Assembly: GCA_950295325.1 (NCBI GenBank)
Contig: OX485804.1
Span: 15,128,001 to 15,192,000 of the forward strand
Direction: 5' to 3'
DNA from: Polytrichum commune
Taxonomy: Eukaryota > Streptophyta > Polytrichopsida > Polytrichales > Polytrichaceae
Length of the DNA stretch: 64,000 bases
Shown here piece after piece: positions 1 to 64,000 of this stretch. Under the pieces are notes generated by a model, which saw nothing but the letters and a program-made list of their open reading frames with translations, did no database searches and was not told the DNA's origin. The position numbers were made by a program, and so were the translations under genes. Numbering within the stretch: the first letter of the stretch is position 1; every line of letters starts with the position of its first letter.

Positions 1-587
1 GAGAGAAATTGATGAGGATGATTAAGAGGAGAGCATGTCTTAAATAATACCAAAGAGTAGTGCTTTGTCCAATGTGTATGGGTTTTCCCCTCTTCATTCT
101 TAAACACCCAAGGAGACATTTATTTCCTACATGGGCCAAACTTGACAATTGGCAATTTGGCAATTTTCATTATCTTTTGAATAAAATTGAACGTTATATT
201 ACACAATTCTTATGAACACAATTCTTGTTGAAATCTTTTGATACAATGTGAATGTAGAGAATTATGGTTTTTTATCACAAAAAATCTTGACCATTAGGTG
301 AACTTCTCTTCACCGGTGGACTTCTCTGCTAAACTTCTCCTCTAGGTGTTCAGACTTCAACTGGTCAAGACTCCTTAAGAAATATTTTATTGCCTTTAAT
401 TCTTCTCCGGCACATCCACCATTTGCCTCATATAACCATGTCTTGGCCAAGCATTCTTGACCGACCGGAGGCCTTCTCCACCGTAGTGTAAACCGGCCCT
501 TAGACCCACCCCCCCCCCCCCCCCAATCCCATCATTTATCCCACACACGAGCACTACAAGTGTCCAAGATCAAGTAAACAAGTATAA
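1..587. other. Unassigned AT-rich sequence with a poly-C tract
   Basis: No reading frame here resembles a known protein and I see no RNA gene. A homopolymer C run lies at about 509-524. The rest is unassigned intergenic plant DNA. Confidence 0.5.
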
Positions 588-589
588 TA

Positions 590-800
590 CACTAAAAATG
601 ATATTTTTTGTCACTTACTATTTAAAACTACGCAACTCTATATTTATTTGATGTATATCTCAAATTTTACCAACAAATGTCAAACGAGTTGTCTGGACAT
701 CATAGAACATCAACACTTTAATTGGCAAAAAAATATACCAATACTAAAATGATATAGCACTGCATAACTCCAAAAAGTAAGTGACACCAAATATTTAATG
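590..800 (+). mobile_element. TA-flanked MITE (CACTAAAAATGAT family), complete copy
   Basis: A 211-bp non-coding element starts CACTAAAAATGATATTTTTT and ends with the near inverted complement AAATATTTAATG, with TA on both sides (588-589 and 801-802). The subterminal motif GTCACTTACT is mirrored as AGTAAGTGAC. A second copy in the opposite orientation lies at 10328-10502. The TA duplication suggests mobilisation by a Tc1/mariner-type transposase; that is inferred from the duplication only. Confidence 0.75.
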
Positions 801-1007
801 TAGTTAGCTGTTTCTAGAAGCTATTTCAACATCTACTACAAAGGGTAGATATTGATATCATCTCATGGAGAAGAAAACCAGCAGGAACCCATGGTATTTG
901 CATCGAAATGTGGCATTTGCTCACAAGCACTCCTTATAGATTCTTATACAATATGAATATAAAATGCATGCAAGAGTCTAGTCGGGGCTAAGTTACACAT
1001 GACCCCA

Positions 1008-1154
1008 TTGAGTTTGAGAAATACTGGTTGACGGTTCAAAATGTTAGGAAAATTACTGATCCTTTTAGGGGAATATATGGAATATACCTCAAATTAATAA
1101 ACAAATACCGAAATATCACAACATGTAATTGGTTGGACTTGGAAACACTAGGAT
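1008..1154 (+). repeat. Dispersed repeat interrupted by the Tourist-like MITE
   Basis: About 150 bp here match 24000-24150, for example the shared segments ATCACAACATGTAA and GGTTGGACTTGGAAA. At this locus the repeat is broken by the MITE at 1158-1645 and resumes at 1649 (GACCAATTATGCCCAAAA). The copy at 24150 runs straight through (GACCTGTTATGTCCAAAA). The family is not recognised and has no coding sequence. Confidence 0.65.
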
Positions 1155-1157
1155 TTA

Positions 1158-1645
1158 GGGCCACTGAGAGCCCGTGACCATTCCACTTCAAGCACTCTCA
1201 TTGGTGGAAAAGGTGGAGCCGGTCCAAGTTCGCTTCTTCACACTACGTTTGGGGACCAACAGAGTATGTGCATACAAGATGAATGTAAACTCTTCATGGG
1301 TTCCTACATGGCATCGAATGGATCATGTTTCATGGTCACTTGGATTATTTTCAAAAACCACCTCTTGCAAGTAGGCTTAACACAAAACTGGGAGACCATA
1401 CCACTTTGAATGCTCACAATCGTTGATTTATTCTATTTTATCATGTGTGAGGACTCTCATGAATAGAAATTCATTGAAATAGCATTTGGTTGAGGGCTCA
1501 ATCACATATGACTTCACAATACACTCAAGGATGCGTGACCACACTACATGATTTTGGAGGTGTGTTGGGACGGCCTTCGGACACTTTTACTTTGGGCTCT
1601 CACAATTTCATGGTCACGGCTCTTGGCTCGTGTGTGAAGTGGGCA
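1158..1645 (+). mobile_element. Tourist-like (PIF/Harbinger) MITE, copy A
   Basis: A 488-bp non-coding element flanked by TTA at 1155-1157 and 1646-1648. It shares its whole body with copies at 3863-4349 (inverted), 5425-5922 and, truncated, 23325-23711. The family ends are GGGCCACTTCACA with longer inverted homology (CGAGCCAAGAGCC...). In this copy the left end carries a small deletion after GGGCCACT and the right end is changed from GGCCC to GGGCA. TTA duplications and a G-rich terminus starting GGG are typical of Tourist MITEs. Confidence 0.8.
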
Positions 1646-1648
1646 TTA

Positions 1649-2714
1649 GACCAATTATGCCCAAAACCCCCCCTGGACACTGTCTAGGGTCAGTTTTGAA
1701 TGCATTGTTTTTATGTATTGTCTCTTCGCTCTAATTTCTTCCTTGTATTAGCATCCACAATGCACAACCCTCCCCACGTTCTTTTGTAATTAACAAGCGA
1801 ATAAGTAACACAAATTTAATCATGTGCTTAGTAAACTTGCTTGAAGCTTAAATCTGAGAATCATGAAAGACATGGAAGGTTGCATACACTATTAACATGC
1901 TTCTTATAGATTTGTGGTTGATTCATCTCAATTGGATCTCACCAAACTAATTTGGCTTTCTGATGCTAATTTCAAGTTCAAATGTGAGAAAACTAAAAAA
2001 ATGTTCAAACAATTCTTAGCATCGACTTCACCTTGAGTATACATGCATGTTGTAGAGTGGAAACATGATTGAGTTTGATACCAGTGTGGACATACCAAGG
2101 GATGTGACCCCAATGTGGATACTTCCAACTCTTCATACAATTTTGATTGTTGGCATACATCAGCAATTGTCTCATCGTGTTATCAATTGTAAATCATGAA
2201 GATTGTCATTTTAATATCAAAATCTAAGTTGAGATGCAAGACACATAACAAATTAAATTAGAGTTTCTTTTTCTCTTTAAACACGCATAGGCTCCTCCAC
2301 ATCTGTTCACTATTAAACCTAAAATGAATTGTCTTGAGCACAGAGTCCAATCTAATTGTCATATGTATGTTTTAAGTGGCCATTCTTACAAGCCTTGCCG
2401 CTTACCTCACGACCAATACCATTGTCCCACAAAGCTTTCACGAGGAGCATATTTCATGCATTGGTTTTACCCAAGTTGTATTACATAAAATTCATTTCCC
2501 AACATCTATCATCAAGGTTGCAATAAGACATGTCCTTATTAGTTTATTGTTGATTAATACTAACTTAATCTCAATAGACAAATTTGGGATCTCTCAACCT
2601 GATTTAGGTATTAAATTGTCTTCAAAAACAACATCCAGGTTCTATACAGGAATGAATGTTTTCTCCCTTTCCAATGGTATACGCCGGATGTGAAAGCATC
2701 CCCAATGAACTTTT
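1649..2714. other. Unassigned sequence containing a dispersed ~50-bp motif
   Basis: No supported gene. A motif at 1903-1956 (GGTTGATTCATCTCAA ... AAACTAATTTGG) recurs at four other places in the window (16429-16486 inverted, 18541-18590, 29418-29471, 40682-40732), so part of this stretch is probably an old repeat. The rest is unassigned. Confidence 0.45.
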
Positions 2715-3839
2715 TAAGGAAGGGGTCCCTTGATAAGATAAGGTCCAAGGCCTACAATATGCAACCTTTAGGTAGTCCCATAAAACTTTTCTGAACCAAA
2801 TCAAAAAACTGCCATCCGCCCCGCCTGATTTCAAAAAGAAAGAAAAAAAGGAAAAAAAAGAAAAAGGTCCTTGCATTCTCGAAGGTTGTCTAGTCCACAA
2901 AAAGCCACGTTGAGTGCATCTAACTTCAGGTCCAAAATCCAATATATACATTTACTTCCAATTAGTAAATAAACTATTTTTTGGGATTTCATTCCTGAAG
3001 TGAAATTGTCAATAAGGTATGTAATTAACTTGGAAGTTATAAATATGGAAAGTTCCTCATTAACATATGAGGTGAAATTTTTGTGAGTTACCATTTGAAA
3101 GGGCCTTCGTCATTTAAAATTAAGCTTAAAATAATTTGACAATTTTAGCTAATGTGCTAAATCAACCTGATGTCCTTTACACTATTTTATTAAAGTCTTC
3201 TCCTTTCACAAGTAAATTTCTACACGTATTCATACACATTCAAGCTAATGAAATGTAATTAGTTGTAATTGAACCTGATTAAGCCTACTTAAGTGCAAGG
3301 CTTAAATCTAATTCGGTGTCTATTTTGATCTTTGAAATCTTTGAGAGATTAATTACGTTTGATTACACTTAATTAGTTTGGATGTGTATGAATACTTGTG
3401 AAACGAGAAGACATTTATAAAAGTAGATAAACTTAGCATACTATTTTGAGCTCAGTTTTCAAATGACAAAGGCCCTTTCAAATGGTAACTCACAGAAATA
3501 TTCACCTCATATATTAATGAGGATTTTTCATATCTTTAACTTTCAAGTTAATTATATACTTTATTGACATGTTCACTTTGGAAATTAAATCCCAATCAAT
3601 TGCTTATGTATTAAATGGAAATAAACGTATATATTGGGTTTTGGACGTTGGAGTTGAGGTACACTCAACATGGGTTTTGTGGACAAGATAGCCTTCAAGA
3701 ATGCAAAGACAATTTTCTTTTTGCAATCAAGTGACGCGGGCAACATTTTTTGGTCGGGTTCAGAAGAGTTTTCCTAGTATTGCCCAGAGGTTGTGAGTCA
3801 CGGGCCTCAACCCTTATTTTATTGGGGGACCTTTCCTTA
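2715..3839. repeat. 1.1 kb fold-back (long inverted repeat) element
   Basis: The two halves are inverted copies of each other over most of their length. The outer tips are TAAGGA at 2715 and TCCTTA at 3834-3839. The inverted match continues through AAGGTCC..., TTCTGAACC, the cacctcatat/atatgaggtg segment and CATTTGAAAGGGCC, and into the central GTATTCATACACAT pair near 3218 and 3385. The arms are therefore over 400 bp each, at perhaps 75-80% identity. I found no clear target duplication. The related repeat body at 4860-5230 (shared GAATGCAAGG and CATTAACTTGGAAGT) suggests kinship with the element at 4743-5333. The short reading frames inside are incidental. Confidence 0.65.
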
Positions 3840-3862
3840 CAAAGCTTGTTGGGGGTGCTTTA

Positions 3863-4349
3863 GGGCTACTTCACACCTAAGCCAAGAGCCGTGACCATGA
3901 AATTGTAAGAGCCCACAAGAAGTGTCCAAAGGCCATCCCAAGACAGTCTCAAAATCACGAAGTGTGGTCATGGGCCCGCAAGTGTGGTGTGAAGTCATAT
4001 GTGACCAAACCCTCAACCAAATGCTATTCCAAAGAGTTTCTATTCATGTGGGGTCCTTATACATGATAAAATAGAATAAATCAACCGTTGTGAGATTTCA
4101 GAATACCATGGTCTCCCGGGTTTGTGTTAGATCTACCTCCAAGAGGTGGTTTTGGAAAACAATCCAAGTAAACATACACCATGATCCATTTGATGTCATG
4201 TAGACTTTACATCCATCTTGCATTCACATACTCCATTGGTCCCTCAACCGTAGTGTAAGGCGAACTTGAACCGGCTCCGCCTTTTCCACCAATGAGAGTG
4301 CTTGAAGTGCCATGGTCACGGGTCCTCAATCTCATGCGTAAAGTGGCCC
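3863..4349 (-). mobile_element. Tourist-like MITE, copy B
   Basis: A 487-bp copy of the family at 1158-1645, inverted. It is flanked by TTA (3860-3862 and 4350-4352). It starts GGGCTACTTCACACC and ends GTAAAGTGGCCC, giving well-paired terminal inverted repeats. It lies only about 20 bp from the end of the fold-back element at 2715-3839. Confidence 0.82.
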
Positions 4350-4352
4350 TTA

Positions 4353-4733
4353 GTGTCCGGCATGGTAAACGGTAGGTGTTGTGAACATGTACCCGTATTA
4401 AATCTACCTACTACAGCTTCACTTCTCCTTTGGTAGAGCTTCAATGGAGATTATATTTAGCATTTGAATTTAGTTGGTTTATTCAAAGGTCCCGGTTTAG
4501 TCAAGATTGCGCGGAATTCATTCCACCTTACATTGGTCCTTGGTTGGGATTGATGATGCCAAACTCACGTGCCGAGTGTGCTTCGTTAAGTAATTTGCGG
4601 GATCTAGAGAATCAAGGACTTCTTTAGTCAACCTGGGTGGACTAAGTTCTTATATGAACCTAGAAATTTGTATTCAAACCATCAAAGGAATAAGGCTCCT
4701 TAGTAAATATAGTATTTTGCTATTCAATAGTAC
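4353..4733. other. Unassigned sequence between two transposons
   Basis: A 65-codon open frame at 4430-4627 (+) is the only frame of note. It matches no family I recognise and has no neighbour that would support a gene. I see nothing else here. Confidence 0.35.
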
Positions 4734-4742
4734 GTATCTAAC

Positions 4743-5333
4743 ACCCCGGGTTACATCACATCTGCCCAGGGCTGGGCCCCACTCTAGGCCCACCTTCTTC
4801 ACTACCCGAATGAAGTCCATGCTCCCTGCCCATTTTGCCTAACTTCGAAAAATAAAATTGCCCTTGCATCCTTGAATGTTGCTTGTCCATGTAATTCATA
4901 TTAAGTGCACTTCATCTTCAAGGTTCAAAATCTAATATACATGTTCACTTCCATTGAGAAAGTAAGCAATTCATGGGGAGTTCATTTTCGAAGTGAAACC
5001 GTCAACAAAGCATGTCATTAACTTGGAAGTCAAAAATGTTACAAAACCCTCATTAGCACTGAGGTTGTAATTCTTGTTACTTACCATTGAAAGGGTCGTT
5101 GTCATTCTAATGAAGTGTGATTTCTCAATGGAAGTGAAATATATTGATCGTGGACCTTGAAGATGAAGGGCACTCAATATGGATTGTATGGACAAGGGAC
5201 CTTCAAGAATGCAAGGGCAATTTTGTTTTTCGAAGTCGGGCGGAGCGGGCAGAGAGCATGGGCTTCGTTTGGGCAGTGAAGAGGCGTGCCTGGGGTGGGA
5301 CCCAACCTGGGCAGATGTGATCTAGCTCAGGGC
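4743..5333. mobile_element. MULE-like MITE with long terminal inverted repeats
   Basis: A 591-bp element with roughly 200-bp inverted arms. The ends are related to GCCC(T/C)GGGCTAGATCACATCTG and continue inward (CTGCCCAGG..TGGG.CCCAC). The flanks are GTATCTAAC (4734-4742) and ATATCTAAC (5334-5342), an 8-of-9 match consistent with a 9-bp Mutator-type duplication. A second element with the same terminal motif lies at 14748-15093. No transposase is present, so this would be a non-autonomous derivative. A hAT origin (8-bp duplication) is the main alternative. Confidence 0.65.
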
Positions 5334-5424
5334 ATATCTAACGTGGCCATTCCATAACCTTAATTAAGTAGTGTGTGTTTGTTCGTCGGGCCCTTAGAAT
5401 ATAATCATGGGATTCCTCAACTTA

Positions 5425-5922
5425 GGGCCACTTCACATACGAGACTGAAAACCCGTACCCATTACATTGCAAGCACTCTCATTGGTGGAAAAGGCGTGGC
5501 TAGTCCAAGTTCGCTTCACACTACGCTTGAGGGACCAATGGAGTAAGTGAATGCAAGATGGATATAGAGTCTACATGGATTCCTACACGATATCAAATGG
5601 ATCATGTTTCATGGTCACTTGGACTATTTTCAAAAACCACCTCTTGGAGGTAGGCCTAACACAAAACCAAGAGACCATGGCACTCTTAACGCTCACAACC
5701 GTTGTTTTATTTTATTAAATCATGTATGAGGATCTGCATGAATAGAAATTCATTCAAATAGTATTTGGTTGAGGGCCCGGTACATAGGACTTCACACTAC
5801 ACTTGAGGGTCCGTGACCACACTACGTGATCTTGGAAGTGCCTTGGGACGGCCTTTGGACACTTTCTTTTGGGCTCTCACAATTTCATGGTCATGGCTCT
5901 TGGCTCGTGTGTGATGTGGCCC
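5425..5922 (+). mobile_element. Tourist-like MITE, copy C (best-preserved)
   Basis: A 498-bp element with TTA at 5422-5424 and 5923-5925. The left end is GGGCCACTTCACATACGAG and the right end is CTCGTGTGTGATGTGGCCC, which pair as inverted repeats with one or two mismatches. No coding capacity. It is the clearest copy of the family for defining its ends. Confidence 0.85.
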
Positions 5923-6090
5923 TTAGTGTAGATTTAGACTTAGTATGAGTTTCCCTGGACAAGGTTGAGACATCCCATGGTTATATTCTCGGGGTCCACA
6001 TGAACAAATGCACAATGCTTAATAATGTTATGTTTGCATCCGTCTTTGTTATAGACATTGTAAATAAGGGTGGCCCACACTCATGTTTTG

Positions 6091-7012
6091 TAGATGGGTC
6101 CTAAGTGGCTTATCTTCTTAATCGGACCCCTAGATTTGATTCGTATGTGGTTCGGTGAAGATCCAAGAGCTAACATCATTAAGTTACATGTTTAAAAGAG
6201 ATTGGACCATGACTTCAAATATTAATAACTACCCTACAATTGTTAGTGAACACATTTGGGAGGACCTATGTATCCAGTTAAGAAATCAAGAAACATGCAC
6301 TTCCGATAATCATAAATAAATAAGGGGAGGTTTGATTTTGAATTTGGTCTTTTGCATACATTTCATTGTAGGTTTGCTAATGCAACATGAGTTTTGTTGT
6401 GTAAATCTACTAAGGAGAATTTAGAGAACATGAAAAACAAACCAAACAACACCCACATACATTATGTACTTTGGATAGCCATGGCTTCGACTCTCACATT
6501 GCATATATATTTAACTTTTTTTTTTGTTTTTTTAAAAGGTTAACAAGGCTACAAATTTGAATTAATATGGCCCACATAATGTATTGCAATTGTTGGGTAG
6601 CAACCAAAGAAGGTGGCCTGGGATATTGGTTGATGAAGGACAAGTTGTGAAGGCCACTCTAATTAAAAGGGCACAATAGTGTTGATGCCTTAATAAATTC
6701 TATTATACGATGGACAACATGGTGGTGGTAAGGAATGTGGGTGTTATTTGGTTTGTTTTTCATGTTCTCCAAGTTCACCGATTAGATTTACACAACAAAA
6801 CTCGTTTTGCATTAGCAAATCTACAATCAAACATATGCAAAGACTAGATTAAAAATCAAACCTCCCCTTATTTAATTAAGATTATTGGAAGTATATGTTT
6901 GTTGAATTCAAACATGTAACTTTAGGATGTTAGCTCTTGGATGCTCACCAAACCACATACTAATTAAATCTAGGGGTCTGATGAAGAAAATGAGCCACTT
7001 AAGACCCATCTA
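6091..7012. repeat. 0.9 kb fold-back element
   Basis: The left arm (6091-6480) and right arm (6722-7012) are inverted copies. Both carry TAGATGGGTC(C/T)TAAGTGG at the tip, then ACCCCTAGATTT, CCAAGAGCTAACATC, AAGTTACATGTTT, AATAAGGGGAGGTTTGATTTT and ACATGAAAAACAAACCAAA. The left arm has about 95 bp of extra sequence near 6195-6295 that the right arm lacks, probably a later insertion. The tip motif recurs at 30185 (TAGATGGGTCTTAAATGG), linking this element to the dispersed repeat there. No target duplication was found. Confidence 0.65.
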
Positions 7013-7583
7013 CCTTAGTGGTTAGCGTCCTGCACTTCTCCACTATTTTCCACCGCTCTGAAAAGGCAAGGCCCATGCTAATAGTATGGGCTCAATTTGG
7101 TAGGGTAAATTTGTTGCAAGATACATGTTATGTGCATCTTAAGTTGACTACAAAAGTTTTGCCATAGGCAAAGAATTGCAGTGAGGAAATCAATGATCAA
7201 CATATGCTAGATTGATTTGTGCTAATTGAAGCCTATATAATGCAAACGACCCAATCACGTGCAAAGAGGCCCCAAATGGTGTTGTTTGAAGTATTGAAAA
7301 TTTGTACAAATGTATTTCAGTTGACAAGTCGATTACTAACACACAAAGCTTGAGAGCTCGAAGCAACATCTACCAACCTGAGTTTTGTTTTACTAGCTGA
7401 AATTGAAATATGAAAGCTAAGTTTTTGCATGTCAAACAAAGATGGTGGGTGGTCATTGGTAGGATGCAAAGTCGTAGGTTAGTGTGTTGATGATGTGCAT
7501 GAGACAAAGAAAAAGGCATGGCAGTGAGAGGGAGTACAATGATGAACATTTAGTAGGCCGATGTTTGTTAATCAAAACATATA
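7013..7583. other. Unassigned sequence
   Basis: No protein-like frame. The segment AGTGGTTAGCGTCCTGCACT at about 7018 resembles a tRNA 5' half but is not followed by a B box or a clover leaf. Nothing else supported. Confidence 0.4.
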
Positions 7584-7585
7584 TA

Positions 7586-8697
7586 CAGTCTAACCTTGAT
7601 AATGTCACCCTTGTTAATAGAACACCTTGATATTGTCACCTAAAAGTTTGAAACCGATTTTCATAGTGTAAAACTCCCTCGTTATTATCCCTATCACCCT
7701 TGATAATGTCACTATTTTTTTTCAAAATCCGTAGTGTAAATGTGATAATATCAAGTATGGATGGATCGTATGGGTGGGCATGGGTTCGATATTATTGTTC
7801 ATGGGTGAGCATGGGCTAAAGCAAAGCATATTGGGGGTCATTGAATGAGCTCTCATTCAATGCTTTCGGCATAGTGGGATGCCTTGTGTAATTTCAAATT
7901 AGATGATCAAACCATTAGAAATTGTTGGAGAAAGTCCGCCATATTGCATGCAGAGTGGAATGCAGATATAAACAATCTTGATGAACGTATGAAGTCCAAA
8001 ATGGAGGAAGCAACTTTGGAATTGGGTAGACTCATCGCCGCATTAAATTTGGGTTTGGATGTTGAAGGCAAGCATGTAGAAAAGCTTTGTCCTTTGGAGT
8101 ACATAAACATGGAAGGTGAAGATGATTTTGAGGTGGAATTTTCTACTGAGGAGCTTGTGCAACTAGTGCAAGATGGCGAACAAGTTCTTGATTCCATGGA
8201 AGTGGACCCATTGATTGTTGATAGCAGTGATGATGAGTCTAAAGTAGTGAAGCTAAGCGATGCACAAAAATATGCTAAAGATGTTTTGAGTTTTATGGCT
8301 AGCCAAGGTTCTCAGATTTTCGGCACTCATGAGTTGTTAGAAATGGAAAAAATCCATGACAAACTCATTAGAATTGGTGTTGCACATTTAACATCAACAA
8401 AACAATGTGACATTAGAAGCTTCTTGGTCTCTAGTGAGAGGTCTTTACCTGATCTCAATGACACATTATGATGTGCTCTTGTTGTTATTCACAATTTTGA
8501 ATTGGATTTTACATTCAAAAACATTGAAGTCTCGTATTTGTTATTTAAAAAAAAATTGTAATTATATTTTGATTTTCTACATATTTTTTGATAATATCAC
8601 ATTATGCACAAAATGTGACATTATCAAGTATGTCACACCTTGTTTATATCATACTTTTTGGTGAAACGGAGGGTGTGACATTATCAAGGTTAGGGTG
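7586..8697 (+). mobile_element. Deleted pogo-like (Tc1/mariner superfamily) transposon
   Basis: A 1112-bp element bounded by TA (7584-7585 and 8698-8699). The left end CAGTCTAACCTTGATAATG and the right end, read inward, CACCCTAACCTTGATAATG share about 22 bp that continue as TCAC. The core motif CTTGATAATGTCAC is repeated several times near both ends (about 7600, 7690, 8615 and 8675), a subterminal arrangement common in pogo-like elements. Inside is one open frame coding only a transposase C-terminal part (7884-8471). The DNA-binding half and most of the catalytic core are missing, so this copy is non-autonomous. Confidence 0.75.
7884..8471 (+). pseudogene. pogo-like transposase, C-terminal remnant
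   Basis: The 195-residue open frame begins just inside the end of the DDE/CENP-B-like region. Residues 10-25 contain the hallmark TIRNCWRKSAILHAEW, matching the conserved TI.NCWR.AGI segment that follows the last catalytic acidic residue in plant pogo/Tigger-like transposases. The rest is an acidic, poorly conserved tail (DSSDDES near residues 113-119; EELVQLVQDGE near 90-100), as is usual for this family. The upstream helix-turn-helix and DDD/E motifs are absent, and the ATG used here falls in the deletion-joined segment. The frame has no internal stop, which could reflect recent deletion. The full family length is about 400-500 residues. Alternative: a domesticated fragment, but it sits within intact transposon ends. 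Confidence 0.7.
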
Positions 8698-8699
8698 TA

Positions 8700-10325
8700 A
8701 CGAGGAAAACCCAACCATATATGTGTACAAAGAGACCGAATACAATAGTTTTACTTCAAAAGCATTTGGAATCCTTGCCTACCCATGAGAGCAACTTGTT
8801 GACCATGCTAACTTCCTGCAAAAGCTACTCCGCGGTGATGACCGATGATGTCAATGATCTCTCTCTTGCTCTCTCCCTCTCCCTCTTTCGGCCGGGGCCA
8901 CGGGTGATGAATTTAGCGTCTCATGAAGTTGACATACAATCACGCCCCCAAAAGGCTAGCTCGACCCCACATGTACGACCATTAAATATCTACAAGAAGG
9001 GAGCAAGAGTAGTGGCCTTGTGGAAATTCTCCGGCAAACTTGTTGACTCTCCAATCTCCTCTCACATGAAAACTCCCGGAACGTCGCCACATGGCAGCCT
9101 TTCATTGCTCAAACACACGTCAATCCTACGTGGACGTCACGGTTTCCGCATCCGGAAAGGTGAACTAGGAATCACCTCAAGGAAAGCGAGTAGCAGGTAG
9201 CAGTCTCCAATCATCATTCCACCTATGTAGCGGCCTCAAAGGAACACCAGGTGCCGCAAGCATGTGTGTCACGAGCATGGTATATTTTTTTATCCACATT
9301 TGTATTAGGGCCTGGACCCGAAAGACATGGCAGAGACAAGAATAAGTTATAGAGGCTCGTGGAGTGAGTGACGTGCGTGTGTGTTTCTGACAAAGTTTTC
9401 AGGCGAGCTTTTCAGATTTGACATGCAAAAACTTAGCACACCCAAAAGCACGTCAATTGGCATGCACAGTTGAGGATTTGACACGTAGTGTGACTTGTGA
9501 AGAGAGAAGATCGCACGTCAATTGACATAGTAGAAACTGGAATGGCACGTGGTACTAGGCGTGTGACATTGAGGTGACATTTCAAGAGGAGAAAATGTAG
9601 ATGTCAATCAACAATCATCATCGTTTCTGAAAGCGTCACGTGACACTTTGGATCTGGAGTTGAACGTCGATTGGAATTTGTCAAACGTACACACCAGACG
9701 AGTTCAATGGATTGTGTTCAGAGCTTGTTCTTATTATGAGGCTTCAGAATTGCATGGGCTGGGTTTTCCCTATCACTATGCTTGAGATTTTATTGGACCA
9801 TAGTTGCTTGAACGTACATGTCAGTTCTTTTTCGTTGGCCTTTGTTCTTTAAAAAATAGTTTAAAGAAACTATAAAATATTCTAAAGTTATCGATATGAT
9901 TATTTTGGAGGTTATTTGACTCCAAAATGGCATGACAGACCCCAAACGAGTATAAGGTAGATGCGCCATTGATGGATACTTTTCTTCACTTTCTTGTGGG
10001 ACATGGAACACGCAAATAGTGTGAGATGACTGGCAATCTATAGACGTTTGCCTCATGATATTTGCAGTTCATATGAGTATGTATTCATTATCAAACTGAA
10101 GATTCGTACTTTAATTAAGTGGTTGTGTACGTCCCTCCAATCATGTTGACTATTGAGCGTAGAAAGGTTAGCAAATTTTCAGCATACACATATCGCTACA
10201 CCCCCGCGTCCATTTAGTGCAACCATACATTTTTGAGTCATTATGCCCGCTTTAATATCAGGCTTCCCATTTTCTGAAACAATTTCAGCTTGAGTTTGCA
10301 AATGGAGTTAAATTGTAATGGTAAT
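8700..10325. other. Unassigned, moderately GC-rich stretch
   Basis: A 159-codon open frame (8721-9200, +) crosses this stretch; I recognise no domain in it and its composition (Ser/Leu/Arg-rich) looks incidental. Between 9370 and 9670 there are several ACGT-core motifs (CACGTCAATTG at two places, TGACACGTAG, GTCACGTGAC). These resemble plant bZIP/bHLH sites, but there is no gene beside them. I see no RNA gene. Confidence 0.4.
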
Positions 10326-10327
10326 TA

Positions 10328-10502
10328 CACTAAAAATGATGTTTATTGTCACTTCCTTTTTGAAGTTACACAATGCTATATCTTTTTACTATTTGTAATG
10401 TTGTACTAAATGAAACTGTCAATGTTTAGTACTGTCCAAACAGCTAATTTGACATTTATTGATAAAATATGAGATATACAATAAATAGATGTAGCGTTGT
10501 GT
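10328..10502 (-). mobile_element. Truncated copy of the TA-flanked MITE at 590-800
   Basis: One terminal repeat is present (TA then CACTAAAAATGATGTTTATTG). Read on the minus strand the body matches the 590-800 element (shared GTATATCTCA and AATGTCAAA). The other terminal repeat, about 45 bp, is missing at the 10502 side. Confidence 0.65.
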
Positions 10503-10991
10503 ATCATGTGGCAGCCCACAATAGGTAGGTTAGGAATGATGACCTTCATTATAGTAAGAGCCGCTCAAGTTCAGAACATGATTCCTAGAAAACCTTTTAA
10601 TGAATAGAGAACAACTTTTGCAACCTGAATTTATTGTTATGCAAAATTCTAGAGAGTTTTTTTTTGCCTTTGTTACAGGCTTTGAAGCATACGATTTGTT
10701 TTGAGAATATTGTTGGCAGGGATGCTTTATGAAGTGAGTAATTGAATGAATAACAAGGCATGCATGCATCTAACTTACTTCAATGTAGATTTGAGCAAAA
10801 TAAATAAATAACCAACATCGTACAGTACAATCCGACATGAATATGAGCCCGTCGGGTCTACACTGCCTAAGAATCTTCTTAGTGTAGGGTAGGTTCTTGG
10901 TTTCCTTTTTTATTTATATTCTTTCTCTGTCAAGTAAAGAGAAGATTTCACATCGGGAATCGAACCGTCAACCACTCCATTCGGAAATGGG
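10503..10991. other. Unassigned sequence
   Basis: No supported coding region, RNA gene or repeat was seen here. The short frame at 10530-10769 (-) has no recognisable motif. Confidence 0.4.
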
Positions 10992-10993
10992 TA

Positions 10994-11458
10994 CACTCTA
11001 AACCCCGTAGCATCACACATGTGGCAACCAAAGTGCACGTGATATTACGGAGTTTTGTAGTGATAACATGGATGTGTGATACTATAGAATTAGTGTAGTG
11101 TGTGACACATTGGAATAACACAAAGGAGATGTGAGGACAATTTGAATTCCGTCTCCTATCACCTACGCTAGTGTGTCCACTCCACTTGGCCTTCCCGGGC
11201 GATGTGACAGACACATGCACCAACATTCAACAAGTTGCAGAAGAAGAAGACACTCCACATGTTGACACATGACGCAATGCGAGGGTGTGGGTTGACTTTT
11301 TGGGTGATTTACATTACTGACAAACTTCGTGATATAAGCAAAAGAAATGTAACAATAATAAGGAGTGAGATTTGAACTACCAACATCCGTTCCCTAGGGT
11401 TGCGGGATATTAAAGAGTGTGTGACATTATGAAGGTTGATATTACGGAGTTTAGGGTG
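10994..11458. mobile_element. pogo-type MITE candidate
   Basis: A 465-bp element bounded by TA (10992-10993 and 11459-11460). Ends read inward are CACTCTAAACCCCGTAGCATCA and CACCCTAAACTCCGTAATATCA, about 18 of 22 positions alike; they resemble the CACCCTAACCTTGATAATGTCAC end of the element at 7586-8697. The phrase GATATTACGGAGTTT occurs twice inside. No coding content. Confidence 0.55.
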
Positions 11459-11643
11459 TACCTCTCCACTATCACGCGGTAGTTTAGGGTCACTTCGACC
11501 TATTTGAGCAGAATTCATGTACATGGTGACAGGTGTTGGGCTGGCTAATGCAATCGGGAAAGATGGAATTGTGAAGACAACATGGAAAAGTGTCCATGGT
11601 GAGAAAGTCAACTCAATGTTGAAAGCCACATACCTACAGTAGC

Positions 11644-11675
<32 letters not shown>

Positions 11676-12175
11676 GTTCAGATCGGTTTAATAACAACCA
11701 CCACCGCCCTGGTTGAAATTTCAAAAAGCTATACACTCTGCAGTAACTTAGGCACGCAGTTTTTCGTGTTCACACAACATGCATCTGTAGTGGTTTCTTT
11801 GTCTTTGTCTTTGTCTTCCTTTAATTTCATGGTCGTTGGTAAATGAAGCCAGTATTTGGTAAAAGTTTCAATGTTTCCCGAAGGGTAAACGTTCAGTGGG
11901 GGTTGGGGCAAACCAACCTGTACACTGGTTCCTTGGAGACAATGGTTTAGGCATCCAACAAGAAACGAGTGTATGGGTTGGTTCGTCCAAATCCCAAAAG
12001 GGAAGGTGTGATCATTGCTTACAATGTAGAGCCCAGGGATTACTATTCTAGGCTCCATTAACACCTAAGTTGAGACGGAGACCTCGAGTTAAGTCTAAAG
12101 AACTTCAATTAGGACGAATCAACATCAAAACGGATGGGTCCGGTAGAGTTTTACGACTTCCTCTCTCCCTTCTAA

Positions 12176-12275
12176 TGACAAGTGTTGAGAAACGATGTCC
12201 CTTCCTTCAACTTCAACGAAGTACATGACAAGTGTTGAGAAACTATGTCCCTTCCTTCAACTTCAAGGAAGTACA
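12176..12275. repeat. Two-copy 50-bp tandem duplication
   Basis: TGACAAGTGTTGAGAAAC begins at 12176 and again at 12226. The copies differ at only two or three bases (ACGATG/ACTATG and CAACGAAG/CAAGGAAG), so the duplication is recent. Confidence 0.85.
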
Positions 12276-13238
12276 AAGTGCAATACCAATAATAATGCCA
12301 TGTATTTTTTCATGGTAGTCATATTATGGTCAACGTATGTCATTAAAGGGTTTTTTGCACCAAGAAGTTAGACTTCGGAGGGGGAGGGGGAGGGGGGTGA
12401 CACTCAACAACACTTGTATTGTATTGTACCACATGGGTGTAGGAAAAAGTATTTCATGGAAATTGGTTTATAATATGTACATATTGGTTGTGTATTTGCA
12501 CCCTACAGCCCCTTTAAGGTTTCTCACGTGCCCCTCACAAGAGGTTGTTATTTTATCCAAATACAACTTATACCTACATTGTGTTGTGGTGTCATCACTC
12601 ACCAAAAAGAAACCCCCATAAATATTTACATGAGATACATTGCTCTAAAAAAAATGACTTTCCATTATAATAGTATTCATACCTTGAAATGTGCTCTATG
12701 GGCTCACAACCCAAACTCCATTAATTCCAATTCAAATCTTAGGATCCACTATCAACCGGGAGCTCAATCTGAATATGAGTCTCCCTAGACAAGTAAATGA
12801 TGGGTTCCTTCCTTGACCTCCGGCCCCTCGTCTAGGAAATGTTTGTGATTTTTGACGACATTCACAGGTGGCCTCATCTGCCTAACAATATCATCATGTT
12901 GAGTAACCTTTTGACTAATCACACATAGAGTTTGTTGCCACCACAATTTCCAAGGCTTTCGCACCTTGTTCTTACTCCCCTTACTTCGGAGATAGAAAGA
13001 GAACAATCTCTCATTGCTTAAACTACACTAATTATCCCAATTAGTAAGGGTGGACTAATAGTGTGTGTGGGAAATTAGTGAAGATGGTATTGTGTTTCTT
13101 TAGAATATAAAATCAATGCCATCAGAATATCTAGGGTTTCAGGAGTCCAAAGTGTCAAAGTGTTGGTATTTCTAAATACAAGCTCTCTTTAGTTTCTTAG
13201 TGTGAGGGGATGCCTGAAGAATGAGTGGCGCCAACTGA

Positions 13239-13290
13239 AAAGAAGAAGAAGAAGAAGAAGAAGAAGAAGAAGAAGAAGAAGAAGAAGAAG
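13239..13290. repeat. GAA trinucleotide microsatellite
   Basis: About 17 tandem GAA units. Frames crossing it give poly-Arg or poly-Ser tracts that are artefacts of the repeat. Confidence 0.95.
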
Positions 13291-13465
13291 CCTTTGTGTA
13301 CTCACTAAAACGAATTATGCTCTCTACAAACACCTTATAACATGCACTAGTTTTCTTGAAGGTAGGGTAGATGAGCATGTATCTAAGAATTTAGTATCAC
13401 TCGGTACAAATTTCAGCCCTCCCTAATTTTGTGATTTAACAAACTGGAGCGTGTTGTGGGAACTA

Positions 13466-13840
13466 CACTAAATATGATATTTAGTGTCACCAATTCTAAT
13501 TGTCTTGCTCAATACTAATTATAAACTGTGTTGTAGTGTCACCAACACTAAATGTGAACCCAACATTAATTGTCATTCCTTGTAAAATAGTTGGATGATT
13601 AGATTTACAGTGTTGCAATTACAATCACTATCACTTACCAAGTGATTTTTCATCTAAAATTCAATCATCCATGACAATAGTTCATCACAAGTTGCTGACA
13701 AGAGAAGATAGGGTTTTGGCCAATGGATGAACTCATCCATCATCCATGTGAATATGTGTTCACTTATTCATAAGAAGTGTCATACGGAAGTTACCATAGT
13801 GACATAATATACCATATGACACTAATTATCATATTTAGTG
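13466..13840 (+). mobile_element. TA-flanked MITE, long subfamily (CACTAAATATGATATTTAGTG)
   Basis: A 375-bp element with TA at 13464-13465 and 13841-13842. The terminal inverted repeats CACTAAATATGATATTTAG and, read inward from the right, CACTAAATATGATAATTAG match at all but one position, continuing into TGTCA. An inverted, slightly shortened copy lies at 42906-43265 and a more diverged one at 57910-58228. No coding capacity. Confidence 0.8.
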
Positions 13841-13845
13841 TAGTA

Positions 13846-14257
13846 CTCCCCCCCCTTTCAAAATAAAAGTTACGTTTTAGAATATTTGTGGGCTTAAGGT
13901 CATTTTTCGCACTTTTAGCACAAAGCTGCGTGCGTTGCATAGCTCTCACTAAGCGCTTTCCGGCAAGCTAGGGGTGTCCATAGTAACACCCATTCATCGC
14001 CATTGACGATTGACACCGAATGATCTCACATATAAAACCGTGTTGATGTGCGTCAACGCTGTTGAGTCCAAATATCAATTGGAAAACAAGTGTAAACTAT
14101 TATTTGACTTGGTAGTTCATCAACAACAACATTTACATTGGTTTTGGCAACATTCCAGTTTGTTTGGCAAAGTTTGAGAGAAATTTCACCAAATGTAACT
14201 TTTATTTTGTAACACAATTTATGTCCAAAAGTAACAATTATTTTGAAACGGAGGGAG
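13846..14257. mobile_element. Stowaway MITE
   Basis: A 412-bp element flanked by TA (13844-13845 and 14258-14259). Read inward, the right end is CTCCCTCCGTTTCAAAATAA, the classic Stowaway terminus, followed by TTGTTAC. The left end is CTCCCCCCCCTTTCAAAATAA followed by AAGTTAC. It is inserted one base beyond the TA of the neighbouring MITE (13466-13840), so the two elements are back to back. Stowaway elements are mobilised in trans by mariner-like transposases. Confidence 0.9.
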
Positions 14258-14439
14258 TATCACATTCACTAAATGGGATAATTAAAGTATACTCATTGTT
14301 AATACGATTATGGTCGTAACCTCCATTTACCATATTTAAAGGATATGTGTTCAAAAGTGGAAACAAAATATTGATGTCAAAACTTGGATTTAAGCATGAA
14401 GTTTGGACCAATCCAACCACCAATGTAATGTACATTAAA

Positions 14440-14640
14440 TCATAAAACTACACAAATATGGTGGTTGGCAAACATGGCGAAGTTGTGTTGTTGTTATTGT
14501 TATTGTCATTGTTTGATGTTTTTGTCCCCACAAGTGCACGTCTCCTATTATTTTTGGACAAGTGGCTTGTCCAAATACACTTGAATGTCATATTCAAGCT
14601 TGATACCACCTTCTTGAAGTGTATAAGTAGTTTTTTTTTG
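14440..14640 (+). repeat. Dispersed repeat, partner of 49105-49300
   Basis: The segment around ACACAAATATGGTGGTTGGC and the segment TTTTGTCCCCACAAGTGCAC recur inverted at 49105-49300, where the repeat interrupts a LINE RNase H domain. A poly-T and poly-G tract (about 14629-14664) follows. The family is not recognised. Confidence 0.6.
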
Positions 14641-14747
14641 TCGTGGGGGGTGGGGGGGGGGGGGTTGCAGCTTGTACATGGAGGTAGGCACTTACAAGGT
14701 TGAAGGGGTGAAAAGTCTATTCAAATTTGTCATTCACAAAGAGAAAG

Positions 14748-15093
14748 GCCCCGGGCTAGATCACATCTTCATTTAGTTGGGCCCACCCCTCCCACGCCTC
14801 CTTCACTGTCCGGTCTTCCTACCCGCACCTGCGTGGGAACTCCTCCTCATTGGGAACCAATGTAACCCGGTTACTTAAGTCATTAAGCTCCTTTGGCTTG
14901 TGAAGGAACTCCATCAATTAACTTGGGAGCAATAAAATGTCAACTTGAATATTTGTAATTTTGACCGGGTATTGTCACATTGGTTCCCAACAAGGAAGAG
15001 TTCCAACATAGGTGCGGGCAGGAAGACTAGGTAGTGAAGAAGGCGTGGGAAGGGCATGGCCCAACTGAATGCAGATGTGATCTAGCCTAGAGC
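14748..15093. mobile_element. MULE-like MITE, second member
   Basis: A 346-bp element with terminal inverted repeats of about 115 bp. Both ends share GC(C/T)C(C/T)(G/A)GGCTAGATCACATCT and continue AGTTGGGCC, TTCCCACGCCT, CTTCCT.CCCGCACCT and TTGGGAACCAATGT. The flanks AAGAGAAAG (14739-14747) and AAGAAAAAG (15094-15102) match at 8 of 9 bases. Long inverted repeats plus a 9-bp duplication fit Mutator-like MITEs. Its ends match those of the element at 4743-5333. Confidence 0.72.
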
Positions 15094-16079
15094 AAGAAAA
15101 AGTTGTGCTATAGAGATTCTTAATGACATTGGTGTTGCCTACAATTCTTGGCTAAATTTGGTTTAAAGCCGTTTCTCGTTGAGATGTCGTTTAGTCTTTC
15201 ATCCCCATTAATTTGCGTAATCTGCTCCCTAGTGCATGCCCATAGTCCCACTTCCATTTCTCACTGGAAATATACTGTAATTTGTGCATGCGTATTATGC
15301 TAAGCAAGCACATGTTCTAATATCAACGATTTACCCTTAAGTGCCCGTGAAGGCACACAATGCCATTTTGAAAACGTTAATGTTACCTAGACTTGATTGT
15401 CAGTCATACGACTTTCGGTCACAAGTCCCGACTTCCATGTTTGCATCTACCATTTTTAGTAAAACTATTCAAGAATCTTCGAAAATAGGGTGTAAAGTCA
15501 ACAAACTTTGACTCTTTGTATACTTTCATGAGGTTTGGTTGTGAGGTGTGTCTGTGAGTGTGTGCTCCAATTTTTTCCGAAGAGGTAAAGGCCCATATTA
15601 TCATCCAGAATTAGGGGAAACAAGGGACCAAAATACGTTGATCACTCTAGATTTAATAGTCAACGTAATTGGGCAAGAAATTTCAACCAACGAGACGTCA
15701 TCATAACGATATTAAGCAACGTGCGTTCATTCATGTTTAATTTGATTTTGCACTAGCTGCGGCGTCCCATGGTTATATTCTTGGGGTCACTGCTTAATAA
15801 TGTTATAATATAAGTCCTTAGAACGCTAATACTAACGTTGTTCATTGTAGAAGTAGTGGTTGGATTAGTCGTATCTACTTTAGACGATGTTCCTTCGAAA
15901 ATGGTCAAGACAAGCAACAAATTAAATATGAAAAGAACATTTTAGAATCAAGAAAAGTAGTGGACATTTAAGGCGTGGTTTACATTGAGAACGCAATGGA
16001 GTTAGGGATTGGGAAGGGATCACTTGATTTCTAGCAGTTGTGATTGGTCAAACACTAGGTTGTGGCCCAAGTTGGTATT

Positions 16080-16270
16080 AGATTTAGGCCAACATTATTT
16101 ATGTGGAGAAGTCCCCTTGGAAACCTACATGGCCAATGTTTCATCCGGTTTTCAAGAGCATTGTTCTTAACCACCTCTTTGAGGTAGGCCTAACAAAATG
16201 CCAAGAAATCGTGACGTCTTAAAATGTGACAATTGTAGCTTTAGTCTACTTAGTTGATTAGGTGATTCAC
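16080..16270 (+). repeat. Degenerate internal fragment of the Tourist-like family
   Basis: The order of motifs CCTACATGG, ATGTTTCAT, TTTTCAA, ACCACCTCTT.GAGGTAGGCC and TAACA matches the body of the elements at 5425-5922 and 23325-23711. Neither terminal repeat is present. Confidence 0.55.
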
Positions 16271-17357
16271 ATAATTGCATTTCAAAATAAATATGCCCCT
16301 CCTCCCCCTTCCCTTTTCACCCTTACTCTCTTTGCGTTTTGCACCAAGAACATGCAAAGTACGACCACATGTATTGGCTTGGGCGGCCAAGAAAGCATAT
16401 TCGACCATGGAATTAGGATAACATACCCCAAATTAGTCTAGTAAAATTCAAGTTGAGATGAATCAACCCTAAACCTATAGAACATAGGTTTGAACCGGAC
16501 CTTCTCAAATGAGAGGCATGACACTTGAACCTACATCCCAAGGTGACATCCTACAAATTGGAGTACAACAAACAACCCTTATTTCAATTCATTTTCTTAT
16601 TAGGACACCTATATTTGAGTGGTATCTAGTTTGGTGTAGCTCCGAGAATTGATACCAAGAAGACATACGTTTGAAAGAGATTGGACTACGTGTTCAAAAT
16701 AAGATAACCATTCTAAGCCCAACATAATTTGGGGGGGGGGGCAGGGAGAGGGCTATATGTCATTTGAAGAGCACGAGAATTTTCACTTTGATTTTGAATA
16801 AGATATTCATTTGAGCTCCAAAAATGATGAGGAAAGCGGCTATGGTCTCCATTTGGATTTGGTTATCATCTCGTGCTAATTGCTTGTTTCAAACTTTAAG
16901 AGAAGTGGGCTAGGCCCAAAAGGTTAACCATTTGAGGACCACTCAACTTACCATGGAAATCAAGTGGTCTCATGAAGATATCACCCTAGAGACAAGGCCG
17001 GTGACGTTTGGAAGTACCCAAGCAAGTCAATGCAATTGAGAGTTCTCGATGTAAGTAAGGAGACAATTAGAATAGTCGACATATAAATGTGTCATCTTAT
17101 TATACTTACAGCAGCACACAAAATGAATAGTGCTGAGTATTGACTTCCATACCATGGATGTAATGTGGTTCACATGGCATTGTCAAAATGGTCCTGGTGT
17201 AGTCAAACACCACTTTGTTGCCTTTGCGTCTCAAGGTGGTCCATAAAAGAATCACTGAAGGAAGTTTTTAAGGAATGAAATGCAGACAGAGGACAAACAC
17301 CAACACATGTCACACGCAATAAAATGAATGTGTGTGTTTGATTTGGGACCCATGAGA

Positions 17358-17379
17358 GTATATATATATATATATATAA
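17358..17379. repeat. TA dinucleotide microsatellite
   Basis: About ten TA units. Confidence 0.9.
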
Positions 17380-18448
17380 AGTCTCTGAGTGGAAATAGAT
17401 GAGATAAGGAAGAAGCACATCTATTGGACACTTTGAGCAGTTGAGACTCTTCCTGTACACAAAAAAAACTCATGTCATTGAATTTTCGAGAAGAAGTCTA
17501 TGGGCGATGAAAGCAGCTTCTGGCTTCTGGTGAGGCCACATTGCCTGTGCTTTCTCGACCGTCGGATTTGATCGATGTAACCCTCCTACCCTGATCTCCT
17601 CCGTTCCTACCACCACTCATCCACTGCGTTTTTAATTTAATAAATAATAGCAAATCCATATAGAGGTTCATGTGACTCAATATATGAAAACATAACATTA
17701 CACAACTCTTTGCCTATGTTATGTGGGACCATGTATCATATGAGCATAATTCTCCTTTCCTTTATGGATTTTTTGCTTTTGAGGAGCACTCACAAAGTGG
17801 GATGTGATTTTTCTAACAAGGAGTTGTAAATTATTGGAGTTCTTTTTAATCGCGGCTTCTTTCCTTGAAAGGAGACCATTATGTAGCTACTTGGTTATAT
17901 TATGAATTTGACATCGTGTGATTAGGTAACGATAATGGAAAGTTTGGGTTTGTTCGTATTTCAAGGTGACTACATAGCCCCCACCTCCCTCCCTACCAAA
18001 GTGGACAACATTGAGGATTCACGTGTTGTCTATATCAGTCATTGAGTAGCATTTTTATTTATGCCATTTGTATGTAGTTGACCACTATGGGACCATGAAA
18101 TAAATGCCCCAAGTGGACCTTAATGATAGATATGAACACCTGCCCTCTTTTTAGGGGGGGCCAGCGTGAATAGAGTGTCTGTTCGTCCCAACAATGAGCC
18201 AGAGTCCAAACCTTAATGACATAATCTTAAATATGAAGAGTGTCAATGTATTAGATGATATATTAGATGATGGTCTTCGGGTTGGACCTGGGAGAGCAGA
18301 AGATGATTGCAAGCTGAATCCACCCAGTGATCATGCTCGAGAGTAACTTTTACGTAGACAAGGTCATGCACACCATTAAAAACTATAAGCAATATGTTTG
18401 ATCATATGACATTTCCTAAATGTAATGAACGGACTAGAATATGAATAT

Positions 18449-18543
18449 TGCCTCTTATTCATTGTTAGAGTCCTACCTCTTATAAGGGTTGCATATGAAT
18501 TTTACCTATTATTCATTATTAGAGGCCTACCTCTTATAAGGGT
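18449..18543. repeat. Two-copy 54-bp tandem duplication
   Basis: The unit containing TTATTCATT.TTAGAG.CCTAC and CTCTTATAAGGGT is present twice, the second copy shifted by 54 bp, with several substitutions between copies. Confidence 0.8.
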
Positions 18544-18945
18544 CCTAGTGGATTTCTCTCAAATGTGTTGTGCTAAACTAATTTGGGGTTATTGAAGATG
18601 GATCTTGTGTCAAATGAACTTAGAAAGGAAATCTACAGCCCACATACTATTTTTGGGCGTTTTTGTTGGACGATTGAGTGATGCACTCACATGCAATAGC
18701 ACCCTCATACCGAAACTCTGGGTGCAGTATGCTTCTCAATGGAAACTATATCTTGCTTTCGTCGCCATTGTGCACTTTGTTTTATTGAACTTAGAGTGAG
18801 ATGAAACAGAACAAAATTAAATGAGTGAAGGCTTTTGCATCGCAAACCAGTGTTGATCTGTATCATCTTTCTTTTCATACCATTCATGTCACATGTATCT
18901 ATCTGAAGACTTCGTGTTTTTTTTTTCAATACTAATGTGATATCA

Positions 18946-21338
18946 CATTACAAGGAAAACAAAAAAAAATGAGTAGGGCCATATGACCGGATATGACTAG
19001 AGTTTTCAAGGAAGTCATATTGAACCAAAGTGATGACTATAATTGACTTTAGTTATTATATGACAAAGGTTTAGTGAGATCGGACAAGGACTGGCCGGGA
19101 ACCCTCCAGAGAACGTGTTGGGAACATGTTCTCCCAATATTTCATATTTTCATTGTAGTCATAACGGTCCACATGACTAAGATTGATACTCAGTTCACTA
19201 TGGTTTCCAGATCCCAATAGTGAGTGGTTGTTGGGATGCATTTGGATTTCCTTCGTGCTTGTCCCTGTAGGGAGTCCTCGGTTTTCTGTGGTTTCGAGAA
19301 ATGTTTGTTGGCAATGGCATTTTTGCCACTTTTATGTGCATTTCTTGCAGTATAACCATACTTTAACTCATTTGTAGTGCTCATGATTTCTATTAATTTT
19401 ACACAACATCATAGTTTATTTATTCTCTGTAAAAAATGCACAAACATAGTCTATATAGTACATATAGAACGAGACATGCAAATAGCAACTGTCTTTGTTG
19501 TGCGGCCTCCCTTTCTACTGTTTGACAACATTGTCTTCGCAATGTGGATCCTCCTCCATGACTTCCAACACTTTGTTGATATCCTCCGCAGTTAGCACCC
19601 TGCATTCCGCCAACACAAGGGTGCCAAGTATGTTGTCAATGTTGGTGCATATGTCCCTAAGGCCGTGATGTTCTGTGTCCCTGCCTATTCGCAGTGCCTG
19701 CAATGATGGTCCTTCATCCACCTTTGATAATACAGTGCAGCTTCGTGGTTCTCTCCGCAAAACAATTTTCCATCCATCATCCCCCCATCATCCACAAAAG
19801 AAACTTGATGCACATGAAGGGGAAATACAAATGGATATGTTGAATAAGGAATCAATCGATCAAATTTGAAGAGTGTGAATCCATATTCATTGCATTCCAT
19901 TGTGGCGCAAACTCATATTTGTTTGTGCCCATGTGCCCAAACACAACGACCTCGAATTTTCCGTAGTCCACACTTATTATCTCCTCCACCCACCCAACAT
20001 ATTCCAAATTGGTCATCCTCATGTTTCTGTCGCTACTACCATAATGACAAAACTGCAAAAACGTGACGGCAGCACCGCTGTCGCAAGTGGACAAAATCCA
20101 CTTCAACTCCACATACTCTTACATGATTGCCGTACGCATACATCGACATGTACGCTTTTGCATCTCTTGAGGGTGGCAACAAGAGTGCTTGCACATCATC
20201 AGATACAACATCCCCCTCGCAATGTCCTCATCTACTACGATTTGGAGCCACTCCATGAAGGTTACATGCCGAGTATCGCTTCCATACTGTGCATGTCTTC
20301 CCTGGCTTCGCCCTTTTCTCCCCTATCTGGCATGTTCTCTTTTCCTCATATCATTATGTGCCTCCTGCAATGTCCAAGATTACCTCTAGTTAGTCATAGA
20401 GTTGTCCCCTCTCTTCCTCTCATTTCTACTTCACTACATCCTGTAAAACATAGCTAGTCATCTTCTCCAAATATGTGACTACACATAGTGTTTATCTTCC
20501 ATTTTGTTGCTATGAAACATATATGGTGTTGCTATGAGGTGCTCACTCCCTATAATCTTCAAGTATTTTAGCGTTGTTTATCACAAACTCGTGAATCCAA
20601 TGTTGTACGTTTGTTGTCAATACACGCCGTCTCCCCTTGCCTTCTAAAAGTTCGTCATTCATATCGGGCTCATCGGTGTCGTCCCATACACGACGAACCG
20701 TCACACTTCAATTCTTCATGTACTATGTGCAAAATCCAAGCGCCTCGTCCATGATGTAGCCTCTTGCCATGGAGCCCTCCGGTTGCATGCGTTATGGGAC
20801 GTAGCCCTTACAATGTTTTCAAGTACCATTCCACTGGGTACATCCATCATGTGTGGACTAGCCCACAAATGATCAACTGTTGCACTAAGTGAATTGGCAT
20901 ATGGGACATCACATCAAAGAATGACAGTGGGAAGACCTTCTCTAGCATGCACATGGTTGTTGTTGTTTCTTCCAACAACTTTGCCATTGTTGACGGGTCC
21001 ACGGACTTTGCACAAAGGCATGCAAAGACCCTGCTTATTCGTATGATTGCCACTCAAGCCTCCTTCGGTAGTGGTGTTCGCAAACATAGGGGAAAAAATC
21101 GATTGCTTCAGAATGTGGTAGTCGTGCGACTTGAGCCCCTGCAACTCTTCATCTGTCGTGATTTTCTTTGACAATTGCCCAACTGTCCGATACGATTATA
21201 GTCATTTTTTCTGAAGCGATTGGTTTGACATGACCAAGTTGAAGACTAAAAATGGTGCTAGTCATCAATGCACTTTACTACCTATATTAGTCATAAACCC
21301 CAATCATTTTTATTATTTTTATTATTTTCCTTGTAGTG
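18946..21338 (-). mobile_element. CACTA (En/Spm) transposon, internally deleted
   Basis: A 2393-bp element with both ends and a matching 3-bp target duplication, TCA (18943-18945 and 21339-21341). The right end read inward is CACTACAAGGAAAATAATAA. The left end is CATTACAAGGAAAACAAAAA, so one C-to-T change has altered the CACTA terminus. Near both ends are repeats of the subterminal core TATGACTA/TAGTCAT (for example about 19003, 21198, 21268 and 21288), the expected transposase-binding repeats of this superfamily. Inside, on the minus strand, are the C-terminal domains of a TNP2-type transposase (19515-21174), broken by frameshifts. Full-length relatives are usually over 5 kb, so the catalytic part is gone and this copy is non-autonomous. 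Confidence 0.85.
19515..21174 (-). pseudogene. TNP2-type CACTA transposase remnant
   Basis: Two blocks of the plant En/Spm transposase survive, reading right to left. Block 1 (about 21174-20750) is DUF4218-like: LQGLKSHDYHILKQ, then in another frame CLCAKSVDPSTMAKLL and FPLSFFDVMSHMPIHLVQQL, then WMYPVEWYLKTL. Block 2 (about 20110-19690) is DUF4216-like: NLEYVGWVEEIISVDYGKFE, then in a shifted frame NEYGFTLFKFDRLIPYS and FVFPLHVHQVSFVDD, then REPRSC. Frame changes occur near 21060, 19885 and 19755, and several stops lie between 20750 and 20110. The DDE catalytic region that normally precedes block 1 is absent. The family identity is secure from motif order; the gene is dead. Confidence 0.85.
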
Positions 21339-21341
21339 TCA

Positions 21342-22366
21342 ACATTTGACGGTATGTTTCTTTCCGACACCATTAAGGTCAAAAGTATATACCATGCCAA
21401 GAACCTTCACACCTCGGGAAAATCACACTAGTATCCATATGGTGTTGACCCCAACAATCACATAAGTATCACAAAGATTCTCTCACCTTGACGTACTACC
21501 TACCGAATACATATCAATATTTGGTTGGTATTACAATTTTGATACCCATAGGCAAGTCATCTAATACCATTATATTGATTGTTGATGCCATGCATTCACC
21601 GAGATACTTGACCAATAACTGTGCACACCACCAGCCATTCTCCTACAATATGTTGTTACGAAGTGGATCTGACACAGTACACTCGTAGAATCACACCAGC
21701 GCCTTTGGTGTCATCATGGTCACTTCGTGTTAGATGGTCGTGTCATTTTGATGCCTTGTTTCCGCTCGTGATACTTAAGAGTTTTTGTACGGCCTTGCAG
21801 GGTTTTTTGGAGATGCTGACTGGATGTTTCTGGTTCCGGATACTACAGCAAGCAATTGGTACTACTGTAAGTTGAAACATGCATACAGTCGGCCCTATAT
21901 ATAGCTGCAGCTGTAGCAGCCTCCTCATTTTGTGTGCCTTCATGCCTAAATTAAGAGACACGCTGTTCCAAACATGAAAGACTGTTGCTATATATTTTGC
22001 ACTCCAAAAGGCTTTCTGTACTTCCTTCTGTACTCGTACCCCAATCATCCTTACAAGTTTTACAAGACAAGAAGCTTGGGAATTGGAAAAAGGAGAAGGG
22101 GCTGCAAGTTTTGTCATGGAAAAAGGTTTTGGTAAGTTGGCACCTTGGCTTGACGACATGTGGCAAACAAACTAACATAAGACGTGTCTTAGGTGGACAT
22201 TTTTGTGAGATTGAAGGCCTCTTAATGGGACATATGTTGAACACAAACTTCCTTTTATGAGGTACTTGCAAATGTACGTGATAGCAAAAATTCAATACCA
22301 ATTCAGAGTTTGTGGGTATTTTTCATGAGTTTTTAAATACAAAATTCTTCTATTCATATATTAGTC

Positions 22367-22416
<50 letters not shown>

Positions 22417-23324
22417 ACGTTTTTCTTTGCTTAATATTTTTTGGCACTCTCATGTTGAGCCACATGTCACATATTTTTCCACACTTCATCACACCAACTA
22501 GACTATTTGAGAGACTTGTGGTGGTTGGTAGATGCATCCACTTTGAAATCATGTTACAATTCTTTGTGAAATTAGTTGCATGAAATAACTAAGTTGGCCA
22601 CATTCTAAACTGAATAATTTCATAAGCGCAACCATTTAATGATGTTGGCCATCACAATTCAGCCTTGATATAAATATTTTATTTTTTCATGTGCTGAATT
22701 AAGCTACATCTATCTTATGCATGTTGGCAATGAGGTATCTAAGTTATCTCCCAATTTGACATTTTGCAACGGATAAATAAAAAAAACAGCAAATTTCAAC
22801 AGTCAATCAAATATTTAATGTCAAGTTGTGCTCCCAACCAATTTTCCTCAGTGCTAGAGATTCCTAATGTGGTAGTACATTTACCTTGTCATGTTTTGAT
22901 GCACTCGATTTGGGTCAAAACTCGTTGATCAAGAGAACAAAAGGTCATCAAAAGCAATGCATGCCATACAAAGTTTGGGGTCATGGCCAAGGAGCCATTA
23001 ATCATGAATAACCTATGGTGATCTTGATGATCATGGGACGCTTAGCTTGTTGTTGATTTTAATATAAATATTCAAAGTCTAGATGACATGTCTCCCATAA
23101 TTGTTGATGCCCTCAAGTAGGTCCCTGCAATGGACATACATTTCAATTGCCACCTTCCCTCCACATTCAACATATGACACTCAAACACCCAACAAAACCT
23201 CTACAAGCTAGGCCTACTTGCTCCCTTCAAGTTATCTCTTCCAATCCACAACAATACATTGTTCTTTGACACCAAAAATGATGGTTACCACCCAACAATG
23301 CCTTCTAATTTTTTCCTCTTTTTT
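21342..23324. other. Unassigned sequence with a CT microsatellite
   Basis: No supported gene. A CT dinucleotide tract occupies 22369-22411. A 66-bp stretch at 21801-21866 is framed by TTGCAG and GTAAGT and is open in one frame, but it stands alone and is not called. Frames at 21743-22301 have no recognised domain. Confidence 0.45.
22369..22411. repeat. CT dinucleotide microsatellite
   Basis: About 21 CT units. Confidence 0.95.
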
Positions 23325-23711
23325 CTTGAGGGACCAACGGAGTATGTGAATGCAAGATGGATGTAAAGTCTACATGGCATTGAATGGATCATGTTTCATG
23401 GTCATTTGGACTATTCTCAAAAACCACCTCTTGGAGGTAGGCCTAACACAAAACCGCGAGACCATGGCACTCCAAATGCTCACAACCGTTGGTTTACTTT
23501 ATTTTATCATGTGTGAGGACCTGCATGAATAAAAATTTATTGAAATAGCATTCGGTCAAGGACCCAGTCACATATGACTTCACACTACACTCGAGAATCC
23601 GTGACCACACTACATGATTTTGGAGGTGTCTTGGGACGGCCTTTGGACACTTTTCTTTTGGGCTCTCACAATTTCATGATCATGGCTCTTGGCTTTTGTG
23701 TGAAGTGGCCC
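23325..23711 (+). mobile_element. Tourist-like MITE, copy D (5' truncated)
   Basis: It matches copies A-C from the internal motif CTTGAGGGACCAA to the right end GTGTGAAGTGGCCC, which is followed by TTA (23712-23714). The first 100 bp or so, including the left terminal repeat, are missing. Confidence 0.78.
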
Positions 23712-23999
23712 TTATTCATGGAATGCACGAGTCCTACTGTCGGAGGGCATTATCTTTCACAAAACCCATGTCATTTGTGTATTATCACTCAACTCCAGCC
23801 AAAAATAATAATAATAATAAATTCAGGGTTCCACACTAAACCCTTGCCGCCATGATTTTAACCTCCTCCCTCTCGCAGTTCACTAGTAGTGCCAATGTCA
23901 TTGTGCAATGGCTCCAATTGGAGTAGTATCTTGTTGAGTCTTCTGTACATTATGTCAATGAATGGGGAGAACCGACTGTTAGTTACTGATGAACCAGTT

Positions 24000-24150
24000 G
24001 AGTTTTAGAAATAACCAGTTGAAGTTCAAGACTAAAGGAAAATACCGATCGTCTTAGAGGAATCTATGGAATATAGCTCAAAGTAATAAAGGAAAACCAA
24101 AAGATCACAACATGTAACCGGTTGGACTTGGAAATACTAGATCTTGACCT
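24000..24150 (+). repeat. Dispersed repeat, uninterrupted partner of 1008-1154
   Basis: This copy shares the flank of the Tourist-like MITE at 1158-1645 and continues through the insertion point without a MITE, so it acts as the empty-site paralogue. Confidence 0.65.
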
Positions 24151-24600
24151 GTTATGTCCAAAAAAATTCTTGGACATCAGAGTTATCCGCAAACTCCCTT
24201 AAGGAGGGACGGAGTTATGGGTTTGATCCTTCTTTGAGATTAAAAGCTTGTTAGCTCATTGTACATTGGAGCATATTTTGAAAGTTGGTTGAAAAATTTG
24301 GAACCTCCTCTTCCCACCTCTCAAACTTTGAGAGTACTTTAGGATCTAAAATTAAGGTATGCGCATGGGACCCATCATCTTGAATCCTAGGTTGGCCTAT
24401 GCAAAGCTAACTTGCCCCACCCATCATAGTAGGACAAGGGAGAAACCCGTTTTTAAGGAGCCTGTCAGCCATAAACCCCCACCCTTATGCGTCGTAATCC
24501 GGATGAGAGCTTATGGCTCACATGTACTTACTCCGCCCGTTCTTCTCCTTAGGTTTGCTGCTCAATGTCCCCACAATATAACTCTCAAGCATGCAATTAT

Positions 24601-24641
24601 TTTATTCAAAGACCCTTGGTTAACAAGTATTTAGAAATACT
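24601..24641 (-). promoter_or_regulatory. LTR-1 polyadenylation signal with upstream hairpin
   Basis: On the minus strand AATAAA occupies 24606-24601. About 19 nt upstream is a hairpin with stem AGTATT/AATACT (24641-24626). The same arrangement occurs in three other LTRs of the family. Confidence 0.6.
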
Positions 24642-25066
24642 CGCCTCCCCTAGGTCAAGGTCAAATGCAATCATCCATCACTCTTCAACCATCCCACACC
24701 TAAACCCTAAACCCTCCTACATTGAACTACACTAAATAAGTCTAAAACCAACACCGAACTTAATTAGTCGGCTCAGTTTCCCTTTCCTATCTCCAATTAA
24801 CCAACTAATTCAGATGTGGCCATAAACCTTCCTACCACCTACATACCACTGCTCAAGCCTAATAGCTACCTCCTTCCAGGCTAACATGGACTTCCCTCGC
24901 TCTTGGTCTCCCCATTCGCTTTCCAGCCTCATGTGAGGCCAAACCACCCACCCTTAAGCGTCCTAGTCCGGGTGAGGGAATGAGGATCACATTCATGTTC
25001 ACATAACTCCCTTTTACCAATCTTCGGAAAACTCTGTTTCGATTCCCATTAATTATTGTACACCTT

Positions 25067-25104
25067 TTTATTCCATAATGAGAGTACAAGCATTAAAAAA
25101 TGCT
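25067..25104 (-). promoter_or_regulatory. LTR-2 polyadenylation signal with upstream hairpin
   Basis: On the minus strand AATAAA (25072-25067) follows a hairpin with stem AGCATT/AATGCT (25104-25089), separated by about 16 nt. Confidence 0.6.
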
Positions 25105-25311
25105 CTTTTCTAATTACCCCTTCCCCCCTACACTAGTTCACACTCAAAACCCCAACTCATTACCAACTCTCATCCCCCTAGGCCACCCGCTAATTTATGT
25201 GAAATCCAATTCCCCTAATACCCTTGGCCATTGCCCTTCTCATACCCGGTCGAGCTTAAGACCGGGCCCATACCCGGGTAGATAACCAGCAAAAAAAAGA
25301 GAGTAGATAAT

Positions 25312-25846
25312 CACCTCCCACGGCCAAGCAGCCAACCTTTAAACTCTGAAACAGTAGCTAGTTACCTCGGCCACGGCCAAGTAGCCAACCTCTAAACTCT
25401 GAAACAGTAGATCGTCACCTCCCACGGCCAAACATCCAGCCTCTGAACTCTGAAACAGTAGCTAGTTACCTCGGCCATGACCAAGCAGCCAACCTCTAAA
25501 CTCTGAAACAGTAGATAGTCACCTCCCACGGCCAAACAGCCAACCTCTGAACTATGAAATAGTAGCTAGTTACCTCCCACGGCCAAGCAGCCAGCCTCTG
25601 AACTCTGAAACAGTAGATAGTCACCCCCCACGGCCAAACAGCCAACCTCTGAACTCTGAAACAGTAGCTAGTTACCTCGGCCACGGCCAAGCAGCCAACC
25701 TCTAAACTCTGAAACAGTAGATAGTCACCCCCCACGGCCAAACAGCCAGCCTCTGAACTCTGAAACAGTAGCTAGTTACCTCGGCCACGGCCAAGCAGCC
25801 AACCTCTAAACTCTGAAACAGTAGATAGTCACCTCCCACAGCCCAG
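25312..25846. repeat. Tandem array with alternating 53- and 51-bp units
   Basis: About ten units share the core CTCTGAAACAGTAG, which starts at 25344, 25397, 25448, 25501, 25552, 25603, 25654, 25707, 25758 and 25811. Spacings are 53, 51, 53, 51, 51, 51, 53, 51 and 53. One unit type carries GCTAGTTACCTCGGCCACGG and the other GATAGTCACCTCCCACGG, giving a 104-bp dimeric higher-order repeat in most of the array. It lies inside LTR-2. Confidence 0.92.
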
Positions 25847-25998
25847 CAGCCGCTAATTAAGCCCCAGCCTTAAAACTAAGGCCCTTAACTAATTTTCCCT
25901 ACCTAATTCCGCTAATGTCATTAAGTTCCCTAACTAATTTCCCTACCTAATTCCACTAAGTTTCCCCCCTAATCCAATATATTTTCTACCACCCTACA

Positions 25999-26085
25999 AC
26001 ACACACACACACACACACACACCCACACTCACACACACATGAGAGAGAGAGAGAATGAGAGAGAGGAGGAAGGAAGGAGGGAGGG
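25999..26085. repeat. Compound CA then GA/GGA microsatellite
   Basis: A run of about 12 CA units, an interrupted CA tract, then GA and GGA/AGG-rich sequence to about 26085. It is a low-complexity tract inside LTR-2. Confidence 0.9.
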
Positions 26086-27370
26086 CACCCAAACCACAAC
26101 CTCCTTAGCCATCTCCTACTTAGTAGGACCTTATCCTATCCATTAACTCCTTACCCCCTAAACCAACAAGAACACGTTCTAATTCAAACAATTAACTCAA
26201 AGGCTCTTCCTCTTGCCTCCTCAAACACTACTCCTCTAATCAAAACACTCCCTAATGTCACTAAGCTTCTAATTCACCACACAAAATGGCTTAAGGCCTA
26301 AACATAAATCCACACCAAGCCTCACTCTTTTTATACTTTTGATTGTTTCCATAACACTCCAATTGCAATTCTAAATAGATTCTAAACATAAAACAAATAT
26401 GAGCACTCATTTTGGGCTCATACCTCACCCAGTTGCTGGACTTCTAGAGCCCACACTTAAGCCCGAGTTGATCCCTGATTCTCTGTTTAGCCTCGACAGA
26501 GTGCATCCAACATCATGGAAGCCTTAGCTACAATTTCAGGTACGAATCCCCTTACGATCTTGGACCGCCCCTGTATAGGCCAGCGTACTCAGTGTCCCAG
26601 ACCCTCCACCTGCAGAATTGAGAACGACACATGAAGAACCTTCCTCACCCCAGGAATTCCCGAAATTCCCTCCAATGCTGCACAGTCCCCAATTCTTCGT
26701 CTAATAAATTTGAGTCAACTTCCGACATCCACTACGCCCTTTGTGCAATCGGCACCCTTTTATCTGGCGTCTGCTACTAGAACCCACATCATGAGACCAA
26801 TATTTTTCAATTCCTCCTCCTTTCCCCGACTTGCTCGCGCTAGCTACCGCGCCATTCCCTGCTGGATGACCTATTGTGTTGATTTTATCCCAGTTGACCC
26901 AACAACTCTGTTCGCACATGTTGTTGCCCAACTTGCATCCCGTCGACCCACTCCCACTCCCGTGCCAGGATCCAACAATGCGGAGGCAAGGAAAATATTA
27001 AACATACCAGATAATGCCTTGCTTGCTCGCCCTTCAATCAGCCAGCTTGTACCCAGCAATGCAGAGCACATTCAATTGTAAGGGATCGCCTCACACCCTA
27101 ACATGTCGCAACCATTGGTTGAATTAGCTCGCCTCCGAAGATGGTTGAATCTCCGCTGGGCTTGAACTAGCTACCATCACTACTACCTGGTTTTGCACGA
27201 TGGCTCCAGATTCACAAACCTCAATTCCTCAGCTGCAAGCGCATCTATGCCCTTTGATGATCATCACCGAGAGAAAACCAGCCCCGGGAAGCAGCAACGA
27301 TGCTCTCCCTGTGCCTCCTCCAGCTCTGAATCGAGAGAGAGAGCCAAAGAACCGACCTCTCTTCGCATAC

Positions 27371-28744
27371 TGTGAGCCCAAAATGAGGTACTCACATGTG
27401 TGTTAGATCTTAAAAGTTGTTAGGATTTGAATTGGTATTTATTTTGTTATTCCAAAACATTAAAAAGAGTGAATTTTGGGTTGGGGCGTGGTTTTGACCT
27501 TTGGCTTGGATTTTATCTGGGTTAGTTTGATGAGGTAGAGTAATTAATTAGGGAATTAGGTTAATGAGTTTTTTTGGGATTAGTTTTGGTTAGCTTGTTG
27601 GGATTAGGGGTTAGAGTTAAGGGTTAGGTAGGGCAGCCAAAAAACTTAAGGGTGGGATTTCCTTATTAGGCTCATGCACTGTTCAATTAAGGGTTGTGGC
27701 CTCCTTGGAAGGGATGGGCTCTGGATTTGCGGGGGGTGAGTTACTGGTCCCAAAAGGCCCTCGGCCAGGGGCTTCGAGCTCTCTCTCCGAACTGTGAACG
27801 AGCTGCAGGGGCGGCGGCCGGAGATGGCCGGGCCACCAGGCACACGAGGCACACATTAAGGGCAACATTGGGGGGGAAATCTGACTTGAATCCAGAAGGG
27901 AGCACATTGAAGAGGTCGCCGAAATGGGTCGGAGAAAATACTGAGAGTGCTTCAAATCAGGAAAGTGGCACTCCTGGATTGAGTTTGAAGCAGGAAACAA
28001 ATGGAGGATTGAAAGGGGCAGCAATAGAATTTTAGGGCCGCATTGTTCCAGATTAATGCTTAATCTTCGGGAGACCAAAGGAACCTGCTAAAGGGAGTTC
28101 GAATGAAACGCTAGGCCCTGAATTCAGGCTAAGGGGGACTCGGAGACTTACATCTCAATCGGACATGTGGAAGCTAGCAGTTGGGCTTAACTGCTGCCAC
28201 CGGCAACAGCCTGGGATCAGGTTCAGTAGCGAGGGTACTCTGCTCTGTGTGTGGCCGGGCCGGTGCAGCCATCGGCTGACCCCGAGGAGGGAGTGACGGG
28301 TGATGACGGGCTCGTCACCCAAGGGAACAACGTAGAATTGCTGGAAGGTTGGGAATACTGAAGGCCGTTAGCCTAGCTCAACTTAAGTTGTTTAATGCCG
28401 TGCATCAATGGGCCAAGGGGTTTGGGCTGGTAATAGGGGAAACCCAACCGGAAGGTTGAAATGGACTTGAATAAGCATAGTTAGGGGAGAGTTTTGGGAT
28501 CCTTGGCTAGGTGGGTGAGATTGTTTAGTTACTAAGTGTGGGATTAGTGTGAGTGAAGCAAGGCAAGGTTAGAAAAGCATTCTTAAATGCTTGTAACTCT
28601 TGTCATGGAATAAAATAAGTGTTATTAATGCCACTATGGGACGGGTCATAGCAACCATACAAGGTTGACAACGGAATCAATACATGTGCATCACCAGCCT
28701 TCCCCCGGACTACTACACATAAGGGTGGAAGGTTTGGCCTCACA
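27371..28744 (+). mobile_element. Solo LTR (LTR-3) nested inside LTR-1
   Basis: A 1374-bp LTR reading rightwards. It starts TGTGAGCCCAAAATGAGG and ends AGGTTTGGCCTCACA. A TATA-like ATTAAAAAGAGTGAA lies about 90 bp from the start (near 27460). AATAAA (28609-28614) lies 130 bp from the end. The flanks CATAC (27366-27370) and CTCAC (28745-28749) match at only 3 of 5 bases, so the target duplication is degraded or one boundary is off. It separates the middle part of LTR-1 from its 5' part. Confidence 0.75.
28575..28614 (+). promoter_or_regulatory. LTR-3 polyadenylation signal with upstream hairpin
   Basis: A hairpin with stem AAGCATT/AATGCTT (28575-28592) is followed 16 nt later by AATAAA (28609-28614). 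Confidence 0.6.
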
Positions 28745-29075
28745 CTCACCAAAGACTCCCGGCCCCTGGATCCGAAGATCCAGTGCCTAATCCAAATATT
28801 GGGACCCCCCCTCCTAAAACGGACACAGCTTAAGCCTAACGACCAACCCGTTGACATCAAGCCCCTTGAACAAAGCATTTTACTAACTCAAATAAAACTA
28901 ATTAAACTCATTTCCTATCTCCCTCACTAAATAACATAAGCATATACTTAACACAACAAGGGTCTAAATTCCAACCCAATCTAACTCCCAATTAAGTAAA
29001 CAATTACTAACTCTAATGTTTTGATTTTTTAAAGTTTAAGTTGAGTTGTGGGCGCGAAATCGCGCTCACAGAGCC

Positions 29076-29343
29076 CGACACCACTCTTTGTGTGTGGTAA
29101 TGCAAACATTAAGAAACGTTGGGTGACATTGTGTTAATTCTCATAAACTCATGGTTTGGGACTAAACCCATTGTTTTGTCTCCTTTACTTCGTTGCATCG
29201 CATGCTGGCTTGCTTACATTAATAACAATTATTCGTAGAGGCAACCTAATTTTAAAGCCAAGAAACCCATCAGTCCAAGAGTAGTGTGTTCCACCTCGGG
29301 TGGATTATCTGGCTAAACAACATCCACATAACAACCCTATCAT

Positions 29344-29393
<50 letters not shown>

Positions 29394-30179
29394 CATTTAA
29401 TATATAAACTTGAACCCCCTATAGGTTTATGGCCGATTCATCTCAAATGACTTGGACTAGACTAATTTGAGTCCTTCAAAGCAAGCTCTGGTGTGATATT
29501 CACTGGAAATATCAACCTCCAGGCTGCATATTGCTCTAGGGTTTTTATGTTGGATGAAAGGGAGGTGCGTTTGTATGCAATAATTCCCTCCCTTCACTCA
29601 ACAAATAGTCCACCATCGCCATGATTATGCACATTGACAACAACTGAAAGACATCTCCAACAATTGTTGGGAATTATGAGCGAAGCTAACAACCTTTCTA
29701 CATTACTTGTTCCGACCGTGGTTGTAGACTTTCGTGCACAACATTCCTCTACCTCTGAAGCTTGTTCTCTTTTTAGATCTACTCAAATATCCTATCTAGT
29801 TTTGCATTGGTGTTTTTACCAACTGAACAGAACAGACGTGGTACGAAAGGGCATTGATGATTGAAAAAACTAAAAAAATAAAAAAATATAGCAACCCTCA
29901 ACTCCAAACAACAACCCATGATGGTTTATTGAGTGGTATAGCTAGTACAAGCCATGCTTACCTAAGTTGTACCCATTATAGCACATGCTGACTTCCATGG
30001 TCACTCTGCCATTTTTTCCTTGGTGTAAATGGAAGTGGTCCTTAGACGTATTCAACAACTAATCATTGCTCTTACAAAGCCATGGGATGACTTCATGGTC
30101 CATGGTGTACACCGGCCCTTAGTCAATATGTTTCTAGAAATTAGTAAGTAAGTTGCAATTTTTCCTATGATGATAATGG
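29076..30179. other. Unassigned sequence with a GA microsatellite
   Basis: It contains a GA tract (29345-29390) followed by a copy of the dispersed 50-bp motif (29418-29471). The 76-codon frame at 29634-29864 is not recognised. No RNA gene. Confidence 0.45.
29345..29390. repeat. GA dinucleotide microsatellite
   Basis: About 23 GA units. Confidence 0.95.
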
Positions 30180-30530
30180 ATAAGTAGATGGGTCTTAAAT
30201 GGTTACTTTTCCCGACAAGCCCAATTCTCCTAGGATGAAAACCATGATTAGTACAAAATGGGTAGCAAATTTAAATCAAGGTTGTAGCCACTTTCCTCAT
30301 AATTTTTGGAGCTCCTATAGATATTTTATTTGTTATTGAAATGAAGATTCTTGTGCTCATCAAGTGACCATATAGGTCTCCCCAATAATGTTGACTATTG
30401 AGCATAGAGTGGTTATCATATTTTGAACACTCAATCTAATATATTTTAATAAAAACACATGTTTTTTGGATATCTGTTCTTGGAGCCACATTTAACCACA
30501 TATCACTCAAATATGGGTGTTTGATTCATA
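30180..30530 (+). repeat. Dispersed repeat, uninterrupted partner of 61985-63705
   Basis: The first half (TCTTAAATGGTT, ATGAGTACAA/TTAGTACAA, GGTAGCAAAT) matches 61985-62091. The second half (ATTTTTGGA, GAAGATTCT.GTGCTCAT, ACCACATA.CACTCAAATA) matches 63456-63705. The two halves are contiguous here but are split at the second locus by the solo LTR 62092-63455. The left tip TAGATGGGTCTTAA also matches the fold-back element at 6091-7012. Confidence 0.7.
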
Positions 30531-31162
30531 GAAGTAATTAAATTTGGCACATCTACCTTAACATGATATGTAAGTTGAGGCCCTTGGCAAAAAAATTCTT
30601 GTTAAATATTGTAACTTGTAACTTGTAACTTGTAAATTCGTGGGGTTCTTTGAATGTTGTACATGCAATTGTTCAGTCGTTCCCTTACCCCCAGTAAAGA
30701 GACTTTTGTTATTACAATTGACAATACAGGGTGTCACAACTCAACAATAATTCTTTAAATAACCAGTGACCAATTAGTAAAGCCAAGGCCAACCAAAAAT
30801 GCTCAGATTATTTCTTCATACTCCATTCCTTTCTCTCTAGTTTTGTAAAACAGGTTTGAACGCAATGTTTCTAATTTGGTTATTAAGTTTAGTTACAAGT
30901 AACGAGAACTACGTACCGGGAACTAAGGTGAAGAGTGTCCTAAGAGCGTCCCCACCATGCTGGGTACATGGCAGGTGAACGGCACTCCCGAAATTTCGTT
31001 GTCGGGGCCGCCAAGTTTCATAGTCCACCAGTCCACGCTATCTTCTTAAAGGGTCCCGGGCCGGGCATTTCAGAGGAGTCCGCTGGGTATTTTTGCCTCG
31101 GGTACCGCGCTTCCCACGCCAACGCCATCGCCCATATTTCCTTTCTTTGGACTTATTCTACT

Positions 31163-32542
31163 ATGTCAGCAAGGGGGGAAGATGTGGTTGCAACGGGTGG
31201 GAGGACAAAGAAGGGCAGGAACTTTTGCCCGGAGGAGGAAGAACAGTGTTGCAGGAGCTTCATGCACACTTACACAGACTCTAGGAGAGGGATAGGTCAG
31301 AAGAATGCAACCTTTTGGATATCTGTTGCTCTTCACTATGCAAGGCACAAACCAGAGGGAGGAGCAGATCGTCCTACTAGGTCTTTGGAGACAAAATGGA
31401 GTGATATAAAGACTGTTGTTGCCAAGTTCACTGGTTGCTATTGGTCAATCAAAGATCTTGATGAGAGTGGGAAAACAGAAGATGATATTGTATTAGATGC
31501 TATGAACTTGTACAAACAAAAATGTGGGAAGGCATTTGTTCTTAAACATTGCTGGTTGTTGTTAAAAAGCTATCCTCGATTTGCAGCAATCTTCATGGGC
31601 AAGCGGAAGGCTGGAAGGTTCGATCTGCCTGCTCCGAACCTGCTGCCAGTTGATCGTCGCGATGTTCTATCCCCGAATAGCGAGGCCCTCCCCACCGAAT
31701 CGCCACCTGCACAGATTCGGCCCCAAGGTGCTAAGTCTTCCAAGGCTGAGCACCTAAACAATAAGGTGAAGGAGCAGGCATTGCGTGCTAATGCAAAAGC
31801 AACCATTGATTTTGCTGCTGCTACATTGAAGAAAGCTGAGCAAATCGCTTAGCAAAACACATTTATTTTGTTTACACTCGAGGATAAGCTAATTACCTGT
31901 GACATTGCTCGGCAGTGGCTCCACCTCCGCAGGACCCAAGAACTTGCAAAGCTGAAGGCCGAGCTTGCTGCCGAGCTTGCTGCCTCCAACCTGCCTGCCC
32001 CTCCCCTGGTTGGAGTCTGCTTCTCCCCTCCTTCGATTTCTCCTGCACCTGCTCAAGCACCTCCACCTGCTGCTGCTCCTACACCTGCACCAACACCAAC
32101 ACAACACCAAGGGTTAGGGTTTAGGGATTTGAACAATGTTGTTGTTGATGCTGCCGATGACGATGATTGTGCCAAGCTAGACAGTGAGGGTGAATCCCCC
32201 GACGTCTTTGGGGATCGTGTATTCGATGTCGTGCCGTTGAGTGACAGGAGGAGGGTAGTTGATCTCAATGATTTCAGCCAAGCAGCTTCAGATTGGGAGG
32301 AAGACACCACCATCATCCTCGACTCAGAAGTGAATGACTTCCAAATTAACCCTCCCCCATCACAACGTCGACGCCTCTCTATAGATCCTCATGATATGCA
32401 TGTTGCTCATGTCCAGTTTTGGAATTCGGGAATTCGCGAAGATTATGCAAATAGGCATATATTCTCTCAACAATCTCACATCCCCTCTCCTCACAATTCA
32501 TACACAATTCAATCCCCATGGTTGCAGGGTGCAAGGGCGTAG
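31163..32542 (+). pseudogene. PIF/Harbinger ORF1 (Myb/SANT-like, NAM-associated) with an in-frame TAG
   Basis: ORF1 proteins bind DNA and help the Harbinger transposase act in the nucleus. I place the start at the ATG at 31163 (MSARGEDVV) rather than the upstream in-frame ATG at 30968, because the latter lies in the terminal repeat and codes unrelated residues. Residues about 20-95 form the Myb/SANT-like trihelix domain (NFCPEEEEQCC, FWISVALHYARHK, SLETKWSDIKTVVAKFTG). Residues about 124-140 carry the conserved HCWLLLKSYPRF of the NAM-associated region. Codon 230 (31850-31852) is TAG. The same frame then continues without interruption as a charged helix (LRRTQELAKLKAELAAELAA) and a Pro/Asp-rich tail to 32542, 459 residues in all. 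The unbroken downstream frame indicates a single nonsense mutation, or less likely stop readthrough. Confidence 0.85.
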
Positions 32543-32786
32543 GAATCAAACAATGTCAGGAGCTTGATCTCAAAAGTATGTAATTCAATTGCTTCAATTC
32601 CAGCATGCTCCTTTGTCCGGGTTGGATTCCACATGTTGTTGTGTTTTGTGTGTTGCATTATGAATCTAGTTTACACTCACATAAACCCTCACACAACTCT
32701 CAATCTGCATTACACTCACATAAACCCTCACACACCAATGCTCACACACTCACATCCTCACACCAAACCCTCACACACCTAACCTG

Positions 32787-33745
32787 CTTAAGAATCAACC
32801 TCACCCCTCTCAGCAATGCTAACCCTGCAACAAAAAAGCATTAGCATGCTAACATGACTTAAGAATTTGCCTCACCCCTCTCAGCATGCTAATCCTGCAA
32901 CAAAAAAACATTAGCATGCTAACATGACTTAAGAATCTGCCTCACCCCTCTCAGCATGCCTGCAACAAAAAAACATAAGCATGCTAACATGACTTAAGAA
33001 CCTGCCTCACCCTCTCAGCATGCTAACCCTACAACAAAAAAACATTAGCATGCTAACATGACTTAAGAATCTGCCTCACCCTCTCAGCATGGTTTAGGGT
33101 GCAACAAAAAACCATTAGCATGCTAACATGACTTAAGAATCTGCCTCACCCCTCTCAGCATGCTAACCCTGCAACAAAAAAACATTAGCATGCTAACATG
33201 ACTTAAGAATCTGCCTCACCCCTCTCAGCATGCTAACCCTGCAACAAAAAAGCATTAGCATGCTAACATGACTTAAGAATCTGCCTCACCCTCTCAGCAT
33301 GCTAACCCTGCAACAAAAAAACATTAGCATGCTAACATGACTTAAGAATCTGCCTCACCCTCTCAACATGGTTTAGGGTGCTACAAAAAAACATTAGCAT
33401 GCTAACATGACTTAAGAATCTGCCTCACCCTCTCAACATGGTTTAGGGTGCTACAAAAAAACATTAGCATGCTAACATGACTTAAGAATCTGCCTCACCC
33501 TCTCAGCATGGTTTAGGGTGCAACAAAAAACCATTAGCATGCTAACATGACTTAAGAATCTGCCTCACCCCTCTCAGCAATGCTAACCCTGCAACAAAAA
33601 AACATTAGCATGCTAACATGACTTAAGAATCTGCCTCACCCCTCTCAGCATGCTAACCCTGCAACAAAAACGATTAGCATGCTAACATGACTTAAGAATC
33701 TGCCTCACCCCTCTCAGCATGTTAACCCTGCAACAAAAAAACATG
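32787..33745. repeat. 70-bp minisatellite, about 14 units, inside the Harbinger element
   Basis: Units start with CTTAAGAATCTGCCTCACCC at 32787, 32858, 32928, 32993, 33062, 33132, 33202, 33272, 33341, 33411, 33481, 33551, 33622 and 33691; spacing is 65-71 bp. Each unit ends with ATTAGCATGCTAACATGA. Most carry GCATGCTAACCCTGCAAC in the middle; at least four (near 33090, 33368, 33438 and 33508) carry GGTTTAGGGTG there instead. A less ordered block of ACTCACATAAACCCTCACAC repeats precedes it (about 32665-32780). Confidence 0.95.
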
Positions 33746-33970
33746 ACTGATCTGATGTTAAGCTGGCTGCAGACTGATATGATGTTTAGTTGGCTGCAGT
33801 CTGGTATGATATTTAGTTGGTTGCAGACTGATATGATGTTTAGTTGGCTGCAGTCTGGTATGATATTTAGTTGGTTGCAGTCTGATCTGATGTTAACCTG
33901 GCTATTAATGTGGATGTTAATGTGGATGTTAATATGGGTCTTAATATGGATGTTAATCTGGATGTTAACC
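33746..33970. repeat. 27-bp then 12-bp tandem arrays
   Basis: About five 27-bp units alternate between GCAGACTGATATGATGTTT and GCAGTCTGGTATGATATTT, each followed by AGTTGG. They give way near 33900 to roughly 12-bp units of the form TGGATGTTAATA. The 27-bp period keeps one plus-strand frame open (33719-33973, a 9-residue repeat), which I regard as incidental. Confidence 0.88.
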
Positions 33971-34339
33971 TAACATGTTTAGTGATGTGTTTAATTATAA
34001 GTCACACAATAATTATAATTTCAAAAATAAGTAGCACAATATGTTTAACGATGTGTTTAATTATATGACACTCAATATGTTTAATAATGTGAGTAATAAT
34101 AAGTTTAAAGTCAAGCACAATATTCATATGACACATTAACCCTCTCGCATTGCATTTATTGGGAAACCATATTATGTGCAATAATGAGAAGTGCAGAATC
34201 ACAAACATCATACGTGTTTGTTTTATAATATATGTGATACAATATATTATAAAATAAAACCCTATAAAACAACCGATGGCTAATGTAAGGAAATAAAAAA
34301 TAATATGTGGGTGTGAAGAAAACTAAAAAATACCCTAGA

Positions 34340-35631
34340 TTAATTATTGATATTGAGACCCTTTTCATTCCACAAATGTTGAACCAAATCGTCGCGCAAA
34401 GAGTAATAACTTTCCGAGTCTTGCAGGTTGGATGTGCCAACTTGAAGGTCGTTGAAAGTGAAGCCCCGCCTCAATGTAGAGTGAGATGAGCTTGGAGCAT
34501 GTAGTACGGGAAGATCCTCCTCAGCCTCATCCTCAATGATCATATTATGCATAATGATACATGCATACATGACATCAGCCATATCATATGTGTTCCATAA
34601 TCTGCAAGGATGTGCAATCATAGACCACCTTGATTGCAATACACCGAAACATCTTTCCACATCTTTTCGGGCGGATTCTTGAGAAGCAGAGAAGTTGCTT
34701 TCTTTTTTGTCTTCCGGATCTTGTAGACTTTGCACGAAACAACTCCATTTAGGATAAATCCCTTCAGCAAGCAAATAGTATTTATCATACCAATTTCCAT
34801 TAACCCAAAAACCCACTCCATTTGCATGGCCAGTAAGCAGGTTCCGTACGAGAGGGCTTCTATCGAGAACATTAAAGTCATTATTCCCACCAGGAATGCC
34901 AAAGAATGCATGCCAAATCCACAACCTATAATCACACACTGCCTCCAAGATGATGGACCTATTTTTGTTCTTATCTTGATATGACCATTGCAAGGCAACC
35001 GGACATAGTTTCCATTTCCAATGCATGCAGTCAATACTACCAAACATGCCGGGCCACCCCCTATCTTGGTTCACGGTCATTTGGGTCACAATGTCATTAT
35101 GAGTGGGTTGACGTAAGTACTCATGTTCAAAACACCTACGAACCCCCCTGTACCAACGCAACATGGATTCTCGAGCAATGCTAGGGCCATCCGACAATAT
35201 TCTTCTTGCGCCTTGGCAGGTGTACCAAGCGACAGCATGCGCATTGCAGCTATAGTTTTTTGCAATGATGACAACCCAATAGCACCAGCACAATTTGTTT
35301 TCTGCTCAAAGTAATCATCACTTGAACACACAACATCGTGCAATCGCAAAAAAAGACACTTCCGCATCCTATAAACCTCGCGAAATGAGGCTGCATCAAA
35401 TACGGGTGTTGTGTAGAAGTAATCATTGTACAACAATTCAGCATGAAACAACGCAAGTCTATCTTTGTTTGGTTGTCTACCTGGTCGACTACCACCTCTT
35501 TGAATTGGTTCATCATCTGATGAGTCTAAATGATTCATGTACACTAATTGGTTCATCATGTATTCTTCTTCCTCGTCATCTTCTAGGTTGTCCCTAATAC
35601 TCTGGTTATAAGCCCTCCACTGCTCATACAT
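34340..35631 (-). pseudogene. PIF/Harbinger transposase with one frameshift
   Basis: A DDE nuclease of the HARBI1/DDE_4 type that would cut and rejoin the element at TWA sites. The N-terminal part (35631 to about 35190) starts MYEQWRAYNQ and includes an acidic stretch and the conserved CAGAIGLSSLQKTIAAMRML. The C-terminal part (about 35187 to 34340) carries the catalytic motifs: first Asp in FGSIDCMHW (codon at 35032-35030), second Asp in GGNNDFNVLDRSP (34879-34877), and Glu in SARKDVERCFGVLQSRW (34657-34655). The two parts are in different frames; the switch lies at 35184-35192, in a run where one G appears to be lost. No stop codons occur otherwise. Estimated intact length is about 430 residues, normal for plant PIF transposases. 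Confidence 0.92.
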
Positions 35632-36406
35632 TCCAACAAATTGCAACCTAAACCCAAACAACAAAATTCAAACATATGGAAGGAAAAAAACACTCAAAGG
35701 CCTTAAACGTTTGAGATTGGAAATAGAACTCAATGACGGACAATGGAAATGGTTAGGGCAACCTTATACACCCTAAATCATTCCTCAAACAATAATTGAG
35801 GAACAATGATGACCCCATATTAGAGCTTTGATTGCATCAAAGTATTCGAATGATAGGTGGTCGTGGCATTCATGCGCACGGCCCGCTAAGGTCAATTATA
35901 CTAAATCCATTTGTATACATAAACGAAGGGTGTGACATTGACAAGAACATGTCAAGCTCAAGACCACCAAGAGTTTGTGGATTTTGTGGAATTATCTGAA
36001 TTGATTGGTCAAAGAACCCAATAATTCGAACATAGCTAAACCATGCACGCACCGACAATTGAGTAGTATGTGGATATGTATATGAATAATGTATATGAAT
36101 ATGTATATGAATAATGAACAACCGTCCGCTAAACATTAACCCCTTTAATGAATTGGATTTGCTAATTATCTCGTATTTGTGGAGTGTTTTATTTCATTAC
36201 CGGGCGGGGAAATAAAAGTCATGCAGTGTACCCGGGCAGAAATTTTATAAACGGGCAGGGCATCCCGGGCGGGGGACGGCCTCGGAACGGGTCTGAGCGG
36301 CTATGGGTACCGGAGCTAGTGGGCTGCCCACAAGGTGCCGGCCACACCCCACTGTGCCGGGGCTGCCACCGAGGCCATTATGCCCAGGCTAGTGGGGATG
36401 CTCTAA

Positions 36407-39400
36407 GTAAAGCGAGTAAGCACACCGGAAGCCCAAGTCTAGTTAACAAGACCATAAGTCCTAGTCCCTAGTTCCAAGTAATGAGTCTCGTAGTGTAGTG
36501 GAGGCCATAGTCTTTAGTCACAAGTAAGCATCCAATTTTTGAGGATCTAGCTTCTTCTCATTTTATCCTGACCTTGGGGCCTCCAGCCAAACAATATGGG
36601 ATAACACCCCATCTTTCCTCAACGTGGATTGCCTCCCACGTTTAATCACCATGTCCTCTCCAACTCCTCGTCGCCTCTAAAGCCTATGGTCACCACATTA
36701 GACTCTGGTGTTGAGCACACGCTTTTCGAAGGGACATTGAAAGGATATTTCTTGGTATCGTTGTGCACACTTATGATTTTAACACCTAGTTCTCACTTTT
36801 AAGAAGGATTCTTCATACAGAACCTCCCTGCACTCACCACACTTTTGTGCACCTATAAAAGTGCAGATTTTTCTCACTAAGTACATTTCACTTATAGATT
36901 CCCTGGTTATCCTTTTGCCTAATCACCGGAAAATTAACAAAAAGATATCCCAACAAACATAGTTTGCTCTTATCATGTCGAGGAAAAACATGTGATTAGC
37001 TGCGTGACTACTTACTGCCAAGAAGTATTACACTTTGAAGTTGTCCAGATTACACTTCTTCTCTCAAAGTCATATGTATTGTCATTATGACAACTTGACC
37101 TCAATTGGGAGCCACATACATGCCTGATCCCATGTTAGATAGATTCATCAAGACATGGAGGTAAATGATCAGAAAAAAATTGCACTGAACCTGTCGTCAT
37201 GTTTCAGGTCCTCATACATACCTCCCAAGGATAAAAAGTATACTCAACGTAGTTCTTTATCTGGTAATGCATATGGATTATAGGGTTTCACACCCTTCTC
37301 TAACAATTTTACACAAGTAGAAATAAGGAAACCCTTTCTCTTCACGAGCAAGGTGTGTGGCCTAATTTCCCTTGTAATAAAGCCATTAACCGACACCCAC
37401 AAAATATTCTCCGAATTGTATTGAATGGGTTGTCCTCACAAAGAACCTTGCAATTCAAAGAATAAGACACACAATGAAGATGCGGGAAATTTGCGTCACA
37501 CTTTTATATCATGAAGTGATCTTGTTACAAATCAAGAGCTTCACACCCAAGAGCTGCTGTCACTATATATACATTAAAGGTTGTTGAAGAAGAAGCTACT
37601 CTCTTCCTGAGAGGAGCATAATAATCTCCCCTCTCTCTCCTCTTTTCCTTGCCTATGGTCCATATCAACAAGACTAGCCTCTTCAACTGATGTGTATGCC
37701 CATATCCAAATCTCATGAGTCTCTTTCACTTTGATCACATGTATATGGTCCTACCAATCAACTCTCCCGTCTTGATATACATATATTAGGTGAGTGGGAA
37801 AAATTCATTTCTTACTCACTTCTACTAATTAGTCACTAATCTCCTATCTCCCTCTACTTCCAGCATTCTAACTTCCGTTCTAAGCTTAAATTTCATCAAA
37901 ATTCAAAAAATCACCTATCATGTCCAAAAGTTCGTATCACACCAACCACAAACTAGACTTAAACACCTCCTAGATTATTCCATCATTGGGATTTCATGGC
38001 CTAATCTTGACAGTCAAAACACTCACTTTAATGTCCCCAATTAAAAAAAGCAAAAATCGTCATACATCCTACTTTGATATACACATGGTCCTTTAAGGGT
38101 TAAACCAAGAAATTATGTATTTGGCATACATGTGGCAGCCATGTGAACTGAAGAAAAACATTCCCAAGTAGAAGAAGAAAAAAGACTAGGTGCATTGTAC
38201 ATTCCCCCCTCTCCCCCCCCCCCCCCCAATATTGAAATATATACAAACTTTCAAAGTGAAAGTTGCGTTGTCACCTTTACTTGTGATACAATTTATCATG
38301 TTGCTAATAATTGAGCACTACATATTGAGAATGAAAATTCTTACAAAAAAATCATAGCAACAAGTCATGCCCACTTTAGTTGTTCGGGTATTCTAGATCC
38401 TAGTTTTGGGGGTTGTCTTGCTTTAAGGTGCTCCTATCCTATAAAAAATAAAAATAAAAAATTGATTAAATGACCTTATGGAAAACCATTGGTTCTTTGC
38501 AAGTCCTTTCATAACCAATAAAATAATTTTTTTTTGATTTTTTTAATGTTTTTACACGCTGACTCCAAAGATTTTAAATGTTTTGTTGATATTTTCAAAA
38601 GCATGGAATCAAAATTTCTTTGATTCTATTTGTTTAATAGAATTTGGAACTTTAGGTTGTCAACAAAACCAAAGCCTTTGGTGGTGGCTTGGTGGGTTGT
38701 CTAAAATGGTTGTTTGGGTCCATGTTCTCTTTTACATGGTGGTGTGGCATGGACATGTTTTCCTTGCTGTCAATTCATTTGAAGTTGGAGTATTGGTCTT
38801 TGTCTCTAAAAAGAACAAAAAAAATATGCCCAACATTGTATTAGACAATATTACATATGTGTGTGGATGATGCACGCCTTATGTTTTAGCATAGATTGAA
38901 ATACTTGTGCTTTATAGAGGATTTCATACCAATGCTAGATCGGTTAGTATGTAATGAATGCACATGTATCAATAATCAACATCAAAAATTTGATTTCAAG
39001 ATCCTACCCATCAATGCCAAATTCGTAACACCAGTCAGCTATTGTTATTTGATTGGGTGTGCCAAGGTAAGAGAATATTTGTACACCCAAATTATTATTT
39101 GGGTCAAAACTATTTTTAACCATATTGATATTATGATAATTTTACCTAGATATGAAGGTTTTTGCATGATGTATAGACCTAAATGATATTAAAAACACAA
39201 ACATCTCGCCTACCCATACCCTATTGGGATCCAAAAATGTGAAATCTTCATCGTTGAATCCTAAATGGTTTCAAGAAGAGACAACTCCCATGCATGAAAG
39301 GGATTGACATATTGTGTGGCATGGTATGCACCCAAGGCCAAACACAATGTTTTTTAGGGAGACGTTTTTTAGGGATCACTATTGTTCATCAAGTTTCTCA

Positions 39401-42400
39401 CAAAATTAATTTCCATGCTTCAACTCCACCCTACTTTCCTAAGTAGTCGAGCTTACTCCTATACTCATAGCTTTAATGCACAATAGTGATCCTTGTCTCC
39501 TATGGAATTTATGAGTGAAGTTTTACCTATAGGTATATGTGCCATCTAAGGGAGAGGGGGCTAGAACCAATACTTCTAAATGTAACCTATTATTGTATTA
39601 AATAAAATTGACATGATTCTTGTTAGCATTTGATAAGAAATTCTTACACACCAATACATGTCTCATTTGATTTCTTTCATTATCAAAATTGTAAGGGTTC
39701 AAACTTTTACTGTACATAACCTAAAACCAACACGAGAACCTTTTGTTAAAAGGTTTGACATTCTTGCAATCAATATATACTTATTGTGTAAGTTTTTGAG
39801 GTGTTGGTTATGGATAGAGTGTTGGTTTTAGGATCCTCTACCTCATAGCCACACGATAATTTGAACCCAAGAAGGTGATGGTCGGATTTTAATTTTTTTT
39901 ACTTTGGAACATTTTGATGTGAATGAAGTGCTCACATGAACACATAAGGGGCTATTTACCATAAGGTTAATTGAGCATATTCTATATGGAATTTGGTTCT
40001 AAGAACAAAGCCTTGGGAATTGGTACCATTGAGAAGCTCATGGAGGGCTCCAATCCATTGTCAACTATATATATGTAGGGGCGAATATTAAGAGCATTCA
40101 AAAAAGTGGAGCATATATATCAAGTGTTAGTTCACTTGAAACTTCCCAACCCGGAAGTGACCTCGTGGGGATCCGTAATATCCACCCCTAAGTTGACCCC
40201 CAACATTTTGGGAAAAGTTTGGTAGGCCGGCTCTTCAAGCCATGTAGAGGTTTAAATAAAATGCATGTTACATCCGGTTTTGGGGTCATTTTAGCATGCC
40301 AATGAAAGTTACCATATTTGTGCTCAATTTGAGCTTATCACAATAGAACTCATTGTTGTCTTTCCAGTTCTAACTTATGGGCAAGGCGATTCTCTCGAGT
40401 TTGTGATTGGTGAATTCTTGGCCATACATTCTTTTCTTTAGGTGTCAAAATGCCATTTGTATGCACTTAAGGGTTAGTTGATGAGGGTCCTTGCTTGATC
40501 TTTATGCCTACACATGTAAGAATATGATTTTCTTGATTATAAAAATAAAAAATAAAAAATTGGGCTATGATGTCATGTAGATTTTTTAGCACAACTTTAG
40601 CAAGTGCTAGATATCCGCCTTTTTTGAGCGAGGCCCCTACCACCATTACCAAGGTAAAGGGGGTCTAGAAAACTTTTGACCTCCATAAATTCATGGTTGG
40701 TTCATCTCAAGTGGGTCTCCTCAAACTAATAATCCAGCCTCCAATTTTGATTCCGAGGTAAAATCATCTTAAAAAATAAAAAATAAAAAATGATATGCGT
40801 GACTATGGTTTCACCTTGGGGGTTGTTGATGAGGGCCCAGGTCAAAGAGGTCGGTGTCTAGTCTTGGCCCACATCCTCGCCTTCATGAATAACAAGATGG
40901 CATGGACTTTTGTCTCAATTGATCTATTCAATTTAATAGAATTGGCATAATGATGGCATGGTACAGTGGTGGTATAAATCGACATTGTAATATTGGCATA
41001 CTATTGTACTTTAAGAACTAGTTTCGTGCCATTCTACCAAATGATTAGTAGAAATAAAAAAAAGTGATTTGGAGTTTCACAAAACACGAATTTTTAGCTC
41101 TAACAATGTAAAAGTGCCAAATGTGATGCTATGAGGGTTTGAGTAAAAATCACTTAAGTTCCAAACATGCAACTAGTAGAATCTCTTTGGTCATCACCAT
41201 AGCTGAAGCAAACCTCATCCTTACCATCTCAAACATCCCACATGCTTCATACCTACTATCCTTAGTTATTTACTAACTTATCATATTTTCAGCAATTTGA
41301 CTCCACAAATTTCAAAATAATTTGGCATGTTTTCCAAAATAATTATTAGAACCCAAACCTATTATAAAACTACAATACCGTGATATTAACATATGAACCT
41401 AGAATGAACTTCTCTAATAACAAGTCTGATGAATGTTTGATGAAATCCTAAAATTCTGAGAGAATTTTGAGGATGCAGAAGGTTGATGAACATTTGAGGA
41501 AATTTTTAGGAACTTTTGAGATACTAGGGACTTTTGAGATACTAGGGATTTTGAGAGAATACATGGAAAATTGTGGAAAATCTATGAGAAAATCTAGGGA
41601 AAATCCTAGAAAAATGTTGGGAAAAATGTTGGGATTGTTTGTAAAGAGACTCCATATTGTAGACTAAGGATGAAAAAAATACTAGAAACTAAGGGAAACT
41701 AGAAATTGGGGATGAAACTAAAAGCCATGCATGTTATTGAGAACTGTATGAAATAAAAAGTTGGATGAAACTAGATGAAAATGAAAAAGAGATGGAAAAA
41801 ATCTCCTAGTTCTAAGAAGTGTTCAAAAGGAAGCTTGTGTAGAGTTCTATACAATCTCCAAGAGTTTCTAGAATTTCAGCCATGAGAATTTTCCATAGTC
41901 TACGTTTGTAGACTCTACTGCATAACGAGTTTCTCAAATTTTTTTGAAAAAGAAATGAAATTTCTAGAATTGACCAATATAAAATACTTATATTTTTGAG
42001 GGTTCCACCATAAGCACTTCAAAAATCACCACTCTCTTCTTACCTTGTTTACTTTATACTAAGCACAACTTTTTTAAATCTTCTTTTACCAACTAAGGAC
42101 TTTGACTTGTTAGAAAGCCTTCACATAGGTTTTGCCACCCAAAGGGATAGAGCCAACAAAGTTGGACAAACTATCCACCGGGGTCTCCCACCTTAAAAAT
42201 AACGTTTTTAAGACCACATAAACCCAAAAAATACACTATCTCCTTGGAGAAGATGCTACTCAAGTGACCTCAATGTTCCGTTTCCGCTTGAGAATGGAAA
42301 TGCCTTTAGAAACTACACTAGTCTTGCATGCCACCTCACCCATGATGTGTGTTTGGTAAGAATTGAACCGATGAACCTTCATGTGACAGTCGAAAAACAT

Positions 42401-42905
42401 TTTGGTACTAATTTAAGAATAATTTTGAGGAGGTCATTTTTCACCTTCACATGTTGTCATCAAGCAGCCCGTTTTTCCTATAGTGACGATGAAGCTTATA
42501 CATGCACCATGGATACATAATAAAAGAAAGATATTCAAGGACCAGTGGTGTGTCATTAACACTAATGTGAATGGGAGCATGTTTTTTCTTGATGTGATCA
42601 TATGTTATTAATCTTCATGATAAGGGTGCTTCCTTCCTTTCAGAGTGTGGATTCCTTCGAGTAATATGTGTGAAGAGAGACTTGTTCCCATAAGGTGGGT
42701 CCATGGGAGCTTGTTTGTTATCTAGCTTTCATTTGTTTAGTACTAGATACATGAGGTCTTTGATGGCATTTTGGTGTATTTGTTTGATGAGTATTTTGAC
42801 ATTAGATGCATGTTTTCGGAGATTGTAACATGTATTTATTAGTTGCCTTTGCTATCTCTAATTCCAATTAGACTCTACTATTCCTAAGGTTAGAGGACTC
42901 CACCC
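36407..42905. other. 6.5 kb unassigned intergenic DNA
   Basis: I find no gene, RNA gene or complete transposon here. Recognisable details are a poly-C tract (about 38215-38227), several AAATAAA-type A/T runs, and one copy of the dispersed 50-bp motif (40682-40732). Frames at 38583-38870, 38896-39186 and 41467-41667 contain no domain I know. The stretch is probably very old, decayed repeat DNA. Confidence 0.5.
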
Positions 42906-43265
42906 TTGTCACATGATAATTTATGTCACTATGGTAAATTTTTTGGATGACACTTCTTATGCACAAGTGAACAAATATTGTCATGGATGATGGATGAGTT
43001 CATCCATTGGCCAAAACCCTACCTTCTCTTGTCAACAACTTCTGATGAAATATTGTCATGGACGATTGAAATTTGGATGAAAAATCATTTGATAACTGAG
43101 AGTAATTGCTACATCATAAATCTCTAACCCCCAAAAAAATTTACAAGGAATGACAAATAATGTTGGGTTAATGTTTAGTGTAGTGTTGGTAACACTACAC
43201 CACATTTTAGAATTAGTATTGAGCAACACAATTAGAATTGGTGACACTAAATATCATATTTAGTG
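42906..43265 (-). mobile_element. TA-flanked MITE, long subfamily, inverted and end-truncated
   Basis: It matches the element at 13466-13840 in reverse (shared GGATGATGGATGAGTTCATCC, GGCCAAAACCCTA and AATTGGTGACACTAAATATC). The right end CACTAAATATCATATTTAGTG is followed by TA. About 20 bp of the left terminal repeat are missing. Confidence 0.75.
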
Positions 43266-43451
43266 TAGTTTTAAAAAGCAAAAGGGAGTTCCCAACTAGT
43301 TGGGACTATGGTGTTACACAATGTTCTCACCTCGTAAGTAATGACCATTAGTTAAGAGCACTTAACTCACCCCAAAGGCATGGAGGGAGAGTTGGTTAAC
43401 TACATGTTTCAGGTCTAGTTGAGGGGAGCTTTAACTTTTAGTTCCTTAAAG

Positions 43452-43458
43452 TATATAA
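43452..43458 (+). promoter_or_regulatory. TATA box of the gypsy 5' LTR
   Basis: TATATAA in the context AAAGTATATAAGGCCC, about 65 bp upstream of the primer-binding site; the position fits an LTR promoter. Confidence 0.45.
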
Positions 43459-43520
43459 GGCCCAAGATTGGGCCGATCATACCTCTTATTTTTCCTCTCT
43501 ATTTTTGATAGATGTTAAAT

Positions 43521-43536
43521 TAGTATCATAGCTCCA
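43521..43536 (+). other. Degenerate initiator-tRNA(Met) primer-binding site
   Basis: TAGTATCATAGCTCCA differs at two bases from the usual plant retrotransposon motif TGGTATCAGAGCTCCA. It marks the end of the 5' LTR. Confidence 0.5.
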
Positions 43537-44275
43537 AGCTCTTGTCTCTTGGTGTTTTGGGTGTTTTGGGTGTTTTTACTTTTTTGTTGCTTAACATTTG
43601 TGTTTCAAGTTGAGGACAATCATAGATATTTTCCAAAGGAAGGAAATGAGTTTGTTGCTTTCTAAAGTATAAGAGTAGAGTTTTTTTAATTTTTTTTTTA
43701 TATAAAGGCAAGTGGAACGTGTAGGTGGGTGACTAGGAGGTAGCCCCGTCAATATTTTTAGGAAGGGGGTGGTCGGTGAAAATTCAAAACGCACTCAGAA
43801 CACACGGGGCTGGTTGACATTTGGTGCATATCAACGCCTAGCACGAGACCTTGGCAAAGCCCATACCCAAATACCAAGGTTGATACCCGGTCAAAGGGAG
43901 TATTAGGGTTAATACCTAGCCAAACCTCCATACTCGGGTCCGAGATGGATACCCAACCAACTTACTAATACCCCCACCACAATGATACCATGTTTTGGTT
44001 GTACTTGGGTGCTTACTAGACCAATAGGTCACATATAAGATTTTACTTGTTCTACTGGCCATCTACTTGGTTCCAAATTGTTGGTGACCCGAATGAAGAG
44101 GTCATATGCAGATTTTGGTTTTTTGCAAGTGATTTTAAAGGTTTTTCATGGGATTCAAGTGCTTGCTTTTGAGTTGATCTATTTTTTCTTGAATATATTA
44201 GGACTTGTTAAGCTTTTGAATTGAGTCCTAAGGCTCTTTGGTTTTAAGGTATTATTTCCATATGTGATGTGGGAC

Positions 44276-45400
44276 ACCATGGCAACGGATATGCATATCT
44301 TGGCCCCTAGTGATGAGGCCTCTCCTTCCATTGTTACCCGTTTGTTGCATTCCCAATAATAGAGACAATTAAGGAAATTATGGATAGACTACGGAAGATA
44401 CAAGAATATTGTGAAGGTAAGCTGATTGATGACCACAATTAGATTGCGATATTGGAATCAAAGTCTGACAAACTCAAGACTTTCACAAAAAGATTTGACA
44501 ATCAAATGTCCCAAGGATTTAAGTTTTGTTTCTTTGAATTAATGCAAGAAGCTAAAAATGGTAAATTTGTGATGCCCCAGAGAGACTTGAAGAACTCAAA
44601 AAATACTGTAAAACTCAATTTTGGCATGGGTGGCCCAACTTCTAAAGTTTCTCATTGCAAGTCACATTTTGTGGAATAATTGGGTCAACACAATGTTCAC
44701 TTATTGGAGACTAATGTGGCCCAACATTGGGACATACTAGCAGAAGAACTACAAGTTGATGGAAAGACAAATTGGATTTTCAACTTTTCAATGGAACTCT
44801 TATCCATTCTTACAAGAGTATTCATCTAAAGATGGTTGTACCTAACAAGCTCCGCCTTTTTCTCAGAAAGGGTACGTGGAAGAGTGTGCTGATGAATTTC
44901 AACATTTGTGCTCCCGCATAACTAAGTTTCCTATCTCCACTAGTGATAAGGTGTAAAGGTTTCTTTTGGGGCTCAAAGAAGATGTTTGAAACAAAGTCCT
45001 AATGGATCCAAAAGGAGATGGTGGTCCTTGAGAGGACATCAAGCACCTCATTCACTATGCACTCACCATTGATGCCACTTATGCTCAAGCCACGAAAGGG
45101 ACAAATGATACCAAACCTCAATCCGATGTGATGTGGCCAAAGAGGGTTACTCTCTTGCAATTGAATTTTCAATTTGTGCCAAAAAGAAAGAAAGATGTAG
45201 CCAAATGGATATGTTAGTTCTTGACATGTACGTGGAATGGAAAGTTGTTGGTCACACTCTTGTTGGTCCAACTTTTACAAGATGGAGGAAACACCAAAGG
45301 GGCAGTCCACAAAGAACATAGACATGAAGGACGGATGCTGTTCTATTTGCTGCCAAGAAGGTCATATTGCATGTACCTATCCTTAGAATAAGAACGCAAC
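44276..45400 (+). pseudogene. Ty3/gypsy gag remnant
   Basis: Capsid-type features are recognisable across several frames: near 44870-45090 the pattern EECADEFQHLCSRITKFPIS, then a DKV..FLLGLKEDV segment and YALTIDATYAQATKG. A degraded zinc knuckle lies near 45336-45375 (CSICCQEGHIAC), where the usual C-x2-C-x4-H-x4-C spacing is shortened. Stops occur at many points. The gene is not functional. Confidence 0.65.
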
Positions 45401-45969
45401 ACCCAAGACCTCATAATAAGCAAAGAAATATTTACCCAAGTCCGGCACTTAGATAGTGGGCTAGTGTTTGGACAACGTCAAGTTTTGGAATACTTATTTG
45501 ATGTATTGTTAGGTGTGTTGGAAATTATCTAGGGTCATTTCAACAAGAAATTTTGATGTAATTGTGTGTGTTATTTTGAATAAAGACATCATTTTACCAC
45601 CTCCGTTACTCCCACTAAAGGTTGCTTATGATGAAAAGTCTAACAAATTTGGGATTTGTTCATTAGTTATTCCTCATTGAAGGATTTGCAATGTTTATGA
45701 AATGCCTATTTGCATTTGTAAGTAGCTTAGTTCATTCATCTTTATTCTATTTCATATATGTCCGAGGATCCGCAGGAGGTACCCTATGATACCAGTGCAT
45801 GTTTTGTTGTTGAAAAACATAAGGCAAAGTACCTTAAAAGAATTTTGACAAAGTCTAAATTATTGCATCAATTTGAATCTAATTCAAAACTATGGCAAAA
45901 ATATTTGGATGAGGCCAAGCCACATGTTTTGAAAGAGCTCACTTTGTCATCTCAAGTGATGATGAAATT

Positions 45970-46960
45970 CTTAGGGCAAGTAGTGCATTAGGATGCATAG
46001 GTTTTAATAGATGATGTTGCATCACGTTGCTTTGTGAGTTTTGCTTTTGCTAATACCTTCGGATTGAAAGTAAAGAAGGGCAATAACACTTTGGTATCAA
46101 GCAATGGTGATCAAGTTCCTACATACATGCATATTAAATTCCGTATTAAGATACATTAATATCATAGTTGAATGAATTGCCTTGTTGCTAAGTTGAGCAA
46201 TGATTGGCTAGTACAACACAAGGCATGCTTGGATTTTCAATTTGAATGTTGCATGGTTTATTAAGGCTGTTGTAAAATGACTCCGTATGTGAACCTAGTG
46301 CAAAGACATGGTCCAAATCCCCGTAGAATCACTGCCATGCAATTCAAACGGTCAATTTGGAAGGGAGAAACCTCGTTCCTAGTTCAATGAGGTGGGAGAT
46401 GATGTAGACACATTAGCACCACCTTATGCAACAATGTTGAAGGAATCTGCTCATGTGTTTCAACCCTTACTCAATGGATTACACCCAAAGTGGAAAATGG
46501 CCCAAACTATTTTTCTTGAGCCAAATGCGAAGCCACCTTTTAAGCCAATCTATAGGTTGAGTCCTTTGGAGCTACAAGAAGCCAAAATGCAAATCAAAGA
46601 ATGCTTGAAAAAAGGATGGATTGAGCCTTGTTTATCACCTTATAGGTTTCCCATATTATTTGCCACGAAAAAGAATGGAGCACTATGAATGTTGGTTGAT
46701 TATAGTGCATTCAATAAGCAAATGGTAAAGAATCGTTATCCGTTACCTTGCAATGATGATACGTTGGATCAATTAGCAAACGTTAATGTATTTTCATCTC
46801 TAGATTCGGCTCAAGAATATGACCATATTCATATATCAGAGGGAAGATGCACCTAAAACAACATTGAAAATCTTGTTTTCGCATTGTCAATTTAAGGTCT
46901 AAGGCTTTGGACTTACCATTTCCCCAACTACATTCCAAGGAGTGAAATTTAATGTGATAA
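45970..46960 (+). pseudogene. Ty3/gypsy pol remnant (protease to reverse transcriptase)
   Basis: Near 46005-46080 an aspartic-protease-like segment remains (VLIDDVASRCFVSFAFANTF), with the catalytic D-[ST]-G changed. From 46392 the reverse transcriptase N-terminus reads FKPIYRLSPLELQEAKMQIK and SPYRFPILFATKKNGAL; after a stop come VDYSAFNKQMVKNRYPLP and DDTLDQLANVNVFSSLDSA. A last block with FGLTISPTTFQGV ends near 46945. The YxDD active-site region is missing. The order is that of Ty3/gypsy elements; the remnant is truncated and has several stops. Confidence 0.8.
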
Positions 46961-48839
46961 TATGGGAACTTTATGGAGAAAAACAAACGTATACATATTG
47001 GCGGCAAGCTAGAAAATGGACTCATGTATTTATACTAATTTTTTCAATTTAATGTGATAATTGCCTCCACTACATATACAAAATAAAAATTATAAAATTT
47101 AGGCCTTATTACTTATAAAATCAAAATTTTCTTTCTTATGAGAAAGTCATTGAATTTATTTTTTCATTTATAGCATGTAACTCAATGATTGTGTTAAACC
47201 ACATGTACAAACAAACAAGGAGCATAAGCCATAAAACAACACTCCCTATGCCAAGGGAATGCACCCCAACTAACATGCCCAAATGGGTAGTAGACTCCCA
47301 ACTTATTCGCCTAAACACAAAATAATTGTTTTCTCCTCAAATTTTGCCATGTGTCATGCTCACATTCACCACGACTCACTTGTATGCCAAGTGGAAACTA
47401 CATTCTAGCACATACAAAGATAAAATAGGGAGCCTTGTATGGTATATGACCAAACATGGGCCTAAGGTATTTGAGGCAAATGTGGATAACTCCAACTCTG
47501 TCGAAACATCCAACCCATGGATTCGAGAATCAAAGGCTCAAATATTTTTGCAATTGCAAATTAGGACCAAAGAATTTGAAATCTTTGAAATCGGAGTTAA
47601 GGAAGGTGTTGATCTAGGCTCCGGAATCAAAGGTTACTTCCCAATGTGGTGTTATAAAGAAAACGTCTTTTATTTTTCAACGTTGTGTAAGTGGACAACA
47701 TCATTAGCAAATTCTACATGGATCATTAGCCAATGAAAACCACATTTAATGCCAATATCGGTTGTGTCATGTCTCTAAAGTGGTCATATAGAAGAGAAAA
47801 TGTTGTTCAATTTTTTTTTTAATCATAGAATACCCACAATACAAGTTGGTCAGCACCTCATAGCCACATGTTGCCTTGTAATTTTCCCACCTCACGCACA
47901 AAAATTAAGCATGTCGTAGCTCGGTGGATATCACTCCTCGTTGTGGAGGATGATTTGTGTAATTTGATTTTCGCAAAGGTGATTAACCCAAATATCATCA
48001 AGGTGGCAACTAAATCACCATGTAATACTCACCTACCAAATTAAAGCAATTACACCGCCGATTAAGAGCCAGAAATAGGTGTCCAATTAAGGAAGTTGAC
48101 CGAATTAGCCTCATCTACCTTATATCACAACCATACCACTCACAAGATTTAACCAAAATCAAAAGCATGGCATTGCCACCTTTCTACAACCCACACCCCT
48201 AGACGTCACCATGGAAACCCTATGGTTAATCTAAGATATGTTATAGACTTCCCCATGAAAAACCAACAAACTACAACCCAAACAACCACTGTATACTACA
48301 TCCAACAACAACAGAAACTTAATAGAAACTTGCCAAATTATACACTCATGTTATTCCTCTCCACTCACACACTACAACTCCCCACATAATCAAGTCATAA
48401 TTTTTGGCTCAAGTGGACTAACATATATAATCATCGAAATGAGAAGGTAAGGGCCTAGTCCACCCGCCGGACCACAACTCCGCCACAATGACAATCCATT
48501 GGACAAGAATGGATGTCAAAGAAGACCACAACATCACAACGATCATTGTATTCACCTACAAAGAAAAATCCACCTCAACCAAACATGCAAATATGCACAC
48601 ACTCTTAACTATCCCACCAAATACCATATACAATACAATTCCACATTGAAATGGCCAAGACATCTACACAAAAATGAAAACCTTACACTTTATGCATGCA
48701 TCCACAACCAAATATTATCCCCAGAAAGTAATCACCTTAGCAATAAAGTCACACCAAACATATTTGACTTATACAAGGCTCTTGTCAAAACCAACCACAT
48801 ACAAGTCAAATTGTCAAAAACATGGTAGGCCACCCCCAA

Positions 48840-50240
48840 AACGCCACTGCATCAATCAACTACTCCACACAACCTCTAAAAGAAGAACTTAATAATATTC
48901 ACTCCCTTAAGTTTTACTCGCAACAATGCGTAAACAATGACAACTTGTTGATAACCCCTGGCCCCACCCCCAACAAACATTGAGTAGGCAACATACCTAG
49001 CTCATGCATCTACAACCCAACCAACAGTCTCCAAATCACCGAAACACTCTTGGGCATGCAAAACCTACTCAAGGTTGAACTAAATGCTTTCTTAATAGAA
49101 ATAACCATTAATTGACATTTAAGTATATTTGGACAAATAACTGGTCCTAAATCATGAGGGATGTGCACTTGTGGGGACAAAACATCAAACGACACCAACA
49201 AAAGCAACAATATAAACAACCACAATTTTGAATGTTTGTATTCCATGTTCGCCAACCACCATATTTGTGTCATTTGTAATTTAGTGTACATCATATTGTC
49301 CAAAATTCATCCATAAATCAAAATATTCTTAATCCTAGTTATTGCATGACACAACCTCCAAATATACCTTTATCCTCACATAGAATCTCATTAGTATTTG
49401 TTTGATAAATAATCACATACGACACCCATTATCCTAACACAACCAACCCGGCAAGTTACTCATGTTAGTCATAGTCAAGCAAATTATATGGTCCACACAC
49501 AAAATTACAATACAAAAGATCAAAGCACACACTAGCATAATAGACAATGAAATCGCCGACCAACTAGTGAATGACAAAACCCGCTCTAGACAAACCTACT
49601 ATCACATCTCAAACACTTATAGTCCACATCACACCATATTGGCTAAATGGAGCCCCGACCAGTGCATACACAAGCGTCATGTGCTCAAGCATACATAACA
49701 AATATCATCGTAAAAAGGAATTAGAACTAGTCCAATGTTGATTTATGTACTATGTACATAAATGAGTATCCAACGACCAAATCAACCACAAACTCTCCAA
49801 CCACTCTTGGAAAATCCCCTAAATCTCAGATGCCCAAATTACTCATACATTATGGTTTCACTATGCCCAAAATATGGGAAATCACTATAAAAACATTCAT
49901 TTGGCCAACCACATACCCAAATCCAAATTGTACACTATGCCCAAACAACACCAGACACATGGCCACATCTACTCTTTGGATGCTCAAATTAACACATAAA
50001 AGGACTTCACATAGCTTGTCATAACAATGCCAAATACCAAATAGCAGACACACTCCAAAAAAGAAACACACAAGCTTTTATACCCTTATCAATCTAGGAA
50101 ACCTACACTCTAGACCTCAAGACATTGCAATCCAAAAGTTGCTACCCCAATGTACATACACCACCTCCCCATGTACACGCTTGGCTAGACTCAACCCAAA
50201 CACCATGTGTACCATGTGCCCCATAGCCTTCAGGTGGATT
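48840..50240 (+). pseudogene. LINE remnant: RNase H and C-terminal domain
   Basis: Near 49010-49105 a block reading NSLQITETLLGMQNLLKVEL precedes an inserted repeat (49105-49370). After the insertion the RNase H domain resumes, with KIKAHTSIIDNEIADQLVND (49519-49578), the conserved H...GNE.AD-type motif of retroelement RNase H. Downstream, 49752-50100 is Asn/Thr/Pro-rich with CTLCPNN, resembling the cysteine-containing tail after the RNase H in some LINEs. Stops and frameshifts are present. The same family's reverse transcriptase fragments lie at 52590-54100. Confidence 0.65.
49105..49300 (-). repeat. Dispersed repeat inserted in the LINE remnant
   Basis: On the minus strand it matches 14440-14640 (ACACAAATATGGTGGTTGGC; TTTTGTCCCCACAAGTGCAC). 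It splits the RNase H region of the LINE. Confidence 0.6.
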
Positions 50241-51018
50241 TTCCATACAATGTGTAAACTAATGTGAGTGCAAGAAGGGTTTTTATTTGAGGCATTCGCA
50301 TACATAGTATACGTAACGGAGATGCATTGTTTTTCTCTAGATGATATATCTAAGAGGGTTATTGACAGTTATGAAGTAAAGTTACATGCACAAAAGGGGG
50401 CCCTAAGGTTTAGTGATTTTTTTGACAATAGATGTGTTAGTTTCATCCAATTTGTGTTTTCATTTATTGTTGTCATATGGTAATGAACCTCAATGACTAC
50501 ATTGTCCATTCTTGTTAGGCTTGCATTTGGGTTGTAGGTTTTACAAATTCGAGGCTCTTGGAGTGCTCATGGCCTCCCTTGAGTTTTTCTCTTTGGATTG
50601 TGGTTAAGTTATTTAGTTCTTGTCTTGGGAAGTAACCTTTGATTCCGGAGCCTAGATCAACACCTTCCTCAACTCCGATTTCAAAGATTCAAATTCTTTG
50701 GTCCACATTTGCAATTGCAAAAATTCTCGAGCCTTTAATACTCAAATCCATCGGTTGGATGTTTCCACAGAGCTGGAGGTATCCACATTAGCCTCAAATA
50801 CCTTAGGCCCATGTTTGGTCATATACCGTAGAAAGCTCCATATTTTATCTTTGCATGTGTTGGAATGTAGTTTCCACATGGCATACAAGTGGGTCATGGC
50901 GAATGTGAGCATGACATGTGGCAAAATTTGAGGAGAAAACAATTATTTTGTGTTTAGGTGAATAAGCTGGGAGTCTGCTACCCAATATACCATGTTAATT
51001 GGGGTGTATTCCCTTTGC

Positions 51019-52588
51019 ACATTGGACGTTCCCTTTGGACATTGGACATCGCTCATTTATTGTTTGATTGAATTAAAACACAGCCAGGGTGTTTGTACTG
51101 GTTGGGTAAGTATCTCGAATACCTTCTTTCAGAGGTTCTTGTACTTGTTGAATGTCTCCAGTTCGTATCTCTAGTTGGGAAATAATAGATTGTCTTTGAC
51201 TTGTGAGCCTGAGTCAGTTGGGACTGATATATATACCAGTCCATAGTTTCTATTGCAGATAAATTTCAAAACGTGTGACGCATGTTGAATGTGGTTGCAG
51301 GGGACTAAGTTATTGAATGGTGAAGCATCAGGGAGATCTACACTGGTTGTCAGTTGCTCGAAAAGTTAGTTGAGAGGCACGTACTCTTTATCTCCTTGTT
51401 TGCATGTACGAGCAGTGGAGATAGAGAGTCAACTGTCTCTTGATTGACAAGTGGAATTGCACACAAGGTGATTGTTCTGAGCTGCAAGTTCTCACATCGT
51501 CGTCATAAGTACTCAATCTCCATGTCAACCTGATTTTAGGTCTTCAAGGTGCGACCCTGTGGCCTTGAATGTTGCGATCTCGAATGTAATTGTGACTCGG
51601 TTCGAGATGCAACTTTGACTATGGCCTTCCTGAATGTGTGAATTGACAAGGGGGACCTTAGATTCATAAACTGGAAGATGGTCTGATGAGTGGTTATTCT
51701 TATGAGTAGCCAAGACGACCAAGAATCGTTGCGGGAGATGGAATGTGGACACTTGATCGTTGCAGGAGATAGGACTAATTTTACAATGGGGCAGTAGCTT
51801 TGCAATCTGGAAGAGTCTGTAATTGTAGTATGAAAGATTTCGTTCAGGAGAATTCGCCAAGATTGTATGGTCAAGTATTGATAATATATATATGTTAAGA
51901 CTATTGTCTGAGTGATTGCAAAGTGGAATCCCAAAGGGTACATTGTTTTCATCTTTCAGCAACACCAGGCAAGTGAAAGGGCTCCACGAAAGACTAATTA
52001 CCTCAAAGTGGGTGAGGAAGATCAAAAGTCTTAGTAGGAGTAGTAAAGTATTAGTAGGATTTGTATACATCTATAGTTCTGAATTGAGTCAAACTTATGA
52101 TATGTAAAATTCTAGAAAGATTTTGATGACTTCTCGTGACTAAGGAAATTTCCTTAGGCAATTCCCTTGAAATGTTCATTAATTAATTTTATTAATAAGT
52201 TTATCAAGTGTACGATATCCGTAATAAGTCAAAAAAGGGTAAATCTAACTGAAATTAAGGAAGCATGGATAAAGGAACCCAAACAATGAGCTTTTGAAGT
52301 GTACTATGGCTTGACCTATTGCTTTATGTGGTGGGCACCTAACCCTTGCAATTGGAGATGAGGTGAAGGGAGACTATTGTTTGACATTAAAAAAAGGAAT
52401 TTATTAAGGAGGACAGAAAACCATGTAATGGTGAGTGCACTACATTTTTAGGTTACGTCTAAAAGGCTAATTAATACAAGCCGATTGACTATACCAAAGT
52501 GTTTAAAGTGACTATACCCCCCCCCCCCTCCTCCCAATACAAATAAGCAAGGGCACTATCCAAGGAGACACACAAAGACCATATTTAC
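51019..52588. other. Unassigned sequence with one 181-codon open frame
   Basis: The frame at 52070-51525 (-) is open for 181 codons, with a hydrophobic N-terminus (LLLLLRLLIFLTHF). I recognise no domain, and there is no start context or neighbour that argues for a gene. A short direct repeat (CGTTGCGGGAGAT/CGTTGCAGGAGAT) lies near 51730-51770. A poly-C tract lies at about 52509-52528. Possibly decayed retroelement sequence. Confidence 0.4.
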
Positions 52589-52589
52589 T

Positions 52590-53262
52590 TATTATATTCT
52601 TAGAGGCACTCCTAAGATGGTTTAGAAAAAGACCAACTAGGCTATCACTTCAACACATCACCCAATATAATACCTATGCCGACAACCTAGCCATACTCAC
52701 AAACAACATCCAATACATCCAACCCCAACTAGACAAACTCCACACTACTAGCAGACACAAAGAAAAAGAAAAAGAAAGTAACGCCCGCACATTGTACCGG
52801 CGTGAATGCGAGCCCGTTGTCCGAATGCTAAACACGGCGGGCCGTGTTGTAGCATGGCTACTAGCAGACATAACAAAGCAGTCCACACAATAGCCAACAC
52901 ACTACTGGCACACCCTAATACAAGATGTTTCACACTCACAAACACAAGAAAACTCAATGAAAGAATATTAGAAAATACCTTACCATCATGGCTCCTCCCC
53001 TGTTCTTGCTACCTCCCACGCTGCAAGTGTCCCGCACAACTAAGCCCTTGAAAGCCACAACAAGAAAACTTGACAAATACATTATACTCCTCCTACTACT
53101 CACCCAACAAAGATGGCAAGCCGTCCCACCCATTATCATAACAACCCGATTTTGCGGCACCATGCACAATTCAACCACCAAAAGCCTCACAAACCTTAAA
53201 ATCCCTATCCAAAAAACTCACAAACTCATGCACAACCTCTCACAAATCTCTATCAGATACTA
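52590..53262 (+). pseudogene. LINE remnant: reverse transcriptase active-site end and C-terminal domain
   Basis: In one frame LEALLRWFRKRP is followed by TYADNLAILTNNIQYIQPQL (52669-52728), the YADD box of LINE reverse transcriptase with Asp-to-Asn at the second acidic position. Sequence then jumps to the C-terminal domain: SRHNKAVHTIANTLLAHPNT, PSWLLPCSCYLPRCKCPAQL, and in another frame VPPIIITTRFCGTMHNSTTK. Large parts between these blocks are missing. It lies in the opposite orientation to the adjoining reverse transcriptase fragment at 53415-54100. Confidence 0.75.
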
Positions 53263-53295
53263 AACAATCCCCAATTTCACTGGACTAATCCCAAA

Positions 53296-53312
53296 CCCCC
53301 CCCCCCCCCCCC
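53296..53312. repeat. Poly-C tract
   Basis: An uninterrupted run of about 17 C residues, between the two oppositely oriented LINE fragments. Confidence 0.95.
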
Positions 53313-53414
53313 ACCATGTTCACATGAACCTTACTAGGAGAGGGTGAATAGACATAGCACGTTGGTGTAAAAAGCATTAACATTCCTTATTATTATAATT
53401 ATTGAAGTGATAAC

Positions 53415-54100
53415 CTATGTTATCTTTTCTAGCCAACAAAGAAGTGGATATAAGAATATGATGAAGAGGTAAGGGCTTAGTGTGTCTCCTTGAAAGGTAC
53501 CTCTAATTTGGATGGGTAGGGTTGCTCCAAAATGGCTACCTTTGAAAGAGGTAGTTAAGTTTGTGTATAAGTTGCCAACTACCACATCTTGGAGAGATCC
53601 TCTGTCTTTCATTAATGCAAGGGGTCATGTGTGATCTATAAAGCCAAAGGCATCTTTGAAATCAATTTACATAAGGATATTGTTGGAGGTGAGATGAGAG
53701 TCTTCTGAAGTTGTTATTATTATTTGTAATTGCCTTGTATAGTTCCTTTGTGGTGTAATTTTTTGTGTTTTTTGCTGTAGCTTGTGAGGGAAGTTGTAAA
53801 TGTGCTAGTATATACTTTGTGAATGGTGTTGGCTAGGGCTATGTGTTTGTAGTTAATAAGTATAGTGGGTCATCTTTTTATGTAAGAGTATTGTTTTACT
53901 AGGCTTCTAATAGTTGAGTATGTTTTTTTCATGGTAACATTGTTGGAAGAAGAGGAATAGCATATCGTGGAAGGTTGGTTGTAGGGCTTTAAGTATTTTA
54001 ATTGGGATGTTGTTGAATCCTAGGGCTTTCCCTCTGGCTAGTTTTTTGAGACTATTGTTGAAACCTATCATGAAGAAGTTCTTAGATATTGTGGAATCTT
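53415..54100 (-). pseudogene. LINE remnant: reverse transcriptase N-terminal half
   Basis: Reading from about 54100 downwards: LKKLARGKALGFNNIPIKIL and LQPTFHDMLFLFFQQC (reverse transcriptase blocks 0-1), then after stops DFKDAFGFID (catalytic block A region near 53665), GNLYTNLTTSFKGSHFG and QGDTLSPYLFIIFLYPLLCW (blocks B-C), ending at 53413. It is inactive because of several stops. Its last residues (PLLCWLEK) overlap the first residues of the plus-strand fragment at 52590 (ALLRWFRK), so the two fragments together cover one reverse transcriptase with a change of orientation between them. Confidence 0.8.
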
Positions 54101-54109
54101 TGGGGCCTT

Positions 54110-57100
54110 GTTTTGTTATGATGAATTTGTCTTGGGTGTGCTAGATATAATTTTTTATTGCACATTGGCATATTGTAGGGTAATATGTGGAGGTCATCAT
54201 ATATAGGTCCTAGTTGGTGGAAGGAACTTTGTTGCACTTTGCCATATGTTGCATATGGCAATGTGTGTTTTGTGACGGTGGCCCTCACATTATCTAGTCC
54301 ATGAAATTTAATTGCTAGCCCCTCTGGAAACGCGACCTCCTCATCTACCATGCCAATTTTTTCCTTACGAGAGGCTTCCTCCTTGGCCTTTTTTTCCGAG
54401 TTTTATTTTCCTTCTTTTTTTTCTTTTTTTTTCTTCCCTCCATTGTTGGCCCCAACGTCCTAGTTTTAAAAATAAAAATAAAATAAAGGGGGGGGGGTTG
54501 CCCTCCCCATACCACAAACGGACCTTGTAACCTCCATAACCTTCCGCATGGTTATAGTGGCTTACAGGGTCACAAATTCCAACGCCAGGTTATAGAATCC
54601 CACAATTACATTTGGTTATGTGGTCGTGCAATGCAAAGATATAGCTTCTATGGTTATGTCCTTTTAAGGGTTAAGGTCCGAGGACAATTACTAGCATGCA
54701 TTTTTTATTTTTTATTTTTTGTTACGCTTCTTCTACAATTTAGGTCATTCAATGGCTTAGGTTATACCCCTTCCATGCTTTATGTACTCCATCCATTTGT
54801 AGGCCCTCCTAAGATAAACTCCTTCAATGGTTGTGCCTGCTTGGGGTACGCTCCTTCAACAATTGGAACTAGTGTGGGTTTCAATATTGCATGGTTTAAT
54901 TTGTATAGTGATTACAAGTGTATACAATGTTTGATGTTATTTTTGTAACCCACAACATGTCCTTGATGTTTGTGGAGTGGTTATGCACTGCCATGCACTT
55001 CTTTGGGTGGTAGTTACGAGGATGGTACCATGGCAAAGGTTACAACTGTGCAAGAATTAGCAAACTCAAATTGTTATTGAGGGTTTGGAGCTTCATGTGG
55101 TGAAATGTCACAATATCATTGTGATGGATTCAAAAGATTGCATCCTTATGCGGATGACGTGACCCATGATTGTGAAGAGCAATTTGTCTCTTCCAATCTA
55201 TTCACATATCACTTCTAATAGGACATCCGAAGGAGTGCTATACTTGAGAAGAAGACATGTTTTTTTGGAGAGCGGAGGATGATAACTCTTGGCAGTGACA
55301 AAATCAATGGGAGTGTGCAACTCATTTCCTCATGATGTTGGTGGCGTTATCCTCGCTTCCACAAGTGAGTTTCTCACCCTTCTTGCCGTTATTTAATTCC
55401 TTCTTGGGCGCTCATTCAATTTTTGTAGATGGTTGTTGTTGTAGTAGTTGCTATTGTGGAAATTGCAATCTAGGTATTTGGAATTTCTATTATGGTTGAG
55501 GAATTTCTAATGAGAACACCCTCCCCATTTTTTTCATGTCCATGTGTGTTTATTTATTTTATTCTATTTTGAAAACTACGATTCAAACATCTTTTGTTGA
55601 GATTTTTGCTCAGGCTAAGCTTGCTAATTACATTGGGAGTGTTATCTTGTGAGTGGTGAGCAATGAGTGGTGAGCCATGAGCGGAAACTTATGAGCGGTG
55701 AAGAAGGCATAATATATGGTAATAAGACCACTAGTATCCAATAACCATGACTTGAAGAAATATAATTTTAGGGTTCAATAATAAGAAGATTGGGGAGGAC
55801 AAACAATATGAATGCTAGATTGTGAGCAGTGAGCAACAAGAAGAAAACAATATGTACACAACTATGGGCATATATATATATATATATATAATTAATTAAT
55901 CATTTACAAATTTTCATAGTTGTATTGCATGTCATATGATAGTGGAATGGACAAACTTGAAGTGAATGATGCTCATGATAATGATTATTATTGACATTCA
56001 TAATATGAACACATTGAAAAAAATGAAACAAAACATGTTGCAAATGATACTCAATTTTGTAATTGGTCAATTATACAACACAAATATAGAGTGTGCAAAG
56101 AAGATAGAGTTGGACACAAAACATGTGTAAGTTCTTCAGGGTATAGCATAAGTGAATGTATATTAAAGAAATAATACCAATAACGAAACCTTCCGTCTTG
56201 GCAGTTGAGCACGTGCTAACAAAAAACTAATCATCACTATAACTTGTAGTGATGGATGTTGAACATGATACGGCTTCAAAATCTATAATATCCAAAATCC
56301 GTCAATCATAATGTCTAGCTTTTCTATGGGTTGAAGAAGGGGAAGATTAAGCAACAAGAACGGAAGCTATGATCTCATTATAGACAAAGAGGCTTCACGT
56401 AGGTGATGGTTTGCTAAAAATCTTGGATCTTCAAAAAACATTTGCCAATGTCGGCGTCATTGTGGTATCACATTGCTTGTACACGACAACATAGGATGTC
56501 TTAATCATTATTGATGTCTTCATAATAATCCCAAAAAATACATATACAATATAATACAAGTAAAAAACATGAAATTAACCATATGAAGCTTTCAAACAAA
56601 GTAAACAAATAGAATTTTCTCATTCAAGGAAATGGTGGCCTCTTGATTAACAATTGGAAAATCATATGAGTCTTCAGAATTGGTGTTTTTGCCAATAGGT
56701 AAAGGGCATTTTGTAATCAAAGGCTTCAAGATGGAATCAAAAACATCTTTGTCACCTTCCAATGCTAAGAGGTCATGCTTCAAAGTGCAACAAGCATGTA
56801 TAAAAGCTCTTATTAAGGAGATAATACATAATTATCAAAAGAATAATCAATGAGAGCATGTTAATATGCATAAAAGCTATATTCAATATAATTATTTTAA
56901 AAAAAACAAATTGATTTATACATGTGATAGTAATGAGGTCTGCAACAATGTTTCTTTGTTTTGACAAAACATAAATCAATACGTGGAAGAACAATGAATG
57001 TTTTTCTCGTGGGCCTTTCCAAGATGTGACACCATCATCTCTCATCAGTTGAGAAGTAGCATCCGTGCAATTTTATAAAACATCATCATCCAAATCTATA

Positions 57101-57907
57101 ACATTATCTGAAAGATCTTCGTCGATATTCACTTGAAAAGAAATAGTCATGCATTTCAATTTAGAAGTATTACTAAAAAAAAACAAGTAAGAGTGTTGTG
57201 AACTTGACGGTTTGCAAAAACCAAGGTTAAATAAGTAAAACAACAAACCAATCAAATTATAATGTACACAAAGAACATGATTCACAAAACTGAGAAAAAA
57301 TGTGGTTAAAAAGAATTATGAGACTACTCATTTTGTATGAGGTGTGAGGATTGGCTAGAAAAAGTTGGTTTACACAAATCCAAGGTTCATGACCAACCTT
57401 TAAATTATAATTGAAAAAATAAGATCACAATTCTTTTGTCCACTTTGGATTTTCAAGACGAAATATCAATAAAGTACCATCATCATAAAAATATTGCATG
57501 CAAATAAAAATAAATAAATAAATAATTTATCGGACTTTGCATTCCAAGAGGTGTTGAAGAAGGAGGTACAGGAAGCCTCTGCAATAACCAAATTAATTGT
57601 TGGTGTTACTTTCTAAACACTGTGAAAGTAGAAAGTGTGATTTACACCAACCTAGATAACAAAATTACAACCAATGTAAGTTCAATATATTGTTGAGCAA
57701 CAATGTGAAAAACAAGATTTCTTTCAATTTAAGCTCTTAAGTTAGGTGTTCCTCTAAATTTTGATTCATACTATACCTTTGTTTTAGGCGGTGATGATAA
57801 ATAAAGCGAACCATATAACTTCTCAAATGCCTTAGAGTTTGAGTGGACCATGTATAACAATGTCACATCAACCATATTACAATTGGCATGGCTCTACATA
57901 AATCTTT
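54110..57907. other. Unassigned AT-rich intergenic sequence
   Basis: A pyrimidine-rich tract (54380-54440), a poly-G run (about 54488-54497) and a TA microsatellite (55870-55890) are present. Minus-strand frames at 57285-57073, 57045-56773 and 56783-56592 follow one another and could be exons of a decayed gene, but I recognise no domain. No RNA gene seen. Confidence 0.4.
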
Positions 57908-57909
57908 TA

Positions 57910-58228
57910 CACTAAAAAGGATATTTAGTGTTTGATACACTAAATATGAACGCATACACTAAATGTCAATAACCCTATGAAAGTACGTAACATTAAATGC
58001 AAACTCAAACACTAAATATCAATTATGGTAATATGTAGAAGTTACATGTTTGAATTTAGTGTAAGTAAAAATATGAAATCCATGCTTCACAAGAAGGGAG
58101 GTGGCAGTATGAAAGGTAGCAGCACATTCATGTCCACACTAATTGTCAAGGAATTGAAAATTAGTGTTGAGCAAGGTAGGGCGATAACAACATTGAATAT
58201 AATCAAACACTAAATATCATTTTTGGTA
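57910..58228 (+). mobile_element. TA-flanked MITE, diverged copy
   Basis: A 319-bp element starting CACTAAAAAGGATATTTAGTG after TA (57908-57909) and ending CACTAAATATCATTTTTGGTA before TA (58229-58230). Extra copies of CACTAAATAT(G/C)A occur inside. It matches the ends of the elements at 590-800 and 13466-13840 more than their bodies. Confidence 0.65.
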
Positions 58229-58230
58229 TA

Positions 58231-59291
58231 GTGGTTTGGTAAGTACTTATGGTAATAGAAGGTGAGACCATTACCACATTTTTCTCACTTGTGAGGGTGC
58301 CAATGAAAGACTTGTGATCCTCTCCTTATTTATAAATGGAAATAGGCATCATATACTTATCACTATTTCTTTCTCAAGGCTCTTCTATTGCTTGTTAAGG
58401 GCTAGCTTACTAACCCATAATGAATCTATGATTGGAAAGAAGGATACAATTCTATAAACACCCTTCATTACCAAACTCCGTCACATCACCTATCACACCC
58501 CAACCATTACAAAACTGGATTGGACCCGCCCCACCCCATCACATGTAACAAGGTTGACACCACATGGTTTTTTACAGTTAGGTTTTTCAAATCTTTTTTA
58601 ATGAAAAAAAACCCCAATTATTTGAGGTTCAATAAAATCCGGTTTTATTCAATTTTATTGCAGATAAATTGAGATTATAGGGCAAAGGGCCCAATGTCCG
58701 CCAATGGTGGTGCCAAGTGCCGAGTGTTGAGTGTTAGAATAAAACCATAGTTTTATTCACATAAATCAGGTTTTTTGCATCAAAACCGAAAACCCAATGC
58801 ATTGGCTGAAGAAAAAAATCAGGTTTTTTTCACCCTTGACATGTAATGAGGTAATAACAATGTTCTAATATTTTAAAAAAGGGTGGTAGTAAAGTCTCTT
58901 CAGCTTAGCAATTTGCTCGTTTGCCCAAATAATAATTATAAAGAATAGTCGACTAGTCAAAATTGACTTGATTGGCAAGTCGACTTGTATTGCGGACATG
59001 AATTTTCAAGTCCACCTGTCGAATCTTCTAATCATATTATATCAACCTCTCCATTGATTTTGTATAGTTGACTTGAATCTCCAACTTAGCTGGTAAACAA
59101 AATTCACGTTTATTTCCCCATCCTCCATGACGACCCTCCCGTCCCATCATGTCACATGTGACAACCTTGCGTCACAATACAAGATTTTTGCAGTAAAAAT
59201 TGATAACATTTCCTCAATATGGATGTCGTTTTCATGATATAAAATTTGGACACATGAGACTTTTTAGCATAATCCAAGAGCACGATCTTCA
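58231..59291. other. Unassigned sequence
   Basis: AT-rich, with repeated ATCAGGTTTTTT and CCGGTTTTATT-like phrases between 58560 and 58840 but no clear unit. No supported gene or RNA. Confidence 0.4.
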
Positions 59292-59301
59292 CTACTCATC
59301 A

Positions 59302-59652
59302 TAGTCCGCCAAGAGCCTAAGGCTAGTGTAAATGTATCCTACAAAATTTGTGACTTAGCCTATAAAATTTTGAAAGTGTAGGACAAAGAGCCTATGGACA
59401 ATTTAAAAACATAGGATATCAACCTATGTGATAAAAAACATGTAGGAAATTTTGCCTACAAAGTTTTTAAAAGAGAGGAGTTTAGCCATTCATCCTTCTT
59501 CAAATTGGGAAATTAGTTGACCTAAGTACATATCTTTAGGCTAATACTCGGGGCTCTTGGGTGGCACATAGATGGATATCAATAATAGCCCTAACTCCCT
59601 TCCCGCCAATCTTTACAAATACCATTCATCACAACTCCTCTCTCTCTGTGAA

Positions 59653-59688
<36 letters not shown>

Positions 59689-59983
59689 CGCTTGGCCTTC
59701 AAACGTGGTGAAGGGCTTAGCCAGGTTCAATTCCTACCAAGGATACCACTTAGTACTCAAATTTTGAATTTAAAGCCTACAACATTAACAGATATAAAGG
59801 ATTTTAACCTACTAAAAATTAGTTTTGAAGGCAATTGGCGGGTAACTTAAAAACTCAAAAGGTTTTCAACTTACAAAAATTTGATATTGTAGGATGCAAC
59901 CTATGCCATGAGGGAAATAGCCTATGCCCTTTTAAAGAGGTAGGCAATTAACCTCAATAACTTCAAAAACTTTTCGGACACTG
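59302..59983. mobile_element. Candidate transposon with a 10-bp flanking duplication
   Basis: A 682-bp segment is flanked by identical CTACTCATCA (59292-59301 and 59984-59993). Inside, short related motifs recur in both halves: CCTACAAAATTTGTG, GCCTATAAAATTTTG, GCCTACAAAGTTTTT, CCTACTAAAAATTAG, ACTTACAAAAATTTG. Terminal inverted repeats are weak (GTCCG near both tips). A CT microsatellite lies at 59656-59685. A 9-10-bp duplication would fit a Mutator-like element, but the class is uncertain. Confidence 0.45.
59656..59685. repeat. CT dinucleotide microsatellite
   Basis: About 15 CT units inside the candidate element at 59302-59983. Confidence 0.95.
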
Positions 59984-59993
59984 CTACTCATCA

Positions 59994-61984
59994 CAACATA
60001 AGATGTAAACAAAGGCATAAAAAAACTTCATCAACCAAAATGCTCATCATTAGCCATGAATGTGTAGAAGAATTTGCACCACTATTTTTGAGGGACGACA
60101 GGCCCCACATCAATAAAGACATGGTTTCCCTTGAAGGGTTTTCAAAGTCGATATCACAATGTCACACATGGTCCAGTATTTGAGGGTCGATTCTATTGTA
60201 CCCGTTTACTTTCGATTCCCTTGTCCTCCCCAACCTTGAGTGCAAAGCTCGAAGAAATACAAGGCCGTTTGATAAGAAAAAAACACACTTTTGTGAAGGA
60301 GAGTCACACATTTGAAGGGGGAAAAAACACACATGAATTCCGTCCTTCTTGGGCGACTTTGAATCTTAGACTCAAATATTGATTTGATTTTTTTTAAATA
60401 TAGACTTCACAAAGAGAAAAATCATAGTTTCCTCCAAAAATATCACATAATTTTCTATTTTTCTAAAATTATGTTTCAAAATATTATAGTTATTTTTCTT
60501 TTGACAAAGCCGTCTAGGTAGCACATGTACAAATGTTTTTCATCACAAGTGCCAAGGTCCAAGAGGTTTATTATAGACCTCAAGACCTCAACCCAAGAGG
60601 CCCACTCCACATGACATTTTAAATGAAAATCACAATGTCATTATGGCCTCAAGATGTTGTATACATGTGTTGAAGGTAAGTTTCTTCCACTTTGAGTCAA
60701 AAATGATCCAAACTGATCTAAATTTCTTTATCAATTGTATTTATTAAATTGGAATATAAATTTATGTAAACAATAATAGTGGGGGTTGTGTGCTCATGAA
60801 TGACATGCTCTGTGACGTGGCCCTCATAATATAATAGTGGGATGTGGGGAGCTCAGTTTGAATCTGAGTATATGTGCACAACTTTCCGAACATGCAATTG
60901 GTATATTATGAGGGCCCACAAATGAAGAGATGAACATTGAATAATGTTATGTGTAAATCACCTAAGAAAGAAAGGCAAACGACTTTGACATTGCTTTATT
61001 TTTGAGTTGATCTAAGTTTGTAGATGACCTATATTAAGCCAATTCTTGGTACTCCTCTTACATGTGATCATGTCTTCACCTCCTCTAGTAGTAGATGGTG
61101 TTCAATATACTTTCAATGTCATAGACCAAGTATATTTCACTTCTAAATAAAATAGTCGGGCTTGTTTGAAACTATTGAATTGCCCACATAATGTCTACCA
61201 AAGCCTTAAGATCAATAGCAAACAATTTGGTTATCCTAAAACAACTCTCTTAAGAATTGGCTTTCATAGTATTTTAGGCCATCACCACATGCTCATTTCA
61301 CACTTCAAGTCCAGAGAGAGAGAGAGAGAGAGAGAGCCTTCTTAACTCCTTCCACCTTCAATTCTTGAGGGTGGGAAAGGATTTCAATAGTTGCTTCTCA
61401 TGATAAAGAGTTGGTGGGCGGTTGGTTGATTGGGATAAACATAAAACTAAAACCTAAAAATATAGTCATGTTAATGGGGGCCACAATCATTCTCTACACC
61501 CCAATTAATTCTTATAGAGAGAGTTAATTCATACCGTGTTAATTTTTAACACATGCCTAATCTCTAGTTAAAATTTTGTATAGGCCACATTAATTGGTTT
61601 ATTAGGATATTAATGTGGGCAAGTTTATTTTATGTCATCTTTGATGTATGCTGACAATTATGTGTATATATATTATAAGGCGTTGATTGGAAGCCTCAAG
61701 GAAGAATGAGGGGAAAGACCCAACTTGTTGGACTCAAGTTAATTCCACCCCTGCTAGACAAGTAAAGTGGCCCTTATCAATTACTTATGATGATGGTTTT
61801 AGGTCATTTACTAATAAAAATTTGAATTCCTATACATTTGGCACATGGAATTCAAATAGGACGGACTTTGGTGCATTGGAGCTTGGAATCCCTTGTCAAT
61901 TGCTTACAAGAGTCATGTAGAATATTTTACGCTTATAATATTATATATGCTCCGCACTGAGAATGATGATTTTAGCAACATCTA
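59994..61984. other. Unassigned sequence with a GA microsatellite
   Basis: A GA tract lies at 61313-61336. The frames at 60131-60382 and 61687-61920 have no recognised domain. No RNA gene. Confidence 0.45.
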
Positions 61985-62091
61985 AAGTTAATAATTCTTA
62001 AATGGTTCCTTTTCTGATTAACTCACTTCTCCGAGGATATGAAACACACGATGAGTACAAGATGGTTAGCAAATCCAAATCAAAGCCGTAG
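61985..62091 (+). repeat. Left half of the dispersed repeat split by a solo LTR
   Basis: It matches about 30190-30290 (TTCTTAAATGGTT; ATGAGTACAAGATGGTTAGC against TTAGTACAAAATGGGTAGC). It ends at the LTR target site CGTAG. Confidence 0.65.
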
Positions 62092-62173
62092 TGTGAGCCC
62101 AATTTGGTGCCCACATGTGCTCTCAACCTTTACAATTCATTACTTAAGAATGTTAGTTTGATTTTTTGTCAAT

Positions 62174-62182
62174 TATATAAAA
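62174..62182 (+). promoter_or_regulatory. TATA box of LTR-4
   Basis: TATATAAAA followed by ATAAAAAGAGTGAG. The AAAAAGAGTGA block is also present about 85-95 bp from the start of LTR-2 and LTR-3. Confidence 0.55.
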
Positions 62183-63282
62183 ACATAAAAAGAGTGAGTA
62201 TCTCTAGTTTAGTTGAAAGTAGAGGTGAGGCTAGGAGATGAGCATTGTAGTGTTGGACTAGGGGGTGAACTAATTAGAAACGATGCAAGTGTTTTGATTG
62301 AGGCTTGCAAGCCTTTGAAAAGGAGCTGGGTTTTAGTTCGGTTAATTAGGCACCATGACTATTCATTTAAGGGTGATAGTTCAGTGCAACCTAGAAAAAG
62401 TAGGATCAGGAGACCAGCGGCGGTTGGAAGGCGCTAGGCCTATCGGTTGTTCGCTCTCTCTACACAGGCAGGAGTTAGTACCAAGCGGTGGAGGAGGTTG
62501 CTGCCGGATGGGCGAAGCAGCTCTGAGATACCAAGGATTCGAGGATTTTGAGGCTAGCGAGGGGGAAAACCAGCAAGGGCCTGGGAGCTGAGCTCTCAGG
62601 CTTGAAAACTCAATGCTGTGAATGGTGAGAGAAAAATGGCACAGAAGTGTGAAGGCAGCCAACACAGAGAGGGCGGCAAACATGGCATGCACGGGCATCC
62701 AATCCCACTGCCAGAAAGGCTACAGGTCCCTCAACGAGGGGCGGTAAGCTTAGAGGGAGAATCTTGGGAACTTGGAGGCAGCTGATCCTGGGTGGACTCC
62801 GAATTGTGAAAGCAATGGGAAATGCGACCAGAACAAGAGTCTACTGGCGTGCTACAGGTGGAGGCTAAATTCAGCATTGCAATGTTGGTGACCAGGAGAG
62901 GATTGGGTGGCGACCCTGGAATCAAGTCCAAGCGGCAATGTGGTTCGGCTAGCTAAACAGATTCAGAGGAGTCGGAAGGGCAGGCTACTAGATCGAGCAC
63001 GCAAGGCCCAACTTTGACCTCAGAGCTCGGAGGCTCGGCCGACTGTGGGAGGGTACCATCCTGGAGGGGCTCCTGGGCCGAACACTGCTGGAATGGGTGA
63101 CTGGGTGACTGAACTACCGGGTTGATTAAATAGATTAAGAGGGAGGGTTAGCATAAGAACAGGGGGATTAGGCTTAGGCTGGCTAGGCAGGCCAAGCAAC
63201 CTAATGCTAAGCTTGATTTGGTGTGTGGAGGTTATTGAGAATCAACCACTTAACTTGTGGTGGCAATAGCTAGGATAGAAGG

Positions 63283-63319
63283 AGTGTTCTTGAACACTCA
63301 CCCTTTGTGGTTGAATAAA
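63283..63319 (+). promoter_or_regulatory. LTR-4 polyadenylation signal with upstream hairpin
   Basis: A perfect stem AGTGTTC/GAACACT with a 2-nt loop (63283-63298) is followed 15 nt later by AATAAA (63314-63319). Confidence 0.6.
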
Positions 63320-63455
63320 GAGTTTTGGTTTTCATAGTTCAATTAAAGAATTATTGAGGGTGCCAATTCCATGGGTATAAGGGCAACTGAAATGTATGTG
63401 AGCTTCAGGCACTCACCCGGACCACGACGCTTAAGGGTGAGTGTTTTGGCTGACA

Positions 63456-63705
63456 CGTAGCCTCTTCCTCATATTTTTGGAACTTGTATGAACATATTAA
63501 TCATCATTAAAGTGAAGATTCTCATGCTCATTAAATGTTCATATAACCCCCTCCCCCCAAATTATGCTGACCATTGAACCTAAAATGGTTAACGTATTTT
63601 GAAACATATATTCCAATGTCTTTCAAACACATGTTGTTTTGGTATCTGTTTTGGAAACCACACTAAACCACATACCACTCAAATATAGGTGTCCGGATAA
63701 AAAAT
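63456..63705 (+). repeat. Right half of the dispersed repeat split by a solo LTR
   Basis: It matches about 30285-30530 (CTCATATTTTTGGA; GAAGATTCTCATGCTCAT; CACATACCACTCAAATATAGG). Confidence 0.7.
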
Positions 63706-64000
63706 GTAACCAAATAAGGTGTTCTTAAGTACCTTATATCCTAGGTCAGAAATGAACCATCAAAACCAAGGAGTACTTACAACATTTTCATTCTAAAAAT
63801 GTTGCAATATCAACAGTGAGGGGTTCAGGCAAGTACTTGGAACATATTCTTCTTGGTACGTGTTAATATGGTTATGTGACATAGTACTTGACGCATGTAC
63901 ACACTGAGACATACTGTGAAATATAAATTGCACCTTGAAGAGAAACCAATGGATATCATTGTGGACAACATGGCGGTATGTTGTCTTTTGTGTCAATATC
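63706..64000. other. Unassigned sequence at the window end
   Basis: No supported gene, RNA or repeat seen. Confidence 0.4.

What the first reader, a model, noticed from the sequence alone, without database searches (positions are those of the whole stretch)
63283..63319. Covarying RNA hairpin just upstream of the polyadenylation signal in four LTRs
Read in LTR sense, the stems are AGTGTT/AACACT (63283), AGCATT/AATGCT (28576 and 25104 minus) and AGTATT/AATACT (24641 minus). Positions 3 and 4 change on both sides so that pairing is kept. All sit 15-19 nt before AATAAA, and AATAAA lies 130-138 bp before the LTR end. Compensatory change indicates selection on RNA structure, perhaps for polyadenylation or for suppressing it in the 5' LTR. 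I know of no description of this for a plant LTR family.
Basis: partly seen in the sequence, partly recalled or inferred. Interest (0 to 1): 0.75.

Follow-up and report, generated by a model that had tools for sequence, protein, structure and literature searches.

The report
Two paired RNA hairpins in LTRs
A large family of jumping genes in what looks like a plant genome carries a short hairpin just before its message-ending signal, and the two arms of the hairpin have changed together through evolution, which suggests that the base pairing itself matters, although what it does is not yet shown.

Summary
In detail: all four hairpins are where stated, 15-19 nt before AATAAA, which ends 130-138 bp before the LTR end. 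The elements are LTRs: TG...CA ends, 5-bp target duplications (also at the 63283 copy), one locus with two LTR ends 98.5% alike, gag in another. Against a tree-based null without the four window copies, the two variable stem pairs covary: 56 and 58 of 64 Watson-Crick, p 0.00025 and 0.00075. It repeats in 40 unseen copies, p 0.0003 each. Pairs just outside the 6-bp stem show nothing. In blind scans the two pairs rank first and second of 19,701 column pairs, but with E 0.8-1.0, so the claim rests on their being named beforehand. A second hairpin in U5 has one covarying pair. AATAAA stays mostly unpaired, so HIV-like masking is not supported. RNA versus DNA-level pairing is unsettled: G-U is not clearly favoured over A-C. 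Best reading: a structured 3'-end RNA signal of an LTR-retrotransposon family, a new variant of a kind known from retroviruses; the function is inferred.

The parts
62092..63455 (+). solo LTR carrying the finding's hairpin; TGTGAGCCC...GGCTGACA, flanked by CGTAG at 62087-62091 and 63456-63460
63283..63298 (+). HP1 hairpin AGTGTT-CTTG-AACACT (one more G-C pair outside)
63314..63319 (+). AATAAA, 15 nt after HP1
63410..63443 (+). HP2, U5 hairpin CACTCACCC/GGGTGAGTG with a conserved 16-nt loop; ends 12 nt before the LTR end
27371..28744 (+). LTR with HP1 at 28576; start inferred from the TGTGAGCCC motif, no exact target duplication found
28576..28591 (+). HP1 hairpin AGCATT-CTTA-AATGCT; AATAAA at 28609-28614
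28698..28731 (+). HP2, U5 hairpin (one bulge or mismatch)
25089..25104 (-). HP1 hairpin AGCATT-TTTT-AATGCT; AATAAA at 25072-25067
24945..24978 (-). HP2, U5 hairpin; LTR end at 24932
24626..24641 (-). HP1 hairpin AGTATT-TCTA-AATACT; AATAAA at 24606-24601
24476..24509 (-). HP2, U5 hairpin; LTR end at 24463

Best explanation
HP1 is an RNA hairpin (6 bp, 4-nt loop, frame AG-YR-TT-nnnn-AA-YR-CT) in the LTRs of a large LTR-retrotransposon family, kept by selection on base pairing in the copies that replicated. Shown: it stands at a fixed place in 48 of 79 sampled H-type LTRs exactly and in 19 more with one anchor changed; its two variable pairs covary beyond a tree-based null; the pairs just outside the stem do not. 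Inferred: it works in the transcript as part of the 3'-end signal. In many copies it is followed at once by UGU or UGUA, then 15-22 nt on by an AAUAAA predicted to be unpaired, then by GU-rich sequence. It would fix the spacing of the upstream and near-upstream elements so that cleavage in the 3' LTR is efficient and well placed. A second hairpin (HP2), in U5 and ending 12-13 nt before the LTR end, would belong to the 5' leader beside the primer binding site.
For: Stem pairs 3 and 4: 56 and 58 of 64 Watson-Crick, null means 32.9 and 45.1, p 0.00025 and 0.00075, window copies excluded. Replicate in 40 unseen copies (39 rows after one near-duplicate): pair 3 has 34 Watson-Crick, 4 G-U, 0 A-C of 38; pair 4 has 37 of 38; p 0.0003 each. 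In 111 combined rows 6 (pair 3) and 7 (pair 4) changes of both arms on one branch go from Watson-Crick to Watson-Crick. Pair 0 outside and pair 7 inside the stem give p 0.60 and 0.61. Anchor columns changed 0-8 times against a mean of 13.1 per column (a set that includes the window copies). Genome-wide AGYRTTn4AAYRCTTGT: 1,443 places, reversed control 41; after removal of 29 places of one other repeat 1,249 of 1,414 are Watson-Crick at both pairs. Of 80 motif copies 47 are followed at once by TGT, 34 have TGTA within 8 nt, 64 an AATAAA at 15-22 nt. GU-rich stretches after AATAAA are seen directly. In the 60 of 119 copies with the YR frame and an exact AATAAA the six pairs have mean probability 0.73 and AATAAA is unpaired at 0.69 against 0.42.
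Against: No transcript, cleavage-site or probing data. Blind all-pairs scans put the two pairs first and second but with E 0.77 and 1.03 (111 rows), 0.41 and 0.49 (103 rows), or 0.5 and 1.0 (68 rows, window copies in); with the interrupted copies kept in the first sample they rank fourth and fifth, E 2.8 and 4.1. Same-branch changes at pair 3 do not exceed the null in the combined set (6 against 3.57, p 0.11). Stem pairs 1 and 2 show no significant covariation (p 0.15 and 0.09). G-U is not clearly favoured over A-C: 93 against 72 places at pairs 3-4, and at pair 2 the excess over control is 52 for G-U but 148 for A-C. Transversion stems are near background (45 against 27, 15 of the 45 being one repeated 19-mer), so sequence as well as pairing seems constrained. 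The isolated stem is weak (mean -2.5 kcal/mol, range -5.8 to 0). 16 of 80 motif copies have no exact AATAAA within 40 nt. A search for retroposed copies ending in poly(A) found 0.
Confidence: 0.5

Rival explanations
1. HP1 is an RNA structure under selection for another step: repeated at both ends of the genomic RNA if it lies in R, it could serve first-strand transfer, packaging or translation rather than 3'-end formation.
For: The same covariation; a second hairpin with a covarying pair nearby in U5 suggests a structured leader.
Against: The spacing to AATAAA, 15-22 nt in the 64 of 80 motif copies that have an exact one, is not needed for such roles. Whether HP1 is in R is unknown.
Confidence: 0.22
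2. [quoted passage not shown]
For: Position next to AATAAA; elements with the signal in R face this problem (PMC3694450, passages).
Against: HIV-1's hairpin encompasses AAUAAA (PMC2645353, abstract); HP1 leaves it 15-22 nt away and mostly unpaired. If the signal is in U3 no repression is needed.
Confidence: 0.08
3. Paired changes come from template switching within a short palindrome during reverse transcription (quasi-palindrome correction, a mechanism I recall, from no call), with no selection on RNA pairing.
For: Changes of both arms on one branch are frequent at pair 4 (8 against 1.23 expected); the exchanges are transitions and transversion stems are near background.
Against: The stem neither grows nor shifts: pairs 0 and 7 do not covary, and the anchors are held while the rest of the segment changed much more, which needs selection anyway. 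G-U and A-C states exist, so not all changes are simultaneous.
Confidence: 0.1
4. A dyad-symmetric DNA site for a protein, for example a promoter factor, conserved at DNA level.
For: No clear excess of G-U over A-C genome-wide; middle positions are YR steps with transversion stems near background.
Against: Two half-sites for a dimer need not match each other base by base, yet the arms covary.
Confidence: 0.1

Closest known systems
HIV-1 poly(A) hairpin (PMC2645353, abstract)
   Same: RNA hairpin in the LTR at the polyadenylation signal
   Different: HIV-1's encompasses AAUAAA and represses 5' polyadenylation; HP1 lies upstream and leaves AAUAAA mostly free
R stem-loops of HML beta-retrovirus-like LTRs and HTLV-1 (PMC2664473, passages)
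   Same: LTR stem-loop tied to poly(A)-site geometry, seen by comparing LTRs
   Different: Those are reported to shorten the distance between AATAAA and the poly(A) site; HP1 is upstream of AATAAA, 6 bp, and supported by covariation
LTR models for animal Metaviridae and plant Pseudoviridae (PMC3601003, passages)
   Same: polyadenylation signal and short inverted repeats at the LTR ends
   Different: That study could not build models for plant Metaviridae because of LTR length variation; the passages I read mention no such hairpin
Plant non-chromovirus Ty3/gypsy elements (PMC6317226, PMC11963269, passages)
   Same: 5-bp TSD, tandem arrays; PBS that by recall does not look like the tRNA-Met type
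   Different: No reverse transcriptase was found here, so the lineage is unproven; arrays in L101-L103 lie inside the LTR rather than between pol and the 3' LTR

Membership tests
LTR retrotransposon | paired direct LTRs, TG...CA ends, 5-bp TSD | tested here: met
   L112: two LTR ends 98.5% alike over the 474 bp held, 8.5 kb apart; 5 of 5 solo LTRs read at both ends have exact 5-bp TSDs (L101-L103, L108, L109), as does the 63283 copy; the 28576, 25104m and 24641m copies gave no exact TSD
LTR retrotransposon | PBS next to the 5' LTR, gag and pol | tested here: inconclusive
   TAAATGGTGmGTCC right after the LTR end in L002, L081, L112 and L141; Retrotrans_gag E 4.7e-10 in L154; protease E 0.0048, below cut-off, in L112; no reverse transcriptase or integrase match in 37 ORF pieces of L112 and L154
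Ty3/gypsy non-chromovirus (Tat/Athila) lineage | reverse transcriptase placing it in the clade | tested here: inconclusive
   no reverse transcriptase found; resemblance of the PBS is recalled only
HIV-1-type poly(A) hairpin | AAUAAA within the hairpin | tested here: not met
   where an exact AATAAA is present it lies 15-22 nt downstream of the stem (64 of 80 motif copies) and is mostly unpaired
HIV-1-type poly(A) hairpin | represses 5' LTR polyadenylation | not testable with these tools
   needs transcript assays
Structured RNA element | pair covariation beyond phylogeny | tested here: met
   and replicate for pre-named pairs; blind scans rank them 1-2 but with E 0.4-1.0 and 4-5 with interrupted copies kept
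Structured RNA element | RNA-specific signature: G-U tolerated over A-C | tested here: inconclusive
   93 G-U against 72 A-C; pair 2 excess 52 against 148; combined sample 29 against 19
Known Rfam family | match at gathering score | tested here: not met
   0 matches in the window

The most novel reading that the evidence does not exclude
Plant LTR retrotransposons use a conserved RNA module with two hairpins under selection for pairing, one upstream of the poly(A) signal and one in U5 beside the primer site, to place the 3' end of the genomic RNA and organise its 5' leader; N-type relatives have swapped in a different short hairpin at the same place.
Probability: 0.4. Interest if true: 0.62.

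Novelty: new variant of a known kind. Interest (0 to 1): 0.47.

Why it matters
How LTR retrotransposons with identical LTRs make RNA that ends only at the 3' LTR is understood in a few retroviruses; I found no account of it for these plant elements. A short covarying hairpin at a fixed place before AATAAA, in a motif with over a thousand fully paired places in one genome, gives a precise and cheap target for reporter tests. It could also help to find and classify LTRs whose sequence has drifted too far for ordinary alignment.

Tried and rejected
A TATA box: TATAWA, TATAA and TATA counts show no peak in -420..0, so the start site and the R borders stay open. Occlusion of AATAAA by HP1: not supported. 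G-U against A-C as a test of RNA versus DNA: no clear answer. Retroposed copies with poly(A) tails to map the cleavage site: 0 found. Reverse transcriptase for the lineage: none in 37 ORF pieces. Sub-threshold Pfam hits to a defensin model, SLBB and an amine dehydrogenase domain are taken as chance. A hairpin before AATAAA at window 42840 minus looked similar but has no U5 block nearby.

Rows dropped: 8 of 79 H-type copies whose LTR looked interrupted (L048, L049, L061, L068, L076, L078, L080, L091, chosen by eye), 4 window copies, and 3 near-duplicates (64 of 67 used). In one search, only window copies and near-duplicates (39 of 40; 111 of 115). In one search, window copies and near-duplicates (111 of 115), and in its second scan also 8 rows under 45% identity to the column majority (103 of 107). 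One search used all 104 copies, window copies included. Samples: L001-L040 are the first 40 of the 100 places listed (1,748 in all); L041-L100 the first 60 not yet held of the 100 listed (1,039 in all, one mismatch allowed); L114-L153 follow in list order, leaving out the window places, those within L112 and L113, and one place that I overlooked. The genome-wide motif counts are not limited to LTRs and include other palindromic repeats.

Full report
What was checked. The four LTR ends align at 68% mean column identity, with AATAAA and a block CCGGAyyAngACgCwTAAGGGTG as shared landmarks. The genome (408 Mb, 64 contigs; the window lies in contig C2) holds a looser form of this block 1,748 times, with no reversed-pattern control match.

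What the elements are. Near-identical copies break off at TGTGAGCCC at one end and at ...CTCACA or ...GCTGACA at the other, with exact 5-bp target duplications in 5 of 5 copies read at both ends (L101-L103, L108, L109). The 63283 copy is a solo LTR, 62092-63455, with CGTAG on both sides; the other three window copies gave no exact duplication. L112 has two LTR ends 8.5 kb apart, 98.5% alike over the 474 bp held. TAAATGGTGmGTCC follows the LTR in L002, L081, L112 and L141, as a primer site would, and L154 has a gag domain (E 4.7e-10). No reverse transcriptase turned up in 37 ORF pieces, so a Ty3/gypsy non-chromovirus assignment is inference. That the host is a plant is inferred from a Plant_tran transposase in the window (E 1.8e-80).

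Two LTR types. Of 104 copies (4 window, 100 fetched), 79 are H-type and 25 N-type by the bases after the block. The finding's hairpin (HP1) is exact at its anchors in 48 of 79 H-type and 0 of 25 N-type copies, and has one anchor changed in 19 more H-type copies. In N-type copies a different short hairpin (AGCC-AAGA-GGCT and variants) stands about 5-7 nt before AATAAA in 12 of 25 by my reading of the folds; this was not tested statistically.

Covariation of HP1. With the middle two positions of each arm left free, 48 of 104 copies show AGnnTTn4AAnnCT, starting 126-141 nt before the block; 41 are Watson-Crick at both middle pairs, 3 have one G-U, 4 a mismatch, 2 of these of the kind left by CpG decay. 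I aligned H-type copies by sequence alone, built a tree from columns outside the hairpin and placed the inferred changes at random on its branches. With window copies excluded, pair 3 is Watson-Crick in 56 of 64 (null 32.9, p 0.00025) and pair 4 in 58 of 64 (null 45.1, p 0.00075); the pairs just outside the stem and just inside the loop give p 0.60 and 0.61. In 40 copies not seen before (39 rows), pair 3 is 34 Watson-Crick, 4 G-U, 0 A-C of 38 and pair 4 is 37 of 38, p 0.0003 each; same-branch changes are 3 (null 0.76, p 0.02) and 5 (null 0.62, p 0.0003). Combined, 111 rows: pairs 1 to 6 have p 0.15, 0.09, 0.0003, 0.0003, 0.0007 and 0.0023; same-branch changes exceed the null at pair 4 (8 against 1.23, p 0.0003) but not at pair 3 (6 against 3.57, p 0.11).

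Blind scans. A G-test with product correction over all column pairs ranks the two pairs first and second of 19,701 with all non-window rows, but with E 0.77 and 1.03, and 0.41 and 0.49 after a filter. In the first sample, window copies in, they rank first and second (E 0.5 and 1.0) without the interrupted copies and fourth and fifth (E 2.8 and 4.1) with them. The claim therefore stands on pre-named pairs plus a replicate, not on a blind discovery.

Genome-wide counts. AGYRTTn4AAYRCTTGT: 1,443 places, control 41. After removing 29 places of one other repeat, 165 of 1,414 depart from Watson-Crick at a middle pair and 1,249 do not. These copies are related and not all are proven LTRs, so the figure describes abundance, not independent events. 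Departures are 93 G-U and 72 A-C, and at pair 2 the excess over control is 52 G-U (139 less 87) against 148 A-C (208 less 60). Most departures are probably decay in dead copies, which is symmetric between strands; the test does not show an RNA-specific tolerance. Transversion stems are near background (45 against 27, 15 of the 45 being one repeated 19-mer), so the YR frame is itself constrained or has only drifted by transitions.

A second hairpin. The U5 block is part of a hairpin of 7-9 bp with a conserved 16-nt loop; several of its pairs were fixed by my search pattern and cannot be tested. The free pair at -5/24 is C-G in 56, A-T in 24, T-A in 11 and T-G in 10 of 104 copies; Watson-Crick plus G-U 101 of 104, null 78.1, p 0.0005; three slid partners give p 0.59 or more. 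The other free pairs in the stem give no significant Watson-Crick covariation (-4/23 p 0.90, -6/25 p 0.68, -7/26 p 0.11); -8/27 reaches p 0.018 only when G-U is counted. HP2 thus rests on one pair.

How it may work. HP1 is predicted to form (mean pair probability 0.73, median 0.91) and leaves AATAAA more open than its surroundings (0.69 against 0.42) in the 60 of 119 copies that have the YR frame and an exact AATAAA. Of 80 motif copies, 47 are followed at once by TGT, 34 have TGTA within 8 nt and 64 an AATAAA at 15-22 nt. Plant 3'-end formation uses a far-upstream and a near-upstream element; in mammals UGUA is the upstream element and its distance to the signal matters (PMC10082929, passages). 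The most likely role is to set this geometry in the 3' LTR. In RSV, MMTV and HTLV-1 the signal lies in U3, so repression in the 5' LTR is not needed (PMC3694450, passages); whether that holds here depends on the start site, which I could not place.

Known relatives. HIV-1's hairpin encompasses the signal (PMC2645353, abstract). HML and HTLV-1 stem-loops are reported to shorten the gap between signal and poly(A) site (PMC2664473, passages). A survey that modelled LTRs across clades could not model plant Metaviridae (PMC3601003, passages). Searches of the held PMC library listed no description of such a hairpin in a plant LTR; subscription papers are not covered, and I read only listings, passages and one abstract.

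Noticed in passing
L112 around 475-500, L154:20-45, and the U5 loop of the LTRs: The conserved U5 loop shares 5-6 nt of complementarity with the PBS-like stretch (GACGCA with TGCGTC; GGACT with AGTCC), a possible long-range pairing; only two examples, may be chance.
   Followed up: no
L101-L103, L107; window 25198-25955 and 32755-33780: Tandem arrays with units of about 39-104 bp; in L101-L103 they lie inside the LTR.
   Followed up: no
window 34343-35305 (minus): Open frame with a strong Plant_tran / DDE_Tnp_4 transposase match (E 1.8e-80).
   Followed up: no
G000, 29 places: AGCATTGGAAAACACTTGT (27 places, plus 2 of a one-base variant) recurs as another repeat that fits the hairpin frame with unpaired middle positions; removed from the counts.
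   Followed up: partly
N-type LTRs, e.g. L006, L007, L016: A different short hairpin before AATAAA in 12 of 25 copies, inner pair C-G in ten and A-T in two, suggests a replaced structure at the same place.
   Followed up: partly
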